Source of the DNA: Thermococcus sp. SY098 | GTDB taxonomy: Archaea > Methanobacteriota_B > Thermococci > Thermococcales > Thermococcaceae | Reading direction: 5' to 3' | Assembly: GCF_035621495.1 (NCBI RefSeq) | Contig: NZ_CP141821.1 | Coordinates: 524,760 to 588,759, forward strand | Length of the DNA stretch: 64,000 nt | Part shown: piece after piece, positions 1-64,000 of the stretch | How the letters are laid out: every line of letters begins with the position of its first letter | Position numbering within the stretch: the stretch's first letter is position 1 | Made by a program: the position numbers and the translations under genes | Notes under the pieces: generated by a model | The model's database searches: none | Told to the model about the DNA's origin: nothing | Seen by the model: the letters and a program-made list of their open reading frames with translations, nothing else

Positions 1-432
1 TATCTGCGCTTTGGTGAAGAGGTTTATTCTCCACTCATTGAAGAAGGTGAGGCTGATTTAATGTTCGCTTTAGAACCAGCAGAAGCCCTAAGAAACGCAC
101 GCTTTTTAAGCAAAAAGAGCCATGCAATTGTAAATGCCTATCCAATACACACAGCAACAACGCTGGTAGGAAAGGAAAGGTATCCCAATTTAGATGAAAT
201 AAAAGAAGCGCTCCTAAAGATTTGTCCCACTGATATGCTCAACTTCCAAGAGGTGGCAGATAAAATAAATCCAAGAACTTTGGGTGTTGTAATGCTTGGA
301 TATGCCTATGGAAGGGGTCTCATTCCCCTTAAAAAAGACAGTTTAAGAGAAGGAATAAAAGAGACTCTTAAAGAAAAACTCTGGGAAATTAACTTTAGGG
401 CTCTTGAAGAGGGTATAAAATTAGTTCGTTAA
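1..432 (+). CDS. iorB: Indolepyruvate ferredoxin oxidoreductase beta subunit, 3' part
   Basis: The reading frame is open from the first base, so the 5' end lies outside the window; 143 C-terminal residues are visible. The sequence fits the gamma-type domain of 2-oxoacid ferredoxin oxidoreductases as found in IorB: an EVYSPLI segment, a following LEPAEALR stretch, and the NAYPIHTATTLVG segment typical of this subunit. With IorA it would oxidise aryl pyruvates from aromatic amino acid transamination to aryl-acyl-CoA, reducing ferredoxin, in the cytoplasm. iorA would be expected just upstream, outside the window. The subunit assignment rests on recognised motifs and length. Confidence 0.82.
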   Translation, partial: YLRFGEEVYSPLIEEGEADLMFALEPAEALRNARFLSKKSHAIVNAYPIHTATTLVGKERYPNLDEIKEALLKICPTDMLNFQEVADKINPRTLGVVMLGYAYGRGLIPLKKDSLREGIKETLKEKLWEINFRALEEGIKLVR

Positions 433-578
433 CTTTGCTCTTCTCACAATCTTTATATATTCTGCACAATCTATATAGGCATTGACTGTCAGTAATTTCA
501 ACACTGGTGAGAACTATGATGATATATACCGGAATAGATAAGAGGGAATGACCTTTGGCATTCTTGAGGTGGTAAAAG

Positions 579-1493
579 ATGGAATTCAGAAAAATTCAGT
601 TTACTGGTAGGAGCTCCTATATAATCTCCCTTCCAAAAAAATGGATTAAGGAAAATAATTTAAAACAAGGGGATGTTGTGCCGCTGGTCATTAATCCGGA
701 TGGCTCAATAACGATCCTTCCAAAAGAACCTAAAGAAATTAGCGAAAAGAAAGAGTTAATGATTTCAGAGGAATATTCACCAGACATGGCCATCAGGCTT
801 ATTATCTCGGCGTACATCCAGGGCTATGATGTTCTTGAGATTAAATTCACAAAGGAGTTGCCCCATTACAAAGTCAAAATTAGAAAAGTGATTCAAAGCC
901 TGCCGGGAGTGGAGATAATACTTGATGAACCCACAAGGATAGTCGGTAAAAGCCTGCTTGCTGATGAGGAAATAAACCTTAGGGAGATTTTAGAAAGAAT
1001 AAACTCAATAATAGTTTCCATGCTTGAGGATCTATACTTCATGAAAAAATCTCAGACGAAGGAACTAATTAGAGACATCAACGACCTCGAAAACGAGCTT
1101 GATAGATTTTATTTCCTTACAATTAGGGCTGTCAACAAAATACTTTCTAAGAGGAGTTTAATCGAAGAAAGTGGAATCGTCAGGAGAAGCTTTGATCTAA
1201 TTGGAATCTTGTTCATAGTTCGCAACATTGAAAGAATTGGGGATCACATCATCAGGGTTGCCGAAAACTTTGACGATGACATTGAGGTTGAATATATAAG
1301 GAAGATGTACACAGAAATGCTCAGCCAAATAACCAAGAGAGATTTAAAGAAAATAGATACCCTTATGCTTGCTTTGAAAGAAAAAATCAGACAGATAGAC
1401 TACAAAAAGTCCATCGCGATGGACAGCTATCGCAGAATTCTCGAATATTTGGAAAACATAGGTGAAACGATAATTAACATGGCACTAAGCTAA
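579..1493 (+). CDS. AbrB-type DNA-binding domain fused to PhoU-like domain
   Basis: 304 residues. Residues 1-50 form a SpoVT/AbrB-type swapped-hairpin DNA-binding domain (RKIQFTGRSSYIISLPKKWI, then GDVVPL and ITILP). Residues from about 70 to the end are helical, with PhoU-like signatures such as IGDHIIRVAENFDDD near residue 215 and IGETIINMAL at the end. Archaeal proteins with this architecture are annotated as phosphate uptake regulators; the acidic PhoU motifs bind metal. No phosphate transporter is next to it here, so the ligand is inferred from the family. The start follows GAGGTGGTAAAAG; a TATA-like element (GATATATACC, 521-530) lies at a plausible distance. It is probably monocistronic. 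Confidence 0.85.
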   Translation: MEFRKIQFTGRSSYIISLPKKWIKENNLKQGDVVPLVINPDGSITILPKEPKEISEKKELMISEEYSPDMAIRLIISAYIQGYDVLEIKFTKELPHYKVKIRKVIQSLPGVEIILDEPTRIVGKSLLADEEINLREILERINSIIVSMLEDLYFMKKSQTKELIRDINDLENELDRFYFLTIRAVNKILSKRSLIEESGIVRRSFDLIGILFIVRNIERIGDHIIRVAENFDDDIEVEYIRKMYTEMLSQITKRDLKKIDTLMLALKEKIRQIDYKKSIAMDSYRRILEYLENIGETIINMALS

Positions 1494-1555
1494 TCGTCTT
1501 CTCGCTTCCACAACTTTTTTAACATTCTCAAATTCATTAAATAAAGGTGGTCTCA

Positions 1556-2476
1556 ATGGTCGCGATTATCGTTCATGGAGGAGCTGGGACTATCAAGAAT
1601 GAGGAAAAAATACCAAAAGCCATTAAAGGCGTAAGGGAGGCTGTTTTAGCAGGATGGAAAGAACTTAAGAGAGGCTCCGCATTGGACGCTGTAGAAGAGG
1701 CGGTTAAAGCTTTGGAAGACAATCCTGTTTTTAACGCTGGGACAGGGAGTGTGCTAACTTTAGATGGTAGAATTGAAATGGACGCTGCCATTATGAGGGG
1801 CAAAACTCTTGAAGCAGGAGCCGTTGCCAGCATATGGGGCGTTAAAAATCCAATAAGCGTCGCAAGGAAAGTCATGGAGAAAACTGATCATGTTCTTTTA
1901 GTGGGAGAGGGAGCACTTAAATTTGCCCGTATAATGGGTTTTGATGAGTATGATCCAATAACCGAAGAGAGAAGGGAACAATGGAAAAAGCTCAGAGAAA
2001 AACTGCTAAAAGAGGGCACGATTCCATACTGGAAAAAGATCAGCGAGCTGATCAAAGAACACCCCGAAGTTCTAAGGAGCACAGTAGGTGCTGTTGCATT
2101 TGATGGAGAAGAGGTTGTGGCTGGCACTTCAACTGGAGGAGTTTTCTTGAAGATGTTTGGCAGGGTTGGTGATACTCCAATAATAGGCGCTGGCACCTAT
2201 GCAAATGAACTTGCCGGAGCATCTTGCACTGGGCTTGGAGAAGTTGCAATAAAGCTCTCCTTAGCAAAGACCGCAGTTGATTTTGTCAGACTTGGATTGA
2301 GTGCACAGAAAGCAAGTGAAGCTGCAATCGAGATGGCAACCAAATACTTCGGAAAAGATACCATGGGAATTATCATGATTGACCGAGAGGGAAACGTTGG
2401 GTTTGCGAAAAACACAAAGCACATGAGTGTTGCATATCTGAAAGACGGTATGATTGAACCCTTCGCAGGGATATAA
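1556..2476 (+). CDS. Plant-type L-asparaginase / isoaspartyl peptidase (Ntn hydrolase)
   Basis: 306 residues, usual length for the family. It hydrolyses L-asparagine and/or isoaspartyl dipeptides after self-cleavage. Visible motifs are IVHGGAGT at the N-terminus, NPVFNAGTGSVL (about 60), and the cleavage site STVGAV, where the Thr becomes the N-terminal nucleophile, followed by GTSTGG and GAGTYA, which belong to the substrate site. I chose the ATG at 1556 because GGTGG sits five bases upstream; an in-frame GTG at 1547 lies inside that binding site. It is the first gene of a likely operon with the MFS and radical SAM genes downstream (3-base gap, then a 1-base overlap). Confidence 0.9.
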   Translation: MVAIIVHGGAGTIKNEEKIPKAIKGVREAVLAGWKELKRGSALDAVEEAVKALEDNPVFNAGTGSVLTLDGRIEMDAAIMRGKTLEAGAVASIWGVKNPISVARKVMEKTDHVLLVGEGALKFARIMGFDEYDPITEERREQWKKLREKLLKEGTIPYWKKISELIKEHPEVLRSTVGAVAFDGEEVVAGTSTGGVFLKMFGRVGDTPIIGAGTYANELAGASCTGLGEVAIKLSLAKTAVDFVRLGLSAQKASEAAIEMATKYFGKDTMGIIMIDREGNVGFAKNTKHMSVAYLKDGMIEPFAGI

Positions 2477-2478
2477 CC

Positions 2479-3684
2479 ATGAGAACAGAAGATTTTCCGG
2501 GAGATATCTGGATACTTCACATTTCGACATTTTTCTTCTTCCTTGGTATTGCGTTAGTTTCACCCCTAATATCCCCATTAGCAATTCTGTTAGGAGCGAC
2601 TCCCCTCATAGTAGGTTCAATTGCTTCAGTTTCTTCAATTGTCTCATTTTTCTTAAAACCCCTGGGAGGATTTCTTGGGGACAGGGGCTGGAAGTTTCAA
2701 GTTATGATGCTTGGAAGTGGTTTAGGTGCACTTGCCGGAGTTTTTTACATGATGTCTATCTCATTTGGAAATTTGGCACTGTTTGCAGTTGGTAGGGGCA
2801 TTCACGGCTTTGCTATGGCACTGTTTTTCCCCTCCTCGCTTGCAACGGCAATTGAACTCGCTCCAAGGGGCAGAGTGGGTGAGACCTTGGGCTGGCGTGG
2901 GATGATGTTTTCCTTCAGCAACTTAATTGGACCAGCGATTGGAGGCTTTGTTGCTGAATATTTAGGTTTTCAATCAGCTTTTGCTTTTACAGTTGTTTTC
3001 TCGTTAATTGCACTGTTTTTTGTATCGATCGCATACAACAAGGACAAAAACAAAATTAAGACAAAGAGAGAGGAAAAACATGAACATGTATCATACCGTC
3101 AGCTACTGAATGCATTCTTCATCGCGGCTTGTTTTTCATTGCTTTTCATGTCTCTGGCATATAGCGGGACATTCACTTTCTTACCTGCATTGTACAAAGT
3201 CTTGGGATTAGGCACAAGCGCCTTTGGGATATATGCCAGCATAATGGGTGGATTCAGCTTACTCACAAGAGTCTTTGGGGGAAGAGAAGCCGATAGGAGG
3301 GGCCCAATTCCTGTTGCAACTTTTGGATTTCTGCTACTCTTACTCGCATATATCATGCTGTCTTTACATCCAACTCCACCCCTGGCATATCTAAGTGCAA
3401 TTCCTCTTGGAATGGGCTTTGGCTTTGCTGTTCCTTCCCTCCAGATGATGGCATTGGCCAAACTCCCGCAAAAAATCAGGACTTTTGGTTCGAGTATCTA
3501 CACAATGTTCTTTGATCTCGGCTACTTAGCAGGACCCCTGGTATTTGGGTACATTGCTCAACTTAAAAATAGCTATGAAGCAGTTTTTCCAATGTTCCCG
3601 CTGGTTACAATTTTATCATTAATCATTCTCCAACTCCCAAGGTTTTTAAAGAGAGATAGCCAAAGCAAAAAGGGTGTGAGCTAA
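2479..3684 (+). CDS. MFS transporter
   Basis: 401 residues, about 12 hydrophobic segments in two halves joined by a charged central loop near residues 190-210 (NKDKNKIKTKREEKHEH). The loop after TM2 carries GGFLGDRGWK, a form of the MFS loop 2-3 signature, and the second half has the matching GGREADRRG. It probably exports or imports a small solute; the substrate cannot be read from the sequence. The start comes three bases after the isoaspartyl peptidase stop, and its last base is shared with the start of the radical SAM gene, so the three are probably cotranscribed. A drug-exporter-like protein is equally possible. Confidence 0.85.
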   Translation: MRTEDFPGDIWILHISTFFFFLGIALVSPLISPLAILLGATPLIVGSIASVSSIVSFFLKPLGGFLGDRGWKFQVMMLGSGLGALAGVFYMMSISFGNLALFAVGRGIHGFAMALFFPSSLATAIELAPRGRVGETLGWRGMMFSFSNLIGPAIGGFVAEYLGFQSAFAFTVVFSLIALFFVSIAYNKDKNKIKTKREEKHEHVSYRQLLNAFFIAACFSLLFMSLAYSGTFTFLPALYKVLGLGTSAFGIYASIMGGFSLLTRVFGGREADRRGPIPVATFGFLLLLLAYIMLSLHPTPPLAYLSAIPLGMGFGFAVPSLQMMALAKLPQKIRTFGSSIYTMFFDLGYLAGPLVFGYIAQLKNSYEAVFPMFPLVTILSLIILQLPRFLKRDSQSKKGVS

Positions 3685-4640
3685 TGCTCATTAGAGTTTC
3701 ATATGGAACGGCCATCGCAATGGGACTAATAAAGGCAAAGATGCTTGCAAGGCCAACTACAGCCTACCTGATGATCTATCATAATGGAAGGTGCATAAAC
3801 AATTGTGCTTTCTGTCCACAGGCAAGAGAGAGCAGGGCAGATTTAAAAAAGCTCTCACGGGTAACATGGCCTGTCTTTGACCTCAAGACTGTTCTTGAAA
3901 AGTTAGAGAACGGAAAGTTTGCAAGGATATGCCTACAAACTGTTGATTATGAAGGTCTGGAGGAGGATGTATTGACACTCCTTGGAGCTTTTTACAGTCT
4001 AAACTTGCCAATATCAGTCTCCATAACCCCAGTTGATAGAAGGTATCTCCAGAAGTTTAGAGAGCTCGGCGTTGATTATATCGGTGTTGGATTAGATGTT
4101 GCAAGTGAGAGGCTCTACAACAAGATCAAGGAATCTTTATATTCTTGGGATGAAATGTGGAGATTCACAAAGGATATCATTGAACTCTTCGGTGAAAAGA
4201 AAGCATTTGTCCATTTGATAATTGGACTTGGTGAAACAGATAAAGAGGCACTTGAAACTATTCAAAAAGCTTATGATATTGGTGCGGAGGTGTCACTTTT
4301 TGCCTTTACACCAATCAAGGGAACAAAGCTCGAAAATCTTAAACCTCCCGGTTTAAATAGATACAGGAAAATCCAGATTGGACATTATCTCATTAAAAAT
4401 GGAATAAAACGTGTTGAAGAGTTTAAATTTGATGACAAAGGAAATGTACTTAGCTTTGGAATAAGCAAGGAAGATCTCATGAGAGTTCTCCAAGAAATTG
4501 CAGTAATGACCCATGGATGTCCGGGATGCAACAGGCCATATTACAATGAAAGGCCGAGCAATGAGCCATATAACTTCCCTGTTAAACCAAAAGAGGAATA
4601 CTTAATAAAGCTCATAAAGAAAATCTTTAGTGAGATTTGA
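3684..4640 (+). CDS. Radical SAM protein, biotin synthase-related (possibly LipS2-like)
   Basis: 318 residues. The radical SAM cluster motif is CINNCAFC (CxxxCxxC, about residues 32-39). The TIM-barrel continues with VGLDVASERLY and LIIGLGETDKE, which resemble the SAM-binding and GxIxGxxE motifs. A second cysteine group near the C-terminus, HGCPGCNRPYYN, could hold an auxiliary Fe-S cluster or metal. The layout resembles the biotin synthase-related family that includes one half of the two-protein lipoyl synthase (LipS1/LipS2) described in Thermococcus kodakarensis; that link is from memory and needs alignment. The ATG overlaps the stop of the MFS gene by one base, preceded by GGGTGTGAGC. It converges on and overlaps the TPR gene. 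Confidence 0.72.
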   Translation: MLIRVSYGTAIAMGLIKAKMLARPTTAYLMIYHNGRCINNCAFCPQARESRADLKKLSRVTWPVFDLKTVLEKLENGKFARICLQTVDYEGLEEDVLTLLGAFYSLNLPISVSITPVDRRYLQKFRELGVDYIGVGLDVASERLYNKIKESLYSWDEMWRFTKDIIELFGEKKAFVHLIIGLGETDKEALETIQKAYDIGAEVSLFAFTPIKGTKLENLKPPGLNRYRKIQIGHYLIKNGIKRVEEFKFDDKGNVLSFGISKEDLMRVLQEIAVMTHGCPGCNRPYYNERPSNEPYNFPVKPKEEYLIKLIKKIFSEI

Positions 4641-5169
4641 TCAACATTCCAAGAGCTTTTTTTAGCTCTGGAGTGCTGATTGATTCTAAATATTTTGTTA
4701 TGTCCTTTTCCCCCTCTGCTATTGCTATTAATCCTCTCACAAATGCATATAACTCCTCATTACTCTCAAGATATCCGCACATTGATTCCATGTTCTCTTT
4801 AAACACTTCCAAATTTCCCCGTTCTTTCAAGATAAAGAGCATATCCCGGATTCTCTCAATACCAACTAAGTATAAATCTCTGTTTGGGGCATTATAGAGG
4901 GCTCTTAATGCACACTTTATACTTCCCCTGTAGTTGTCCTCCTCAAAAAAGACTTCAGCCAGCTTAAAGCATGCTTCAAAGTAAATTTCAGGAAAATAGT
5001 CTTTTGAAAGCTCTAATACTTTATCAAGCTTTTTCTTCGCTGTTTCAAACTCTCCCTTATTCTCAGCTTCCAATGCCTCTCTAAAAAGCTCAGCTATCTT
5101 ACGTCTCTTCTCCCACATTTCAAACTCTTTTAAAAACCTCGGCTTCTTCTCCATTCTATTTCGCCACAT
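4627..5169 (-). CDS. TPR-like helical repeat protein, function unknown
   Basis: 180 residues, almost entirely helical and highly charged. Helix pairs with TPR spacing can be seen: AELFREALEAENKGEFETAKKKL (positions 27-49; only key pattern given), then YFEACFKLAEVFFEEDNYRGSI and a further pair. Such proteins serve as protein interaction scaffolds. An ATG at 5154 (MEKKPRF) is an alternative start; the one at 5169 has AGGTATC upstream. It lies 13 bases downstream of the RIO2 gene on the same strand and may be cotranscribed, hinting at a link to ribosome maturation, though that is inference only. Its 3' end overlaps the convergent radical SAM gene by 14 bases. Confidence 0.7.
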   Translation of the reverse strand: MWRNRMEKKPRFLKEFEMWEKRRKIAELFREALEAENKGEFETAKKKLDKVLELSKDYFPEIYFEACFKLAEVFFEEDNYRGSIKCALRALYNAPNRDLYLVGIERIRDMLFILKERGNLEVFKENMESMCGYLESNEELYAFVRGLIAIAEGEKDITKYLESISTPELKKALGMLIKSH

Positions 5170-5182
5170 TATTGATACCTAC

Positions 5183-6118
5183 TTAATCCTTATTATCTTT
5201 TTCTCCTCTACTTTCTAACCAAGCTTCATAGAAGTCATTCCAAACCTCACTAAAGTCCTTTTTAACTCGCCATCTTCTGTGAAAAGCATTCAGTAAAACT
5301 GATATATCCCTTCTTAGGTACTCCAAACTCTCTGGATATGCAGTTGGCAGGTATTGAGGCCAGTCAATAATCAAGATATCATCATCTTCTGTTAGAACTA
5401 TGTTGAACTCGCTCATATCAGAATGAACAATTCCAAAGCGCACTATCTTAAGATATTCGTCTAAAACCTTATTGAGAATATCCTCAGCCTCCTCCCTTGT
5501 CAAATCATCATCCCTAAGTTCGCTCAGCTCAACACCCTCAATGAACTCCATTACTATGGCATGTCTGTTCCATGCTATCGGCTTCGGAACTTTGGCTATG
5601 GGAGAAAGCAACTGCAGAGCCTCATGCTCTCTCTCAGCAACTAAACGTGAGATGTAGAGCCAGCTTATATGATGTTTGTCAATAAAATCCCTTCTGTAGA
5701 GTTTAATTCTGGTAAAACTTGTCCTCCCAATACGGTTGAACTTGACTGCGACTTTTTCTCCTTGTGGAGTTATTCCAACATAAACATCAGCTTCTTTTCC
5801 AACACCAATCTGAGTTTGACTTATTGCCTCGATAACACCTTTCCTTGCAAAGGCTCTAATCGCTAAAACATCATATCCATGAATAGTGAGCTGATAGCCA
5901 ATATAACCAATATCACTTCTCCTCCTTACGAGCATCCAGTTATCAAGTTTCCCTAAGCGATAAGAAGCAGTCTCAACATCGGTTCTCGCAAACTTGGCAA
6001 TATCCTCTAAAGGTACCCATTGGTGATGGCGCATATTCAACTCTACCCCTCTCAATATCCGAAAATCTATGTCTTTGAGATTGTGATAAACTTCAAGTGC
6101 TATTAGTTTGCTGACCAT
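5183..6118 (-). CDS. rio2: RIO2 serine/threonine kinase/ATPase, ribosome maturation
   Basis: About 311 residues. An N-terminal winged-helix domain (residues 1-90, with LRGVELNMRHHQWVPL) is followed by the RIO kinase domain: GVGKEADVYVG flexible P-loop, VAVKFNR with the phosphate-contacting Lys, IVHSDMSEFNIV catalytic loop with the Asp and Asn, and ILIIDWPQY metal-binding loop. The winged helix is diagnostic of RIO2 as opposed to RIO1. It acts in final 40S-type small-subunit maturation. I prefer the ATG at 6118, preceded by GGGGT, over one at 6148, because 6118 matches the usual start of the winged helix and leaves room for a TATA element (GTTTAAAAA) just upstream. Confidence 0.93.
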   Translation of the reverse strand: MVSKLIALEVYHNLKDIDFRILRGVELNMRHHQWVPLEDIAKFARTDVETASYRLGKLDNWMLVRRRSDIGYIGYQLTIHGYDVLAIRAFARKGVIEAISQTQIGVGKEADVYVGITPQGEKVAVKFNRIGRTSFTRIKLYRRDFIDKHHISWLYISRLVAEREHEALQLLSPIAKVPKPIAWNRHAIVMEFIEGVELSELRDDDLTREEAEDILNKVLDEYLKIVRFGIVHSDMSEFNIVLTEDDDILIIDWPQYLPTAYPESLEYLRRDISVLLNAFHRRWRVKKDFSEVWNDFYEAWLESRGEKDNKD

Positions 6119-6208
6119 TTTTACCCCAGTAAGAGTTTGAAGGTTCATTTTTAAACCCTTACCTAATCTAAGATAAATTTTTAAACGCTTAACTCTTTAT
6201 CTAAAAGC

Positions 6209-7321
6209 ATGCGGAAGAAACTATTATTGCTCCTCTCCCTCGGATGGATATTTAACTATGCCCATAGAATGGCCATCCCACCTCTCATCCCTGTAATAAA
6301 GACAGAGCTTGGAATCAACAACGCCCAAGCAGGTCTTCTGATGACTTCCCTTCTCTTACCCTATGCTCTAATTCAGGTTCCCGCAGGATATTTGGGGGAT
6401 AAACTTGGAAGAAAAAAGCTTGTTGTGATCAGTATTCTTGGTTATTCCCTTGCAAGTGCACTCATAATCTTTGCAAGAGAGTATTGGGAATTGTTAAGCA
6501 TAAGAGCTCTTTACGGCATTTTCGCAGGTCTTTACTATGCTCCAGCGACAGCTCTAATCAGCGACATTTATAAAGAGAAGAAAGGTTCAGCTCTTGGTGT
6601 TTTTATGGTTGGCCCGCCAATAGGAAGTGGGATAGCTCCTCTGATTGTTGTTCCTATTGCGTTGGCTCTGGAGTGGAGATATGCATTTTTGGTTCTCTCT
6701 GCTATGAGTGCGATAATTGGCATTACATTGCTTCTATCCATAAAAGGAGAACTTCATGAAGTTGAACATGCAAAGCTTAGAATCCCAAAGCATGTCATTA
6801 GGCTGAGCATTATGAATTTCATAAGTATGCTGGCATTCTTTGGCATGCTGACATTTCTTCCAGATTTCTTTGTAAACAGGGGGAGAAGCTTAGAGGAAGC
6901 TTCATTATATTTTTCTATCCTCTCAATAGTTGGGATTGCAGGCTCTTTGGTAGGTGGTACAATTTATGACAGGCTTAAAAAGAAAAGCTTAATTCTGTCC
7001 CTTGGATTTAATGCCTTTCTCTCATTCCTGTTAGCAAAAACAGCAATGCCCATAATAATGCCAATTCTGGGTTTGTTTTTCTACTCAGTTGGTCCGATAG
7101 TTACAGCGTATACTGCAGAACAGGCAACAAATGAAAATAAAGGATCAGTAATGGGTTTTGTCAATATGATGGGATTCTTTGGAGCAACTCTCGGCCCATA
7201 TCTCCTTGGAGTCCTAATTGACACCTTGGGTTATGGGGAGGCATTTTATTTTATTCCACTGACGTATGTGGCTGCAGTGATAATAATAGGGACACAAAAG
7301 AAAAAGATCAACCATACATAA
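6209..7321 (+). CDS. MFS transporter
   Basis: 370 residues with about 12 predicted membrane segments. Loop 2-3 reads [12 protein letters not shown], a textbook MFS signature, and the second half repeats it as [12 protein letters not shown]. No substrate can be assigned. There is no clear ribosome binding site; a TATA-like AATTTTTAAACGC lies roughly 25-30 bases before the ATG, so the mRNA could be leaderless. It is divergent from rio2 and converges on pan, overlapping its 3' end by 14 bases. Confidence 0.85.
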
Positions 7322-8504
7322 CTTCATGCATAGCTATCTGCTGTGCTAATCTCTGTTCTGAGCCAAATACCTTCTCCACAGCCTTCAGGAAATCTTCCTG
7401 TGTTACATACTCCCTCCTGTCTCTGATGGCGAACATTCCAGCTTCCGTTGCTATGGCTTTGAGATCTGCACCGCTTGCCCCTTCTGTCATCTCTGCAATA
7501 ACTCTAAGATCGACGTTCCTGAGGTTCATCTTCCTTGTGTGAACCTTGAGGATTTCCAGTCTACCTGCAAAGTCAGGTAACGGAACTTCAATCAACCTGT
7601 CAAATCTTCCTGGCCTAAGAAGTGCTGGATCTAAGATATCAGGTCTGTTAGTTGCTGCTATTACCTTAACGTTACCCCTTGGATCAAATCCGTCAAGTTC
7701 TGCTAAAAGCTGCATTAAGGTTCTGTTGACTTCTCTTTCTCCCCCAGTGGTTTCCTCTAATCTTTTAGCCCCTATGGCATCAATTTCATCTATGAAGATT
7801 ATAGTGGGGGCTTTTTCTTTTGCCAGCTCAAACAGCTCATGCACCAATCGAGCACCTTCTCCAATGTATTTTCTTACAAGCTCACTGCCAACAACCCTGA
7901 TGAATGTTGCATTAACCTCCCTTGCAAGAGCTTTGGCCATCAATGTTTTTCCACATCCCGGTGGACCATAAAGGAGAACACCCTTAGGCGGCTCAATTCC
8001 AACCTTTTCAAACAGCTCTGGATGTTTAAGCGGAAGCTCAACTGCCTCTCTGAGTTCTTGTAACTGCTTCTTCAGCCCACCAATGTCGTTATACGTTACG
8101 TTTGGTCTATCAATAACTTCAAACCCAAGGACAGAAGGATCCTTCGGTGATGGCAGTATTTCAACAACAGCCATTGTCCTCTGGTCAAGTGCCACTCTAC
8201 TCCCCGGTTTCAGCTTTTCCTTCTCAATCCATGGGGCTATTCTGACCACAAATCTCGGACCGTTGTAATTCTGAACTATCGCCCTGTCATCGTCGAGTAT
8301 CTCAAGCAAAGTTCCAGCAAAAGCTGGTGGCTGTCTTAACCTTGACATCTCCATTCTTAAGCGTGAAAGCTCCCTCTCAAGTCTCTCCTTGTCTGCCTCA
8401 AGGGTTCTCACTTGAAGTTCAAGCTGTCTAATTCTTCTTTTTAGATAAATGATGTAATCATCATACTCATCATGAGATTTGACGACATCATTAATGTCAC
8501 TCAT
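7308..8504 (-). CDS. pan: Proteasome-activating nucleotidase PAN (AAA ATPase)
   Basis: 398 residues, normal length. It unfolds substrates and feeds them to the 20S proteasome. There is an N-terminal coiled coil (about 15-57), an OB domain (about 65-125), and an AAA module with Walker A GPPGCGKT (about 180-187), Walker [10 protein letters not shown] (about 235-243), sensor 1 VIAATNRPD and arginine-finger region RPGRFDR. The C-terminus ends in MYG, fitting the HbYX motif (hydrophobic-Tyr-any) that docks into the proteasome alpha ring. The beta subunit gene is in this window at 53.7 kb. A palindromic TATA-like CTTTATAAAG sits at 8597-8606, between this gene and the divergent cas6. Confidence 0.97.
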
Positions 8505-8701
8505 AACCTATCCCTCCATAACTAATTTGGTGAGAAGAACTTTTAACTCTATTCCCGATTACCATTAGATTCGCCTAACCTTCACTTCTTAAGCTTCTTT
8601 ATAAAGTTTTGGTACGATTTTTGATATGTACTAACTCAACTCGAAATTCTTATTAACGATGAATGCGTATATTTTAATGCTTAATCAGGAGGGTGGGTTT
8701 A

Positions 8702-9451
8702 ATGAGAATAGAAATCAGGCTCAAACCCAGAGATGAAGGAACAATTCTCCCCTTTAACTACAACTATGATGTCTACACTCAAATTATTCAAAAAGTAGCC
8801 ATAAACTCCCCCGAGCTTGCAAGATTGCTGGAAACTACCCACAAGGACTACTTTACATTCTCCAGAATAATGGTAAGAAAAAGAGAACTTATACCCGATA
8901 AGGGAATTAAAATTCTGTCCGATGAGGTATGCCTTTACATCTCTTCTTCAGTTGTTGATGTAATAAAATCCATAGTTGAGGGATTCATTGAGAATCCTGT
9001 GCTTCAAATTGAAAATTCAACATTCATCATGGATGGTGTTAAGGTTCTCCGAGAACCCAAGATAAAAGATGGTACTCTCTTCTCCACTCTGAGCCCTATA
9101 ATAGTGCGGACGGTAAAGCTTGAAGGTAATAGAATGAAAATTTGGGATTTATACCCCAGTGAGGAAACATTTCACGATAAGCTCAGGAAAATAATGCTAA
9201 TGCGCTTTTCTGAAATTGAGGAGAGAATGCCCGAGGACAAAGATTTTAGAATCGATGTTATAAAGTACAAACCTGTTAGGATTAAAGTCAAGGATACATA
9301 CTTCCGGGGTTCTCTCATGGTATTCAGGTATTACGGATCAAAAGAAATAGCAAAATTTGCCTATGAAAATGGATTTGGCGAAAAAACGAAATATGGGTTT
9401 GGAATGGTCAAAGTAATTGATGAAGAAGAAGCACAACGAAGCCGAGAATAG
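8702..9451 (+). CDS. cas6: Cas6-family CRISPR repeat endoribonuclease
   Basis: 249 residues. The family cleaves CRISPR repeat transcripts into crRNAs. Two ferredoxin-like RAMP folds are expected; the C-terminal glycine-rich loop GFGEKTKYGFGMVKV is the clearest mark, and FTFSRIMVRKRE (about 51-62), KVLREPK and STLSPI follow the Pyrococcus Cas6 pattern. His47 in the segment before FTFS is the likely catalytic His, but it lies four residues closer to FTFS than I recall for P. furiosus Cas6, so alignment is needed. The ATG at 8702 has GGAGGGTGGG upstream. No other cas gene and no repeat array is visible in the window. The 3' end overlaps the convergent transferase gene by 44 bases. Confidence 0.85.
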   Translation: MRIEIRLKPRDEGTILPFNYNYDVYTQIIQKVAINSPELARLLETTHKDYFTFSRIMVRKRELIPDKGIKILSDEVCLYISSSVVDVIKSIVEGFIENPVLQIENSTFIMDGVKVLREPKIKDGTLFSTLSPIIVRTVKLEGNRMKIWDLYPSEETFHDKLRKIMLMRFSEIEERMPEDKDFRIDVIKYKPVRIKVKDTYFRGSLMVFRYYGSKEIAKFAYENGFGEKTKYGFGMVKVIDEEEAQRSRE

Positions 9452-10313
9452 CCTCAATTGCCCACACAATCGCAACAAGCTCATACTCCTTTACCCTTTT
9501 TGCCCTCATTATTAAACCTAAAAAGCTTAGATACGGTGGTGCTTTTAAGGTACCATCTTCCAAGATCTCCGTTCTGCCCAGCGGTCGCCCCTTGAATTTT
9601 ATTTTTGTCTTTAGAAGAAAATCAATTATATGAGGGACAAGGAGAATTACTGCAAACATTTCAGCTTTGCCGAGTATCCCCACTAATCCTATAAGGGCTC
9701 CCAGGCTAAGAGTTCCAGTGTCTCCAGGGAAGATCCTTGCTGGATATTTGTTCCACCACAAGAATCCAATAGCAACAGCAAATCCCACAAAAGCCAACGC
9801 TTGAGCATCTCCAGACGTTATCAATCCCAAAAAGAGCAAGGCTATCGCAGAAGTTCCAACTTCAAGCCCATTAAAACCTGCAAGCATATTAACAAGATTT
9901 GCAGAAGCTGTCACAAATAGAACAGCAAACAGATAGTATAGTGTCTTCAAATTAATCGTAAAGAGCAGAAGATTAAGACCACTGCTTACCTTTAAGCTCA
10001 ATAGAGGTAAAGAGACCAGCAAAGAGAGCAGAACTTTGTGAGACTGCCTGAGATTCGTTAAATCATCAATGATTCCCACCACTCCAAAAAGGAGAAATAC
10101 CAGCAGCACTGTTGACAGATTATCAGTTAAAACAGGTGTCAAGGCTACTGAAAGAGAGATTAAAATTGCAATTCCTCCCATTTCAGGAATTTCTGGTTTA
10201 TCCCGCTTATGTATGTCCTTCCCAACTATTCCCGCTTTTTTCATTATATTGGCAGTGTAGAAGGTCAAAATCAGCGAGAGGGATAACCCTATAAATGCCA
10301 ATGCCCAAATCAT
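9408..10313 (-). CDS. MraY/WecA-type phospho-sugar transferase (AglH-like)
   Basis: About 301 residues, mostly membrane-spanning (roughly 9-10 segments). The family transfers a sugar-1-phosphate (in archaea GlcNAc-1-P or similar) from UDP-sugar to dolichyl phosphate, the first step of lipid-linked glycan assembly for protein N-glycosylation. Motifs are DKPEIPEMGG in the first cytosolic loop, GIIDDL with the metal-binding Asp pair, NLVNMLAGFNGLE, and ARIFPGDTGTLSLG. I place the start at the ATG 10313 with GGGGATC upstream; a longer frame reaching 10628 is only antisense to the divergent HAD-GT2 gene. Its neighbours are glycosyltransferase genes, consistent with a surface glycan role. Confidence 0.88.
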   Translation of the reverse strand: MIWALAFIGLSLSLILTFYTANIMKKAGIVGKDIHKRDKPEIPEMGGIAILISLSVALTPVLTDNLSTVLLVFLLFGVVGIIDDLTNLRQSHKVLLSLLVSLPLLSLKVSSGLNLLLFTINLKTLYYLFAVLFVTASANLVNMLAGFNGLEVGTSAIALLFLGLITSGDAQALAFVGFAVAIGFLWWNKYPARIFPGDTGTLSLGALIGLVGILGKAEMFAVILLVPHIIDFLLKTKIKFKGRPLGRTEILEDGTLKAPPYLSFLGLIMRAKRVKEYELVAIVWAIEAILGFVVLLLHQLL

Positions 10314-10368
10314 CTCTGATCCCCAAAAGAATGAGACAGCATAAAAGATAAACCCTTCGGTGATCTCA

Positions 10369-11691
10369 ATGGACATAAGATTGGCAATATTTGATCTCGA
10401 CGGAACTCTCATAGGTGCCCCCATGACTTTCATGGAAATCAAGGAGAAGCTGAGAGAAAAACTTCTCGAAATTGGTATTCCCCAAGAAATAATAGGCGAT
10501 CTCACACCCATGTATGAAAGCCTTTTCAGGATTGCAGAAGAGACCGGAAGAGATGTGAATGAACTGAAGAAGTTGCTTGAGGAGCTGGAAGTTAAAAGGG
10601 TGCATGAAAGCTTTCTGTTCGAGGGCACAAAAGAGGTTCTGGAGTTCCTAAAGAGCCAGGAAATAAAATTGGCAATTATGACAAGAAACTGCAGAAATGC
10701 AACACTTAAAGCTTTAAAGATGCATGGGATAAAGGATTATTTCGAGCTTATCCTCACACGGGACGATGTCTCCTGGAGAGAAGTTAAGCCGAATGAAATG
10801 CACATTAGAAGAATCCTCGAACATTTCAAAGTTCCTTCCACAAAGACCGTTGTTATTGGTGATCACGGATACGATATTATTCCAGCAAAAAAAGTCGGGG
10901 CTTTGAGCATTCTGATAACAGAACATGAAAGTGGAAGAATGAGCTTTTCCATCGAAGAAAAAGCAGATTTTGAAGTTCCAACTATGAAGGAACTCTTATC
11001 TCTCTTTCGCAGAATTTTAAATGCATATGTTGTTGTTCCAGCATACAATGAGGAGCACACAATTGGAAAAGTCCTTGATGACCTTCTTATGTACTTTAAG
11101 CCAGAGCACATCATTGTAGTTAATGATGGCAGCAGGGATAAAACAGAGGAAATAGCAAAAAGCAGAGGCGTCAGGGTTCTAACACATCTCGTTAACAGGG
11201 GACTTGGAGGGGCACTCGGAACGGGAATAAGATATGCTCTCCTCAAAGATGCTGAGCTTATAATAACCTTCGACGCAGATGGACAGCACTTAGTCAAAGA
11301 TGCACTAAGGGTCATGAAACCCGTAGCTGAGGGCAAAGCTGACTTAGCCATTGGTTCGAGACTTAGAGGAGATATAAGTCAAATGCCCTTTATAAAGCGT
11401 TTTGGAAACTTTGTTCTCGATGCAATAACTGCGGTCTTTGCTGGCAGATATGTCAGTGACTCCCAAAGTGGATTAAGGTGCTTTAACAAGGAGTGTGCTT
11501 CCAAAATTAAGATAACATGTGACCGCTATGCAGTATCAAGCGAAATAATAATTGAAGCAAGCAAAAACAAGTGCAGAATTGTAGAGGTCCCCATTAGAGC
11601 CATTTATACTGAGTATGCTATGAAGAAAGGGACAAATGTGTTTGAAGGCATTAAAATAGCTTTAAATCTGCTTTTTGATAAATTGAGGTGA
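10369..11691 (+). CDS. Fusion of HAD-type phosphatase and GT2 glycosyltransferase
   Basis: 440 residues in two domains. Residues 1-210 are a haloacid dehalogenase fold: IFDLDGTLIG (nucleophile and acid Asp), MTRN (motif II Thr), and VVIGDHGYDI with the motif IV acidic residue. Residues 222-440 are a GT-A glycosyltransferase of family 2: VVVPAYNEEHTIG, VVNDGSRDKT, a DADGQH (DxD-like) site and GSRLRGD, like dolichol-phosphate sugar synthases but with no C-terminal membrane segments. It could make a dolichyl-phosphate-linked hexose, with the HAD domain removing a phosphate from product or precursor; this is inference. The ATG follows GGTGATCTCA. The DUF2304 gene comes six bases downstream. Confidence 0.85.
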   Translation: MDIRLAIFDLDGTLIGAPMTFMEIKEKLREKLLEIGIPQEIIGDLTPMYESLFRIAEETGRDVNELKKLLEELEVKRVHESFLFEGTKEVLEFLKSQEIKLAIMTRNCRNATLKALKMHGIKDYFELILTRDDVSWREVKPNEMHIRRILEHFKVPSTKTVVIGDHGYDIIPAKKVGALSILITEHESGRMSFSIEEKADFEVPTMKELLSLFRRILNAYVVVPAYNEEHTIGKVLDDLLMYFKPEHIIVVNDGSRDKTEEIAKSRGVRVLTHLVNRGLGGALGTGIRYALLKDAELIITFDADGQHLVKDALRVMKPVAEGKADLAIGSRLRGDISQMPFIKRFGNFVLDAITAVFAGRYVSDSQSGLRCFNKECASKIKITCDRYAVSSEIIIEASKNKCRIVEVPIRAIYTEYAMKKGTNVFEGIKIALNLLFDKLR

Positions 11692-11697
11692 GTGGAA

Positions 11698-12063
11698 ATG
11701 TTAGCGGTTCAGTATATAGCAATTGTGACAATCCTCGGTTTAATGATTTATGTTTTAAGCAAATATGGAAGAAGGGAATTGGAGTGGAAGGATTTTCTGT
11801 TCTGGGAAATCCTGCTTGTGGTAATGCTGATAATTACCCTCAAACCAATTGAAATTTCACTTGAGATCAAGAGAGTGCTTGGACTCGGCAGGGGTTTAGA
11901 TGCCCTCTTTGTTGTAGCGATTGGAATAAGCTACTTGATGATCTTCAAGATATATTTAGCAGTTGATAGAGCAGAAAGGGAAATAACAGAGCTTACAAGA
12001 AAGATTGCAATAGAGCTGAGGGAAATAAATGAGAAGTTAGAAGAGATAAAGAAAAAAAGCTAA
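11698..12063 (+). CDS. DUF2304 membrane protein
   Basis: 121 residues with three hydrophobic segments (about 3-20, 33-48, 65-86) and a long charged amphipathic C-terminal helix ([20 protein letters not shown] and on) that is probably a coiled coil. This is the usual build of DUF2304, a family commonly found beside GT2 glycosyltransferases and thought to anchor or assist them. The preceding fusion protein lacks membrane helices of its own, which fits such a role. Start at ATG 11698 after GAGGTGAGTGGAA; an in-frame GTG at 11692 falls inside the binding site. It overlaps the 3' end of the convergent dCMP deaminase gene by four bases. Confidence 0.8.
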
Positions 12064-12605
12064 TCCTTATCACAGAATTCATTTGCAAACAGTTCCTCTA
12101 AGAAAGCCTTAACTCTTTCCTTAGAGAGCTTGAACTGCCTAATTTTTATCATGCCTTTTTCCTGAGCTTCTTTAAGCAGAATCTCCGTAGCTTTGTTCGG
12201 ATACATTTCCTCATAAACAATCTCCTTTATCCCAGCATTTACCAAGAGCTTAAAACAGGTGTCGCATGGAAAGTGGGTAACGTAAAGCGTTGCTCCCTCG
12301 AGGCTTATCCCTTTTCTCGCCGCCATTGCTATGACGTTCTGCTCAGCATGAACTGCTCTGTGACAATGCCCATCCACTATTAAACAACCAACATCAATGC
12401 AGTGATCCATGCCCCTTGGAGCTCCATTATAACCTGTTGCAAGAATGTATCCATCTTTTACAGCAACAGCACCAACTCTTAACCTTGGACACGTTGCCCT
12501 AAGTGAAACAAGCTTTGCTATCAGCATGAAATATTCATCCTTTGTAGGGCGGATTTTTTTAATTCGCTCTGCTTTTTTCTCATCCAGAACAATCTCAACT
12601 TTCAC
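12060..12605 (-). CDS. Deoxycytidylate (dCMP) deaminase family protein
   Basis: 181 residues. It deaminates dCMP to dUMP for thymidylate synthesis. The zinc site is complete: HAEQNVI (His and proton-shuttle Glu) and FPCDTCF (PCxxC); extra Cys/His residues in [20 protein letters not shown] match the family's second metal or allosteric region. I chose the GTG at 12605 ([13 protein letters not shown]), with GGGTGAGAGT directly upstream; a longer ATG start at 12635 is possible. The gene stands apart from other nucleotide genes, although UMP kinase is encoded 1.4 kb away on the other strand. Confidence 0.88.
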
Positions 12606-12656
12606 ACTCTCACCCAAAGAAGGATTAAGAAACAAAATCTTAAAAGAATTTTTGAA

Positions 12657-13436
12657 TCATTTAAGGGTATCCCTAAACATCGCTCCCTCAATCTCTGCAA
12701 GTATTCTCCATATCCTCTCATCATAGCTTGGATGAGTGTCCATAAAACTTTTCTTTTGTTTTCTTTCAATATTGGGCTCTATTCCTGGCAGAGCTGAAGC
12801 TCTAACGTTTATTCTCAGGTCTTCATAATACTTCAGCTCCTCAAGGGCTTCTTTAAGAGAAAAAGGTCTATCCAAGAGATACAACGCTGTTTCATCAGCT
12901 TTGAACTCTCTCTCTTTAAGAAATTTAAGTCTCTCAATTTCATAAAGCACATAAAGCCCCAGCGATGCAAGTACAGCAATTGTGTTATGAACAACTAATG
13001 AAACTGCTCCAGCCAAAAAAAGCATGAAATACCTACCATATGCTATAATGGGGAATATTACTGTGTCCCCATTTTTAATATGTCCGATTTCATGGGCAGC
13101 CACACCTAAGATCTGCTCTCTGTCCAATACTTCAAACAACCCCAAAGAGAGCACAATTGAATTGCCAAAGGAGTAGGCGTTCGGGATATAATCATCGAGG
13201 ATGTAAACATAGGGCATCCCAATTCCCGCTTTATTAGCCATTCTGGCAATCCCATCATACAGCCAAGGCATGTCCTCCCACTCAAGCTTGGAGTGTTCCC
13301 TCTTAAGAGAGTGCCTGGTTACCCACAAATACATTAAGAGAAGCATAGAAACAGAGCCAAATACAACAACTAACCCAAATTTGCCCAAATATAAGACAGT
13401 TATCAAAATCTGAGCCAAGATTATGAGTCTCAGCAT
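12657..13436 (-). CDS. M48-family membrane metalloprotease (HtpX-like)
   Basis: 259 residues. Two N-terminal membrane segments (about 1-17 and 20-38) precede a zincin domain with AAHEIGH (HExxH) near residue 110 and the downstream Glu ligand in KEREFKADETA. Two further hydrophobic stretches (about 128-150 and 152-165) lie between them, as in HtpX. The C-terminal DTHPSYDERI motif is typical of M48. It would degrade misfolded or signalling membrane proteins. It lies directly behind a BlaI-type repressor gene with a gap of only five bases, so they are probably cotranscribed; the pairing is discussed in the findings. Confidence 0.9.
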   Translation of the reverse strand: MLRLIILAQILITVLYLGKFGLVVVFGSVSMLLLMYLWVTRHSLKREHSKLEWEDMPWLYDGIARMANKAGIGMPYVYILDDYIPNAYSFGNSIVLSLGLFEVLDREQILGVAAHEIGHIKNGDTVIFPIIAYGRYFMLFLAGAVSLVVHNTIAVLASLGLYVLYEIERLKFLKEREFKADETALYLLDRPFSLKEALEELKYYEDLRINVRASALPGIEPNIERKQKKSFMDTHPSYDERIWRILAEIEGAMFRDTLK

Positions 13437-13441
13437 CTAAA

Positions 13442-13807
13442 TCACTTCTTTATTTTCGAAAGGTATGCAAATGTCGCCTCTTTGAAATTATTCATAAGCG
13501 CGTTTAGTATTGTCTCAACGATCCTCTTTTCAAATTCCTCTCTTGTCGTTGTTATGCTGTACACATACCTCATCCCGCCCCTGCCAGTTTCAACACTTCT
13601 CTTCAAAAGCCCGCGTTCACAAAGACGGTTCATAAGTATGCTGACCGTTGAGCGCCTCATTTCTGGATGTTTCTCCTTCATGTGCTCATAGACCTCCCCA
13701 GCTGTGGCTATCTTTACCTTCCACATATACTCCATAATCTCCGCCTCTAACGGTGGCAGAACTGCTCTCAGTCCCTCTTCATTTAGCTTAAATTCATGGG
13801 GCTCCAT
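13442..13807 (-). CDS. BlaI/MecI/CopY-type winged-helix repressor
   Basis: 121 residues. A winged-helix domain (about 17-85) has the family pattern PPLEAEIMEYMW, ATAGEVYEHM, RRSTVSILMNRLCERGLL and the wing RGGMRYVYS. A helical C-terminal part (90-121) is the expected dimerisation region. In bacteria such repressors are inactivated by cleavage triggered by a zinc peptidase sensor or by metal. This gene precedes an M48 peptidase gene. Repeated TGACAA motifs at 13885-13907 in the divergent region upstream are a candidate operator. Target genes other than its own operon cannot be inferred. Confidence 0.86.
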   Translation of the reverse strand: MEPHEFKLNEEGLRAVLPPLEAEIMEYMWKVKIATAGEVYEHMKEKHPEMRRSTVSILMNRLCERGLLKRSVETGRGGMRYVYSITTTREEFEKRIVETILNALMNNFKEATFAYLSKIKK

Positions 13808-13847
13808 TCTTTATCACTCTCCCGAAAATTATTTCGTATAGAGGATA

Positions 13848-14647
<800 letters not shown>

Positions 14648-14687
14648 ATTTTTATACCCTCTTTTCAATTTTTCTTTGGTGGTAGTG

Positions 14688-16007
14688 ATGAGAATTGTTG
14701 TCATTGGCTCTGGAACTGCTGGAAGCAATTTTGCACTTTTTGCAAGGAAAATTGACAGAAAGGCTGAGATTATTGTCATCGGGAAGGAAAAGACCATGCA
14801 GTACTCACCCTGCGCTCTGCCCTTCGTTCTCAGCGAAAAAATACCAAAGCTCGAAGACATAGTTGTCTTTCCAAACAGCTTTTATGAGAGGCAGAAAATC
14901 CAGCTGATGCTTGAGACAGAAGCAAAGGAAATCGATATGAAAAGGAAAGTTGTAATAACAGATAAAGGTGAAGTTCCCTATGATAAGCTCATCCTTGCAA
15001 CGGGTTCAAGAGCTTTTGTACCTCCAATAAAAGGAGTTGAAAACGAAGGTGTCTTTACACTTAAAAGCATGGATGATGTGAGAAAAATCAAAGCCTACAT
15101 TGAGGAGAAGAAGCCTAAGAAGGCTGTTGTTATCGGTGCTGGTCTTATAGGGCTGGAGGGAGCTGTAGCATTTAGGGAGCTCGGTATGGAGGTTCTGGTT
15201 GTAGAGCTTTTGGAGCATTTACTGCCAATCATGCTCGACAAAGATATGGCAAGGATTGTGCAGCAGCACTTAGAAGAGAAGGGCATAAGCTTTAGATTCG
15301 GTGTTGGAGTAAACGAGATAATTGGAAGCCCAGTCAAAACTGTCAAGATTGGAGACGAAGAAATCGAAGCCGATCTCGTTCTTGTAGCTACTGGAGTCAG
15401 GGCTAACATCGATTTAGCTAAAAAAGCAGGTCTTGAAGTCAATAAAGGAATAGTTGTAAACGAGTATCTACAAACCAGCGATCCAGACATTTATGCCATA
15501 GGAGACTGTGCAGAGGTCTTTGATGCAGTAACCGGTAAAAGAACCCTCAGTCAGCTCGGCACCACTGCTGTGAGGATGGCAAAGGTTGCTGCTGAAAACA
15601 TCTTCGGCAAAAACGTAAGGTTCAAGCCCGTGTTCAACACAGCAATAACAGAGCTTTTTGATCTCGAAATTGGAACCTTTGGAATGACAGAAGAGAGAGC
15701 TAAGAGAGAAGGTATAAACGTTGTTGTTGGGAAGTTCAAAGGTTCAACTAAGCCAGAGTATTATCCCGGAGGAAAGCCAATCCATGTTAAGCTGATTTTC
15801 AGAAAAGAAGACAGAAAACTAATTGGAGCCCAGATAGTCGGTGGTGAGAGGGTTTGGGGCAGAATAATGACCCTCTCTGCTTTGGCACAGAAAAATGCCA
15901 CAGTTGAGGACATCGTTTACCTTGAAACTGCTTACGCTCCGCCGATAAGCCCGACGATTGATCCAATAACCGTCGCAGCAGAGATGGCATTAAGGAGATT
16001 TAAGTGA
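14688..16007 (+). CDS. FAD-dependent CoA-disulfide reductase / NADH oxidase family protein
   Basis: 439 residues. Two Rossmann folds are visible: FAD-binding [13 protein letters not shown] at the N-terminus and NAD(P)H-binding [20 protein letters not shown] near residue 150. The single redox Cys lies in YSPCALPF (Cys42), as in CoA-disulfide reductases of Pyrococcus, which also act as H2O-forming NADH oxidases or, in sulfur growth, as NAD(P)H:sulfur oxidoreductases. YAIGDCAEV near 275 contacts FAD. Which of these activities dominates cannot be told from sequence. The ATG at 14688 follows GGTGGTAGTG. The KptA gene follows on the same strand and is probably cotranscribed. Confidence 0.9.
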
Positions 16008-16045
16008 TTTCCCTTCTTTTTACACTCTCTTCTGGTGAACCTTCA

Positions 16046-16651
16046 ATGAGGGACATCTACATCCACAACGGCAAATTCACAGAAGAGCATAAAGGCAAGC
16101 TGTTCTTGGACGGTCGGAGAAGGGTAAAGTTAAGCAAGCTCATGACTTACATTTTGAGACACTCTCCGTGGGAGTTCGATCTCAATCCAGACGACTTCGG
16201 ATTTATTGAGCTTGACGAGTTCATTAAAGCCCTTAAAAGTGTTTATCCTTGGGTTGCAGAAGATCACGTCAGAGCTGTTGCTGAGCTTGATCCAAAGGGA
16301 CGCTTTGAGATTAGGGAAGATAAAATCAGAGCACGCTATGGGCACAGCTACGAAGTGTTTTTAGACCACGAGGAAGATACGGAAAGCAGAATCCTTTATC
16401 ACGGAACACCACGGAAAAATCTGGACAGCATTCTGAAAGAAGGATTAAAGCCCATGAAGAGGAGGTTTGTTCATCTAACAAAGGATAAAACCGAAGCATA
16501 CTACACAGGCTTAAGACACGGAAAAAATGTCGTGATTCTGGTCATTGATGCAGAATGCTTAAGGAGAAAGGGCTACAGGGTATACAAAGCCGGTAAAAAC
16601 GTTAGAATTGTTAAATACGTCCCACCCGAGTGCATAGTGCTGTGGGAATGA
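16046..16651 (+). CDS. kptA: RNA 2'-phosphotransferase (Tpt1/KptA)
   Basis: 201 residues. The enzyme moves a 2'-phosphate from RNA to NAD+, forming ADP-ribose 1'',2''-cyclic phosphate; in archaea, whose tRNA splicing does not leave 2'-phosphates, its natural substrate is unclear. Motifs are [13 protein letters not shown] with the catalytic Arg/His, [16 protein letters not shown] (NAD contact) and [11 protein letters not shown]. Start at ATG 16046 with GGTGAACCTTCA upstream; the in-frame GTG at 16004 overlaps the stop of the flavoprotein gene and has no binding site. It converges on an MFS gene one base downstream. Confidence 0.92.
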
Positions 16652-16652
16652 T

Positions 16653-17888
16653 CTATTCCTGAAGTCTGAGCGTCAAAAGAAGGGCAAGACTGAGGGGAAC
16701 CAAAGTCGAAAGGAACATCAGTTTAAAGTTAATTCCAGCCAAATACCCTCCAAGCATTGGTCCAATTGCCCATCCAAGGCTCATCATAGCATTTAGAAGT
16801 CCCATTGCCTGAGCCTTTTCACTTCTCTTGACCTTTAATGCCACATATGTCGAGGCAGAGCTGATGGTCATTGACCACTTAATTCCAGAGAACACACAAA
16901 CCGCAACCATAAGCCAAAGACTTGTAGCAAAAGTGTAGCTAACAAAAACGGCCATATAACCAGCAATTGACAAAAGGTAGAAAAGCTTTGCCCCATACCT
17001 GTCTATCAGCCTTCCTATGAAGACAGCACTTACGGCAGCAGCTAACGAATCAATTCCAAAGAGCACCCCAACCCATTTTTCTCCAAAAAGCTCACCAAAG
17101 TAAACCGATAAAACTGAATACACTTCTCCCGACGCTATCATCACCAAAAGCACGGAAATATAGAAAAATTTCAAGTTTCCACGCATAAACTTTCTAAAAG
17201 CTGCACCTTCAAAGACAACCTTATCGCTTTCCCTTCCCTCTTGGACTGCTATTATACCGAAGTCCCTCTTTTTAGGCCTCACCCTTTCTGTTATCATCAA
17301 AACAAACAGCGTTCCAAGGATAGCAAATAAGAACGCAACAAAAAATGCTCCTCTAATTCCAAAATATTCTACGATAAAGCTCCCAAGAAAGTTCCCAAGC
17401 ATGTATCCAGCGTTCTCAACTGAACTAAAGAACCCAAAGGCTGAGCCAACTTTAGTTGAGAGCTCCGAGATTAGAGCTGAATGAGCAGGCATCATGGCTG
17501 AAGTCAAAGCTCCCTGAAAAGCTCTCAAAATTAAAAGCAGGATTGGTGAAGAGACCAGAGCCATAAAAACATAAATCAAACCAGAGGAAAAGACTCCAAA
17601 TGCTATGAAAGGTTTTCTCTTTTGAGTTCTATCCGAGAGATATCCAAATGGGTACTGAAAGACTGTTGAGGTGATATTGAATACCACACTCAAGAGACCA
17701 ACGAAGAGCATTGTGCCCCCAATTATCCTCATATAGACGCTCAGGTAGGGAAAGGCTATGCCCCAAGAAACATTTGCAAGAAACATCCCGATAGCAAATA
17801 GGACAATATTTTTCCTTCTCTTCTGCTTTGTGTTAAATTTGCCCACTCTTTCTCTTAGCGCTTGCATCACTGCCTTCTCCCTCTTCAT
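16653..17888 (-). CDS. MFS transporter, multidrug-exporter type
   Basis: 411 residues, about 12 membrane segments. Loop 2-3 has GYLSDRTQKRKPF and the second half has GRLIDRYGAKL, both MFS signatures. The motif GAFLGSFIVEYFGIRGAF in TM5 resembles antiporter-type MFS proteins, so export is somewhat more likely than uptake, but no substrate can be named. The start at ATG 17888 would be leaderless if the TATA palindrome at 17912-17919 is used; an internal ATG at 17867 with GGGAG upstream is the alternative. It is divergent from the C69 dipeptidase gene, with 61 bases between them. Confidence 0.84.
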   Translation of the reverse strand: MKREKAVMQALRERVGKFNTKQKRRKNIVLFAIGMFLANVSWGIAFPYLSVYMRIIGGTMLFVGLLSVVFNITSTVFQYPFGYLSDRTQKRKPFIAFGVFSSGLIYVFMALVSSPILLLILRAFQGALTSAMMPAHSALISELSTKVGSAFGFFSSVENAGYMLGNFLGSFIVEYFGIRGAFFVAFLFAILGTLFVLMITERVRPKKRDFGIIAVQEGRESDKVVFEGAAFRKFMRGNLKFFYISVLLVMIASGEVYSVLSVYFGELFGEKWVGVLFGIDSLAAAVSAVFIGRLIDRYGAKLFYLLSIAGYMAVFVSYTFATSLWLMVAVCVFSGIKWSMTISSASTYVALKVKRSEKAQAMGLLNAMMSLGWAIGPMLGGYLAGINFKLMFLSTLVPLSLALLLTLRLQE

Positions 17889-17908
17889 CGCTCTCAACTT
17901 TTCAAAAA

Positions 17909-17923
17909 CGTTTTATAAACCTT
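17909..17923. promoter_or_regulatory. Shared symmetric TATA element of a divergent promoter
   Basis: TTTATAAA at 17912-17919 is a perfect palindrome and can serve as TATA box on both strands. Purine-rich BRE-like bases flank it on each side (AAAAACG before it on the plus strand, TAAAGG on the minus strand). Its centre lies about 27 bases from the minus-strand ATG (17888) and about 34 from the plus-strand ATG (17950). Promoter use is inferred from spacing. Confidence 0.5.
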
Positions 17924-17949
17924 TATCTAAACATTCAGAGGGGAATCTT

Positions 17950-19233
17950 ATGTGCGACATATTAGTTGCCGCTCCAGATGCCACTAAAGAGGGAATAATG
18001 ATTTTTGCCAAAAACAGCGATAGAGACCCAAATGAAGCTCAAATTCTGGAGTTTCTTCCAAGGCAGAAACATGAAGAAGAAAAGGTTAAGCTCACCTATG
18101 TTGAATTTCCGCAAGTTAAGGAAACCTACGCCGTAATCCTCTCGCGCCCCTGGTGGATGTGGGGAGCAGAGATGGGAGCCAATGAATTCGGTCTTGTAAT
18201 CGGAAACACAGCTGTATTTACAAAGCTGAAAGTTCCTGAGAGGGGAATTTTGGGCATGGATATTATTCGCTTAGCTTTGGAGAGAACAAAATCAAGCAGA
18301 GAAGCTTTGGATTTTATAACTTCACTAATTGAAGAGTACGGCCAGGGAGGAAACGGAAGCTACGAGCATAAACTTTTGTATCACAACTCCTTCATAATCG
18401 CCGATAAAAACGAAGCGTGGGTTCTTGAAACCGCAGATAAGCACTGGGTTGCCAAGCAGATTAAAGATGTTTACTCCATCTCAAATGCCCTCACCATAGG
18501 GAATGAGTGGGATTTGGCATCGGAGAGCATTGAAAAACTTGCAAAGGAAAAGCCAAACTTCAACTTTGCTAAATATTTTTCCGACAGATTTTACACTCAC
18601 TTTGCTCATGGCAGGGAGAGGAGAACTTTCACATACAAAAAGCTCAGCGAGAAAAAAGGGGAAATAACTCTTGAATATATGATGCAGATTCTTCGCTCTC
18701 ACCAGGCTGAAGACTTTGAGCCTGCCAAAGGTTCTATGAGGGATATATGCATGCACTTTGGAGGCTTAACGAGGCCGTCTCAAACTGCCTCATCGCAGAT
18801 ATCGGAGCTTTACGACGATTTACCTGTGCACTGGTTTACAGGGACTTCACTTCCATGTTTAAGCATCTTTAAGCCAGTATACTTTGAAAGCGGAATCCCA
18901 GATTTGGGAGAGGAGCCGACGAACAAGTACAATCCAAACAGCTACTGGTGGAGATTTGAGCTCTTCCACAGAAAGTTTCAGATGAACTACAAAGCCTACA
19001 TAGAGGAGTTTGCTGGGGAGAGAAACAAGCTGCAGAAAGAGATAATCGAAAGGGAGAGGCAAGTTAGAGAAAATCCATCTCCAGAAGACCTCAAGGCGTT
19101 AACGGAGTGGGCTTTCAAGGAAGAAAGAAAGCTAGTGGAGAATTGGAGTTCAAAGATTAAGTTAGGGAAGACACCATTTTTGTACAGCAGAAATTGGAAG
19201 AAAGTGAATGTGAGGGCTGGGATTAATTTATAA
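17950..19233 (+). CDS. C69-family dipeptidase (Ntn hydrolase)
   Basis: 427 residues. The sequence starts MCDILVAAPDAT: Cys2 becomes the N-terminal nucleophile after Met removal, as in peptidase family C69 (dipeptidase A, secernin). Other family marks are FAKNSDRDPNEAQ (about 22-34), WMWGAEMGANEFGLVIGN (about 74-91), and EAWVLETADKHWVAK near 160. It should hydrolyse dipeptides or other small amides in the cytoplasm; there is no signal peptide. The start has GAGGGGAATCTT upstream. It is divergent from an MFS gene that shares its promoter region, so a link between transport and peptide metabolism is possible but unproven. Confidence 0.88.
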   Translation: MCDILVAAPDATKEGIMIFAKNSDRDPNEAQILEFLPRQKHEEEKVKLTYVEFPQVKETYAVILSRPWWMWGAEMGANEFGLVIGNTAVFTKLKVPERGILGMDIIRLALERTKSSREALDFITSLIEEYGQGGNGSYEHKLLYHNSFIIADKNEAWVLETADKHWVAKQIKDVYSISNALTIGNEWDLASESIEKLAKEKPNFNFAKYFSDRFYTHFAHGRERRTFTYKKLSEKKGEITLEYMMQILRSHQAEDFEPAKGSMRDICMHFGGLTRPSQTASSQISELYDDLPVHWFTGTSLPCLSIFKPVYFESGIPDLGEEPTNKYNPNSYWWRFELFHRKFQMNYKAYIEEFAGERNKLQKEIIERERQVRENPSPEDLKALTEWAFKEERKLVENWSSKIKLGKTPFLYSRNWKKVNVRAGINL

Positions 19234-19234
19234 T

Positions 19235-20317
19235 CTACAGTACTCTAAAGACCTTTGCTAATACCGGGTCAGCTATTTTATATCTGCCATTCTTCTTTTC
19301 AACATAGCCGTACTTTACAAGATTCTCGAGGAGATTTGAGAAGTTTGAATCATTGATGTAACCAAGCTTTAGAGTTACATAGTCTTTTATTTCGCTCCAC
19401 TTCTCATAACCCAAAGCAATACTTTTAAGAATCATCCTGTATCTTGGACTGTATGCGAAGAGTCTCGACATTTCACTACCTATTGCTTTGTTTGCCTCTT
19501 TAAAAACTTCATCAAGAGCTTTTTTGTGACTGAGTCTTTGTGAAACTCTAAGGTAGCCATATAAGGCAAGCCATCCAACAATTCCATCAAGCTTTTCAAC
19601 AGTGTCTTCAAGCTCAGATTTCTTAACTCTCTTTCCAGCCTCTTTAAATCCAGTTCTTAAAAATGAAAGACTCGTTTTTTCATCAAATCGCTTTAAAGCT
19701 ATGTCTCTATGATATCTCCCAAAGAGTGGAGCCTCTGGGTTCTCAAACTTGAGGAAATCAAAAAGCAAACCAACTTCACTTCCAATAAGTATAAAGGTCA
19801 AGTTCGGTAGATTATCAACAGCATAAGCTAAAATGCCGTCGTACCTTGTAGCTCCCCCAAAGCGCAGATACTGGGCTTCATCAAAAGCAATAATAACCCT
19901 TGTTCCGTTTTTCTCTCCATAATCGTCAAGTGCTTTCAGGACATCAGTTAGGTTGAAGTCCTTTGAAAAACTGAAACTGAGCCCAGAGATTGTTAAACCT
20001 TTAACATTCTTTAAGAACATCTTAGCCTCTTCAAATATCTTTCTCTTTCCACTCAACGCTGAGAGGAAATAGCGTGCAATTAGGTAGCGGTTCACAGAAG
20101 AGTGTTCAAAATAAACCTCTCTAACGTCAATTTTTACACTTGGAAAGTCAATTTCATTAAGAGCAGCATTTAGTAGGGAGCTTTTTCCGAGTCTTCTAAT
20201 TCCTAATAAGAGTATGAGCCTCTCACCATCCTCTATGGAAGATATAAGTTCACTAAACTCTTTATCTCTGTCAAAAAGCTCTTCTTTTTTGGTCTTTGGA
20301 TATGGTGAAAATAACAT
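19235..20317 (-). CDS. Archaeal AAA-type ATPase (PF01637-like), function unknown
   Basis: About 360 residues. An N-terminal LFDRDKEFSEL segment leads to Walker A LLGIRRLGKSSLL (about 40-52) and Walker B VIIAFDEAQYL (about 140-150); a sensor-like ILIGSEVGL follows. The C-terminal 90 residues look like a winged helix (GYINDSNFSNLLENLVKYGY, about 317-336) that could bind DNA. This is the archaeal ATPase family common in Thermococcales, often in many copies per genome and of unknown role. Start at ATG 20317, with GGGGTG 12 bases upstream inside one arm of an inverted repeat; a GTG at 20326 is the alternative. No partner gene is adjacent. Confidence 0.8.
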   Translation of the reverse strand: MLFSPYPKTKKEELFDRDKEFSELISSIEDGERLILLLGIRRLGKSSLLNAALNEIDFPSVKIDVREVYFEHSSVNRYLIARYFLSALSGKRKIFEEAKMFLKNVKGLTISGLSFSFSKDFNLTDVLKALDDYGEKNGTRVIIAFDEAQYLRFGGATRYDGILAYAVDNLPNLTFILIGSEVGLLFDFLKFENPEAPLFGRYHRDIALKRFDEKTSLSFLRTGFKEAGKRVKKSELEDTVEKLDGIVGWLALYGYLRVSQRLSHKKALDEVFKEANKAIGSEMSRLFAYSPRYRMILKSIALGYEKWSEIKDYVTLKLGYINDSNFSNLLENLVKYGYVEKKNGRYKIADPVLAKVFRVL

Positions 20318-20318
20318 A

Positions 20319-20355
20319 ACTTGCACCCCTACAAGTAACTATTGGGGGTGCAAGT
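20319..20355. promoter_or_regulatory. Perfect 11-bp inverted repeat at the ATPase promoter
   Basis: ACTTGCACCCC (20319-20329) and its exact reverse complement GGGGTGCAAGT (20345-20355) flank a 15-base spacer that contains another CAAGT. On the minus strand a TATA-like TTATATA (20355-20361) abuts the outer arm, so the repeat spans the expected transcription start. The inner arm also carries the GGGGTG ribosome binding site. This is best read as an operator, or less likely as an RNA hairpin masking the ribosome binding site. Confidence 0.6.
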
Positions 20356-20434
20356 ATATAACATTATCTCTGCCAAAGGGAAAGAATTTAGCTCAGTTAG
20401 TATCTTCGCATTGGGTAAAATAATCTTTAAAAAG

Positions 20435-21424
20435 CTAAATCTTTTCATAGCATTTCCCCTTAGCTCCAATCCTCTCTACTATTTTCTTGCAGGCTTCTCT
20501 TAGCTTTTGAGCATACTCCTCCGGAACTCCATCGTAGGTGAACTCCCAGGTGCCGAGCTCAATGCCTGCGGCATATTTCAGCTTATCCCTGTCTCTAAGC
20601 ATCGGATAGAACTCAATGTGAAGGTGATAAAAATCATAATGACCTTTAAACGGTGCCTGAAAGACGTTCATCACATAGGGCATCTGCCTCTCAAAGAGGG
20701 CGTTAAGCGTTGCCGTTGTCATTCTCAGAATGTCGGCCAAATCTTCAATCTCCCCATTATTCAATTGCGTCAGCCACTGCACATGACGCTTGGGATAAAT
20801 ATGCACCTCAAAAGGCCAGTTCGCAAAGAAAGGCATGAAGAGAACAAAACTTTCATTTTCATAAATGACCCTCTCCCCTTTCATCTCTTCCTCCAGGATG
20901 CGGCAGAAGAGGCACTCGCCAAAGCGCTTGTAATGTTTCCTCGAGTTCTCAATTTTCAAACGAGCCTTTAGAGGGATAAATGGTAGAGCATAGAGCTGTC
21001 CATGTGGATGTGTTAAGCTAACACCGATCTCCTCACCCTTATTTCGAAAGATTGCAAGGTATGTAACATGAGGATTATCCTTTAATTCCATAGTTACATT
21101 TTTCCATAATTCAACAACCTTAACCATCTGCTCCAGAGAAAGTTCGTCCAAATCCTTCAGATTATGCTCCGGAGTTTCCACTATAACGCTGCACTGCCCG
21201 ATAGCTCTGGCTTTTTTGTAGAAACCACCATTTTGAGGCTTTTCCGCTTTGAAATCAAGCATCGGAAACTTATTCGGCAAAAGAAGAACCTCCCAGCCAA
21301 AACCAGTTTCCTCACCTCCCGGACAGAAAGGACAGAAATTCTTAGGACGCCAGGGTCTCTTTTTTCTCACGGCAGAAACCATTATCCATTGGCCTGTTAG
21401 GGGGTTATAGCGGAGCTCCCTCAT
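20435..21424 (-). CDS. galT: Galactose-1-phosphate uridylyltransferase
   Basis: 329 residues. It exchanges UMP between UDP-glucose and galactose-1-phosphate (Leloir pathway). The HIT-type active site is SLTHPHGQLYALP (HPHGQ, the central His forms the uridylyl intermediate). The first half has the zinc-binding FCPFCPGG near residues 31-38, the second half ECLFCRIL and HIYPKRHVQWL, then FYHLHIEFYP. Starts at ATG 21424 after GGTGAGAGA. Galactokinase is encoded 8 kb away on the same strand, so in this genome the gal genes are separated by the C13-like and glycosidase genes. It probably processes galactose released by the alpha-galactosidase. Confidence 0.95.
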   Translation of the reverse strand: MRELRYNPLTGQWIMVSAVRKKRPWRPKNFCPFCPGGEETGFGWEVLLLPNKFPMLDFKAEKPQNGGFYKKARAIGQCSVIVETPEHNLKDLDELSLEQMVKVVELWKNVTMELKDNPHVTYLAIFRNKGEEIGVSLTHPHGQLYALPFIPLKARLKIENSRKHYKRFGECLFCRILEEEMKGERVIYENESFVLFMPFFANWPFEVHIYPKRHVQWLTQLNNGEIEDLADILRMTTATLNALFERQMPYVMNVFQAPFKGHYDFYHLHIEFYPMLRDRDKLKYAAGIELGTWEFTYDGVPEEYAQKLREACKKIVERIGAKGKCYEKI

Positions 21425-21486
21425 TCTCTCACCAGAGAAAAATGTCAGTTAAGCTTAATTTTTCTTTCGGTGCAAAATAAAAAAAG

Positions 21487-23676
21487 TCAGCCGAAGAGGT
21501 CTCCTATGACCTCCACCACCCTGTACACTTTTATGACCACCTTCACTGCAAAGATTCTTAGGGTTCTCCCAAACCCGACGCCGCTGTATCTTATCTCGCC
21601 CATTTTTAGGGCGTTTGCTCCCGTGCTCACGGGGTCTTCAGAGTTTATGATCCTCCTTGCAACGTCTTCGCTTGTCCATGCCCTCATCGTCGGCTCTGAA
21701 GTTCTGCCTTTTGAAAATTCCGTTATATAACCCCCTTCCGTCACGATGCCTATGCTGAGGACGCTGCCGTTTTCAAGGGATATCTCAAGGTCTATCCTCT
21801 CATTTCCGGTCATTCTTTTAATGAACCCGGGCAGATTATCAGCATTTTCATTGTACTTAGGTACATACTCCCTGAGAAGGTCAAAGAGAGTTTGCTCCTC
21901 AAGAATTTCGGCGGGTTCGGCTTCAAGCTCATTTATGCCGCCCGTACTTATCATGAGCCCCATTATGTTGTACTTAACGAACATTTCCGCATCCCCTGCC
22001 CATCCAACCTCAATGAGGTTTTCCTCCCCGAGAATCCCCTCATCCACGGGATACACAAGCTCGAAGGCATCAAGGTCAGGCTCATCGTCATAGGCAATAA
22101 TGGGCTCGACCATTGTCAGCTCCAGCATTTCTCCGTTTATATAGAGCACTATGTTCCCAAACATCTTTTCCCCGTACTCCACGATCTCAGGTGTCGCCTC
22201 AACGAGTATGCTCACGTAGGGCTGATTTTTTGGATCGAGCTTTATAACCTTTAAAAACTCCTCATCGAGATCCCATGAAATCTGTCCCGGTCTTTTGGCT
22301 GTTCTTTTTGGAGGAACCGGCTGCCTTACGGGGTCCTTTATCGCTTTATCAAGGGCTGTTTCTGTCCTTTCTCTATTCCCGTGATCCGACACCCAGAATA
22401 TGAGCTGCTCATTTTTGTTCATTTTCTTGCTGACATTTACAATAGCCTCATAGAGGGCTTTTTTGGTTCCGGGCCCGTCCACATAACTCGGCACATTCGT
22501 ACCGTTGGGCAGCGTTTTTCCATTTCCAGCCAGAGCTATTATGTCTCCATCGGTAAAGCCCTGCTTTTTAAGTGCCTTATATATCCTATCAAGGTTGTTC
22601 CAGTGCCTCTTGCTGTCAGCATCTCCAGCAAAAAGGATGGCATGCTTGCTTGCCACATCAGAACCGTCAACCTTCTTTCCAATCTTTATATTGCCCCCCT
22701 TTCCAATCGAGGTGTACTGGGGGGTTTCCTTAAAGTCCAACCCGTAAGGGCCGCGTGGATCCTGCTGCTCTGCTCTTCTGGCAATCTCTCTCACCGTTGG
22801 GGCATCCTTACCCGTCCTCGCCAGCTCCTCCCCAACTTCCTTCGGGTAGTAACCTTCAGGTTTTTTGAACCCTCTTTTTGCCATCTCTGGCCAGCTTGAA
22901 GGGGTGTATCCATCGGCGAGACCCCAAGATGTTTCGTTATGCCTGGAAGCGCTCAAAAATGCCGCATCCCCGGTCCCTTTCAGCTTTTCTTTAAGGTCAT
23001 CAATCATTCCTCCGCCAAAGCACTGGTTGAAGATGAAGACCATGTTCGCGTAGCCCGTCCTGTTGGCTATCCACATCCTCATCATGTTTGCAAGCTGCCA
23101 GTCGTAGACATAGCCACCGGAGCTCGTCACGATGCTGCTCGCATAGTCCTCCGGCTGGTCGTAGAAGTAGGAGCATTTTTCAGAATACAGAACCGCGGGA
23201 GTTATCTTGACCTCTATGAGGGCCTTCCCCTTATCCAGCTTTATCTCATATACTCCGGACTTTGTGACCGTTATGGAGCCCGAGCCGAGCTTCGTGTTTG
23301 AAAAGATGGTGTTGTACTCCTCCATGCTTACCTCAACATTTATCGGCTTTACCGGGGAGCACTCCTTGTGGCTGTAAAGCAGCCGCTTTTTTATATATCC
23401 ATTTCGCCCCTTCAGCGTGTCCCAGTCGTAGTAGAACATGTTTATCTTTCCGTCTTTAGTATTGTGTTCGCTGTGCGTAACCTTATATGTGCCGATTATG
23501 TCCGCGTATCCGTTCGCCCCGTCATCCATATCCTTGCTCAGGGACATGCCTATAAAGTACACATTTATCTGAACCGCGGGCTGACCAGGCGGGTCAAAAT
23601 GGGCTCCTATTGGAGATGTAGCCATTGAAAATATGACCAGAATGGCAAACAGCAAGCGTTTTTTCAATATTACCAC
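21487..23676 (-). CDS. Secreted caspase-like (C13-type, clan CD) protein with reversed motif order
   Basis: 729 residues. A signal peptide is clear (KK at 5-6, hydrophobic 8-18, cleavage near ATSPIGA). Residues 205-325 look like the Cys half of a legumain/caspase fold: FIFNQCFGGG (Cys219), FLSASRHNETSWG, then APTVREIARRAE and KETPQ. Residues 340-440 look like the His half: HAILFAGDAD, TDGDIIALAG, a GPGTKKAL helix and LIFWVSDHGN (His432). In known family members the His half comes first. The C-terminal 250 residues look like beta domains ending in an amphipathic tail (VKVVIKVYRVVEVIG). The gene is visibly GC-richer than its flanks (one 60-base line, 23101-23160, is 62% G+C by hand count), suggesting transfer. 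Start GTG 23676 or a TTG at 23667. Peptidase activity is inference. Confidence 0.7.
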   Translation of the reverse strand: MVILKKRLLFAILVIFSMATSPIGAHFDPPGQPAVQINVYFIGMSLSKDMDDGANGYADIIGTYKVTHSEHNTKDGKINMFYYDWDTLKGRNGYIKKRLLYSHKECSPVKPINVEVSMEEYNTIFSNTKLGSGSITVTKSGVYEIKLDKGKALIEVKITPAVLYSEKCSYFYDQPEDYASSIVTSSGGYVYDWQLANMMRMWIANRTGYANMVFIFNQCFGGGMIDDLKEKLKGTGDAAFLSASRHNETSWGLADGYTPSSWPEMAKRGFKKPEGYYPKEVGEELARTGKDAPTVREIARRAEQQDPRGPYGLDFKETPQYTSIGKGGNIKIGKKVDGSDVASKHAILFAGDADSKRHWNNLDRIYKALKKQGFTDGDIIALAGNGKTLPNGTNVPSYVDGPGTKKALYEAIVNVSKKMNKNEQLIFWVSDHGNRERTETALDKAIKDPVRQPVPPKRTAKRPGQISWDLDEEFLKVIKLDPKNQPYVSILVEATPEIVEYGEKMFGNIVLYINGEMLELTMVEPIIAYDDEPDLDAFELVYPVDEGILGEENLIEVGWAGDAEMFVKYNIMGLMISTGGINELEAEPAEILEEQTLFDLLREYVPKYNENADNLPGFIKRMTGNERIDLEISLENGSVLSIGIVTEGGYITEFSKGRTSEPTMRAWTSEDVARRIINSEDPVSTGANALKMGEIRYSGVGFGRTLRIFAVKVVIKVYRVVEVIGDLFG

Positions 23677-23702
23677 ACACCCAAACAGTTTTCATTAGAC
23701 AA

Positions 23703-23741
23703 CTAAAGTTCCAAGTTCTTTCACCAAAATAGGAACTTTAG
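23703..23741. promoter_or_regulatory. 10-bp inverted repeat upstream of the C13-like gene
   Basis: CTAAAGTTCC (23703-23712) and GGAACTTTAG (23732-23741) are exact reverse complements with a 19-base spacer. On the minus strand the TATA-like ATATATTAA (23743-23751) lies just outside the distal arm, so the repeat spans the likely transcription start of the caspase-like gene, 27-65 bases before its start codon. A repressor operator is the simplest reading. Confidence 0.5.
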
Positions 23742-23749
23742 CTTAATAT

Positions 23750-23765
23750 ATGTCAAGATTGACAT
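23750..23765. promoter_or_regulatory. 16-bp palindrome in the divergent C13-like/GH1 promoter
   Basis: ATGTCAA-GA-TTGACAT is a perfect 7-bp inverted repeat with a two-base centre. It lies just upstream of a TATA-like TTTATTAA (23771-23778) for the plus-strand GH1 gene, and overlaps the distal side of the minus-strand TATA. It could be the site of an activator or of a repressor common to both genes. Confidence 0.45.
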
Positions 23766-23813
23766 CAAAGTTTATTAACATGCCGCCACATATTTGGGTA
23801 ATGGGGAGTTGCA

Positions 23814-25064
23814 ATGTTAAAATTTCCTGACAACTTCATATTTGGCACAGCCACATCTTCTTACCAGATAGAAGGAGACAACATATGGAGCGACTGGTGG
23901 TACTGGGCTGAGAAGGGAAAGCTTCCTAAAGCCGGGAAAGCCTGCAACCATTGGGAGTTGTATAAAAAGGACATAGAACTGATGGCATCACTCAATTATT
24001 CCGCCTACAGGTTCTCAATGGAGTGGGCAAGGATTTTCCCAGAAGAAGGAAAGCTCAATGAGTCTGCTCTTGAGAGATATCAAGATATTATAGACCTCCT
24101 CAACAAAAAAGGAATAACTCCAATGCTCACGGTTCACCACTTCACCCTTCCAACGTGGTTTGCCCTAAAGGGAGGTTTTGAGAAAGAAGAAAACCTCAAG
24201 TACTGGGAAGAATACGTTAGCGTCATAGCTGAGCTTAAAGGTGTTAAACTTGTAGCTACGTTTAATGAGCCGATGGTTTACGTTGTCGCTGGTTATCTTA
24301 TGGGAATGTGGCCCCCTTTCAAAAAGAACCCCTTAAGGGCAGGAAAAGCTGCTGTTAACATGATAAATGCCCATGCAATAGCTTACGAAATCCTCCACGG
24401 AAAGTTCAAGGTTGGGATTGTTAAGAATTATCAGCATTTCATTCCAGCTACGAACTCAAAGAAAGACAAGGAAGCGAAGGATAGGGTTGATTATCTCTTC
24501 AACTGGGCTTTTATTGATGGTATTTTCCACGGAAGCTACGAGAGCTTCATGAAAAAATACGAAGTAAGTGAAAGCAATTTGGATTTCATAGGGATAAATT
24601 ACTACAACATCCAGAAGGTCAAGAAAAGATGGAATCCACTGAATCCATTCATAGTTGAAGATGCCGGCGTGAGCAGAAAGACCGATATGGGATGGAGTGT
24701 CTATCCAAAGGGAATTTATGCGGGAATAAAAGCCTTTTCAAGATACGAAAAACCAATGTACATAACGGAAAACGGCATAGCAACGCTTGACGATGAGTGG
24801 AGGATAGAGTTCATAATCCAGCATCTGCAGTATGTCCACAAAGCTATTAGAGAGGGTCTTGACATCAACGGCTACTTTTACTGGTCATTTATGGACAACT
24901 ATGAGTGGGCTGAGGGATTCAGACCAAGGTTTGGACTCGTTGAGATTGACTATGAGACTTTTGAGAGAAAGCCAAGAAAAAGTGCATACATTTATGGTGA
25001 AGTTGCCAAGAGGAAGGAAATAGGTGATGAGCTGTTGGAGAAGTATGGTCTCAGAGAGCTTTAA
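23814..25064 (+). CDS. Family 1 beta-glycosidase (short, BglB/BGPh type)
   Basis: 416 residues. GH1 retaining glycosidase: acid/base Glu152 in TFNEP, nucleophile Glu319 in ITENG, sugar-binding SSYQIEG near residue 15 and YFYWSFMDNYEW near the end. It is shorter than the CelB-type enzymes and matches in length the roughly 420-residue Pyrococcus beta-glycosidases, one of which (P. horikoshii) is membrane-associated and prefers alkyl glucosides. Beta-glucoside or beta-galactoside hydrolysis in the cytoplasm is likely. Starts at ATG 23814 after GGGGAGTTGCA. It converges on the GH4 gene with a four-base overlap. Confidence 0.93.
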   Translation: MLKFPDNFIFGTATSSYQIEGDNIWSDWWYWAEKGKLPKAGKACNHWELYKKDIELMASLNYSAYRFSMEWARIFPEEGKLNESALERYQDIIDLLNKKGITPMLTVHHFTLPTWFALKGGFEKEENLKYWEEYVSVIAELKGVKLVATFNEPMVYVVAGYLMGMWPPFKKNPLRAGKAAVNMINAHAIAYEILHGKFKVGIVKNYQHFIPATNSKKDKEAKDRVDYLFNWAFIDGIFHGSYESFMKKYEVSESNLDFIGINYYNIQKVKKRWNPLNPFIVEDAGVSRKTDMGWSVYPKGIYAGIKAFSRYEKPMYITENGIATLDDEWRIEFIIQHLQYVHKAIREGLDINGYFYWSFMDNYEWAEGFRPRFGLVEIDYETFERKPRKSAYIYGEVAKRKEIGDELLEKYGLREL

Positions 25065-26368
25065 CTTTTTACCATTTTTCTGATCTCTTCTGCATCTTCT
25101 TTGCTGAACTTGGGAAGTATGTCTAAATTGAGCTCAATTAGCTCAGCTATAGCCCTTAAACCACTCTCCGCATCATTTACAACGGGGTCAAGGAGAACCG
25201 CTTGTACAACTTTTTCTATATTGCCTTCCGCTGCAGCCTCAGCTGAGAGCTTCTGAATCTCCGCTTGAGTTCTCAGCATCGGTATTACCTCCTTCGTAAG
25301 CTTAACTTTCAAAGGCTTGATTCCTTTGGGAGAAACTTCAGCCGGCACTTCTACTACAGTTCCATAGGGCAAATCAATGTAGCCTTTATTAGGGACATTT
25401 ATAGCCTCCTGAAGCTTTTTGTTGCCTTCAAGCCCTTCAACAATATTCATTGCAATATCCGGGAACTTAATGAACTTGTTAAATGCAAACTTGGGTACGA
25501 AACCTTTAAGGAACAGCCGCAAAAGCTTCCTAACTTCCTCTCCCTCTTTTTTCGTCCGTTCGATCCACTTCAAGCCTTTCTTCTCTTCGGGAATTAAGTC
25601 CCATGCAAAGCTGAGGTATTCTCCAATGTGATTGTCACTTGGAGAGGGGAACAAGCCAAAAGCTCTGTATAAGAGCTGGGACAAAGGTTCAAATTTTGGA
25701 TTCTTCTCTAACGCAGAATCAAGCTTTTTATAACTTTCTTCTCCATCAATGTAAAGCTCCATGATCCATGTGAAGTGATTCAGACCAGCTGCAATGAAAG
25801 TTATTTGATTTTCTTTAACCCCTAACAAGGGAGCTAATGTTTCTTTCCTCTCAAGATAACCCGTGCACAGTCCATAGACATTTCTCAGCTTGGTGTAGTT
25901 TAAGACAGCATACGTAACTCTTGGCTCTGGATTTGAGTAGATGAAAACACGAGCATCACTGTTCATGTCCTCAATCTTTTTTGCAATATTCAAGACTAAA
26001 GGAACAACCCGTAAGGTGTGGCTTAAGCCGCCGATGCCGCCGTTCTCCCCTAAGACCTGCTTTATACCGTATTTATGGGGGATCTCAAAATCCAGCCTCC
26101 AGCTCTTGTAGCGCTCTTTTTCAACCGATATAACTGCATAATCGATACCAAAATCCTCAAGCTCTCGGATGTCCTGGAAAGCCCGAATTTTCAGCCCCTT
26201 CTTAAAAACTTTGCCAATTTTTCTCCCTACAGCCTCAATAAATTCCAGCCGCTCTTTGTCAATATCAACGAGGTAAATCTCTGCCTTATTCAAAATTTCG
26301 CTGTTCGCTATTGTATAGAGGGCTAAAGGAGTAAAGATGCTCCCAGCACCTATAAAAGCTATTCTCAT
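25061..26368 (-). CDS. Family 4 (NAD+/Mn-dependent) glycosidase
   Basis: 435 residues. GH4 enzymes cleave glycosides by transient oxidation at C3 using NAD+ and a divalent metal, and accept alpha or beta linkages. The Rossmann motif IAFIGAGSIFTPLAL opens the protein; YSNPEP (NP motif) is near 145-150, GLCTGY supplies the metal-binding Cys (about 168) and GLNHFTW the His (about 198). Some family members need 6-phospho sugars, others (alpha-galactosidase, alpha-glucuronidase) do not; with an MFS rather than a PTS transporter next door, a non-phosphorylated substrate is more likely. The ATG overlaps the stop of the deacetylase gene; GAGGTGG precedes it. Confidence 0.88.
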   Translation of the reverse strand: MRIAFIGAGSIFTPLALYTIANSEILNKAEIYLVDIDKERLEFIEAVGRKIGKVFKKGLKIRAFQDIRELEDFGIDYAVISVEKERYKSWRLDFEIPHKYGIKQVLGENGGIGGLSHTLRVVPLVLNIAKKIEDMNSDARVFIYSNPEPRVTYAVLNYTKLRNVYGLCTGYLERKETLAPLLGVKENQITFIAAGLNHFTWIMELYIDGEESYKKLDSALEKNPKFEPLSQLLYRAFGLFPSPSDNHIGEYLSFAWDLIPEEKKGLKWIERTKKEGEEVRKLLRLFLKGFVPKFAFNKFIKFPDIAMNIVEGLEGNKKLQEAINVPNKGYIDLPYGTVVEVPAEVSPKGIKPLKVKLTKEVIPMLRTQAEIQKLSAEAAAEGNIEKVVQAVLLDPVVNDAESGLRAIAELIELNLDILPKFSKEDAEEIRKMVKS

Positions 26369-27192
26369 CAAACCACCTCTGCAAAGGGGGTGACATGCAA
26401 CAGCAGCTTTGGAAGAACTTTAATACCTTCTCCGTACATAGCTCCAATTTTCTTCCCATAGAACATCCCAACAATTCTAATAAAGAGCTCCCATTGTTGC
26501 CAGTTCTTTTCAAACTGACTTCTATGCTCTTTTAGAGCTCTGAGTTTTACATCAAAAACATCTGTCACATCCTCGATGTAGCTGGGTCTCGCAGTGTAGT
26601 ATAAGGCAACCAGTGGGACTTCGTAAGGTGTCAAGCCCTTTTCAAGGTCATCTTTGTTTATATAAGGAAATGGAGCAAAAAAGACAGCTTCCAAAGCCAG
26701 AAAGCCAGCGTTTCTATGATCCGGATGGGCCTCATATGGAAGCCAAGGATCAGGGGCAAAGACGATATCGGGCTTCTCTTTGCGGATCACGCTTATTATT
26801 CTGTTTCTTACTTCAGGAGAGTAAGGAAGCTCTGTATCTTTATAATCGAGCCATATCAGCTTTTTAACTCCAATGACCTTTGCTGCTTTTTCCTGCTCCT
26901 TCTTTCTAATCCCAGCGAGCTCCTGAGGAGAAATCATAGGATCCCTGGTTCCCACAGCCCCATCTGTCAACGTTAAATACACAATTTCTTTTCCTTCCAA
27001 GAAAAGCTTAGCCAAAATTCCCCCAACTGCAAGCTCACAGTCATCTGGATGTGGCTGGATGCACAGAACTTTCTCAACATTTTCAAAGGGATTATCCAAA
27101 TCAATCCCAAGTATGTTCTGAAGTAAAAACTTAACCGCTTTTTTCTGATCTAAGCTCCCAAGCATTTGATTCAACATTTCAAATGACATCAT
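26368..27192 (-). CDS. PIG-L/LmbE-type N-acetyl sugar deacetylase (Dac-like)
   Basis: 274 residues, close in length and sequence style to the archaeal diacetylchitobiose deacetylases (Dac) of Pyrococcus and Thermococcus. Zinc/catalytic residues lie in IQPHPDDCELAVGG (His48, Asp51) and in EAHPDHRNAG (His156/His159). The family removes acetyl groups from N-acetylglucosamine-type sugars. The gene sits between a GH4 glycosidase (1-base overlap) and an MFS transporter (14-base overlap), so it acts in the same pathway. No GH35 glucosaminidase or chitinase gene is near, so chitobiose may not be the substrate. Two consecutive ATGs follow GGAGGGGTAATT. Confidence 0.86.
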   Translation of the reverse strand: MMSFEMLNQMLGSLDQKKAVKFLLQNILGIDLDNPFENVEKVLCIQPHPDDCELAVGGILAKLFLEGKEIVYLTLTDGAVGTRDPMISPQELAGIRKKEQEKAAKVIGVKKLIWLDYKDTELPYSPEVRNRIISVIRKEKPDIVFAPDPWLPYEAHPDHRNAGFLALEAVFFAPFPYINKDDLEKGLTPYEVPLVALYYTARPSYIEDVTDVFDVKLRALKEHRSQFEKNWQQWELFIRIVGMFYGKKIGAMYGEGIKVLPKLLLHVTPFAEVV

Positions 27193-28522
27193 AATTACCC
27201 CTCCTCAAAATTTCTTCGGCTCTTTTCTTCAAAATCTCTTGGATCCTACTTCTATCTTCCGGGTATTGCTTTCTAATCCACAGCCAGACAAGAGCACACG
27301 GAATCCAGAAGAGCGAGCCGATTATGAGAGCATATTCATATGCCAAAGCATTTGAGTAGCCGGCACTTCTGAGCGTTTCTATCAGGAATCCCCCGAAAAG
27401 AGGGCCAAGAGCTTTTCCAACGTTATCTATTATGTTGAAGACTCCGAAGACGGTGCCTCTGTCCTCGGGAAGATTAACTTGAGAAATTATTGCCGTAACG
27501 TTCGGCCCAGCAAAGCTCACCAGCTGGAGAAAGAGAAATGAATAAAGTGCAAGAGCAATCCAGCCTTTAATACTGAGCTGACTTGGAAGGGGATATATAA
27601 TAATTCCTATCGCCGCAAGCATGCCTAAGAATATTGCCAAGCCCGTTACAATCGCTCTGCCCCCTCTCATCTTTCCTTCAAAGTAATCCCCTACAAAACC
27701 CCCGATAAGAGTTCCTATAACTGTCGCAATCCCTAAAATTAGCAGAACAAACGTCGCCGTGTCTTTTGCCATTCCTCTTGTGACGATAAGGAATGAAACC
27801 AGCCAGTACATTAAAACACCCCACGGAACAGTCCCACTTAATCCCTGGAGGAATATCAGGAGATTCGTCTTTGTTTGGAACGATTTTTTAACAGCATCCC
27901 AGCTGAGTCTGTAGGTGTATTCGTAGCCCCTCTCGAGAACTTCTTTTAGGACTTTTTCCCCTCCTCCCCTCTTAGGTTCTTCTGCTATCAGGTAAAACAG
28001 GGGTGCGAGAATAAAATTTGGAACAGATGCTATTATAAACGGCGGCCTCCAGCTCGCTATTAGTCCAGCAATTACCATTCCAAAGAGCGTTCCAAATCCA
28101 AAAGCCGTCTGAATATATGCATACCCCCGTCCTCTGTGCTCTTCCTCAAACATATCCGCTATCAGAGAATATCCTATCGGAATTATTGAACCAACTCCGA
28201 TTCCAGTAAAAAGACGCATGAGCAAAAGCTGCCAATAGCTGTGAACAAATGCAGTTAAGAAACATGGAATTTCCCCGATTAGGACTCCAATTACAAGAAG
28301 CTTTTTCCTGCGTCCAATGTCTGAAAGGAACCCCCAGATAAGGGTTATTAATGCACTTGTTGCAACAAAGATCGTCGAAACTAATCCCATTTGGGTTTCG
28401 CTTATGCCGAACTCCTGCATAATCTGCTGATAGTTTGGGGGCAGAAGGTTTTGATCTGCCATCAAAAAAGCAGCCATCAAAATAAGGAGCACAATAGATA
28501 CCCTACGTCTAATGTTTTCCAT
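27179..28522 (-). CDS. MFS transporter in the glycoside operon
   Basis: 447 residues, 12 predicted membrane segments. Loop 2-3 GFLSDIGRRKKLL, the TM4 region IGVGSIIPIGYSLIADMF and EEHRGRGYAY fit sugar and organic-solute transporters of the MFS; the second half has GGFVGDYFEG. A large cytoplasmic loop (about 180-220) separates the halves. Given its place between the alpha-galactosidase and deacetylase genes, with overlaps on both sides, it probably imports the oligosaccharide handled by them. Start at ATG 28522, with GGAGGGAGGGTT immediately upstream. Uptake direction is inference. Confidence 0.85.
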   Translation of the reverse strand: MENIRRRVSIVLLILMAAFLMADQNLLPPNYQQIMQEFGISETQMGLVSTIFVATSALITLIWGFLSDIGRRKKLLVIGVLIGEIPCFLTAFVHSYWQLLLMRLFTGIGVGSIIPIGYSLIADMFEEEHRGRGYAYIQTAFGFGTLFGMVIAGLIASWRPPFIIASVPNFILAPLFYLIAEEPKRGGGEKVLKEVLERGYEYTYRLSWDAVKKSFQTKTNLLIFLQGLSGTVPWGVLMYWLVSFLIVTRGMAKDTATFVLLILGIATVIGTLIGGFVGDYFEGKMRGGRAIVTGLAIFLGMLAAIGIIIYPLPSQLSIKGWIALALYSFLFLQLVSFAGPNVTAIISQVNLPEDRGTVFGVFNIIDNVGKALGPLFGGFLIETLRSAGYSNALAYEYALIIGSLFWIPCALVWLWIRKQYPEDRSRIQEILKKRAEEILRRGNYDVI

Positions 28523-29606
28523 AACCCTCCCTCCAGGCTTGATAAATAGCCTTAAACGCATCTAATCTCCTCTCAGCCAGGGGTTCCCAACCGCGAGCAT
28601 CACTGTTTTCAGCTAAAAACGCATGTTCCCACTTCAACTCCCATGAAAGCATGTTCAATCTTTGATTTCCCCAATCTTTTGTCCAAATATCCAAACCTTT
28701 GTCCGGTGCCCAGCTTGAAGTTCTCAGATAAAGGCTCCTTCCGCTGTGTTTCAGCCTGCTTGGGAGAACAATCTCATTGTTAAGCTCATTTATTAACTCT
28801 CTGAGCTTCTGGATGCTCAAAATATAACCTGCCAAATTCCTGTATCCGAAAAACTCCAGATCAGTACCGTATAATATTATTTCATCCAGACCTTTAATCC
28901 ACTTCACGGCTTTCTTAACGTTCATCAGCGGGAACCCGCCTATTCCGAGCATAACGGCGGTATTAACTGCTACCCACACTGGGATACCCGTAATTTCTTT
29001 TACAGCTTTGAGAATAACCTTTCCACCAAATACAAGCTTTATTGCACTTTTTAGTTCTCTCAGACCAAGAAGGTAATTCCAATAGACAAATTTCTCTCCT
29101 CTTTGAGCTTTAATTAAATGAGGATAAAGAGGCTTTATGGGCTTAATTGCTGAATTTAGATGATTTGAGAAAAGCAACGCTTCCCCATCAACAAAGACTT
29201 CATCATAGCCACAGTCTCTTAAAATGGCAGGTATTATAGGATCGTAAGCTAATTCGGGAAGCCAGAAGGTCTTCGGTTTCACTTCAAAGGTTCTCTCTTT
29301 AACTGCTATGTCTTTCATTATCTGTGCCTCTACCCTATCCAAAGGAAGGAGAGGCAGAATAGCATGAGTGTAAGCTGTACCGGTAATCTCAATTAGATCG
29401 CTTTCAATACCTTCTTTTATGAGTGTTATTAGGTCTTTTGGCAAATACTGGAGAGAAAAACCCGTAATATTCAAAGCAAAAGGAATCTCGCTTTTTATTA
29501 GCTCGAAAATTGTTGGGATGTATGACTTTTTAACAACTTTTGGAATCTCACTTTTTGGAATTTCAGCATACTGAAGGTTTGCATGAAATACCAAGGCATT
29601 TGCCAT
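28509..29606 (-). CDS. galA: Family 57 alpha-galactosidase
   Basis: 365 residues, nearly the length of the P. furiosus GH57 alpha-galactosidase GalA, which likewise sits beside galactokinase. HANLQYAEIPKSE at the N-terminus corresponds to the GH57 first motif, KTFWLPELAYDP carries the nucleophile (Glu118), and ILYGTDLEFFGYR holds the acid/base Asp. It releases terminal alpha-linked galactose from oligosaccharides in the cytoplasm. Start at ATG 29606 after GGTGAGTGAA; five bases separate it from the galK stop. The galA-galK pair is conserved in Thermococcales, while the following MFS, deacetylase and GH4 genes look like an added module. Confidence 0.88.
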   Translation of the reverse strand: MANALVFHANLQYAEIPKSEIPKVVKKSYIPTIFELIKSEIPFALNITGFSLQYLPKDLITLIKEGIESDLIEITGTAYTHAILPLLPLDRVEAQIMKDIAVKERTFEVKPKTFWLPELAYDPIIPAILRDCGYDEVFVDGEALLFSNHLNSAIKPIKPLYPHLIKAQRGEKFVYWNYLLGLRELKSAIKLVFGGKVILKAVKEITGIPVWVAVNTAVMLGIGGFPLMNVKKAVKWIKGLDEIILYGTDLEFFGYRNLAGYILSIQKLRELINELNNEIVLPSRLKHSGRSLYLRTSSWAPDKGLDIWTKDWGNQRLNMLSWELKWEHAFLAENSDARGWEPLAERRLDAFKAIYQAWREGYGKH

Positions 29607-29611
29607 TTCAC

Positions 29612-30718
<1,107 letters not shown>

Positions 30719-30727
30719 TCAGAAACC

Positions 30728-30737
30728 TTTAAATATT
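30728..30737 (+). promoter_or_regulatory. TATA element of the tRNA-Leu gene
   Basis: TTTAAATATT lies 23-32 bases before the first base of the mature tRNA, the usual archaeal TATA distance to a start just ahead of the tRNA 5' end. Confidence 0.7.
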
Positions 30738-30759
30738 GCAGGTAGCTGATAAAATTCGG

Positions 30760-30847
30760 GCGGGGGTTGCCGAGCCTGGTCAAAGGCGCGGGATTTAGGG
30801 TCCCGTCCCGCAGGGGTTCCCGGGTTCAAATCCCGGCCCCCGCACCA
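30760..30847 (+). tRNA. tRNA-Leu (anticodon UAG)
   Basis: 88 bases including an encoded 3' CCA. Acceptor GCGGGGG (30760-30766) pairs with CCCCCGC (30837-30843), discriminator A. The anticodon stem CGGGA/TCCCG encloses the loop TTTAGGG, giving anticodon TAG. A long variable arm (class II) follows, then the T arm CCGGG-TTCAAAT-CCCGG. Reads leucine CUA codons. No intron is visible. Confidence 0.97.
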
Positions 30848-30959
30848 GAAACTTTTCTGACAATTTCATTCAAAAAATCAAATGGTCGTGTAACGCTTTA
30901 GGAGATTATACCAGAATCATGAGAGCAATTAAAAAATAAACCCAAAAAAGAATCAAAAA

Positions 30960-32129
30960 TCAACCAATCTGGAATGCTGCACTTCTCAGTTCTCCACGCT
31001 CAAATCTGTGTGGGTCGTACCAGTCCCAATCAAGTGGAACTTTGCTCTTTCCTTTCACTATCAGCTCTGCGATTGCCTCACCAACTCCTGGTGCCATCAT
31101 AAAGCCATGTCCGCTGAAACCTGCAGCTATATAAAGCTCATCTACATATTGAATTCTTCCTATTGCAGGATTGCTATCGGGAGTTTTGGCATAAAACCCT
31201 GCCCACTGCCTAACAACGTGAACATACTTCAAAGCAGGAATAATTTTTGTTGCCCACTTAAGTACCTCCCTCATGAAGTCATATGTAGGTTGAACATCAT
31301 CTAAATGAGTGAGCTTCTCAAGCCCAGTTCCGCAGATAACACCGCCATCTTCACCATCTTGGATGACATAGGAATCATTCCATGCAGGGGGACACGTCAA
31401 TGGTTCAATTTGTCCCTCTGCTATTGGCTCAGTTTTGACAAGTTGATGTTTGTACGGCTTTATTGGGATAAAATCCCTTTTCAGTCCAGCCATTTCATTT
31501 ATTATTGGTGCCCAAGCATTTGCAGCGTTAATTACTATTCCAGTCTTTATTATGCCTTTTTCCGTTTTAACCCCTTTTATTTCATCCTTTTCCACCAATA
31601 TATCAACCGCCGGTGTATATTCGCAAATCTCAACACCAAACTCTTTTGCTTTCTTTGCAAACCCGTAAACAACGTGGAATGGACTTGCCTTCCCATCTTC
31701 GGGGTTCCATGCACCCGCTAAGAAAGGCTCTGTATTAAGGGGTGGGACAATTTCTTTTGCTTCATCCATGCCAATGAGCCTTGTAGGGACTCCAAGCCTG
31801 TTCTGGAGTTTTATGTTTTTCTTAAATACTTCAACTTCCTCCTCACTTGTTGCTAAGAATAGGTATCCACTCTGTTTGAAATTTATATCATGCTCAAGCT
31901 CATCACTAAGCCTCTTCCATCTCTCAATGTTGTACTTTTGAAGCTTTATATTTGCTTCATCGGTAAATTGTGCCCTGATTCCAGAGGCACATCTGAAGGT
32001 TGAACCTGAACCTATGTATTTCTTCTCAAGGACAACAACGTCTTCAACACCAAGCTTTCCTAAATGGTAGGCTATTGAGAGTCCAATGACGCCTCCACCA
32101 ATAATGACAACTTCAGCTCTACTCTTCAT
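30960..32129 (-). CDS. FAD-dependent amine/imino acid dehydrogenase, beta-type subunit (copy A)
   Basis: 389 residues. A DAO-type flavoprotein: VVIIGGGVIGLSIAYHLG at the N-terminus, STFRCASGIRAQFTDEAN near 45, WAGFYAKTPDSNPAIG, and FSGHGFMMAPG near the end, all like the catalytic beta subunit of dye-linked L-proline dehydrogenase and sarcosine oxidase-type complexes of Thermococcales. It would oxidise proline or a related imino acid and pass electrons to the partner subunits. I chose ATG 32129 (MKSRAEVV); an ATG at 32135 is an alternative. It overlaps the upstream 2Fe-2S gene by 11 bases and is the last of four overlapping genes. A close paralogue is copy B at 34523. Confidence 0.87.
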   Translation of the reverse strand: MKSRAEVVIIGGGVIGLSIAYHLGKLGVEDVVVLEKKYIGSGSTFRCASGIRAQFTDEANIKLQKYNIERWKRLSDELEHDINFKQSGYLFLATSEEEVEVFKKNIKLQNRLGVPTRLIGMDEAKEIVPPLNTEPFLAGAWNPEDGKASPFHVVYGFAKKAKEFGVEICEYTPAVDILVEKDEIKGVKTEKGIIKTGIVINAANAWAPIINEMAGLKRDFIPIKPYKHQLVKTEPIAEGQIEPLTCPPAWNDSYVIQDGEDGGVICGTGLEKLTHLDDVQPTYDFMREVLKWATKIIPALKYVHVVRQWAGFYAKTPDSNPAIGRIQYVDELYIAAGFSGHGFMMAPGVGEAIAELIVKGKSKVPLDWDWYDPHRFERGELRSAAFQIG

Positions 32130-32412
32130 TTCCATCACTCTCCATCTCACCCACCAATACTCCGGCTGGAACGGGTCTCACAGGGATTCTTGTTGCAGGA
32201 AGCGTAATTTCATCTGGTCTTTTACCGGTTTTTCTTGCAAGGATCGAGATAACCATCGGAAGACATGTCCTTCCTTGACACGGCCCCATGCCTATCCTTA
32301 AAAGCCTCTTTATCATCTCGATGTCAGTGACTCCCTGGTCTATTAGAGCCTCGATTTCCTCCTGAGTTACTTCATTACAGCGGCAGATTATGATGTTTTT
32401 CTTATCGCTCAT
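32119..32412 (-). CDS. BFD-like [2Fe-2S] subunit (copy A)
   Basis: 97 residues. The (2Fe-2S)-binding BFD-like motif is ICRCNEVTQEE followed by GMGPCQGRTC: four Cys in a CxC...CxxxxC pattern. In related dehydrogenase complexes this small protein carries electrons between the two flavoprotein subunits. It overlaps the ferredoxin gene by four bases and the beta-type subunit gene by 11, and shows strong resemblance to copy B at 35652. Confidence 0.86.
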   Translation of the reverse strand: MSDKKNIIICRCNEVTQEEIEALIDQGVTDIEMIKRLLRIGMGPCQGRTCLPMVISILARKTGKRPDEITLPATRIPVRPVPAGVLVGEMESDGNEE

Positions 32413-32915
32413 TCTCTCACCACCCTGACAGCCCTAACATCCCACGCAAGCTCAATTGGCATTTCAACCGTTATTATTGGCGTATCCCCTTTGCTCTTCT
32501 CCCTTGGCACCACTGTAATCACTTTTCCTTTCCCCACTTCTTCTCCGACCCTGTTGAGCAAAACCACCTCCTCCCCAACCTTTGGGACCGGTAAAAGCTC
32601 ATGCGGCATAGTAACCCTGGCTTTGTCACCAACGTAGTGAACCATGAAGAATGCCAAGCCGGGACAAATCTGCACACAGAGAGAACAGCCAATGCACTTC
32701 TCGTAATCAACGATCGGAATTGCATTTGGATTTTCCATAAGAACAGCGTTTGTGGGGCAGATTTCTTTACATGGTGTACATGGAATTTCCTGAGGACATT
32801 CAGGAATTGCAACAGGTCTTCTCCTCAATCGCTCCTCGCTGGGAAGCTCTATGACTTGCCTGAGCTCTTCAACTGTTATGAATCCCTCTCTGAGGTAGTG
32901 CGGGATTTCACTCAT
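32409..32915 (-). CDS. Ferredoxin-like subunit with two [4Fe-4S] clusters
   Basis: 168 residues. Cluster motifs are ECPQEIPCTPCKEICP (four Cys, about 39-54) and KCIGCSLCVQICPG (about 73-86). A C-terminal beta-rich part (about 100-168) has no cofactor motif. It sits between the large alpha-type and the BFD-like genes with four-base overlaps on both sides, the arrangement of a heterotetrameric dehydrogenase. Copy B of the operon has no counterpart of this gene, so electrons must leave that complex differently, or this protein serves both. Confidence 0.87.
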   Translation of the reverse strand: MSEIPHYLREGFITVEELRQVIELPSEERLRRRPVAIPECPQEIPCTPCKEICPTNAVLMENPNAIPIVDYEKCIGCSLCVQICPGLAFFMVHYVGDKARVTMPHELLPVPKVGEEVVLLNRVGEEVGKGKVITVVPREKSKGDTPIITVEMPIELAWDVRAVRVVRE

Positions 32916-34348
32916 TCTACCACCACCTTCTTAATACCCTCAAGAACTTTCCTACCAAATGGTCCGGCTCTAAACTCGTCAAGCTCTTTCTGGGCTTTCT
33001 CTATCTCTTTGAGCCATTCTGGTGAAGCAGAGCTAATCTCCAGAGCAGCAGCAATTCCAGCTATCTTTCCTTCAAGCATTGCCGTTGTTGCCTCCTCAAT
33101 TCCCGCCGAATCTCCTGCAACAAAGATTCCCCTAATTGTCGTTTCCATTCTGCTGTCTCTAATCACAACATGCCCCCCAAGCTCTGGGACGTATTTAATC
33201 TGACAGCCGACCTGATGAAGGAGCTCTATGCTTGGCCTTAGTCCAACGGCTAAGGCAATTACATCAACATCAAATACTTTCTCGGTTCCCGGAATTGGTC
33301 TCCATCTTTCGTCAATCTGAGCAACAACTGCCCTTTCAACCTTTTCTTTCCCTTCAGCTCTAAGGATTGTGTGTCTCGTCAGAATTGGAACACCCAATCT
33401 TCTAACCTTTGCTGCGTGAACGAAATAGCCTCCAATCTTTGGCATAGCCTCAACTATTGCCCTTACTTCAACACCAGCTTGGATTAGCTGATAGGCTAAG
33501 ATTAATCCAACGTTTCCGGCGCCAACAATGAGAACCCTATCTCCCGGCTTGACTCCATATGTGTTCATTAATGTCTGAATGGCTCCCGCTCCGTAAACAC
33601 CGGGTAAGTCGTTGCCCTCAAAAGGTATCATCTTTTCCATTGCTCCAGTTGCCACAATAACAGCTTTTCCTCTGAATTCCACGAGCTCTTTATTTTTCCT
33701 GACCCCAACTACGAGCTTTTCATCTCCATCTTGGAGAAGCATTATCGCTGAAGTTTCAAGGAAAATCTCTATGTTTTCCCTTTTTCTAACTTCTTCCTCT
33801 AAAATTTCCGCTATCTTGATCCCTCTAACTCCTGCAAACTGCTCTCTCTTTCCAAAGAACTTATGGGTCTGCTTTACCAGCTGGCCACCAAGCATTGGAT
33901 TCTCATCAAGAAGGATGACCTTAGCTCCGGCATCAGCAGCATTTATTGCAGCCATAAGTCCAGCAGGTCCTCCACCAATAATCACTATATCACCAGAAAC
34001 TTTTTCTGCCTCCCTCCATTCTGGAGGTTTTGCATTCTTGGGCAGTATTGGCTTCTCTTGTTGCATTCTTATATCCATGCCCTCTTCAACGAGTGTTATG
34101 CATGTTCTTACGTTTGGAATTCCGTTCACTGTCATTAAACATGAGGAGCACTTTCCAATTGCACAGAACAAGCCCCGAGGTCTGTGTTTGTGAACACTGT
34201 ATCCAAGGACTCTTATACCAGCAGCATGTAATGCCATGACTATTGTTTCTCCTTCATATGCCTCAACTGGTTGTCCCTCAAAATAGATTGTAATTTTTCT
34301 GCCACGCTTTTTTTGAAAATCAAGAACAGGGTGTTCAGTGAGCCTCAT
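32912..34348 (-). CDS. FAD/NAD(P)H dehydrogenase alpha-type subunit with 2Fe-2S domain (copy A)
   Basis: 478 residues. N-terminal 2Fe-2S domain with four Cys in FCAIGKCSSCLMTVNG and NVRTC (about 65-92), then an FAD Rossmann motif IVIIGGGPAGLMAAINAADAG (residues about 120-140) and an NAD(P)-binding one VLIVGAGNVGLILAYQL near 260; GIFVAGDSAG contacts FAD near 415. It matches the alpha subunit of proline dehydrogenase-type or opine/hydroxyproline dehydrogenase-type complexes. Start at ATG 34348 with GGTGAAACTT upstream; a longer frame to 34462 has no such support. It is the first gene of a four-gene operon that ends at 30960. Confidence 0.88.
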   Translation of the reverse strand: MRLTEHPVLDFQKKRGRKITIYFEGQPVEAYEGETIVMALHAAGIRVLGYSVHKHRPRGLFCAIGKCSSCLMTVNGIPNVRTCITLVEEGMDIRMQQEKPILPKNAKPPEWREAEKVSGDIVIIGGGPAGLMAAINAADAGAKVILLDENPMLGGQLVKQTHKFFGKREQFAGVRGIKIAEILEEEVRKRENIEIFLETSAIMLLQDGDEKLVVGVRKNKELVEFRGKAVIVATGAMEKMIPFEGNDLPGVYGAGAIQTLMNTYGVKPGDRVLIVGAGNVGLILAYQLIQAGVEVRAIVEAMPKIGGYFVHAAKVRRLGVPILTRHTILRAEGKEKVERAVVAQIDERWRPIPGTEKVFDVDVIALAVGLRPSIELLHQVGCQIKYVPELGGHVVIRDSRMETTIRGIFVAGDSAGIEEATTAMLEGKIAGIAAALEISSASPEWLKEIEKAQKELDEFRAGPFGRKVLEGIKKVVVE

Positions 34349-34522
34349 AAGTTTCACCAGCATGAAATATGTAAAAACTTGTTTATGAGGATTTTCTGAT
34401 AAAAAAGTTTTGCACCTTTGGTTGCCTTTCTTTTGTCTAATTAAGATTTCAGAATATAACAATGTCCAATTAATCTGAGAATAGACGAAAATCTTTCAAT
34501 AAAAAGGATTATAAGGTAAAAA

Positions 34523-35662
34523 TCATCCCATCTGAAGTGCGGTTTCCCTTAACTCTCCACGCTCAAAGCGATATGGGTCATACCATTCAATTGGCAAATC
34601 AGTTCTTCCTTTTGTTATCAAATCTGCAAGCATCTCAGCAACAGCTGGAGCCATCATAAAGCCATGTCCACTAAAGCCGGCAGCAATGTAAAATTCATCA
34701 ATCTCCTCTATCCTGCCAATTGCTGGATTGCTGTCTGGGGTTTTGGCATAGAACCCAGCCCATGTTCTAAGGATTAAAAGCTCACCAAGAACTGGAATTA
34801 TCTTTGTAAATGCTTTACTAACTTCTCTTATAAACTCATAAGTGGGGGTTAAATCGTAGGTAGGGCCGTATTCAACACCTACTCCCCCAATAATACCACC
34901 ATGTTCTGTTTGAGTTAAATATGCATCATTATACTTCAAGGATATCACCATTGGGTCGATCTGTCCTTCCTTAAGTGGCTGTGTAATAACTCCCTGATGT
35001 TTATATGGTTCAATCGGGATTTTAATTGGAATTTTAGCCATTGCGTTAATCAGCTTAGCCCATGCATTTGCGGCATTTACAATAATCCCGGTTTCAATTA
35101 TACCTTTATTTGTTTTAACTCCTTTTATCTCACCTTCCTCAACTATTATGTCCTTTGCCTCGGTATACTCTAAGATTTCAGCACCAAGCTTTCTTGCTTC
35201 CCTTGCAAACGCAGTTGTGGCAAAGAATGGGTCAGCTTTTCCATCAGTTGGATTCCATGATGCTGCAATAACCTCACTCGTATCCAAAACAGGGACAATC
35301 TCTTTAGCCTCTTCTGGAGTTATCAGCCTTGTGGGAACTCCAAGACTGTTCTGGAGCTTTATATTTTTCCTAAACTCCTCCACTTCCTCATCGTCATAGA
35401 GAAGAAATAGATATCCCGTTTGCTTAAATGGAAAACCGAGTTCTTCACTGTATTTCTTCCACAGCTCAACTGAACGCTTCATGACCTTAATATTGGCTTC
35501 ATCAGTAAACTGCTGTCTTATTCCAGTCCCACATCTAAAAGTTGAGCCCGAACCAATATACTTCTTTTCCAGCACTGTAACCTGCTCTCCTCTTTTCGCA
35601 AGCTCATAGGCAAGTGTAACTCCAATAATCCCCCCACCAATGATAACAATCTCACTCCTCAT
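34523..35662 (-). CDS. FAD-dependent amine/imino acid dehydrogenase, beta-type subunit (copy B)
   Basis: 379 residues, clearly paralogous to copy A at 30960: VIIGGGIIGVTLAYELAKRG, STFRCGTGIRQQFTDEAN, WAGFYAKTPDSNPAIG and FSGHGFMMAP are shared nearly word for word. The divergent stretches are between about 200 and 280 (substrate side), so the two paralogues may differ in substrate, for example proline against hydroxyproline, sarcosine or a D-amino acid. It overlaps the upstream 2Fe-2S gene by 11 bases and ends the three-gene operon 37159-34523. Confidence 0.87.
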   Translation of the reverse strand: MRSEIVIIGGGIIGVTLAYELAKRGEQVTVLEKKYIGSGSTFRCGTGIRQQFTDEANIKVMKRSVELWKKYSEELGFPFKQTGYLFLLYDDEEVEEFRKNIKLQNSLGVPTRLITPEEAKEIVPVLDTSEVIAASWNPTDGKADPFFATTAFAREARKLGAEILEYTEAKDIIVEEGEIKGVKTNKGIIETGIIVNAANAWAKLINAMAKIPIKIPIEPYKHQGVITQPLKEGQIDPMVISLKYNDAYLTQTEHGGIIGGVGVEYGPTYDLTPTYEFIREVSKAFTKIIPVLGELLILRTWAGFYAKTPDSNPAIGRIEEIDEFYIAAGFSGHGFMMAPAVAEMLADLITKGRTDLPIEWYDPYRFERGELRETALQMG

Positions 35663-35948
35663 CTGCCATCACCTTCATTTTCACTGGTCTGATTGGCGTT
35701 CTGGCAACCGGCAGCTTTATCTCCTTCAAATCCTTCCCTGTCTTCCATGCAATTATCCGAGCCACCGTGTCAATGCAGTATCTCCCCTGGCAGAAACCCA
35801 TACCAACATGGGTCAACCGTTTAATTAATTGGATGTCTGTAATCCCCTGATCAATTAAGTCAAGAATGTCTTTCAGCGTAACATCACATCCACAGATAAA
35901 AACTTCTTCTGGATTGATCTTTTCCAGATCAATGTTGAGCTTAATCAT
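35652..35948 (-). CDS. BFD-like [2Fe-2S] subunit (copy B)
   Basis: 98 residues. Cys pattern ICGCDVTLKD and GMGFCQGRYC, matching copy A. Preceded by a four-base overlap with the alpha-type gene. Because the alpha-type subunit of this operon has no cysteines in its own ferredoxin domain, this protein is the only Fe-S component encoded in the operon. Confidence 0.85.
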   Translation of the reverse strand: MIKLNIDLEKINPEEVFICGCDVTLKDILDLIDQGITDIQLIKRLTHVGMGFCQGRYCIDTVARIIAWKTGKDLKEIKLPVARTPIRPVKMKVMADEE

Positions 35949-37159
35949 AAAATCACCTCCTCAAGAAGAGATGCTTTGTCCCCAATTTTCTTGAGAAACT
36001 CCTCTTTTATTTGATCAACATTGCTTTTGAATCCAAATTCCTCAAGGATATAAGCTCCAACCAATCTGCCCTCGAGATAGTTCTCGTAACTTCCTTTAAT
36101 CCAAGAAGCGTTTCCAGCTATATAAACTCCGTCAACAATCTCATTTCTTTTGTTCCTAAGGGGAAGATAACCACCCAGATCTTCCACATACGTTATCTCA
36201 GCCCCCACCTGCTGTGCTAAATGAATATCAGGTCTGTATCCCTCGGCGATTATCAAAGCATCTGTCTCATAAACATTCCCTTTTACATCTACAACCCTCT
36301 CAACCTCGTTCTCACCTTCTGCTCTTACTATCGGATTTTCAATAAGGATATAATTTAAACCATGATTCTCAAATTCTCTGGCAATATTTTGAGAATTGCT
36401 GCCGTAGAGTGTTATCTTGTTCCCAGGTTTGACGCCCCAGATGTTTAACAATTCAAGAACAAAATCCTCTCTAAATACGCCGGGCATTTCGTTGTTCTCA
36501 AACAGTGCAAATTTTGCTATCCCTCCTGTTGAAACGACAACCCTCTTAGCTGTAACCTCTATTAAATCATTTTCCTTATTTGCAACTACAACAAAATAAT
36601 CCCCGTCACGAAAGACACCAAGAACTGGCGTCCTTGTAAAGGCTTTAACCCTGAGCCGTTCAACAAGTTCCTTTCTAAATTCTTTTGGTTTCTTGCCATT
36701 ACTGAGAGGCACGCTCCTCTTCAGTAAGCCCCAGCCTAATCTTCCTTTCTCCTCAAAAATCACAACATCAAGACTGTCTTGCATTTCCAAAGCAGCCCCT
36801 AATCCCGCAGCACCGCTGCCAACAATCACAACATCAGTATAATACCTTTCAACTTTGCCCATTTCTCCCAAATGTTCCGGCAGGGGCTCCATATAGCTCT
36901 GCATTTCAATTTTCATCCCATCCCAAACCTTAGTCTTTCTGCCATCATAGTTCCTGACACCATTAACAGTTACGAGAACTGGACCGAAAGTAAATGCCCC
37001 CCTTTTTCGTCCATGTCCGCTCAGTGTAATCCACTTTATCCCATTTGCGAGCAGTGCAACGTGAATCGGCTCTCCTTCGTATGCTTCAAGAGATTTCCCC
37101 TCAAAATAAATTGTAACTTTCTTAGAAGAATCCTTCTCATACAGATCTAAAGGGCGCAT
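35945..37159 (-). CDS. Alpha-type flavoprotein subunit lacking the 2Fe-2S cysteines (copy B)
   Basis: 404 residues, 74 shorter than copy A. The N-terminal ferredoxin-like fold is kept (VTIYFEGKSLEAYEGEPIHV, then VLVTVNGVRN), but none of the four Cys is present. The FAD motif VVIVGSGAAGLGAAL is intact; the second nucleotide-binding site is altered (ITLYGSNSQNIAREF instead of a GxGxxG Rossmann motif), so NAD(P) binding is doubtful. GVYIAGNAS replaces the usual FAD-binding GIFVAGD. It is probably a structural or regulatory alpha-type subunit, or one with different electron flow. Start at ATG 37159 after GGTGATATC; TATA-like TTTATAAG at 37207-37214 on the minus strand. Confidence 0.82.
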   Translation of the reverse strand: MRPLDLYEKDSSKKVTIYFEGKSLEAYEGEPIHVALLANGIKWITLSGHGRKRGAFTFGPVLVTVNGVRNYDGRKTKVWDGMKIEMQSYMEPLPEHLGEMGKVERYYTDVVIVGSGAAGLGAALEMQDSLDVVIFEEKGRLGWGLLKRSVPLSNGKKPKEFRKELVERLRVKAFTRTPVLGVFRDGDYFVVVANKENDLIEVTAKRVVVSTGGIAKFALFENNEMPGVFREDFVLELLNIWGVKPGNKITLYGSNSQNIAREFENHGLNYILIENPIVRAEGENEVERVVDVKGNVYETDALIIAEGYRPDIHLAQQVGAEITYVEDLGGYLPLRNKRNEIVDGVYIAGNASWIKGSYENYLEGRLVGAYILEEFGFKSNVDQIKEEFLKKIGDKASLLEEVIL

Positions 37160-37206
37160 GATATCACCTTCTTTAGCTTAATCCCATATTGTAGAACTCT
37201 TTGAGG

Positions 37207-37238
37207 CTTATAAACCTTAATGTTGAAACTAAAGGTTT
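37207..37238 (-). promoter_or_regulatory. Promoter with inverted repeat upstream of dehydrogenase operon B
   Basis: Read on the minus strand, TTTATAAG (37207-37214) is TATA-like, 48 bases before the start codon at 37159. AAACCTT (37212-37218) and AAGGTTT (37232-37238) form a 7-bp inverted repeat with a 13-base spacer overlapping and upstream of it, a position suited to an activator. The T-rich minus-strand sequence between 37236 and 37262 may end the symporter transcript from upstream or be a BRE-distal element; this is uncertain. Confidence 0.4.
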
Positions 37239-37268
37239 TAAACAAAAAGTTAAAAATAGAATGAAGAA

Positions 37269-38876
37269 TCAAGCAAACCCTCTGGCTTTGATAAACTCTG
37301 CGACATTTTCAATTTGGCTCTTTGCCCTCGCCTCCATGACTTTCTTGCCGCCTTCTTGCACTGGAACCTTCTTGAAAATCTGCTCATGAAGCTTAACAAC
37401 GTCTTCTGGTGGCTTCGTTAGCAGGCTGATAATGATTATTATAAACAGTGTGACAAAGAAGTTTATGAAGAACACTGGAACGCCATTGAAGATCGATCCA
37501 AGGGTCCCAAAGAATCCCGGGGCATTTGGATTGAATGCCCATCCGTAAATCTTTGACTCAAGAATGACCTCAGAGATTAAACCGTATGCCATTCCTATAA
37601 TTCCAGCCTCTTTTGTAACCCTCTTCCACCATAGACTCAGGGTTAATATTGGGCCAAATCCAACAGCCAAACCGCCCCATGCAGTCGCAACCATGCCATA
37701 GATGAACTTACTTCCCGTTAATGCTCCATAGAGAGCAAAGATTGCAACGCCTAAGACAACTATTCTACCAATGTTGACTATCTGCTTCTTCCCAAGCTCC
37801 TTTCCAAGAACTTTGTGATACAGATCTCTCGTAACCGCTGAGGAAGCAACCAGCAATTGAGAGTCAGCAGTACTCATTATTGCTGAAATTATACCTGCAA
37901 TGACAAATCCTGCTAACCAAGACGGCATGAGCTCAACAGCCATTGCAGGAATGACTCTCTCTGGATCACTGACTTGTAAAATCCCCGCCTTCACCATAGC
38001 ATATCCAAGGAATCCAGCAAAGAATGCACCCCAGAGGACGATGATTGTCCATATGCCACTGATGAATATACCAGGTCTCCTAAGCTTCCTTGGATCTTCA
38101 ACACTCATGTATCTTGTGACTATGTGAGGCTGACCAAGATATCCAACGATCCATGAAGCATAACCAATGGCAAAAATTAATGCAGCAAACCCAACAGCAC
38201 CTCCGAAGGGATGTAGCTTTGCGGGCTCCATGTATTGGGTTGCCTTTTCAAGCCCGCCAATCTTTGCAAGGGCTAAAATGGGCACTATAATAAGTGTCAG
38301 TAGCATAAACAGCGCCTGCACTACATCTGTCCAGACAACTGCAAAGAATCCTCCCGTAATAACATAGGCGGTCAGTATAATCACAGTTATTAAGATACCA
38401 GTGTTTACACTGATATCAAACGCCTGAGCTAAGGCTTTTCCACCCGCTGCAAATTGTGCTGCTACATAAGCTGTCATGAAGACCAATATAATCGCAGCAC
38501 CAAGGATTCTAATCAGCTTTGTATCATCCTTAAGCCTCGCCTCCAAGTAGTCTGGGACTGTAATTGCCCTGAATTTACCCGCATAAATTCTCAATCTTGG
38601 CCCAATTAGCACATAGTCTGCCAAGGTTCCAAAGAGACATCCAATTGCCGCCCAAAATGCACCCAAACCTGCTTTAAATGCACTCCCCGGATAACCAAGC
38701 ATCAGCCAGCCAGAGAAGTCGCTTGCTTTATCACTGAGGGCAGCAGCAAGAATGTGGACTTTTCTTCCACCAACGAAATACTGATCTTCGGTTTTTGTGA
38801 ACCTGTTTGCCCACCAGCCGATGTATGCCAAAAGGACTAAGTATGCCAGGAAACCAATCAGTATGCCAGCGTTCAT
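37269..38876 (-). CDS. Sodium/solute symporter (SSS family), probably proline
   Basis: 535 residues with about 13 membrane segments. SSS family features: WWANRFTKTEDQYFVGGR in the first loop, SDFSGWLMLGYPG (sodium site region, about 53-65), and GIISAIMSTADSQLLVASSAVTRDLY near residue 330, the family signature. It resembles PutP-type Na+/proline symporters. Two dehydrogenase operons for imino acid oxidation lie immediately downstream on the same strand, supporting a proline-like substrate. Start at ATG 38876 with GGGGGTAAGAG; it overlaps the preceding 58-residue gene by four bases. Confidence 0.88.
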   Translation of the reverse strand: MNAGILIGFLAYLVLLAYIGWWANRFTKTEDQYFVGGRKVHILAAALSDKASDFSGWLMLGYPGSAFKAGLGAFWAAIGCLFGTLADYVLIGPRLRIYAGKFRAITVPDYLEARLKDDTKLIRILGAAIILVFMTAYVAAQFAAGGKALAQAFDISVNTGILITVIILTAYVITGGFFAVVWTDVVQALFMLLTLIIVPILALAKIGGLEKATQYMEPAKLHPFGGAVGFAALIFAIGYASWIVGYLGQPHIVTRYMSVEDPRKLRRPGIFISGIWTIIVLWGAFFAGFLGYAMVKAGILQVSDPERVIPAMAVELMPSWLAGFVIAGIISAIMSTADSQLLVASSAVTRDLYHKVLGKELGKKQIVNIGRIVVLGVAIFALYGALTGSKFIYGMVATAWGGLAVGFGPILTLSLWWKRVTKEAGIIGMAYGLISEVILESKIYGWAFNPNAPGFFGTLGSIFNGVPVFFINFFVTLFIIIIISLLTKPPEDVVKLHEQIFKKVPVQEGGKKVMEARAKSQIENVAEFIKARGFA

Positions 38877-39049
38877 CTCTTACCCCCCTCAAGCTCTTTT
38901 AGCAATTCCTCGTCGTATGCCAGTATTTCATCGTCTACATAGTATTCCTTGCCTGTTATTTTGTCCCAAAAGCCATACAGCACCATCACTAAAATCCCTA
39001 AAAGAGTAGGTACAATCAATGTTGCCCAAGCAGCACCACTAAGGCCCAT
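38873..39049 (-). CDS. Small membrane protein, companion of the symporter
   Basis: 58 residues: one membrane segment (about 6-27: AAWATLIVPTLLGILVMVLY) and an acidic cytoplasmic tail (KEYYVDDEILAYDEELLKEL). Start at ATG 39049 with GGAGGTGAAAAA, a very strong binding site, and a four-base overlap into the symporter gene. Some SSS transporters are preceded by a tiny hydrophobic protein of this kind; a role in assembly or activity is inferred from that arrangement. A longer reading frame to 39136 has no ribosome binding site. Confidence 0.8.
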   Translation of the reverse strand: MGLSGAAWATLIVPTLLGILVMVLYGFWDKITGKEYYVDDEILAYDEELLKELEGGKR

Positions 39050-39229
39050 TTTTTCACCTCCAGTAACTTGATGCAGCAACAATGTACTGCAATTTTCATT
39101 TATACACTTTACGTATATAAAACTAACGCCGCACAAAATTTGGATATGTGCAACAGATTTTTATGAATTATACTTCATCAATTAGTGTTATAAGCAAGGA
39201 GTATGTTAAACTGTTATGGGGAGGGTCAA

Positions 39230-39685
39230 ATGGGAATCGCGACGGTTAAAGTCATGAAGCCAGTATTTAAACCAAAAGATGAAAAGAATGCAAAATTTGT
39301 ACTCTATCCATATAGAATATACCACATAAAACTCTTTTACAAACGTCTAAAAATGTCCGATAGAGTCATGGACTATTTTGCATATGTTGACTGCTACCGT
39401 TTTGGAGTTGAAAGAGGAGACGGTATTATAGACATCCAAGAGTGGAAAGTCCCAGAAGATGCAATTATGCCATCGAATATAACAGAGGAGGAAGCAAAAC
39501 AAAAAGCAGTAGAGAGTGCATTTAATTGGGGGAACCTGATGGTCATAAGCTGGTGGACGCCAAAAGTGGAGGTAGTAAAAGAAGTGGAAGCATACAAAGT
39601 ATTCTGGATATTTAAAGAAGACGGAGAAGTCTATGTGATGGATAGCCTAACCGGAGACAAGTTTAAATTCAAAGACTTAATGTAA
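39230..39685 (+). CDS. Conserved-looking hypothetical protein, unknown function
   Basis: 151 residues, soluble, no signal peptide. I do not recognise the family. It is rich in aromatic residues (YPYRIYHIKLFYKRL, FAYVDCYRFGVERGDG, NWGNLMVISWW) and ends in a segment like EAYKVFWIFKEDGEVYVMDSLTG, which looks like a beta-hairpin found in PepSY-type or peptidase-propeptide-like domains; this is a weak impression only. Start at ATG 39230 after GGGGAGGGTCAA. It is a single gene, divergent from the symporter operon and convergent with the GTPase gene. Confidence 0.65.
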   Translation: MGIATVKVMKPVFKPKDEKNAKFVLYPYRIYHIKLFYKRLKMSDRVMDYFAYVDCYRFGVERGDGIIDIQEWKVPEDAIMPSNITEEEAKQKAVESAFNWGNLMVISWWTPKVEVVKEVEAYKVFWIFKEDGEVYVMDSLTGDKFKFKDLM

Positions 39686-39690
39686 CGATG

Positions 39691-40854
39691 TCACCGTGCA
39701 TGAATCTCAACTATATCCCCATCCTCTAATACATGGTCAGCTCCGACCCTTTGTCCCGGGAATTTCACACTCTTACCCCATACCCTTGCATATTTGAATT
39801 TCTTGGCAAAATCCTTGTGGATTCTCTTTGCAACATCCAAAACAGTTGCACCTTTCCTAAGAGCAATTGGAGGATAAGCCGGTTCTTCTCCCGGAGATTT
39901 TGTGAAAACCCTAATTATACCAGCCAGCTCATAAAGAGCATCCTTAACTGCATCAATGTTTATTCCCTTCTTTGCCGAAACGGGAACTATTTTAAAGCGA
40001 TTTCCATATTCTCTAACCAATTTTTCATAGTTTTCTCTGCTTCCGGGGGCATCTCCCTTATTTGCAATAATTATTGCTCTCCTCCATACTAAGCTCTCAT
40101 CCAAAGCGTCAGCAAACTCTTCAAGCGTTACCGGTTCTTTAACTGTTATCTCAGCCGAGTGAATTTTCTCTTCCCGGAGCATTTTCATGACTTCTTCGAT
40201 ATCACCTTTAATGTTCTCCTGCCCGTTAATTACAATTCCTCCATATGGCATCTTCTTGATCTCAATCCTAGGCCTTCTCTTGTTGATTTTAATCCCTGCT
40301 CTTTCAAACTCTTTTAGAATTATCTCCATCTGTCTGATGGGGTCCTGAGAGAGATCAATGACAATAGCAATTGCATCAGCATTCCTAATCACGGCCAAAA
40401 GCTGAGTTCCCATACCTTTTCCCAATGACGCACCTTCAACTAAACCAGGAACTTCAACCAGCTGGATTTGAACGTCATTATGTTTCATCATTCCAGGAAT
40501 CGGCTCAACAGTGGTGAATGGGTAATCGGCAACATCTGTATCTACCCCAGTAAGCCGCCTTAAAAGAGAAGATTTACCTACATTCGGCAGACCAGCGAGA
40601 ACTATTTGGGCTGCACCTTCTTTTTTGACACTGAAAGAATAACCTCCTCCCTTTCTCTGAGCTTGTTGCTTTTCAAGCTCCTTCCTAAGCTCTGCTAATC
40701 TTCGCTTTATTTGGAGTCTGAGCTTTTCTGTTCCTTTATGCTTTGGAACAGTTGCATACATTTTTTCAAGTGCTTTGATTTTTTCTGCGATTGTTTTTGC
40801 ATTCCTATATTCCTCTTCTGCCGCAAGATACTCTGCTGTAACGTTGGTCGGCAT
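39691..40854 (-). CDS. DRG-family GTPase with TGS domain
   Basis: 387 residues. A basic N-terminal helical region (about 1-65, KHKGTEKLRLQIKRRLAELR) precedes the OBG/DRG-type G domain: G1 LAGLPNVGKSSLL, G2 region DYPFTTVEPIPG, G3 VEVPGLVEGA, G4 ANKGD and G5 VSAKKG. The C-terminal 80 residues form a TGS domain (GATVLDVAKRIHKDF to GDIVEIHAR). DRG proteins bind ribosomes and are conserved in archaea and eukaryotes. Start at ATG 40854 with GAGGTGACTTTT; a longer frame to 40953 is unlikely because it runs into the promoter shared with the divergent Lrp gene. Confidence 0.93.
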   Translation of the reverse strand: MPTNVTAEYLAAEEEYRNAKTIAEKIKALEKMYATVPKHKGTEKLRLQIKRRLAELRKELEKQQAQRKGGGYSFSVKKEGAAQIVLAGLPNVGKSSLLRRLTGVDTDVADYPFTTVEPIPGMMKHNDVQIQLVEVPGLVEGASLGKGMGTQLLAVIRNADAIAIVIDLSQDPIRQMEIILKEFERAGIKINKRRPRIEIKKMPYGGIVINGQENIKGDIEEVMKMLREEKIHSAEITVKEPVTLEEFADALDESLVWRRAIIIANKGDAPGSRENYEKLVREYGNRFKIVPVSAKKGINIDAVKDALYELAGIIRVFTKSPGEEPAYPPIALRKGATVLDVAKRIHKDFAKKFKYARVWGKSVKFPGQRVGADHVLEDGDIVEIHAR

Positions 40855-40992
40855 AAAAGTCACCTCTTTAAAAACGCTACTCTCGCCATTAGATGTTAAT
40901 GGAGTGATTTTATAAAGATATGGTTCCCATGTACCTCGTTCAAATATCATCAAATTTATATACTTTGCCGAAAAATTTTAGAAGGGTGGAAG

Positions 40993-41448
40993 ATGGTGAG
41001 GGCTACTCTTGATGATACTGACAAAAAAATTTTGGGAATACTTCAGAAGAACAGCCGAACTCCCCTGAGAGAAATATCCAAAGCAGTTGGTCTGGCTGAA
41101 TCGACGATTTACGAAAGGATAAAGAAGCTTAAAGAAAATGGCGTGATCAAAAAGTTTACTGTAATTCTTGACCCCGAGGCACTTGGATTCACAATGCTGT
41201 CGTTTATCCTAATTAAAGCAAAAGCTGGAAAATACGCTTATGTTGCCAAAGAACTCGTCAAATACCCTGAAATTGTGGAAATCTATGAGACTACCGGGGA
41301 CTATGATATGATAGTTAAAATTAGAACAAGAGGAAGTGAAGAGCTTAATGAGTTCCTTGACAAAATTGGAGAGATTGATGGCGTTGAGGCAACACACACA
41401 ATGGTAGTTCTGAAGGTACATAAAGAAACTACGGAACTTCCCCTCTAA
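40993..41448 (+). CDS. Lrp/AsnC-family transcription regulator
   Basis: 151 residues. Residues 1-60 are a helix-turn-helix of the AsnC type (LDDTDKKILGILQKNSRTPL, then EISKAVGLAESTIYERIKKL); residues 65-145 are the RAM ligand/oligomerisation domain (AYVAKELVKYPEIVEIYETTGDYDMIVKI). Such regulators respond to amino acids and commonly control their own gene and those of amino acid metabolism. The imino acid operons 2-10 kb upstream are possible targets but nothing ties them to it. Start after GAAGGGTGGAAG; TATA-like TTTATATAC about 30 bases further upstream. Confidence 0.92.
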   Translation: MVRATLDDTDKKILGILQKNSRTPLREISKAVGLAESTIYERIKKLKENGVIKKFTVILDPEALGFTMLSFILIKAKAGKYAYVAKELVKYPEIVEIYETTGDYDMIVKIRTRGSEELNEFLDKIGEIDGVEATHTMVVLKVHKETTELPL

Positions 41449-41545
41449 TTCAAGTTCTTTACCCATTTTTGTCCATTTTTGAGTGAAAATGTTTATAAAG
41501 ATGCAGTTCTAATCTTATCTGAACGTTACTATGGAGGTGTCAAAA

Positions 41546-42046
41546 ATGAAAGTGCTGTTTCTGAGTGCGGATGACTTTGAGGATATTGAGCTAATTTACC
41601 CCCTTCACCGCATAAAGGAAGAAGGGCATGAAGTGACTATAGCAAGCAACAAGAAAGATTATATAACCGGGAAACATGGATACAAGGTTAAGGTTGATTT
41701 AACTTTTGATGAAGTCGATCCAGATGAGTTTGATGCCCTTGTTCTACCGGGAGGAAAAGCGCCGGAGAGAGTAAGGATCAATGAAAAGGCTGTGGCAATA
41801 GCAAGGAAGATGTTCAACGATAGAAAACCAGTGGCAACAATCTGTCATGGGCCTCAAATTCTGATATCAGCGGGAGTTCTAAAAGGAAGAAAAGGAACAT
41901 GTGTAATAACAATTAGAGATGATCTTATTAACGCTGGAGCGGAGTTCATAGACAAAGAAGTTGTAGTCGATGGAAACTGGGTAAGCTCAAGACATCCCGG
42001 CGATTTATATGCCTGGATGAGAGAGTTTGTTAAGCTGTTAAAGTGA
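41546..42046 (+). CDS. pfpI: Intracellular protease/deglycase PfpI (DJ-1 family)
   Basis: 166 residues, the exact length known for Pyrococcus PfpI. The nucleophile elbow is ATICHGPQ (Cys100), with DFEDIELIYP near the N-terminus carrying the Glu that tunes it and SSRHPGDLYAWM at the C-terminus. The protein assembles as hexamers and is credited with peptidase and glyoxal-deglycase activity. Start at ATG 41546 following GGAGGTGTCAAAA. A TATA-like TTTATAAAG lies at about 41491-41499. Confidence 0.96.
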   Translation: MKVLFLSADDFEDIELIYPLHRIKEEGHEVTIASNKKDYITGKHGYKVKVDLTFDEVDPDEFDALVLPGGKAPERVRINEKAVAIARKMFNDRKPVATICHGPQILISAGVLKGRKGTCVITIRDDLINAGAEFIDKEVVVDGNWVSSRHPGDLYAWMREFVKLLK

Positions 42047-42157
42047 TTCCTCTCCTGTTTCTTTGTTTCTTTGGATGATAATTTTTATATATCTCTTCTT
42101 GGACTTTAGTAACGGAAACACCATATGTGAGTACTAAATTTACATGAGGGGGTAGGA

Positions 42158-42619
42158 ATGGAAAAGAAAAGGCTTTATCGTTCAAAGGATGAGAAAATAT
42201 TTTTGGGAGTTTTAGGAGGGATAGCAAAGTACCTTGATGTTGATCCTACACTTGTGAGGATAATCTATGTCATCCTGCTCTTTTTGGCCCCTGTAACGGC
42301 GATACTGATGTATTTCGCCTTGGCCCTCATAATGCCGGAAGAGCCTGAGGAAGAGATATCCCTTGATAAGCTTCCTGAAAAAGCGGAAAAAATTGCAAAA
42401 GAGATTGATGAAACACTGACACAAGCATTTAGCTCTAAAAAGCCAGCCCCAACGGTTAAAGATCACAGCAATGAAAAGCTCCTCGCAATAATTTTAATTA
42501 TTCTTGGTGGAGTTCTGATTTTAAGAAAGATAGCCCCCTTCATGTGGTATCTTCAGGGGGATGTTCTCTTAGCAGTCCTGCTGCTCCTATTTGGAATATA
42601 CTTGCTGATTAGGGGGTGA
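42158..42619 (+). CDS. PspC-domain membrane protein
   Basis: 153 residues. The PspC domain fills residues 1-65: KRLYRSKDEKIFLGVLGGIA, YLDVDPTLVRIIYVIL and ALALIMPEEP with one long or two short membrane helices. A charged linker (about 70-105) leads to two more membrane segments (about 112-128 and 135-150). In bacteria PspC proteins sense membrane stress. GGGGGTAGGA precedes the ATG. It begins a three-gene run with the LiaF-like and CitG-like genes, four and five bases apart. Confidence 0.86.
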   Translation: MEKKRLYRSKDEKIFLGVLGGIAKYLDVDPTLVRIIYVILLFLAPVTAILMYFALALIMPEEPEEEISLDKLPEKAEKIAKEIDETLTQAFSSKKPAPTVKDHSNEKLLAIILIILGGVLILRKIAPFMWYLQGDVLLAVLLLLFGIYLLIRG

Positions 42620-42623
42620 AAAC

Positions 42624-43493
42624 ATGGGAAGAACACTTGGACTTTTCCTTTTGTTCCTTGGAGCATTAATACTCCTCAAAAAGTTCTACCCTGAGACGCT
42701 AACATATTTAGCACCATATGCTCACTACATAAAGGCATCATTTTGGGGTGTTGCTCTTATCTGCCTTGGTTTATACTTGCTCTCAAAGAACAAAGCTTGG
42801 AGAACTACAATTAGTGCAATCTTTATTCTCTATGTTGCCCTTTACTTAGTGGTTCCTGACGTTGGCACCACTTCCTGGTACTCAATAGGAGAGTGGTTTG
42901 GGGAGAAAATGGAAGGGGAAATGCATGCCGTTGGAGAATTCCAAGCCTCTGAGCTGATTATTCAAGACATTGTAGCTGAAACTAAAATAATAAGCACTGA
43001 TGGAAACTCAATAAAAGTCACATCGAATCTTCCTGTTCAGGCAGAAATAAGTGGGAGTACCCTTATTCTGAAATGCACTGAGGTATGTAGCAGATATAAA
43101 AATGGCAAGCTGACTGTGGAGGTAGGCAAAGGACTCTTAAAAAGCCTTGAAATAAGCAATACTGTTGGGGATTATTACATAAACCTCGAAGATAACCTGA
43201 GCCAAATCATGATAAAAAACACCGTTGGAAGATTCAGCATTTCACAAATGAAAATTGAAGAGCTTTATCTGAGCGACTTCGTTGGGGATTTCAACATAGA
43301 GATTGAGGAATGCTCTCAGATTACCATGGAAGATGGAATCGGCGATATAACAATTGATGTACCCTCGGAATATAAAGTTGTACCTATCATAAGGGATTCA
43401 GCAACAAAAATTGAGATTAACTCCAATGAAAGTGGCACAAAAACATTAAAGCTGATAGTTGACAGCGTAATAGGAAGAGTAAAGGTGAGCTGA
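42624..43493 (+). CDS. LiaF-like membrane protein with C-terminal beta-repeat domain
   Basis: 289 residues. Three membrane segments at about 4-18, 34-54 and 58-78, then an external or cytoplasmic beta-rich domain (about 100-289). Repeats there have the form NTVGDYYINLED, NTVGRFSISQM, DFVGDFNIEIEE, DGIGDITIDVP and DSVIGRVKVS, a beta-solenoid-like periodicity of about 20 residues typical of LiaF/DUF4097-type domains. Next to PspC it suggests an envelope stress module. The ligand or signal is unknown. Starts after GGGGGTGAAAAC. Confidence 0.76.
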   Translation: MGRTLGLFLLFLGALILLKKFYPETLTYLAPYAHYIKASFWGVALICLGLYLLSKNKAWRTTISAIFILYVALYLVVPDVGTTSWYSIGEWFGEKMEGEMHAVGEFQASELIIQDIVAETKIISTDGNSIKVTSNLPVQAEISGSTLILKCTEVCSRYKNGKLTVEVGKGLLKSLEISNTVGDYYINLEDNLSQIMIKNTVGRFSISQMKIEELYLSDFVGDFNIEIEECSQITMEDGIGDITIDVPSEYKVVPIIRDSATKIEINSNESGTKTLKLIVDSVIGRVKVS

Positions 43494-43498
43494 GAGAC

Positions 43499-44389
43499 AT
43501 GGAGAGGTGGAAGATAATAAAAGCTTTCACGCTTGGATCTTTGCTTGAGGTTATGATTCCAAAGCCTGGCAATGTGAACCGCTTTAGAGATTTCGAGGAT
43601 TTGACCCTTTATCATTTTCTCTTTGGAAATGTTGCTGTTGTTGATATCCTCTATGAGGCAACGGAGGTCGGCAGATTAATTAAGCGAGGGGATTATCAGC
43701 TAAGTGAAGCCAATATCGGAGAAATGATCAAAAGGGCAGTCCAAAATGCAAAAGCTGCACAAGATGCAAATCCCAATTTTGGTATAATAGCACTGGAGAT
43801 CCCTCTTGTAATTGCTTTAACTATCTCAAAAAACCTTTATGATGCCAGAGAACTTGTAAAAAGGTTAATTGAACATTCAACAGTTAGAGACGCAATGGAG
43901 TTATATAAAGCCATAAGAATCGCCAACCCCAAAGGAATAAAGAGCGGGGTTAAATACGACGTTTATAATGAGAATGTTTTTGATGAGCTTTTCAGAGATA
44001 GAATCAACCTCAAACGCTTAGCTGAAATAAGCTGTGAAAGAGAGCTTATTTTTTGTGAATGGTTAAATGGATATGAGCTCAGTTACAAGACATTCCTGAG
44101 GCTCAAAGAATTAACCAAGAAATTCAGCCTTGAAGAAGCTGTTTTAAATGCGTTTATTGAGCTCTTAGCATCAACCCCAGACACCCTTATTATCAGAAAA
44201 GCTGGAAAGGCTGAGGCTGAACTTGTAATGAGGAAGGCAAGAGAAACACTGGATGGAACTCTCAGTATTGATGAACTGGATAAATTCCTAAGGGAAAAAG
44301 GGGATTTAAGAAATCCTGGGAGTTTAGCAGATATAACGGCAATTGCTTTGAGTTTGCTGATTCTTGATGGCTACAAACTTAATCTCTAA
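43499..44389 (+). CDS. Triphosphoribosyl-dephospho-CoA synthase family protein (CitG-like)
   Basis: 296 residues. CitG-family motifs are [14 protein letters not shown] near residue 18, DANPNFG near 92, [16 protein letters not shown] near 220 and [17 protein letters not shown] near the end. In bacteria CitG/MdcB make the prosthetic-group precursor of citrate lyase or malonate decarboxylase; archaea like this one carry the homologue without those enzymes, so the substrate here is unknown. It follows the LiaF-like gene by five bases but this is probably coincidental cotranscription. The 3' end overlaps the DUF1884 gene by 11 bases. Confidence 0.85.
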
Positions 44390-44663
44390 TTATTCTTATC
44401 CTCTTCGCCCCTCCAAGTCCAATTCCAAGCATCTTAGAATCTATAACGACAGCGTCCCTACCAAGCTCTTCAAGGACTCTTACCTTTAAGCCCGAAACTT
44501 CTGTGATTCTCTCATCCCCACCAAATTCTTCATCCACCTGAGCCTTTAAGAACTCATAGGCTTCCTTTCCAAAGAGAACAATATCAGGTTCAAAACCGTC
44601 CATTTTGAGCTCGTTGGCTTTTTCTTCAACTGCACTTAGGATTCTAATTAAATCCCCTCTCAT
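44379..44663 (-). CDS. DUF1884 protein (truncated HK97-fold, encapsulin-like family)
   Basis: 94 residues. It follows the pattern I recall for the P. furiosus DUF1884 protein (PF0899): [37 protein letters not shown], and [18 protein letters not shown] ending in AKRIRIIRD. The family has been grouped with the small A-domain encapsulins of Thermococcales, thought to derive from HK97-type capsid proteins; shell formation has to be shown for each case. GGTGAACTAA precedes the ATG. The OsmC gene lies 63 bases upstream on the same strand; a TATA-like CTTTAAATG at about 44699-44707 (minus) could also give it its own promoter. Confidence 0.78.
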
Positions 44664-44726
44664 TTAGTTCACCTTGAAATGAACTATGATGCCAATACAT
44701 TTAAAGTTTTTCATGCTTGTAAAACT

Positions 44727-45122
44727 TCATTCATTGATGACCTCAAATGTGTATGTAACTTCAGTTCCGCTGAGCTTCAAATGTGCCGAGGCTGAGCAAT
44801 ATTTGTTTTGACTAAGTTCTATTGCTCGTTTAGCCTTTTCTGGATTTACATCTCCATAGATCTTATAGTGGATGTGAACCTTTTTGTAAATCCTCGGATG
44901 TTCTTCCCTCCTTTCCCCGCTTATTTCAACTTCGAGGTCTTTGATTGGTTCTCTCATTTTCTGCAGGATCATGACAACATCAATAGCTGTGCATCCGGCA
45001 ACAGCTAAGAGGAGGGTTCTCATTGGAGAGATGCCCTTTTCTCCAAAGATTATTTTCCCTCCTTCTTCAACACTTGCCTCAAATTTTTCATTCCCAAGCC
45101 ATCTAACTTTCCCTGTTATCAT
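44727..45122 (-). CDS. OsmC-family thiol peroxidase-like protein
   Basis: 131 residues. OsmC/Ohr fold with both redox cysteines in place: VAGCTAIDVVMIL (about residue 44) and NKYCSASAHLK (about 109). The family reduces organic hydroperoxides with thiol donors. No signal peptide. It is upstream of and in the same direction as the DUF1884 gene and divergent from the SplB-like radical SAM gene, 61 bases away. Its possible pairing with the DUF1884 protein is treated under findings. Confidence 0.9.
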   Translation of the reverse strand: MITGKVRWLGNEKFEASVEEGGKIIFGEKGISPMRTLLLAVAGCTAIDVVMILQKMREPIKDLEVEISGERREEHPRIYKKVHIHYKIYGDVNPEKAKRAIELSQNKYCSASAHLKLSGTEVTYTFEVINE

Positions 45123-45183
45123 TTTACCACCCGGATATCAATTAGGGGCAATTCTTTTTAAATAGCTTTGTAAACTTTATCCC

Positions 45184-46026
45184 ATGTATATACGACCATT
45201 CGATCCATGGAAATCAAAGCTCTGCACATGTCCCTTTAAATATACACTAAACGTTTATACAGGCTGCGATCATGCTTGTATTTACTGCTACATAACGGCA
45301 TACATTCCCAAAGCTTTTAAGGTTAGAATTAAAGAGAACCTCCTTCTTAATCTTGAGAAAGAGCTTAGAAAATTTGATAAGAGGTTTATGATTTCGCTTT
45401 CCTATTCCTCTGATCCATATCCAACAGTTGAGAGGCAGTTGGGCATTACACGAAAAGTTCTTCAGCTCTTCAAAAGATACAATGTAAGATGCATGATCTT
45501 AACAAAATCAGATATTTTTGAGCGTGATTTGGACATTCTAAAAGAACTCAAATGCGCCGTAGGGATAACGGTGACAACAATAGACGAAGAAAAAGCTAAG
45601 GCATTAGAACCAAACGCTCCCTCACCTAAAGAGAGAATAAGAGCTCTAAGAAAAGCAAAAAAGAGCGGAATTCCAGTCTATGCAAGAATAGATCCAATCA
45701 TACCCTTTTACACATGGGAAGATTTTGAGAAAACGGTCAATGCACTGAGCTTTGTTTCACATATAACAGTTTCTACTCTAAAGCTCAGACCAGATTCATG
45801 GAAAAGAATGAAAGCAAAATTCCCAGAGCTCATGAAAAAGCTTGAACCACTGTACAAAAGAGGAGAGAGATTTGGGGGATATTATTATCTTCCCAAAGAC
45901 TTCAGAATGAAAATCTTAAAGGAGGCAAAAAAGATCATTGAAGAGAAAAGGATCACATTCGGCTCATGCAGAGAGGGGTATTATTCTTACCCTACCTGTG
46001 ATGGCTCTCACTTAGTTCCTCTATAA
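45184..46026 (+). CDS. SplB-like radical SAM protein
   Basis: 280 residues. Radical SAM motif TGCDHACIYCY (CxxxCxxC, about 27-35) with LSYSSDPYPTVER near 75 and TKSDIFERDLDIL near 106. These match the Rv2578c/SplB-related family found widely in archaea and bacteria. An additional Cys-rich tail, FGSCREGYYSYPTCDG, may bind a second cluster. The reaction is unknown; most members are not true spore photoproduct lyases. It starts with ATG 45184, only four bases after a run that looks TATA-like rather than a ribosome binding site. It overlaps the convergent amidotransferase-like gene by 35 bases. Confidence 0.82.
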   Translation: MYIRPFDPWKSKLCTCPFKYTLNVYTGCDHACIYCYITAYIPKAFKVRIKENLLLNLEKELRKFDKRFMISLSYSSDPYPTVERQLGITRKVLQLFKRYNVRCMILTKSDIFERDLDILKELKCAVGITVTTIDEEKAKALEPNAPSPKERIRALRKAKKSGIPVYARIDPIIPFYTWEDFEKTVNALSFVSHITVSTLKLRPDSWKRMKAKFPELMKKLEPLYKRGERFGGYYYLPKDFRMKILKEAKKIIEEKRITFGSCREGYYSYPTCDGSHLVPL

Positions 46027-46843
46027 TTTCTTCAACTATTTCTTCTGCCATTTTTCCTGTTTCACTTTCTTGTCTTATAATCTCCTCCTTTATTTCCTCC
46101 CTGATTTTGCCTTTCTTATACTCAAGAGCTTTTTCAACTAAGGCATCAAAAAGGGGCTGCATTTCATCCATGTATTCTGCAAGCCACTGAACCCCGATGG
46201 CAAACTTCTCAGGAATTTCAATGCCTTCAATTATCCCATCATCAGCATAGGCAACGGGTTTGATACCATCTCCAAGCTTTCTGATAGCCTGATGATGGAA
46301 ACTGTTAACGCCGATAAAAACTTCATTTGTCCCTTCAATGTTCAGCTTTTCCTTTAGAATCTCAAACAGCATTGAATTGGTTTTTATCCTGACTTCATGA
46401 ACTTTACAGCTGGGATGAACTAAGAACCTGCCTCCACTTGTCCAATCATGCTTTATAGCCTTTGGAATTTCACTAACGACATCTTGGTAGAGGGTACCTC
46501 CAAGGGCAACGTTTAGGGCTTGAGCACCTCTCCCAATTCCCAAGATTGGAAGGTTCCTTTCAAGAGCTGCTCTAATTAAAGTAAGTTCAAACTCGTCCCT
46601 CTGAACATCTAAATTCCTTATTTTTGTCGTTAGCTCTCCCCCATAGTATTTAGGATGAATATCTGGCCCCTCAGGGAAAATCAGACCATCCATTGCCTCA
46701 AGGACATCTGTTATCCCAACGAGGGGAGGAATTGCTACAGGTATTCCCCCAGCTTTTTTAATCCTTTTAACATACATATCATTTATAGTAAGGGCACCTG
46801 TTTCCCAGTCAAATTGTGCCACAATGCCTATAATGGGTTTCAT
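45992..46843 (-). CDS. C26-type glutamine amidotransferase-like protein lacking Cys and His
   Basis: 283 residues. The class I amidotransferase fold of the gamma-Glu-GABA hydrolase (PuuD) kind is plain: GGIPVAIPP, GLIFPEGPDIHPKYYGGE, LPILGIGRGAQALNVALGG and GVQWLAEYM. But the nucleophile Cys expected in GICRG is Gly104 (GGG codon), and the catalytic His expected in GVQWHPE is Leu221 (CTT codon); the Glu remains. The enzyme would therefore be inactive as a glutaminase. A long charged helical C-terminal tail (about 235-283) is extra to the family. Starts at ATG 46843. Confidence 0.85.
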   Translation of the reverse strand: MKPIIGIVAQFDWETGALTINDMYVKRIKKAGGIPVAIPPLVGITDVLEAMDGLIFPEGPDIHPKYYGGELTTKIRNLDVQRDEFELTLIRAALERNLPILGIGRGAQALNVALGGTLYQDVVSEIPKAIKHDWTSGGRFLVHPSCKVHEVRIKTNSMLFEILKEKLNIEGTNEVFIGVNSFHHQAIRKLGDGIKPVAYADDGIIEGIEIPEKFAIGVQWLAEYMDEMQPLFDALVEKALEYKKGKIREEIKEEIIRQESETGKMAEEIVEEIIEELSESHHR

Positions 46844-46933
46844 AGCTACACCACCAGATGAAGATTACATAATTATGCTATAAAAACTCAACTGCATAAA
46901 ATGTATTTAGAAAAGTGAAAAGAGCAAAGAGGG

Positions 46934-48286
46934 TCACTCCTTCTTTTTAAGCTTCTCGCACTTCTCGACGAAATCCTTGAGGATGTCGTAGAGCTTTGGC
47001 TGTCCAATCTCCTCGAGCTCATACCTAACACGAACAGCTGGCTTGTTGATGTTGAGAATTCTTCTCAAATCAATTGGTGTTCCGATGACAACAACATCAG
47101 CATCTGCTCTGTTTATTGTCTCCTCAAGCTCCTTAATCTGCTTCTTGCCGTATCCCATTGCTGGGAGGATAACATCTAAGTGTGGATACTTCTTGTAGGT
47201 CTCAACGATAGAGCCGACGGCATATGGTCTCGGGTCAATAATCTCCTTAGCACCGAACTTCTTGGCAGCAACGTAACCTGCTCCATACTTCATGCCGCCG
47301 TGTGTGAGTGTTGGTCCATCTTCAACGACAAGAACCCTCTTACCCTTGATCAATTCTGGCTTGTCAACGAAGATTGGGGAAGCTGCTTCAATAACGATAG
47401 CATTTGGATTAACCTTCTCGATGTTCTCTCTAACTTTCTGCACGTTCTCTGGATAAGCTGTCTCAACCTTGTTAATAATGATAACATCGGCCGAGCGGAA
47501 ATTCGTCTCACCTGGGTGGTACTTGAGCTCATGTCCGGGTCTGTGTGGATCAGCTACAACAATCCAGAGATCTGGCTCATAGAACGGAAAGTCGTTGTTC
47601 CCTCCATCCCAGAGGATTATATCGGCTTCTTTCTCTGCCTCTCTGAGAATCTTCTCGTAGTCAACACCTGCATAAACCACATGACCGTAGTCAATGTGTG
47701 GCTCATATTCCTCTCTCTCCTCAATTGTACATTCGTACTTGTCAAGGTCCTCATAGGTTGCAAACCTCTGGACAATCTGCTTCCTCAAGTCACCATAAGG
47801 CATTGGGTGTCTTATGACGGCAACCTTGTATCCAAGCTCCTTCAAAATCTTAGCAACTTTTCTTGATGTCTGGCTCTTTCCAGAACCAGTTCTGACAGCT
47901 GTAACAGCTATAACTGGTTTGCTTGACTTGAGCATTGTGCTCTTAGGTCCAAGAAGCCAGAAGTCGGCACCAGCAGCATGGGCTCTTGAGGCTAAGTGCA
48001 TAACGTGTTCGTGTGATACATCGGAGTAAGCAAAAACTGCAATGTCAATGTCATGCTCTTTGATGATTTTCTCTAAGTCATCTTCGCTCCAGATTGGGAT
48101 ACCGTTTGGATAGAGAGGACCAGCCAATTCTGGTGGGTAAATTCTACCCTCAATATCTGGGATCTGCGTGGCTGTAAATGCTACGACTTCATAATCGGGG
48201 TTGTTTCTAAAGAAGACGTTGAAGTTGTGGAAATCTCTTCCAGCAGCTCCCAGAATAATAACTCTTTTTCTTTTCTTCTCGACCAT
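46934..48286 (-). CDS. Cyclic 2,3-diphosphoglycerate synthetase family GTPase-like protein
   Basis: 450 residues. N-terminal Rossmann-like part: RVIILGAAGRDFHNFNVFF (about 8-26) and PPELAGPLYPNG. A P-loop follows: AVTAVRTGSGKSQTSRKVA (about 145-163). Other blocks are ILWDGGNNDFPFY, HPGETNFRSADVIIINKVE (with NKxE-type base recognition) and VVEDGPTLTHGG. These match the archaeal family annotated as cDPG synthetase. Thermococcales are not known to accumulate cDPG, so the real product is open. Start at ATG 48286 after GAGGTGATTGAA; a longer frame to 48337 is not supported. Confidence 0.83.
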   Translation of the reverse strand: MVEKKRKRVIILGAAGRDFHNFNVFFRNNPDYEVVAFTATQIPDIEGRIYPPELAGPLYPNGIPIWSEDDLEKIIKEHDIDIAVFAYSDVSHEHVMHLASRAHAAGADFWLLGPKSTMLKSSKPVIAVTAVRTGSGKSQTSRKVAKILKELGYKVAVIRHPMPYGDLRKQIVQRFATYEDLDKYECTIEEREEYEPHIDYGHVVYAGVDYEKILREAEKEADIILWDGGNNDFPFYEPDLWIVVADPHRPGHELKYHPGETNFRSADVIIINKVETAYPENVQKVRENIEKVNPNAIVIEAASPIFVDKPELIKGKRVLVVEDGPTLTHGGMKYGAGYVAAKKFGAKEIIDPRPYAVGSIVETYKKYPHLDVILPAMGYGKKQIKELEETINRADADVVVIGTPIDLRRILNINKPAVRVRYELEEIGQPKLYDILKDFVEKCEKLKKKE

Positions 48287-48499
48287 TTCAATCACCTCAA
48301 AAATTCCATACCGGCAAAAAGGTATCAATTTTGGCATTTATAACCATTTTCGTTGAATAATGAAAGAGTTTGACAAAAATTCTTTGGATGTGCATTTTTA
48401 AATTGGAAGAAGCTTCGAAAATCAAGTGGCAATCTTTGATTCACAATTACCAGCAAACTTAATAATTCCAAATGCCAATTCAATTTTCGGTGTCTATAG

Positions 48500-48955
48500 A
48501 TGAACGAACTTGAAGTTAGAACTCACACTGCTCTCCATGTTGTTAAGGGTGCAGTTGTCAAAGTGCTTGGAGAAAAAGCAAAGTGGACTGCAAGCGTTTA
48601 CGTTAATGAAAATCATGGAAGATTAACAGTCAAATTTGATCGAAAACCCACCCAAGAGGAAATTGCTGAAATTGAGAGAATGGCAAACGAGAAAGTTAAG
48701 GAAAACGTCCCCATTCATGTATATGAACTGCCGAGAGAAGAAGCTGAAAGGAGATTTGGCGAAGATATGTATGATTTATTTCCAATTCCTCCAGAGATTA
48801 AGACACTAAAAGTAGTTGTTATTGAAAACTGGAATATCAATGCATGCAACAAACAGCACACAAAAGCAACAGGGGAAGTTGGAAGGATAAAAATCAAGAA
48901 GGTGAGGTTCAGAAAGAGCAAAGAGTTGCTCGAAATTAGCTTTGATATTCTATGA
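48500..48955 (+). CDS. alaX: Alanyl-tRNA editing protein AlaX, short form
   Basis: 151 residues. It deacylates Ser-tRNA(Ala) made by mistake. The zinc site is complete: [11 protein letters not shown] (HxxxH) near residue 9 and [14 protein letters not shown] (CxxxH) near residue 116. There is no N-terminal glycine-rich domain, so it is the AlaX-S type known from Pyrococcus. It starts with ATG 48500 preceded by GGTGTCTATAG. It stands alone between divergent and convergent neighbours. Confidence 0.92.
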
Positions 48956-48969
48956 CTTAAGCCCATGCC

Positions 48970-49722
48970 TCACTTCCCAGAGCTCATCATTTTATCAACC
49001 CATCCTGGCTTTGTGAAACCTTTTTTCACCCCACTGTAAGTGATTATATACATCAGCGGTTTTTCAACATTAGGTGTCTTATAGATAAGATAATGCCTCA
49101 CTGTATTGAGTTTACCATCCCTGTAAACAACTTCAACTTTGTATTGAAAGCTTTCAAGTTTCTTCATATCCTCTTCTGTGACCTCAGTGCCCATGATTTT
49201 TGAGAGATCTTCCTTATTTGTGACATTCATTATAGCTGTGTACTCATTATTTCCAGTTTTCTTGAATGTAAGTTTTTTGAGGATGTCGCTGTTAATTATC
49301 CAACCCTGATGACCTTTCGGAACAGTTAGCATTATGAACGTGCCAACCTCCTTCAGGAATTTCCCTTCTGATGTATATATAGTAACGTTCTCTGGTTTAC
49401 CAATAGCAAAATACCCTCTAAAGGTGCTCTCATTCTCAAAGTATATGTATCCGTGAGTTTTTAGGGTGAACATTGTTACTGTAAAGTTTATCGCCTCTCT
49501 CACAATCTTACCGTTTTTAGATTCAACGCTAACCCACATGTCAACCATGTCATAAACTCCAGCACTGTTAGGATCAAACATTTTGATTGAAAAACCTGTT
49601 GTTAAGCTATCCGCAGAGTTAAGCTCCATAAGATCAGCCTTTGGGTCAGGCTCACCCATACAGCCCGCAGAGAATACAGCAAGCAACAACACTGTAATCA
49701 AGACAGTGCCAATTTTTCTCAT
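48970..49722 (-). CDS. Probable lipoprotein, unknown function
   Basis: 250 residues. The N-terminus is a lipoprotein signal: MRKIGTVLITVLLLAVFSAG followed by Cys (FSAGC lipobox), then an acidic linker. The rest is beta-rich with repeated strands (VDMWVSVESKNGKIVREAIN, YIYFENESTFRGYFAI, YKVEVVYRDGKLNTVRHYLI). Several Asn-x-Thr/Ser sites fit an exported, N-glycosylated protein. I know no function. Start at ATG 49722 after AGGAGGGGTAGCT. It lies 39 bases downstream of the threonine synthase gene on the same strand. Confidence 0.78.
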   Translation of the reverse strand: MRKIGTVLITVLLLAVFSAGCMGEPDPKADLMELNSADSLTTGFSIKMFDPNSAGVYDMVDMWVSVESKNGKIVREAINFTVTMFTLKTHGYIYFENESTFRGYFAIGKPENVTIYTSEGKFLKEVGTFIMLTVPKGHQGWIINSDILKKLTFKKTGNNEYTAIMNVTNKEDLSKIMGTEVTEEDMKKLESFQYKVEVVYRDGKLNTVRHYLIYKTPNVEKPLMYIITYSGVKKGFTKPGWVDKMMSSGK

Positions 49723-49761
49723 AGCTACCCCTCCTTGGTACTCAATATTCTTTTTGACCAC

Positions 49762-50910
49762 TCATACCAAACAATCTTCCAGCTTTTTCATTTCACATTC
49801 TCTAACTTCAAATCTCTCCAACTGATGCAGTGTTTTAAGCCCAGCTCCCGTTAGTATGCTGACAACTCTCTCCTCTCTCTTAATTCTGCCTTCTTCTCTG
49901 AGCTTTTTTACAGCTGCTATGCCAGTTGCAGAAGCTGGCTGGGCAAATATACCGTCTTGAGCCAGCACCCTCTGAGCTTTAAGGATTTCCTCATCACTAA
50001 CAGCAACACACATGCCGTTGAGCTTTCTCAAAAGCCTCAATACAACATTTCCGCTCGGCGGGTATGGATTTTCAATTGCATGCGCTATTGTGTGCGGATT
50101 TTCAAATCTCTCAATTTTCTCTTTCCCTTCAATGAAAGCTTTGTAGATCGGTGAGCAACCTTCAGCTTGGACACAAACAAACATTGGTAACTTATCAATA
50201 AGCTTACTCTTTTTGAGCTCAAGGAAGCCCTTTATGATTCCTCTAATCAGACCACCAGAGCTTGTTGGAACTACAACGTAATCTGGCATGACCTCTTCAA
50301 CAATCTCAAAGCTGATACTCTTATATCCCTCTATACGGAATGGATCGTCAGAATTTATGAAGTAGATGCCAAGCTTCTGTCCAAGATTAAGGCTTTCATA
50401 GTAGAGTTTTCCGTAATCACCTCTAACTTTTATAATCTCAGCTCCGTAAACAGCAATCTGCTTAAGCTTTTCCTCTGCTATGTTTGAAGAAACGAGAATG
50501 TAAGCTTTCAGCCCTGCTCTCGATGCATAAGCTGCAACACTTGCAGCCATATTGCCAGTTGAAACAGTCCCAACTTTGTCAAAGCCAAGCTGCAAAGCCC
50601 TGTGGATTCCCAAAAATGTTCCCCTATCCTTAAAGCTCCAAGTTGGATTAAGGGTTTCGTTTTTTAAATAAAGCTGAATTCCGAGCTCTTTTGAGAGCTT
50701 CCTTGCTCTTATAAGTGGAGTATCCCCCTCCCCCAAGCTTAAATCCAAGTCAAGTTCAAAAGGAAAGAACTGAACAAAACGTTCCCAAACACTTTTTCCG
50801 ATTCCAGCAAAGCCTTCAAAAAGCTCAAGCTCTAAAGGCTCTCCACATTCACACCTCTGATATGGCTTTCTCAGAGAATACTCTTTACCGCAAGCTGTAC
50901 ATCTAAGCAT
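49762..50910 (-). CDS. thrC: Threonine synthase (PLP-dependent)
   Basis: 382 residues. It turns O-phosphohomoserine into threonine. The N-terminal zinc-ribbon-like part (RCTACGKEY, RCECGEPL) is common in archaeal ThrC. The PLP lysine is in TWSFKDRGT (about residue 93), SSGGLIRGI is the phosphate-binding loop and TGAGLKT ends the core. Some related enzymes are cysteate or cystathionine synthases, but the motif set favours ThrC. GGAGGCTGAAGA precedes the ATG, which overlaps the upstream membrane protein gene by eight bases. Confidence 0.88.
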   Translation of the reverse strand: MLRCTACGKEYSLRKPYQRCECGEPLELELFEGFAGIGKSVWERFVQFFPFELDLDLSLGEGDTPLIRARKLSKELGIQLYLKNETLNPTWSFKDRGTFLGIHRALQLGFDKVGTVSTGNMAASVAAYASRAGLKAYILVSSNIAEEKLKQIAVYGAEIIKVRGDYGKLYYESLNLGQKLGIYFINSDDPFRIEGYKSISFEIVEEVMPDYVVVPTSSGGLIRGIIKGFLELKKSKLIDKLPMFVCVQAEGCSPIYKAFIEGKEKIERFENPHTIAHAIENPYPPSGNVVLRLLRKLNGMCVAVSDEEILKAQRVLAQDGIFAQPASATGIAAVKKLREEGRIKREERVVSILTGAGLKTLHQLERFEVRECEMKKLEDCLV

Positions 50911-52021
50911 TCTTCAGCCTCCTAACCGCTGTAAACATAACATATCTACCTTCCTGCTTAATTGTAAAGGATAATCCAAATTCTGGATGTGCCTTAACGT
51001 AGTTATCTCCAATTGTCTTGAGTGCATTATAGAACTTCTCAGCGCTGCTCTCATCTCTCCAAGCAGTTTTCCAAGCTAAGATTAAGCTTGTAGAGTTTTG
51101 AGCCAAAATTAACTTATCCCCCTTCCACCCATCCGCAATCTCCTTCGCCTCTTTTTCCTTATAATTGTGAACAAGTAAGAGCAAATAAACATAGAATTCT
51201 CCCATCGTGTCTTCATGAATTACCCCACCATTTCTAACGCTTAAACTCACATTTTCTGGCAATGTATAGCTCAGATACATTTCTGGGTTCATTACCTGCT
51301 GAGTCGTGACTGGCAACTTTGAGTATGCCCTATTAACCAAACCCCAACCACCTTTCTCGTAGAGATACTGCACAAATTTATCGCCAAAAACGTAAGGGAA
51401 AGCGTTTAAGCTCCAAACGGGGTCTTCGAGGTATAGAGCTGTTATCTTCTCTATTGGGATGTGGTGCCTTTTGCAGTATAAATCAGCGACTAAGTCAGCA
51501 TCCCCTTCAACCAAAGCCCTTATAGCGAGTGTTGAATCTAAAGTTGGCCCAGAATAAGGAGCATTAAAATTCTGCTTCTGCAAAACATGAGTTAACTCAT
51601 GAGCAACAACTCTATAAGCAGTTTCTCCACTTTCCAAGAAGTTCTCTTCAATGATGTAGACTTTATTCCCTATGGTTGCAGCAATCCATGAAGCTGTTTG
51701 CTCTTTTTTCTCTTTTGTTAAATTATAGCTTGGAGGGACAAGAAAAGTCATCTTATAGATTGCCTCCCACATCCTAAGTTCATATATATTCTCCTCTGAA
51801 GGACCCCATTTTTCTAAAGCCTCTTGTCTTGTGATCACAATTATTTTAGGCGATTCTTTGAATGAGAGATTTCTAATCTCCTGAACTTCACCCTCAATCT
51901 CCTGAACCTTTTGGAGTACTTGTTTTGCCCTCTCATCTATTGAACTAACTCTAATTTGATAAAATGATGCAATAAGAATGACGATTAATGTCAATGTTAT
52001 TAACCCAGATTTCTTTCTCAC
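50903..52021 (-). CDS. Membrane-anchored HExxH metallopeptidase-like protein
   Basis: 372 residues from the GTG at 52021, with AAGGTGGAAGAT upstream; an ATG at 52069 would leave only 13 bases before the divergent gene. One N-terminal membrane anchor (LITLTLIVILIASFYQI, about 7-23) is followed by a short coiled coil and a soluble domain with RVVAHELTHVLQKQ (HELTH, about 139-143) and ALVEGDADLVADLY about 30 residues later, the spacing of a gluzincin-type Glu ligand. It is thus probably an extracytoplasmic zinc peptidase. I do not recognise a named family. It overlaps thrC, with no obvious functional link. Confidence 0.76.
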   Translation of the reverse strand: MRKKSGLITLTLIVILIASFYQIRVSSIDERAKQVLQKVQEIEGEVQEIRNLSFKESPKIIVITRQEALEKWGPSEENIYELRMWEAIYKMTFLVPPSYNLTKEKKEQTASWIAATIGNKVYIIEENFLESGETAYRVVAHELTHVLQKQNFNAPYSGPTLDSTLAIRALVEGDADLVADLYCKRHHIPIEKITALYLEDPVWSLNAFPYVFGDKFVQYLYEKGGWGLVNRAYSKLPVTTQQVMNPEMYLSYTLPENVSLSVRNGGVIHEDTMGEFYVYLLLLVHNYKEKEAKEIADGWKGDKLILAQNSTSLILAWKTAWRDESSAEKFYNALKTIGDNYVKAHPEFGLSFTIKQEGRYVMFTAVRRLKNA

Positions 52022-52082
52022 ATCTTCCACCTTCGAAAGGTTATTTAGTGGAATACGCTTATAATACATTTGGTGCCGCTAC

Positions 52083-53708
52083 ATGGGAAGGATTGTGGAG
52101 GTAAACGAGGCAGTTGATGAAATTCCAGACAATTCAATAATAGCTGTTTCAGGATTTAACTTACTTGTTGCCCCGGAGTATCTGCTTCTTAAACTGTTCG
52201 AGCACTACAAAGAGACAGGACACCCGAAGAATATTTTCTTGGAAGTCAATCCAATTCCAACAGCCCCAAACGGTGTTCTCGATAGTATAATGAAAGAACT
52301 TTACAATGATCCAGATCAAGATTTCCTCTCGGGAATCCTTGTTACATATCCAGGCTGGTCTCCCTATCTGCAAAAGCTGATTCAAGAAAATAAAATTGAA
52401 GGATACACATGGCCTATCGGAACGGCTTCGTGGTTTTTCAGAGAAGTTGCGAGAGGTTTTCCAGGAGTTATAACAAAAGTCGGAATAGGGACGTTCCTTG
52501 ATGGAAGACAAGATGCCGGGTATTTAAATGACCTCGCAAAAGAAAAGAGGAGATGTAAGGTTCAGCCGATCGAAATTAACGGAGAGGAATATCTCCTATA
52601 CACCGCTCCGAAGCCAAATGTTGCATTCATAAGGGGAACAACGAGCGATGAGATTGGGAACATAACAACAGAGAGAGAAGGAGCATTTACAGACATTTTA
52701 AATATGGCTCAGGCTGCTAAATCTCTGCCAAGTCCGGGAATTGTAATAGCCCAAGTTGAAAGGATTGCAAGATTCGGCTCTCTACACCCTCAAGATGTGA
52801 AAGTTCCGGCACCTTTAGTGGATTATGTAGTCATTGCTCCAAAGGAATACCATAAGCAGAGTGCAAACATTCAGTATGACCCAAGAATTTCCGGTGAGAT
52901 TATCCCTCCAGCTAAGCCAAGAGTCCCAGAGATTCCGCTAAATATTCGAAAAGTCATTGCAAGAAGAATTCTGCTTGAGATGGTTGGGATCATCAAAAAG
53001 CTCGGCAGACCAATCTTAGTCAACTTAGGAATCGGCGTCCCATCAGAGGTAGCAGCAATTGCAACCGAGGAAGGCATCCAAGATTACCTCTTCACCACAG
53101 TTGAATCAGGACCCTTTGGGGGTGTTGCATTAGGCGGACCAGATTTCGGAGCCTCAATAGGACCATTTGCTATAATTTCAATGGCAGATCAGTTTGCCAA
53201 TTATGAAGGTGGTGTTATTGATGCTGCGAGCTTAGGATTCATGCAGGTGGATAGGCATGGAAATGTTAATCCTTCAATCTTGCCGGGCAGATTGCCCGGA
53301 CCTGGGGGTTTTCCAGTGATATCATTCGGTTCTCCGAGAATAATCTTTGCTGGAGGATTTACTGCAGGAAAGAGGGATATCAGAGTTGAAAATGGACAAT
53401 TGAAAATCATTAAAGACGGCAGCATTATCAAATTTGTAAATCAAGTTTACAAGATAGTTTATAATGGTAAAATCGGCTTAGAAAGAGGTCAAGAGGTCAT
53501 ATATGTAACGGAGAGAGCAGTATTCAAACTGGCGAAAAAGGGATTAGTTCTTGAGGAAGTTGCTCCAGGTGTAGACGTAGAAAAAGACATCTTGGCAAAA
53601 ATGGAATTTGAGCCTAAAATGAGCTCGAAGTTGGAAGAAATGGACAAAAGGTTGTTCTTATCAGGAAAAATGAGACTGAAAGAGGAAATCAAAAAAGCAC
53701 TCAGCTAA
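52083..53708 (+). CDS. Fused acyl-CoA:carboxylate CoA-transferase (family I)
   Basis: 541 residues. Both halves of a family I CoA transferase are in one chain: an alpha-like part (residues about 5-270, with GIGTFLDGRQDAGYLND and FIRGTTSDEIGNIT) and a beta-like part (about 300-510) with ILVNLGIGVPSEV and the catalytic Glu in TTVESGPFGG (about residue 341). It moves CoA between organic acids, e.g. in amino acid or ketoacid fermentation. The exact acyl group cannot be read. GGTGCC lies 7 bases before ATG 52083. It is divergent from the HExxH gene. Confidence 0.88.
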   Translation: MGRIVEVNEAVDEIPDNSIIAVSGFNLLVAPEYLLLKLFEHYKETGHPKNIFLEVNPIPTAPNGVLDSIMKELYNDPDQDFLSGILVTYPGWSPYLQKLIQENKIEGYTWPIGTASWFFREVARGFPGVITKVGIGTFLDGRQDAGYLNDLAKEKRRCKVQPIEINGEEYLLYTAPKPNVAFIRGTTSDEIGNITTEREGAFTDILNMAQAAKSLPSPGIVIAQVERIARFGSLHPQDVKVPAPLVDYVVIAPKEYHKQSANIQYDPRISGEIIPPAKPRVPEIPLNIRKVIARRILLEMVGIIKKLGRPILVNLGIGVPSEVAAIATEEGIQDYLFTTVESGPFGGVALGGPDFGASIGPFAIISMADQFANYEGGVIDAASLGFMQVDRHGNVNPSILPGRLPGPGGFPVISFGSPRIIFAGGFTAGKRDIRVENGQLKIIKDGSIIKFVNQVYKIVYNGKIGLERGQEVIYVTERAVFKLAKKGLVLEEVAPGVDVEKDILAKMEFEPKMSSKLEEMDKRLFLSGKMRLKEEIKKALS

Positions 53709-53725
53709 GTGCTTTTGTTCTATCT

Positions 53726-54325
53726 TTATTCTTTGAACTCCACGAACTCCTCTCTCATCCCTTCTTTTGTAATTACAACCACTTGGATTTTCCTATCCCC
53801 CGTGTAAACGTCTCTCTTGCCAGCTGTTCTAACAGCCCTAATTGCCAATTCTCTTGCCTCTTCAATGCTCATATCCTTCCTATATCCTTCTTCAAGAATC
53901 GCTATTGCAAAAGGCGAACCTGAACCCGTTGCTGTGTAGTCGTCAAATATCAAGCCTCCAAGTGGATCGAGATTCGCCAAAGTTGGTTCCTCGACGTATC
54001 CACCGATAATTATCTGCACAAGGTAAGGGAACCATTTATTTTCATTTAAAATATTGCTCAAGAGATTTGCCATTGCTTTTGCAGTCATTGGCCTTCCCCA
54101 TGTGAACTGGTAATATCGAGCTTCTGCTTCAAGCATCCTCGCAAGCATTTGGACATCTCCAACGCTTCCTGCAGTCGTTATTGCAATCCTATCTGTGATT
54201 GGGAGGATCTTTTTGATGTTAAGGGTTTCGACCATATGGTCGAGAGAAGCCTGAGTATCAGCTGCTAAAACAACACCTTCCTTAACTTTAATTCCAACGG
54301 TTGTGGTTCCAGTCTTCTTTTCCAT
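53726..54325 (-). CDS. psmB: Proteasome beta subunit
   Basis: 199 residues. A short propeptide MEKKTG is cut before Thr7 ([19 protein letters not shown]), the catalytic N-terminal Thr; Asp (AADTQ), Lys (NIKKILPI) and SGSP further on complete the active site. It is the catalytic ring of the 20S proteasome driven by PAN, encoded 46 kb upstream. Thermococcales usually have two beta genes; I cannot decide which one this is with certainty. Start at ATG 54325, with AGGAGGTGAGAAT upstream; a longer frame to 54388 is spurious. Confidence 0.95.
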
Positions 54326-54448
54326 ATTCTCACCTCCTAAGGTGAAAATAATCTGGAAACTTTTTAAAGTTTGGCTTAAACACAACACTCAAAAAGAAAA
54401 GCAACAAATCAACTAACCTTAAAGCGGTTAAAAATTAATATTTGAAAT

Positions 54449-54988
54449 TTACTGCTCTATGGAGTCTTTACAGTTCTCACAGACCCATTTCTCCTGCCCA
54501 CCAATGTACACCTTGTAAAGCGGCCCATACTGTCCACAAACTTCGCAGATACCATAGACCTCAGTTTCGCTTTCCACTGATTCCACTTCCTGCTCTTCAC
54601 TGTTGTACATTGCCAAAGCTGCAAGCAGGTCAGCTGCAGTTACAAATCCTATGGGCTTGCCCAATTTTGTAACAAGTATTCTCCTAACACCTTTGTCCAT
54701 CATGAGTTCAATTGCATCTTGGATGTCATAATCGTATTCAATTCTGACTGGATTCTTAGTCATTATCTCTCTGACTTTAATATGTTTTGGATTTTTACCC
54801 TTGGCAACAATCTTATCCAAAATATCTCTGTCCGTCACTATCCCAATGATCTCCTCATTCTCAACAATCACTGCACTGCTAACCTTATTTTTGGCCAGAA
54901 TCTTCGCAACCTTATCGACACTATCATCTGGCTTAACAACCACTGCCTTTCTTTTAAGCACTTGCTCCACAGTTATCTTTGGCATCAT
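54449..54988 (-). CDS. CBS-pair protein with C-terminal zinc ribbon
   Basis: 179 residues. Two CBS motifs: VKPDDSVDKVAKILAKNKVS, GIVTDRDIL (about 18-58) and YDYDIQDAIELMMDKGVRR, GFVTAADLL (about 84-122). A zinc ribbon follows (CEVCGQYGPL and CENCKDSIE). CBS pairs bind adenosine nucleotides, and the ribbon could mediate contact with nucleic acid or protein. It has two consecutive ATG codons, GGGAATAGCA upstream. Its target is unknown. Confidence 0.86.
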   Translation of the reverse strand: MMPKITVEQVLKRKAVVVKPDDSVDKVAKILAKNKVSSAVIVENEEIIGIVTDRDILDKIVAKGKNPKHIKVREIMTKNPVRIEYDYDIQDAIELMMDKGVRRILVTKLGKPIGFVTAADLLAALAMYNSEEQEVESVESETEVYGICEVCGQYGPLYKVYIGGQEKWVCENCKDSIEQ

Positions 54989-55045
54989 TGCTATTCCCTC
55001 CTACTCATGTGGAGATATGAGAAGAAACTTAAAAATGTTTTGGGA

Positions 55046-55714
55046 TTAGAGGTTTCTTCTTGCAAACCAGCGTGTAAACGCTAAGAAAAGTATTACGAAC
55101 GTTATAATTCCAATTATGTGAGGGAGATGTGTCAGCTGCGGAGTTACAGCCTTCTGGAGTGCAGGCACGGTGGTAGAAGTCACAGTGGTCGTTGTAGTTG
55201 TTGCTTCAGGAGCTCTCTGGATCGTCATTACTTGGGTAACATTTTCCGCTGCAGTTTGAGTAACGTTTTTCATTATTTCTCCCTTTATAACCTTTGGAGC
55301 TTGTTCGGTAGGAGCAAACGCAGCTTTTGAAAGAGTATAGACTCCATAAGCAATTAAACCCGCAATACTTAAGCTGATTACCTGAATTTTCTCAAAAGTT
55401 CTTAATATCCTCTCTTTCACAGACATTTTTCTTGGAAGGAGGAGTATAGGTTTAGGGGATGCACGGTAAAGTTTGACTTCTTGTAACCTTTTTCCATACC
55501 TCTTGCCTGCAACTTCGACCAATCCAACTTTAAGCATCTTATCAATATGATACGAAACCGTTGAAAGAGGGAGATCTAACTCTCTGGCAATCTCAGAAAG
55601 AGAAAGTGTTTTCTCTTGAAGAAGCTTCAGAATGGCCAATGATTTCTCGTTCATAAGTATTTGAGCAAGCTCTTTAGCCTTCTCATCATCAACGCTGATC
55701 GTCTCAAATTCCAC
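55046..55714 (-). CDS. Membrane-tethered HTH (ArsR-like) regulator
   Basis: 222 residues from a GTG at 55714 that follows GGTGGGTTTT. Residues 10-95 form an ArsR-type winged helix (LAQILMNEKSLAILKLLQ, LSEIARELDLPLSTVSYHID, LYRASPKPI). A first membrane segment spans about 112-130 (VISLSIAGLIAYGVYTL). An outside loop rich in Thr (TTTTTTVTSTTV, about 170-181) and a second membrane segment (HIIGIITFVILFLAF, about 200-214) with a basic RWFARRNL tail end the protein. It thus likely senses an external or membrane signal and acts on DNA from the membrane. Its targets are unknown; it may repress its own gene. Confidence 0.82.
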   Translation of the reverse strand: MEFETISVDDEKAKELAQILMNEKSLAILKLLQEKTLSLSEIARELDLPLSTVSYHIDKMLKVGLVEVAGKRYGKRLQEVKLYRASPKPILLLPRKMSVKERILRTFEKIQVISLSIAGLIAYGVYTLSKAAFAPTEQAPKVIKGEIMKNVTQTAAENVTQVMTIQRAPEATTTTTTVTSTTVPALQKAVTPQLTHLPHIIGIITFVILFLAFTRWFARRNL

Positions 55715-55839
55715 AAAACCCACCAATAAAACTAAGCAGGCAATAAATATTAAGATTTTCTTTTACTTCAAATAAGCTGGAATTAAAACTTAGAAATCTG
55801 TAAAGTGATGAAAAGGAAAGAAAAGTTAAACTGTTAACT

Positions 55840-56115
55840 TCATGGCTTCTCCAAAATGATCTCAATTGTTGAGGTGTTTGCTGTTCTTCCGTCTGCAGTT
55901 GGAAGCTCTTCTGTGCCTATCTTGATCTCCTTAACCCTAACCTCTGGCAAGAACCTGTTCCTGACGATTTCTGCAACGTCAACAGCTCTGCTTATAGCTC
56001 TCCCTCTTGCTTTGATTGAGACCTCCTTTGCACCCTCGTTGAACTGGGTTATAACGGCAAGGACGTAGTTCATAACAGGCTTCTTTCCGATGTAAACAAC
56101 ATGCTCTTCTGCCAT
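55840..56115 (-). CDS. albA: Chromatin protein Alba
   Basis: 91 residues. Archaeal DNA/RNA-binding Alba: [18 protein letters not shown] with the conserved Lys pair, [21 protein letters not shown] and [12 protein letters not shown], then IEIILEKP. It coats DNA and RNA as dimers. Start at ATG 56115 after CGGAGGTGCCAAAG. It is a single gene with its own promoter region between it and purB. Confidence 0.97.
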
Positions 56116-56290
56116 CTTTGGCACCTCCGAAAGTTTTGTCATAGCCTTTTCGTGAGTTTTACGTTAAATACTTTTCGGTTGGGTTGAATATTCAGCAAAA
56201 ATGTACCATGGATTTCTCCATCGCTTAGACACAAAGATGTTCATGGCAAATGCTTTTAAGATAAAATTATTACATCAATTTGGTGATATC

Positions 56291-57652
56291 ATGGCTGTTC
56301 ATCCAATCGATTATCGCTATGGCAGTGAAGAAATGAGAAAAATCTGGGAAGAGGAAAACAAGTTACAGAAACTCCTTGACGTTGAGGCGGCTTTAGCGAG
56401 AGCACATGCGAAAGTCGGAAATATCCCCAAAAAAAGTGCAGAAGTAATAAGCGAAAAGGCCAATACAAAATACGTCAAGCTTGAACGAGTGAAAGAAATT
56501 GAGGCGGAAATCTATCATGATATTATGGCTGTAGTAAAAGCTTTAAGCGAAGTCTGCGGTAAGCATGGCAAGTACGTTCACCTTGGAGCTACTTCAAATG
56601 ATATAATTGATACTGCAAATGCCCTCCTTATTAAAGACTCTCTGGAGATAGTTCTTAAAGATCTGAGGGAGCTAAGAACAATCCTAAAAGAACTCGCAAA
56701 AGAGCATAAACACACCGCTTGTATTGGGAGAACTCACGGACAGCATGCCGTTCCCACAACATACGGGATGAAGTTTGCTATATGGCTTGATGAGATACAG
56801 AGACACATTGAAAGGATAGAGCAAGCAAAAGAAAGAATTTTAGTCGGACAGATGAGCGGTGCTGTTGGGACTATGGCATCTTTCGGAGAAAAAGGATTGC
56901 AAATCCAACGTTTAGTTATGGAAGATTTAGGATTAAGACCTGCAAGAATAAGCAATCAGATAATCCAAAGAGACATTTATGCTGAGCTCGTCATGATTTT
57001 AGCTTTGATCGCATCCACTCTGGATAAAATTGCTCTTGAGATTAGAAACCTTCAAAGAACTGAAATTCTTGAAGTTAGCGAACCTTTTGGAAAAAAGCAG
57101 GTTGGCTCATCAACAATGCCTCACAAGAGGAATCCAATAAGGAGCGAAAAAATATGTGGACTTGCAAGGGTTATATATTCTAATGTTATCCCGGCACTTC
57201 TAAACAACCCACTATGGCACGAGAGAGACTTAACGAACTCTTCAGTGGAGAGAGTAATCCTCCCAGAAACATTCATGCTGTTGGATGAAATGCTAAAAAA
57301 TATGAAAAAAGTGCTCTCTGGCTTGGAATTTTTCCCTGAAAACATAAAACGTAACCTCTACTTAACAAATAACCTCATAATGGCAGAACCATTGATGCTG
57401 AAGTTAACAGAAAAAGGAATGGGAAGACAAGAGGCTCATGAAATTGTTAGACAAATCGCCATGAAAGCATTCTATGAAAAGAGGGACTTAATCGACGTTG
57501 CTAAGGAAAATGAGGTTGTGAGAGAATACTTAGATGATGAGGATTTTAAGGAGTTAAGACCAGAGAACTACATTGGACTTGCTCCCCAGATAGTAGATGG
57601 TGTAATTCATTATATAGAGGAAATTGAACAAAAAGAAACTCAAAGGTCTTAG
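56291..57652 (+). CDS. purB: Adenylosuccinate lyase
   Basis: 453 residues. It cleaves adenylosuccinate and SAICAR in purine synthesis. Motifs: HLGATSNDIIDTANALL (about 95-111), GRTHGQHAVPTTYG with a catalytic His (about 146-159), and SSTMPHKRNPIRSEK, the fumarase/aspartase superfamily signature carrying the mobile loop Ser. Start at ATG 56291 after GGTGATATC; an upstream in-frame ATG at 56201 has no binding site and no homology to the family. A T-rich tract follows the stop. Confidence 0.95.
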   Translation: MAVHPIDYRYGSEEMRKIWEEENKLQKLLDVEAALARAHAKVGNIPKKSAEVISEKANTKYVKLERVKEIEAEIYHDIMAVVKALSEVCGKHGKYVHLGATSNDIIDTANALLIKDSLEIVLKDLRELRTILKELAKEHKHTACIGRTHGQHAVPTTYGMKFAIWLDEIQRHIERIEQAKERILVGQMSGAVGTMASFGEKGLQIQRLVMEDLGLRPARISNQIIQRDIYAELVMILALIASTLDKIALEIRNLQRTEILEVSEPFGKKQVGSSTMPHKRNPIRSEKICGLARVIYSNVIPALLNNPLWHERDLTNSSVERVILPETFMLLDEMLKNMKKVLSGLEFFPENIKRNLYLTNNLIMAEPLMLKLTEKGMGRQEAHEIVRQIAMKAFYEKRDLIDVAKENEVVREYLDDEDFKELRPENYIGLAPQIVDGVIHYIEEIEQKETQRS

Positions 57653-57967
57653 GTCTTTGTTTTTTGGTGTGTTTATTTTATTAACTTTTTATTATTTTAT
57701 AAATGCATTATTGAGCATCTCTCAATATTTTCAGAGAATTTTTACTTATTATAATTATATGATTTATACTTTCATAAATTTTAATTCAAAATCTTTGTTT
57801 AGAGTATTTGTTAATCTTTATTAGCTATAAAAAACCAAACTTTAATAGTTTATAACAACATATTAAACTAAAAATAGTAAAAAATCTAAAAAAATTACAA
57901 CATAAAATATTAAAATTGACGAAAAGATTTAATAACATGCCCCATAACCCAAGAAGGGGAGAATAGT
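57653..57967. other. AT-rich gap between purB and methyltransferase gene
   Basis: 315 bases, exceptionally AT-rich (one line, 57841-57900, has 7 G/C in 60 by hand count). Apart from the purB T-tracts and a promoter/ribosome binding site (GAAGGGGAGAATAGT) for the next gene, I see no gene, repeat array or tRNA. A 66-residue open frame starting inside purB is AT-driven and not credible. Confidence 0.6.
57654..57668 (+). terminator. U-rich terminator after purB
   Basis: TCTTTGTTTTTTGG begins two bases after the purB stop codon. Archaeal RNA polymerase stops on such U-tracts without a hairpin. Further T-runs lie just downstream. Confidence 0.5.
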
Positions 57968-59366
57968 ATGGAAGAGATTTCAAACGCCATAATACAGCTC
58001 ATTGAGGGAGAAAAGGAGAAAGAAAAGAAGCTATCCATCCCCCCAAAAGGAGTTAGAGCTCTAATTGAGGCAGTTAGATTGGCAGAGATTATAAAGCCCA
58101 GCCAATATGCAAAGAGAGAAGCATTTAAAAAACACCAAATTGATGAGTATTATTTAAACAGAATGCTCACAATGCTCTTTTATGACATTATGAAAAAACA
58201 AGGATTAATAGATAGGGTAATTAAGGATATTGTTGGTGTTAATCCTCTAATTCTGGATCCCTGGTTAAGGGCGGCCCTGAGGGTTGTAATAGATGTGTCA
58301 CTCTTTCATCCTTCTAAACCCGGTACGCTCAAGGCTTTAAAATGGAAAGGATCCGACTTTATATCCTCCAAGACACATCCCTACGTTGGCATGTATTACT
58401 GGGACATCTTTGATAAAGTCGTTAGCTATAAGCTAAGACTCAAGAATAGGGATGAATTCCTCGAATGGAAGTATATTGCACCTATTTGGTTTATAAAAAG
58501 GATTAAGAAGTTATTGGGTGAGGAAACGGAACAGTTCTTCCAAGCTGTGAACTCAAAACATAACTGGACAAGCATTAGAGTAAATACCCTCAAGGCTACT
58601 GTGGATGAAGTAGTAAAGATTCTAAGAAGCGAAGGAAAGGAAGTAAAAGTAAGCGAAAGAGTTCCAACCATAGTGAAAATAAAGGGGCCGTACGATTTTG
58701 ATAGGAGCAAACTCTTCAGAGAAGGGAAGATTTTGGTACAAGAGGAGGCAAGTGCAGTAGCTTCCCTAATTCTCGACCCCGAGCCAGGAATGACTGTTGT
58801 AGATTTAGCCGCAGCTCCGGGGGGTAAAACAAGCCACATTGCAGAACTTATGAGGAATAAAGGAAAAATCTATGCTTTTGATATTGATGAATTCAGAATA
58901 AAGCGGATGAAAGAAATTCTAAAAAGAATGGGCGTAAACATAGTTAAAATAATCAGGAAAGACGGTAGAAAAGCTCCCAAAATTCTTGGGAAAGAAATTG
59001 CAGATAGAGTTCTATTAGATGCTCCATGCACGTCATCCGGGACCATAGGCAAGAACCCCGAGTTCAAGGTGGAGATTGAGGGAAAATAAGATCTCAGAAA
59101 TTGCCGAGTTGCAAAAAGACCTGCTTAAAGCTGCTGCTCATCTCTTAAAGCCAGGAGGTAGGTTACTATATGCAACATGCAGCCTTTTTCCTGAAGAGAA
59201 TGAAGAGAACATAGAATGGTTTTTAGGGACGTATGATAATTTCCGATTAATACCTCTAAACGGCCCATACGATGAATCTCCTCTGCTAAAAGGTACCATG
59301 AGGGCATATCCACATAGACATGGTACTATAGGATTCTTCTACGCCCTCTTAGAGAAATCGGAATAA
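57968..59366 (+). pseudogene. NOL1/NOP2/sun RNA m5C methyltransferase, broken by a +1 frameshift
   Basis: Frame one (57968-59089, 373 residues) has a NusB-like helical N-terminus (about 1-170), a linker, and a class I methyltransferase core with DLAAAPGGKTSHIAEL (SAM motif I), YAFDIDEF and LLDAPCTSSGTIGKNPE (motif IV). It then runs off into a stop. The next frame carries on with RWRLRE (59067-59084) and ATCSLFPEENEENIEW (motif VI with the catalytic Cys) to 59366. One extra A in CAAGG (59066-59067) explains the break: removing it gives the family sequence NPEFRWRLRE. Either the gene is inactivated, or the base is a sequencing error; no slippery heptamer is visible for programmed shifting. Intact it would be about 465 residues. 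Confidence 0.85.
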
Positions 59367-59423
59367 CCCATATGACAAAAGTTAAAAACACACCATACCA
59401 TAAAATTTGAGGTGTACCAAAAA

Positions 59424-59756
59424 ATGCTGGAGATATTGGGCTTCATATTTTATGCAGGAGCTGCTTTAGTGATTCTTTTCATTGGAGCCTTTTCTGAGGG
59501 AATATCAAGGATATTGGCGTTACCAGCAGCAATAGGGTACATGCTACTTGCTTTTTGGTCAATAGAACAAGTAGGATCAGATATTGTCTCAAAGGGTCGG
59601 AATAGGGATAAAAGGCTAATGCTTGCATTGAACATAATTTCCTTCACTCTCGGAGCAGTGGCATTCTATATCTATATGGAGAGCATTGCAACACCAGCTT
59701 TACTCCTTGGCCCTGCATTTGTCATTGGGCTTTGGAAGAGCTATAAAGGCCATTGA
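59424..59756 (+). CDS. Small membrane protein, unknown function
   Basis: 110 residues with four membrane segments (about 3-23, 27-46, 62-80 and 84-104), separated by a short basic loop (SKGRNRDKR). I recognise no family. ATG 59424 is used because GAGGTG lies 11 bases before it; a GTG at 59412 lies within that site. It stands alone in a loosely packed stretch with T-rich sequence directly after the stop. Confidence 0.65.
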   Translation: MLEILGFIFYAGAALVILFIGAFSEGISRILALPAAIGYMLLAFWSIEQVGSDIVSKGRNRDKRLMLALNIISFTLGAVAFYIYMESIATPALLLGPAFVIGLWKSYKGH

Positions 59757-59758
59757 CC

Positions 59759-59775
59759 TGTTTTCTTTTTCTTTC
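59759..59775 (+). terminator. U-rich terminator after the small membrane protein gene
   Basis: CTGTTTTCTTTTTCTTTC directly follows the stop codon at 59754-59756; a probable archaeal U-tract terminator without a stem. Confidence 0.45.
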
Positions 59776-59934
59776 AATGCATTGCTTATTCCATGGCTCT
59801 CTGTATTCATTTGTTCAAGAATTTTAGATATAATGAACCTTATATGACAATTATGTATAGTGGTAAAATTAACAAAGTTTAAAAAGATGTAAAAAATCAT
59901 CATGAATTAGAGGGATGTGTACCAGGTGAGTACC

Positions 59935-60300
59935 ATGACCAGCACTGTAAAGTATACCCATCTAAACCCTCTTGCAATGGAGATAATCATTACAAAACTT
60001 CAACAAGCTGTTCTCCACCGAAATATGAGCCAACCATTCTTCAGAGAAAACCAAAAAAATGGATACCTCGAACTTGTGATCCCGGTTAATTGCCTCTCCC
60101 CACTGGAAAAGTACGTTTTGGAAGAGGCTGGTTATCCTGAAAAATCTGTGCGACTTGGAGATAGCATCATCAGAGCATTTGTAATAAATGTCCATCACAT
60201 AGAACAGAACAACCCAGAACTATCGAAAGAGATAATCAATATTTATAATAAACGTCTGGGAGAGAGTTGTATCGGCCCATGCTACAAATATGAAAAGTAA
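59935..60300 (+). CDS. Hypothetical protein, orphan
   Basis: 121 residues from ATG 59935, with GGTGAGTACC immediately upstream and a TATA-like GTTTAAAAAG about 55 bases before it. It looks soluble and mixed alpha/beta, with CxxxxC at the C-terminus (ESCIGPCYKYEK) and a YLELVIPVNCLSPLEKYVL core. I recognise no family. It is flanked on both sides by AT-rich DNA without genes, which together with its isolation suggests an acquired or rapidly changing segment. Confidence 0.6.
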   Translation: MTSTVKYTHLNPLAMEIIITKLQQAVLHRNMSQPFFRENQKNGYLELVIPVNCLSPLEKYVLEEAGYPEKSVRLGDSIIRAFVINVHHIEQNNPELSKEIINIYNKRLGESCIGPCYKYEK

Positions 60301-60699
60301 CCACCACAAATCGTAATCAATTTTTGTGCTGTTAAAGCGGGGTTAGAGAATAAAAATATGCAATTCAACTAATACTAATGCTCGTGCAGGAGACAACTGA
60401 CATTGTCTAAAACTTTAAAACGTAAAAATATTATTATCATAAATTGTAAAATTTCTGTAATTTCTACTATTTAGATAAATAATTTTATAATTTATTGCAA
60501 TTAATTAAATATTACATATTTAAATGTTAATTTAATGGACATTATATAACATACAAAAGACTAAGACTATTACAAATTCTAAATATTACTTATAACTAAC
60601 GTCAAAATTCTCATAAAATTCTGAGGGATGGTTTCACAATTTTTGCATACGCACAAAATTTTTAAACTTTTAGGTTCCCCTAATTCAGGAGGTGTTGAA
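60301..60699. other. Very AT-rich 400-base gap before the MinD-type genes
   Basis: Line 60481-60540 has only 7 G/C in 60 by hand count. No tRNA, array, long inverted repeat or convincing open frame is visible. The last 50 bases hold a TATA-like TTTTTAAAC (about 60658-60666) and the AGGAGGTGTTGAA binding site of the following gene. No orc1/cdc6 gene or origin repeats are near, so I do not propose an origin. Confidence 0.6.
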
Positions 60700-61560
60700 A
60701 TGCAGATAGCAGTTAGCGGAGGAAAAGGAGGAACTGGGAAGTCAACAATCGCAATTAACTTAGCTATTGCTCTGAGGAATTACTTTGACCTGACTTTGGC
60801 GGATTTAGATGTGGAAGCTCCCAACGACCATATACTCTTAGGAATAGAACTTCAAAATGAAGAACCTGTCGAGCTTTTTATGCCACACTTTGACTACTCC
60901 AAATGTATTAAGTGCAGGAAATGTGCTGAGGTTTGTGAAGAACATGCAATAATCACTATGAGAGATGGAACACCGTTCTTAATGCCAACACTATGTTCCG
61001 GTTGTGGTGCCTGTCGGATAGTCTGCCCCGTTGAAGGGGCAATTTTGGAAGGTAAAAAGCTGATGGGCTACACATATCTAACCGAAACTCCATATGGGTT
61101 CCAGTTGGTTACAGGCAAACTGTTGGAGGGTGAAGAGAGAGCGATGCCTATCGTCGTTGCAGCAAAGAAAAGGGCAAAAGCACTCAATAAAGAGCTTTTG
61201 ATTGTTGATACTGCCGCAGGAACGAGCAACACTGTTTCTAAAGCTTTAGAGGATTCCCAGCTTATTATTGCTGTCACTGAACCTACGCCATTAGGTCTTC
61301 ATGACTTAGAGCTAATTCTCAAGCTCGCAGATATTATGGGGATTGAGGCATGGGTTGTTATCAATAGAAGCGATTTAGGAAAGAAGGAGGATGTAAAAGA
61401 ACTCGCCAGAAGATATAATGCCAGAATTATTGCTGAGATTCCCTATAGTGAGAACATACTCAGGAGCTACGTTGAAGGAAAGCCAATTGTTTTGAGCGAT
61501 TGTGAGGAAGCGGAAATTCTCAGAAAGCTTGCTGATAAGGTTGCCAACTATTTGAGGTGA
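60700..61560 (+). CDS. MinD/Mrp-type ATPase with ferredoxin insert (first copy)
   Basis: 286 residues. Deviant Walker A VSGGKGGTGKST at the N-terminus, switch region ADLDVEAPND, and IVDTAAGTSNT. Two [4Fe-4S] motifs are inserted after about residue 65: KCIKCRKCAEVCEEHAI and LCSGCGACRIVCPVEGAI. Such proteins occur in anaerobic archaea and bacteria with nitrogenase-cofactor-like and other metallocluster genes, and are thought to bind and pass Fe-S or metal clusters in an ATP-dependent way. GGAGGTGTTGAA precedes ATG 60700. The stop overlaps the binding site of the second copy. Confidence 0.88.
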   Translation: MQIAVSGGKGGTGKSTIAINLAIALRNYFDLTLADLDVEAPNDHILLGIELQNEEPVELFMPHFDYSKCIKCRKCAEVCEEHAIITMRDGTPFLMPTLCSGCGACRIVCPVEGAILEGKKLMGYTYLTETPYGFQLVTGKLLEGEERAMPIVVAAKKRAKALNKELLIVDTAAGTSNTVSKALEDSQLIIAVTEPTPLGLHDLELILKLADIMGIEAWVVINRSDLGKKEDVKELARRYNARIIAEIPYSENILRSYVEGKPIVLSDCEEAEILRKLADKVANYLR

Positions 61561-61565
61561 TTAAA

Positions 61566-62453
61566 ATGCAGATTGTCATTGCAAGCGGTAAAGGGGGAGT
61601 TGGGAAATCAACAGTTGCGGCTTCACTCATATATCTGCTTAAGGACAAGTACAGGATTATAGCGGTTGACGCCGATGCTGATGCTCCAAACCTCCACCTG
61701 CTCTTTGGAGTCAGAAAGTGGGAAGAAGAGAAAGAGCTAACAGGGGTTAAAGTTGCAAGGATAAATCAAGATACGTGCATTAGATGTGGTATTTGCTATG
61801 AGAGATGCCCCTATGAAAGCATAAAGCTTGTGAATGGGAAATATGTTGTGAATGAGCTCACATGTGAAGGCTGTGGAGTCTGTAAACTTGTGTGCCCGGT
61901 TAGAGGGACAATAACTCTTAAAGAAGTTCGCTCTGGAGTGATTAGAAAGGCAACAACGAGGTATGGATTTCCATTGATTTCGGCTCAATTAGATGTGGGA
62001 AGACCAAACTCTGGAAAGCTCGTTACAGAGGAAAAAGAGTGGGCAAAAAAGATAATGCATGAGCAGGAACTGGATCACATGATAGTCGATTCAGCGGCAG
62101 GAATTGGATGTCAAGTGATTGCCAGCGTTGGCGGAGCAGATGTTGCTATCCTCGTTGCAGAGCCTACTCCAGCATCACTGAGCGATGTTAAAAGGGTTTA
62201 CAAGGTTGTCCAACACTTCAGGGAGCCAGCTTACTTGATAATCAACAAAGCAGACATAAATCCCGGCTTTAAGGGGCTTTATGAGTTCGCAGAGCAGGAG
62301 GGAATACCAATTTTAGGTGAAATACCCTACGATAGGGCAATTCCATATAGCATGACTATGCTCAAGCCTTTTGTTGAAGCATTTCCAGAGTCAAAAGCCA
62401 GCAAAGCACTTAAAGAAATTGCAAAAGCTGTGGAGGATGAAATCTTGGAGTAG
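61566..62453 (+). CDS. MinD/Mrp-type ATPase with ferredoxin insert (second copy)
   Basis: 295 residues. IASGKGGVGKST (P-loop), VDADADAPNLHLLFG, ferredoxin insert with TCIRCGICYERCPYESI and TCEGCGVCKLVCPVRG, then IVDSAAGIGCQV. It is paralogous to the preceding gene and starts from ATG 61566, after GAGGTGATTAAA; the pair is obviously cotranscribed and the two proteins may form a heterodimer. An extra Cys in GIGCQV replaces the SNT of the first copy at the nucleotide-facing loop. Confidence 0.88.
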   Translation: MQIVIASGKGGVGKSTVAASLIYLLKDKYRIIAVDADADAPNLHLLFGVRKWEEEKELTGVKVARINQDTCIRCGICYERCPYESIKLVNGKYVVNELTCEGCGVCKLVCPVRGTITLKEVRSGVIRKATTRYGFPLISAQLDVGRPNSGKLVTEEKEWAKKIMHEQELDHMIVDSAAGIGCQVIASVGGADVAILVAEPTPASLSDVKRVYKVVQHFREPAYLIINKADINPGFKGLYEFAEQEGIPILGEIPYDRAIPYSMTMLKPFVEAFPESKASKALKEIAKAVEDEILE

Positions 62454-62537
62454 TCTTAAGTTCTATTTTTATCTTAAGTCTCAGTTGTTAGACATTACCG
62501 ATAAACCTAAAGCCATGTTATAGCAATATCACATGAA

Positions 62538-63635
62538 ATGACAAAGTGCAAGATGTGTGGTTATGAGTCCGAAGATATAAGCAAATCAGTTGGAGTATGT
62601 GTTAACTGCCTTAGAAAAAACGATCAAGCTTTGAGAACAGCAATGGAAAGTCACTTCAAGTGGCGTAAGCTTATAAGACTTCCTCCAGAGCCGCCAAAGG
62701 ACGGGGAACTCCAATGCAAAATCTGTGTTAATGAGTGCAAAATTCCAAGAGGTGGTCCAGGTTACTGTGGAATAATATGGAACAAAAATGGAAGGTTAAC
62801 CACAATAACCGGGACATTTGACAAAGCATATCTCCACTGGTATCTCGATCCTCATCCAACAAACTGTGTTGCTGAGCCCATCTGCCCTGAGCGGGAGCAT
62901 TACGGCTTTTACAACTTAGCTGTATTTTTTGCCGGATGCAACTTGGACTGCCTCTTTTGCCAGAACATTCACCACAAATACATGATAAAGGAAGGTAGAA
63001 TTGACCTTAGGGAAGGCATTGTATTAAGTACAGATGAGCTTGCAAATATCGCTATGCAGAGACGGGTTACTTGTGTCTGCTACTTCGGAGGCGATCCAAC
63101 ACCGCACAGCATTTACGCTCTGAAAGTCTCAAGAAAAATTCTAAAGCGGGCTGAAGAAGGTAAAGAAATGAAAAGAATCTGCTGGGAGACAAACGGCCTG
63201 GAAAATCCAGAGATTATGATGAAAATGGCAGAGCTCAGCCTTAAAAGCGGAGGGATTGTTAAGATCGACTGGAAGGCATACACACCAAGTGTTTATCAGG
63301 CTCTGACAGGGATAAACGGGGAAAAAGCTATTAAAAGGATAAAAGAGAACGTTAAGCTTGTCTTGAAGATGAGTAAAGGAAGAGAGTTACCCCTTTTGGT
63401 TGTCAGCACTCTTGTAGTTCCCCATTATGTTGATGAGCATGAAGTATTTAATATTGCAAGGTATATAGCTGGAATAAATCCAGAAACCCCTTATGTGCTG
63501 TTGGCTTTTGCCCCCCAGCATTTAATGTATGATGTCCCAACAACAAGCAGGAGGCAAATGGAAAGCGTTTACAAAGCAGCTCAAGATGCTGGGCTAAAAA
63601 ACATTTACATCGGAAATCCATGGCTACTGAGATAA
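62538..63635 (+). CDS. PflA-like radical SAM protein with extra Cys-rich N-terminus
   Basis: 365 residues. N-terminal CKMCGYESEDISKSVGVCVNC zinc-ribbon-like stretch (positions 4-24, four Cys), then CKICVNECKIPRGGPGYCG (a motif shared with AmmeMemoRadiSam-type proteins), and the radical SAM motif AGCNLDCLFCQN (about 135-146). CYFGGDPTPH and CWETNGL follow the SAM-binding pattern. The family is broadly called pyruvate-formate-lyase activating enzyme-related, but no glycyl radical enzyme is seen. The short gap to the MinD genes (84 bases) suggests a common role. Starts at ATG 62538; there is no strong binding site. Confidence 0.85.
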   Translation: MTKCKMCGYESEDISKSVGVCVNCLRKNDQALRTAMESHFKWRKLIRLPPEPPKDGELQCKICVNECKIPRGGPGYCGIIWNKNGRLTTITGTFDKAYLHWYLDPHPTNCVAEPICPEREHYGFYNLAVFFAGCNLDCLFCQNIHHKYMIKEGRIDLREGIVLSTDELANIAMQRRVTCVCYFGGDPTPHSIYALKVSRKILKRAEEGKEMKRICWETNGLENPEIMMKMAELSLKSGGIVKIDWKAYTPSVYQALTGINGEKAIKRIKENVKLVLKMSKGRELPLLVVSTLVVPHYVDEHEVFNIARYIAGINPETPYVLLAFAPQHLMYDVPTTSRRQMESVYKAAQDAGLKNIYIGNPWLLR

Positions 63636-63989
63636 CTACTCCTCGTTATCCAAGCTTTGGGTTTTTGGCACCTCATTTCCCTGTGCCAGAATTATCAGCT
63701 CCCTCCCCTCAACGAGCATTTGTGCAACTTTCTTCCTCGCTGAGCTTAAAGCTCTCCAGACCGTTCCCCTCGAAACGCCCATCCTCTTTCCTGCCTCTTC
63801 CTGAGTTAGTCCTTCATAATCCACCAATCTCAACGCCTCAAACTCCTCGTATGTCATGAAAATCGGCGGCTGAGGTGGTCCAATAGGTGGGCGTGCTGGA
63901 TAGAAGTGCTTAATCTCTGGGATAAGACCAATAAAGCGCATCTTCCTTCTTCGCCCTCTGCCTCTACCTCTTCCTGTTCCCCAAGGCAT
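63636..63989 (-). CDS. DUF134 helix-turn-helix protein
   Basis: 117 residues. A basic Arg/Gly-rich N-terminus (GTGRGRGRGRRRK) leads to FMTYEEFEALRLVDYEG and LTQEEAGKRMGVSRGTVWRAL, a sigma70-region-4-like helix-turn-helix. DUF134 proteins are often next to NifX/NifB-like and MinD-type Fe-S genes, as here, and may regulate them. GGTGTTAAA precedes ATG 63989. The stop codon abuts the convergent radical SAM gene. Confidence 0.86.
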   Translation of the reverse strand: MPWGTGRGRGRGRRRKMRFIGLIPEIKHFYPARPPIGPPQPPIFMTYEEFEALRLVDYEGLTQEEAGKRMGVSRGTVWRALSSARKKVAQMLVEGRELIILAQGNEVPKTQSLDNEE

Positions 63990-64000
63990 TTTAACACCAA

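Follow-up and report, generated by a model that had tools for sequence, protein, structure and literature searches.

Introduction

In the caspase-haemoglobinase fold, the strands lie in the order 2-1-3-4 and the catalytic dyad sits at adjacent strand ends. GPI8 and the asparaginyl ligases are both C13 enzymes, and the GPI transamidase of eukaryotes attaches surface proteins. Engineered "reverse caspases", in which the segment order was deliberately swapped, retain activity. Type III metacaspases are cut between p20 and p10, and their p20 keeps His before Cys. These metacaspases represent a natural change of segment order in the caspase fold, with a p10-like part at the N-terminus (PMC5756287). 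A natural circular permutation that relocates the catalytic Cys has been described in the NlpC/P60 papain-like enzymes (PMC3142127), whose fold is unrelated to the clan CD fold considered here. The canonical order of elements in the caspase-haemoglobinase fold has been set out, and the order of His and Cys along the chain serves as one criterion for placement in clan CD (PMC4357240).

The closest described relatives of the protein reported here are legumain/asparaginyl endopeptidase and the peptide asparaginyl ligases (MEROPS C13, PF01650), with which both halves of its catalytic domain align by profile. Ordinary, His-first C13 proteins also occur in the same archaeal class and in the Archaeoglobi phylum. 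These archaeal proteins (L094, L109, L041, L042, L086-L093) share the signatures of the new family, including in L094 and L109 a tail of the form EAF.YA...D..PQY..GIG, but differ in their His-first order and in their accessory domains. Several genomes of the Archaeoglobi phylum encode periplasmic ligand-binding-like proteins of the ABC receptor type with a canonical C13 domain at the C-terminus (L086-L093, L107, L108), which are possible ligand-gated peptidases.

Here we describe a protein of Thermococcus sp. SY098 in which the Cys half of a C13-type domain precedes the His half. It is best explained, in our judgement with good probability, as an exported cysteine peptidase whose legumain-type catalytic domain is naturally circularly permuted.

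Results and Discussion

Gene and domain layout

The 729-aa protein is encoded by the open reading frame 21487-23676 on the minus strand of the window (the whole stretch of 64,000 nucleotides that was analyzed). The gene starts with GTG and is single-copy in its 2.03-Mb single-contig genome. A sequence-only reading of this DNA had placed Cys219 in FIFNQCFGGG and His432 in FWVSDHGN, with Cys first, and these residue numbers are exact. Its proposal of a signal peptide is borne out by a KKR n-region, a hydrophobic core and an Ala25 cleavage region invariant in the family, and it is from this signal peptide that we take the protein to be exported. The beta-rich C-terminal part that it described corresponds to a beta-sandwich followed by an SCP2-like domain. 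Its claim of a GC-rich composition holds in direction, with 47-51% GC against 37-44% in the flanks, a difference that is modest rather than striking. The features of the locus are as follows.

23602..23676, minus strand: signal peptide, residues 1-25 (from sequence; invariant Ala25, model helix 2-19, predicted cleavage after Ala25)
23182..23598, minus strand: N-terminal C2-like beta-sandwich, residues 27-165 (Foldseek; eight model strands, pLDDT mostly 71-92)
22684..23163, minus strand: Cys half of the C13 domain read as permuted, residues 172-331 (Pfam C13 profile 128-190; legumain chain 183-245)
23020..23022, minus strand: codon of Cys219, predicted nucleophile, invariant in 18/18 homologues
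22645..22809, minus strand: ancestral C-terminal tail and junction (..ETPQYTSIG...IGKK.DGS.V.SK), residues 290-344
22375..22644, minus strand: His half of the C13 domain read as permuted, residues 345-434 (Pfam C13 profile 2-42; legumain chain 48-101)
22381..22383, minus strand: codon of His432, within invariant D431-H432-G433-N434
21937..22281, minus strand: beta-sandwich of no recognised family, residues 466-580 (model strands 466-470, 487-493, 509-577)
21490..21903, minus strand: C-terminal SCP2-like domain, residues 592-729 (Foldseek)
23703-23741, divergent intergenic region: inverted repeat CTAAAGTTCC..GGAACTTTAG (15-nt arms, 87% complementary, 9-nt loop)
23814..25064, plus strand: GH1-type beta-glycosidase gene, a divergent neighbor on the same promoter region and not part of the protease

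The Cys half holds helix 3, strand 4 with Cys219, helix 4, strand 5, a SAS.H.E..WG segment and the ancestral C-terminal tail, and matches the canonical archaeal C13 protein L094 (E 2.5e-5). Strand 1 (HAILFAG), helix 1, strand 2, helix 2 and strand 3 with its DHG motif make up the His half, which matches the canonical protein L109 (E 2.9e-7).

Probable circular permutation of the catalytic domain

The only family matched by the protein was Pfam C13 (PF01650), at 27.9 bits against a gathering cut-off of 22.8, in two stretches with the Cys half first; five homologues scored 27.6-33.4 bits. Beyond this weak, split Pfam match, NCBIfam gave none. A profile of 15 homologues (A1) compared with all PDB sequences retrieved plant legumains and peptide asparaginyl ligases (best E 1.2e-4), in reversed order: query residues 334-385 fell on chain residues 48-101, and 183-249 on 183-245. 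The catalytic-domain profile (A2) again gave reversed-order legumain and ligase matches, with a best E of 3.6e-5. When that profile was rearranged (336-436, then 172-336), the best E improved to 9.6e-6, mammalian legumains were added, and plant metacaspase-4 aligned through both halves in a single colinear stretch (23-215 to 22-209). Two other matches were discarded: BURRH (4cj9/4cja) in the PDB profile searches, a repeat artefact with a few bits per repeat, and uL15, a chance match.

Further support for a rearrangement comes from the canonical archaeal proteins. Profiles of the separate halves match them with the His half first, at residues 6-102 and then 133-176 of L109, and at 233-269 and 350-424 of L094. 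We also scanned rotations of a simple family profile by Smith-Waterman alignment against four canonical archaeal C13 proteins. The summed score rose from 267 in the native order to 374 in the rotated, His-first order, with a plateau for cuts between residues 256 and 340 and a drop on either side; L094 alone reached 124 when rotated, against 28 +/- 4 for a shuffled-target null. A HMMER rotation scan with local profiles was set aside in favor of this one as uninformative, because it scored the halves as separate local domains.

The signature EAF.YA...D..PQY..GIG of L094 and L109, found in looser form in L041 and L042, lies about 85-105 residues past the Cys in L094, L109 and L041, and likewise in the permuted proteins. 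There, the equivalent tail (residues 295-325, ETPQYTSIG) ends 25 residues before the first strand, HAILFAG. This joining of tail to head through a short conserved linker points to circular permutation rather than to two degenerate domains. Given the reversed Pfam and legumain matches, the rotation scan, the tail-to-head junction and the predicted order of secondary-structure elements, the permutation put forward in the sequence-only reading is upheld, and we are highly confident that the catalytic domain is a circularly permuted C13 domain.

Predicted structure

AlphaFold predicted the full protein with a mean pLDDT of 64.7 (alignment of 15 rows) and residues 160-470 with a pLDDT of 68.4 and a pTM of 0.77 (alignment of 18 rows). 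Both models run alpha3-beta4(C219)-alpha4-beta5-helices-beta1-alpha1-beta2-alpha2-beta3(H432), so that at moderate pLDDT all elements of the caspase-haemoglobinase fold are predicted, in permuted order. Searched with Foldseek in PDB and BFVD, the catalytic model gave no confident match, and thus no solved or viral structure with the permuted order. Given Foldseek's sequential alignment and the moderate quality of the model, the null result is compatible with novelty and is not proof of it; it is equally expected for a permuted order under a sequential aligner and for a poor model.

Flanking domains

The top Foldseek matches of the full model were calcium- and phospholipid-binding C2 domains (cPLA2, PLC-delta, synaptotagmins; E 1e-6 to 1e-4, probability 1.00), with a best E of 6e-6 and a target TM of about 0.5 against single C2 domains. 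AF1534 (3cnu, 3bn8), of the SCP2-like type, followed with E 7e-5 and 1.3e-4 and probability 1.00. We assigned the C2 match to residues 27-165 and the SCP2 match to residues 592-729 by length and by the eight-stranded N-terminal unit, not by Foldseek-aligned residues. Sequence comparison found no C2 match up to E 10 (Pfam including PF00168, and the PDB sequence profile) and no SCP2 match (Pfam, PDB sequence profile), and for this reason both assignments are worded only as "like". The alignment shows invariant acidic loops, DDGxNGxxD and Y-D-x-D, in the C2-like domain, where the Archaeoglobi clade L058-L060 also has a loop DVDNPPVDPDDYLG resembling C2 calcium loop 3. On the evidence of the models, then, the catalytic domain appears to be flanked by folds that look like lipid-binding domains, C2-like on the N-terminal side and SCP2-like on the C-terminal side. 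Such a pair in a secreted archaeal protein is a second unexpected point. The intervening beta-sandwich (residues 466-580) is conserved in all homologues.

The SCP2-like domain also has a life of its own. Of 394 genomes of the Archaeoglobi phylum, 131 matched the full profile, with this domain accounting for nearly all of those matches, and many archaea carry the domain as short proteins of about 150-230 aa, three of which were examined and have apparent signal peptides. These short proteins (L061-L085 and others) form a widespread and apparently unnamed archaeal family, and those tested were recognised by no Pfam or NCBIfam model. The permuted protein shares the fold of its C-terminal domain with AF1534-type proteins; unlike it, the stand-alone relatives examined have no peptidase.

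Genomic context

The gene lies inside a sugar-utilisation cluster (window 17758-32150) of a type found in three Thermococcaceae genera. From reading the sequences, we take its genes to encode GH1, GH4, an LmbE-type deacetylase, an MFS transporter, galactokinase and galT. The divergent adjacency of GH1 and protease genes is kept in six Thermococcaceae genomes of three genera. In a fourth genus of this family the protease gene is near a solute-binding protein and an ABC transporter, and in Archaeoglobi it is near an oligopeptide-type ABC ATPase. Across the neighborhoods compared, no partner is conserved between clades, and the GH1 gene and sugar cluster accompany the protease in three Thermococcaceae genera only. 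As context, these neighborhoods fit the use or turnover of extracellular (glyco)proteins.

The strong inverted repeat that the sequence-only reading saw at the promoter does exist, with an AT-rich CATATATTAA box directly upstream of it. A comparison of nine upstream regions showed it in the window and in sister genome G108 only, which makes it a local regulatory curiosity and no feature of the family.

Distribution and conservation

The search for close relatives took in 84,980 species, and profile searches covered 115 + 394 archaeal genomes. Homologues occur in 16/115 genomes of the class, a count that takes in one genome with decayed fragments (G102) and one with a broken gene (G093), and five Archaeoglobi genomes also carry them. 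Viral contigs and plasmids were searched as well and held no close relatives of the protease. The window protein is 86% identical to an orthologue of another genus (G023) and 73% identical to that of G112 from its own genus; together with the patchy occurrence of the gene, this sequence pattern suggests horizontal transfer.

In all 18 aligned homologues, from Thermococcaceae and Archaeoglobi, Cys219, His432 and the Cys-first order are invariant. So are Q218-C219-F220, D431-H432-G433-N434 and the linker residues G333-K334...D337-G338-S339-V341-S343-H345. This invariance indicates that the Cys-first order is old and under selection, and not an accident of a single genome. The Archaeoglobi clade L058-L060 is more divergent, at 43-45% identity.

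Two genomes show the gene in disrepair. In G093 the break in the orthologue falls between its Cys half and its His half (L139:8600-9000), where the frame changes at a poly-A run; this gene may be a pseudogene, a sequencing slip or a case of frameshifting, which are alike possible. G102 is otherwise without the gene, and its decayed fragments of the protease gene at G102:C1:267917-268361 (L021, L023, L024, L038, L040) suggest loss.

Proposed mechanism

The ancestral chain would have run beta1-alpha1-beta2-alpha2-beta3(His)-alpha3-beta4(Cys)-alpha4-beta5-tail. In our proposal this chain was cut in the loop that separates the His from helix alpha3, and the short conserved linker IGKKxDGSxVxSK came to connect its former C-terminus with its former N-terminus. 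The outcome would be the present chain, alpha3-beta4(Cys219)-alpha4-beta5-tail-linker-beta1-alpha1-beta2-alpha2-beta3(His432). The two halves would repack as one sheet, with Cys219 and His432 as the usual dyad and Gly433 in the oxyanion hole, and we consider it likely that this predicted dyad is catalytically active.

With regard to specificity, Arg357-His358, a pair of the legumain S1-pocket type, is kept in 15/18 homologues and is absent in L058-L060, and the SAS.H.E..WG segment aligns with legumain TASNSTEGSW. These two features make a legumain-like Asn/Asp preference reasonable in the Thermococcus clade, where they may provide it, and weaker for L058-L060. For the predicted peptidase as such, Asn/Asp specificity is a tentative assignment, to which we give somewhat less than an even chance.

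Its two lipid-binding-like domains suggest that the protein acts at the membrane surface. The new termini could hold the enzyme at the outer membrane face through the C2-like, beta-sandwich and SCP2-like domains, probably in a calcium-dependent manner, and there it might cleave extracellular proteins or proteins of the S-layer space. We regard association with membrane or lipid as evenly balanced.

Alternative explanations

The domain could be permuted and yet inactive, a pseudo-peptidase retained for a structural or lipid-binding role at the surface or as an adhesin. The lipid-binding-like flanks and the patchy distribution (16/115 genomes in the class) would fit such a role. An inactive protein should have lost the dyad in one clade or another, but Cys219 and Asp431-His432-Gly433 persist in all 18 sequences despite identities of 43-45%, and we consider this reading unlikely. 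The sequence-only reading had spoken of an exported protease or adhesin; as a prediction the first is plausible, and for the second we found no specific support.

An active site completed between two chains, by domain swap or in an obligate dimer, with no pairing within one chain, is slightly less probable still. The broken G093 gene could in principle supply two complementing chains, but its break has the look of an insertion within a poly-A run, and in G102 the gene has decayed as well. The single-chain catalytic model reaches a pTM of 0.77, and tail and strand 1 are linked by a short, highly conserved segment of the kind that an intramolecular join should show.

In the profile searches the nearest solved structures were those of peptide asparaginyl ligases, which together with the two lipid-binding-like flanks raises the idea that the enzyme is no hydrolase but a lipid-associated transpeptidase or transamidase, linking proteins to an acceptor at the surface. 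C13 ligases and hydrolases are indistinguishable at such sequence distance, and no acceptor, sorting signal or genetic partner was found in neighborhoods made up of sugar-utilisation or ABC-transport genes; we hold this reading improbable. A composite of these ideas, in which an active permuted clan CD enzyme, tethered through calcium and lipid to the outer membrane surface of a hyperthermophile, acts as an Asn-specific peptidase or transpeptidase and possibly attaches or releases surface proteins in the manner of GPI transamidase, is likewise an unlikely one.

Two tandem caspase-like domains that arose by duplication and degeneration and each lost the complementary catalytic residue, as the sequence-only reading had offered by way of alternative, would account for two separate C13 matches in one protein, but this fails and is very improbable: the matches cover non-overlapping profile parts (128-190 and 2-42) and the flanks, where the missing halves should lie, consist of a C2-like domain and a beta-sandwich, so that neither half is a whole degenerate domain, and the ancestral tail is followed by ancestral strand 1 within 25 residues.

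Classification and significance

Among the explanations weighed, we thus retain a permuted C13 peptidase, and its place among known enzymes can be set out by comparison. Legumains and the permuted family have in common strand 1 (A.L.AG), the RH pair, mvF....C..G.m, [ST]AS...E.sW and the DHG motif. They differ in that the permuted family has its Cys half first and carries C2-like and SCP2-like flanks, and does not conserve the catalytic-triad Asn of legumain, which we take to be Asn42; profile comparison found no match to the legumain C-terminal prodomain in the permuted protein. Reverse caspases differ in being artificial, with small and large subunits swapped and the dyad order unchanged. Type III metacaspases have a p10-like segment N-terminal to an intact His-first p20, whereas here the cut lies inside the p20 equivalent, between His and Cys.

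As in C13 enzymes, the DHG follows strand 3 and the Cys motif follows strand 4. By homology, the protein is a C13 derivative, and it would probably act as other C13 enzymes do. His before Cys is the clan CD order, and with Cys219 first in 18/18 homologues the family departs from it; we would therefore file it as a permuted C13 subfamily and not as an ordinary member. A literature search that covered few subscription journals turned up no clan CD enzyme described as circularly permuted, and the main structural review nowhere mentions circular permutation (PMC4357240). We found no precedent in this enzyme superfamily for a break and rejoining between the active-site residues.

A natural family with reversed order indicates that a break between the two catalytic strands can be accommodated by the caspase fold. 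Where the usual order is taken for granted, searches and classifications will miss or mis-file such enzymes. The presumably thermostable scaffold, with new termini beside the active site, may be of use in structural work and in the engineering of asparaginyl ligases.

Follow-up and report, generated by a model that had tools for sequence, protein, structure and literature searches.

A probable PDH1-type L-proline dehydrogenase in Thermococcus sp. SY098 with a cysteine-free alpha subunit and a separate gene for its BFD domain

Genes of the two dehydrogenase copies

The window, which is the whole stretch of 64,000 nucleotides analysed here, holds two related dehydrogenase operons, adjacent and on the same strand, referred to below as copy A and copy B. 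All window coordinates given are those of minus-strand features. The alpha gene of copy B (35945-37159) is an open reading frame of 404 amino acids with an ATG start. GGTGAT stands directly upstream of this ATG, and a TATA-like box, TTTATAAG, was noted by eye at 37207-37214 (minus strand), about 50 bases before the start. The alpha protein consists of a Cys-free ferredoxin-like domain, an FAD/ADP-type Rossmann domain and the remnant of an NAD domain. Pfam places a Fer2_4 domain (PF13510, 65.6 bits, cut-off 22.8) at residues 13-88 (36896-37123, minus strand), without the cluster cysteines, and Pyr_redox_2 after it. The entire translation does not contain a single cysteine.

The alpha gene of copy A occupies an open reading frame at 32912-34462, with a likely start at 34348 that gives a protein of 478 amino acids (32912-34348, minus strand). 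It is of the PDH2 type, with four ferredoxin cysteines and both nucleotide motifs. The other copy A genes, also on the minus strand, encode a 4Fe-4S subunit of the pdhF type (32409-32915), a BFD subunit of the pdhX type (32119-32412) and a beta subunit of the pdhB type (30960-32150).

When the two alpha subunits were aligned, the cluster cysteines of copy A (C-x4-C-x2-C-x12-C) fell opposite a gap, F, V and R in copy B. The sites of the first three are spanned by a remodelled loop, RKRGAFTFGPV (residues 51-61, 36977-37009, minus strand), which is four residues shorter than its counterpart in copy A. The first nucleotide motif region is retained (GSGAAG, residues 109-121, 36797-36835, minus strand), but the second GxGxxG has changed from GAGNVG in copy A to GSNSQN (residues 247-270, 36350-36421, minus strand) and is followed by a 29-residue deletion in the second, NAD-type nucleotide domain. 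The original prediction had noted both the missing cysteines and the degraded second motif, and both observations were borne out. Judged from its sequence, copy B alpha is unable to hold a plant-type [2Fe-2S] cluster, and its NAD(P)H site has probably been lost. As had been proposed, the subunit would then be incapable of passing electrons in the manner of copy A.

The remainder of the operon alters the picture. Immediately downstream of alpha lies a gene for a BFD-type [2Fe-2S] subunit of 98 amino acids with four cysteines (35652-35948, minus strand), which the original prediction had passed over. Its start overlaps the alpha stop in an ATGA sequence (35945-35948, minus strand), and a Shine-Dalgarno-like GGAGGTG is found at this junction (35954-35960, minus strand). 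The third gene (34523-35662, minus strand) encodes a PDH1-type beta subunit, an FAD proline dehydrogenase of 379 amino acids that retains the R-x-W motif. In its extended form, RxWAG, this motif was present in all 63 PDH1 betas of the survey described below; among PDH2 betas, 32 of 36 matched the pattern and four did not. A 4Fe-4S gene is absent from the copy B operon, as the prediction had stated, and in the 43 related loci with PDH1 but without PDH2 in the analysed stretch, no same-strand CxxCxxC frame of less than 250 amino acids was found within 4 kb. The claim that the cluster had been lost stands for alpha itself, in which no Fe-S site was found, but an exit for electrons would remain in the four-Cys Fe-S protein encoded right beside alpha.

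On the other side of alpha is a gene for a sodium:solute symporter (37269-38876, minus strand; PF00474, 275 bits). Its best model is that of the sodium/proline symporter PutP (TIGR02121), at 395 bits below the curated cut-off of 515.5. An 87-aa frame at 38873-39136 (minus strand) overlaps the symporter start by four bases and has one likely membrane helix; by eye, it looks like a small partner of the symporter.

Relationship to known dehydrogenases

The best PDB match of copy B alpha was 1y56_A (PH1363; E 1.6e-111, residues 1-389). The entry 1Y56 is PDH1 of Pyrococcus horikoshii, an L-proline dehydrogenase with FAD, FMN and ATP, and PH1363 is its alpha subunit. The 98-aa protein matched residues 402-491 of the same chain (E 5.7e-31) and so corresponds to the fused C-terminal domain of PH1363, while copy B beta matched 1y56_B (E 1.2e-207). 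The same chain, 1y56_A, also ranked first for a structure model of alpha (Z 24.5 over 358 aligned residues, next chain Z 18.1). The model has a mean pLDDT of 71.7, with values below 50 in the loop of residues 45-60, and the rmsd of 11.2 perhaps reflects a domain shift. Copy B hence combines an alpha homologous to PH1363 along its full length, a four-Cys BFD domain and an adjoining 1Y56_B-type beta. On the strength of these matches we read copy B as the Thermococcaceae PDH1, a dye-linked L-proline dehydrogenase with alpha and BFD domain encoded separately, with a probability of about 0.87, and copy A as PDH2. What had appeared to be a puzzling gene thus finds its place as PDH1, a known feature with one small variation in architecture.

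The P. horikoshii enzyme (PH1363/PH1364, alpha4beta4) shares with copy B the Cys-free ferredoxin domain and the reduced NAD domain, but has its BFD domain fused to alpha. Identity between copy B alpha and a P. horikoshii-type alpha (genome G006) is about 50%, so that ATP binding and alpha4beta4 assembly could differ in copy B. The loss of the cysteines is already in the literature: in 2007, the N-terminal domain of 1Y56 was assigned to the 2Fe-2S ferredoxin superfamily with loss of the metal-chelating cysteines, and a reuse for ligand binding was suggested (PMC1949818). A table legend of another source likens the delta subunit to the C-terminal ~90 residues of P. horikoshii alpha (PMC4575208). 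A transposon insertion in PF1245 (PMC5099854) was set aside as evidence on PDH1 alpha, since the identity of this gene with alpha is not established.

Copy A is of the type of the alpha-beta-gamma-delta L-proline dehydrogenase PDH2 (pdhAFXB) of Thermococcus profundus, which has a common domain plan with copy B and likewise a separate BFD gene. Unlike copy B, it retains the four ferredoxin cysteines, the NAD motif and the 4Fe-4S subunit. Four Fer2 cysteines in alpha together with a 4Fe-4S subunit mark PDH2; copy A has both, and copy B neither. Neighbouring PDH1-like and PDH2-like genes in the same order are described for a T. litoralis gene cluster (PMC4364671).

Heterotetrameric sarcosine oxidase offers a further comparison. 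The N-terminal part of SoxA (2GAG, 1VRQ), which does not have the four cysteines, aligns with the Cys-free ferredoxin-like domain, and the A3 domain of SoxA has a counterpart in the copy B BFD protein, which also matches the A3 model PF17806 and maps to positions 522-597 of TIGR01372. However, SoxA is 964-965 amino acids long, more than twice the length of copy B alpha, and the TIGR01372 score for copy B was 108 bits against a cut-off of 1164.

Conservation of the cysteine-free alpha and the electron path

The comparison with related genomes that had been called for was carried out on 94 genomes of the family. They contained 75 full-length PDH1-type places, of which 63, the window included, were read. 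The four cluster cysteines were absent from every one of the 63 alphas, as was the second GxGxxG, and both the 4-residue loop gap and the 29-residue gap were present throughout; the first GxGxxG was retained in all. Among the loop residues of alpha, R51, F58 and R74 are invariant. A single cysteine elsewhere in the N-terminal stretch was found in three alphas. Neither a frame error nor a misassembly can account for the missing cysteines, as the loss is identical in 63/63 alphas. Since the same losses recur in all PDH1 alphas read, they must be old and fixed. The four BFD cysteines, by comparison, were kept in 63 of 63 (7/7 with separate and 56/56 with fused genes), and alpha, BFD and beta occurred together in each genome.

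Outside the family, all 13 usable archaeal two-domain alphas retain the cysteines, which makes the loss specific to PDH1 in this sample; three further archaeal rows were left out, one because it lacked the marker motif and two because they were truncated by the end of a contig. In a midpoint-rooted tree, a long branch leads to PDH1 as a single clade, placed among archaeal sequences that bear the cysteines. The sarcosine-oxidase-like alphas that lack the four-Cys pattern are on the opposite side of the tree, together with bacterial sequences that bear them. These opposite positions suggest that PDH1 and SoxA-like alphas lost their cysteines independently, on a tree with a long-branch warning in the sarcosine-oxidase group and a midpoint root.

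The domain that lost its cysteines is under stronger constraint than its surroundings, a point likewise absent from the original prediction. Between the window copy and the 56 fused copies, conservation was 0.69 in the Cys-free domain and 0.46 in the rest of alpha. None of 10000 column shuffles produced so large a difference, a figure that serves only as a guide because columns are not independent. The order is reversed in copy A alpha, with 0.79 in the ferredoxin domain and 0.86 in the rest. We propose that structure or docking, rather than electron transfer, is the reason why the Cys-free ferredoxin fold has persisted. Holding FMN is a mixed lead in this respect. In the related opine dehydrogenase, the gamma subunit corresponds to the Cys-free ferredoxin-like domain, and only the full alpha-beta-gamma complex yielded FMN, which was not recovered without gamma; in D-hydroxyproline dehydrogenase, FMN was unaffected by gamma (both from PMC4575208).

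The solved enzyme suggests the following path. L-proline would probably be taken up by the neighbouring symporter, whose presence in the analysed stretch around PDH1 in 47 of 63 loci fits this role, though its score is below the PutP cut-off. In the solved P. horikoshii PDH1, proline is reportedly oxidised at the beta FAD, and FMN is said to lie between alpha and beta; by analogy, electrons in copy B would pass from the beta FAD to such an FMN. They would then leave through the Fe-S centre of the BFD protein, the only one left in the operon and one with invariant cysteines, to an external acceptor, for example ferredoxin, so that this centre is presumably redox-active in PDH1. Alpha would act as a scaffold for FMN, ATP and the BFD protein. 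The R-x-W motif has been proposed to serve FMN (PMC4575208).

A more far-reaching version, in which the cluster-free fold has been recruited to a new, strongly conserved job (gating of the electron exit or ATP sensing) and the three-protein form of the window is ancestral with an exchangeable BFD subunit, is rather unlikely in our estimation. Somewhat less plausible still is an alpha that is purely regulatory, for instance an ATP sensor controlling beta. The reduced NAD domain agrees with such a role, and so does ATP in the P. horikoshii complex, which the title of a 2005 paper by Tsuge reports. A position of FMN between alpha and beta speaks against it, as do the four invariant BFD cysteines, which fit a continuing electron path. 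The earlier idea that copy B might have become only regulatory also fits poorly with its own four-Cys BFD protein and beta, both matching the solved P. horikoshii PDH1.

It had further been suggested that copy B borrows the ferredoxin subunit of copy A or forms a hybrid complex, in which copy A would lend its 4Fe-4S or ferredoxin subunits to copy B alpha and beta. The adjacency of the operons in the window would allow this, PDH1 and PDH2 occur within one analysed stretch in 20 of 63 genomes, and a related bacterial opine dehydrogenase is described with two betas that have alpha and gamma in common (PMC4575208). We nevertheless consider a hybrid very improbable. A BFD subunit and a beta are both encoded within copy B itself, and in the other 43 of 63 genomes PDH2 lay outside the analysed stretch around PDH1, mostly 6 kb on each side. 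PDH1 was found without PDH2 in five genomes (G049, G056, G059, G064 and G066), all of them drafts that are 82-94% complete, and PDH2 without PDH1 in the single-contig genome G074. Moreover, Kawakami is said to have purified the P. horikoshii PDH1 complex in 2005 without PDH2 subunits.

Over its full length, alpha evolves faster than beta (in 58 genomes, the mean identity to the window copy was 0.52 for alpha and 0.79 for beta), as a decaying pseudogene or neutral relic might, but this explanation is already refuted by a dN/dS of 0.04-0.08 (10 pairs from five close genomes; beta 0.04-0.11), 69 residues invariant across 63 sequences and a frame open in all 63. Such strong purifying selection, together with a Cys-free domain that is the most conserved part, indicates that alpha is not decaying; the cluster loss is an old, fixed trait of a protein under selection.

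Separate and fused BFD genes

The only unusual feature of copy B is that the small iron-sulfur domain, fused in most relatives, has its own gene. Two overlapping genes encode alpha and BFD in seven of the 63 genomes (the window, G087, G090, G091, G092, G002 and G093), and a single fused gene encodes them in 56. The ATGA overlap and the upstream GGAGGTG are common to all seven, which carry three genus labels, and a sequencing error as the source of the split is thereby ruled out. The literature searched, which did not reach the likeliest review, yielded no description of the split form.

All 56 fused rows group together in a single clade (100/100), the PDH2 operons read have BFD as a gene of its own, and by pattern none of the 13 other archaeal two-domain alphas has a fused BFD. 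Fusion is therefore probably the derived state, which would make the crystallised P. horikoshii enzyme a derived form; fission of an ancestral fused gene is less likely. As a counterpoint, a BFD-like domain is fused in bacterial sarcosine oxidase alpha, so fusion has happened elsewhere too. For the seven split rows, one clade and a basal grade are about equally well supported, with fork support of 84/11 and p 0.456 in the AU test. With its split genes, the window provides a PDH1 that naturally consists of three proteins, so that the part played by the BFD centre could be addressed without cutting a fused chain.

Some loci depart from the general pattern of the trees. One genome with the window's genus label (G088; L041, 4560-7191) has PDH2 beside PDH1. 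Its PDH1 alpha is of the fused kind and branches as the sister of all the others of that kind, whereas its PDH2 beta groups with the genus; operon replacement or exchange is possible. In five other genomes (loci L072, L083, L084, L089 and L090), the midpoint-rooted beta tree places the PDH2-operon beta on the side of the PDH1 betas (100/100). The only one of these represented in the alpha tree, L090, has a PDH2 alpha that groups with other PDH2 alphas, and the beta subunit may have been swapped in these five PDH2 operons.
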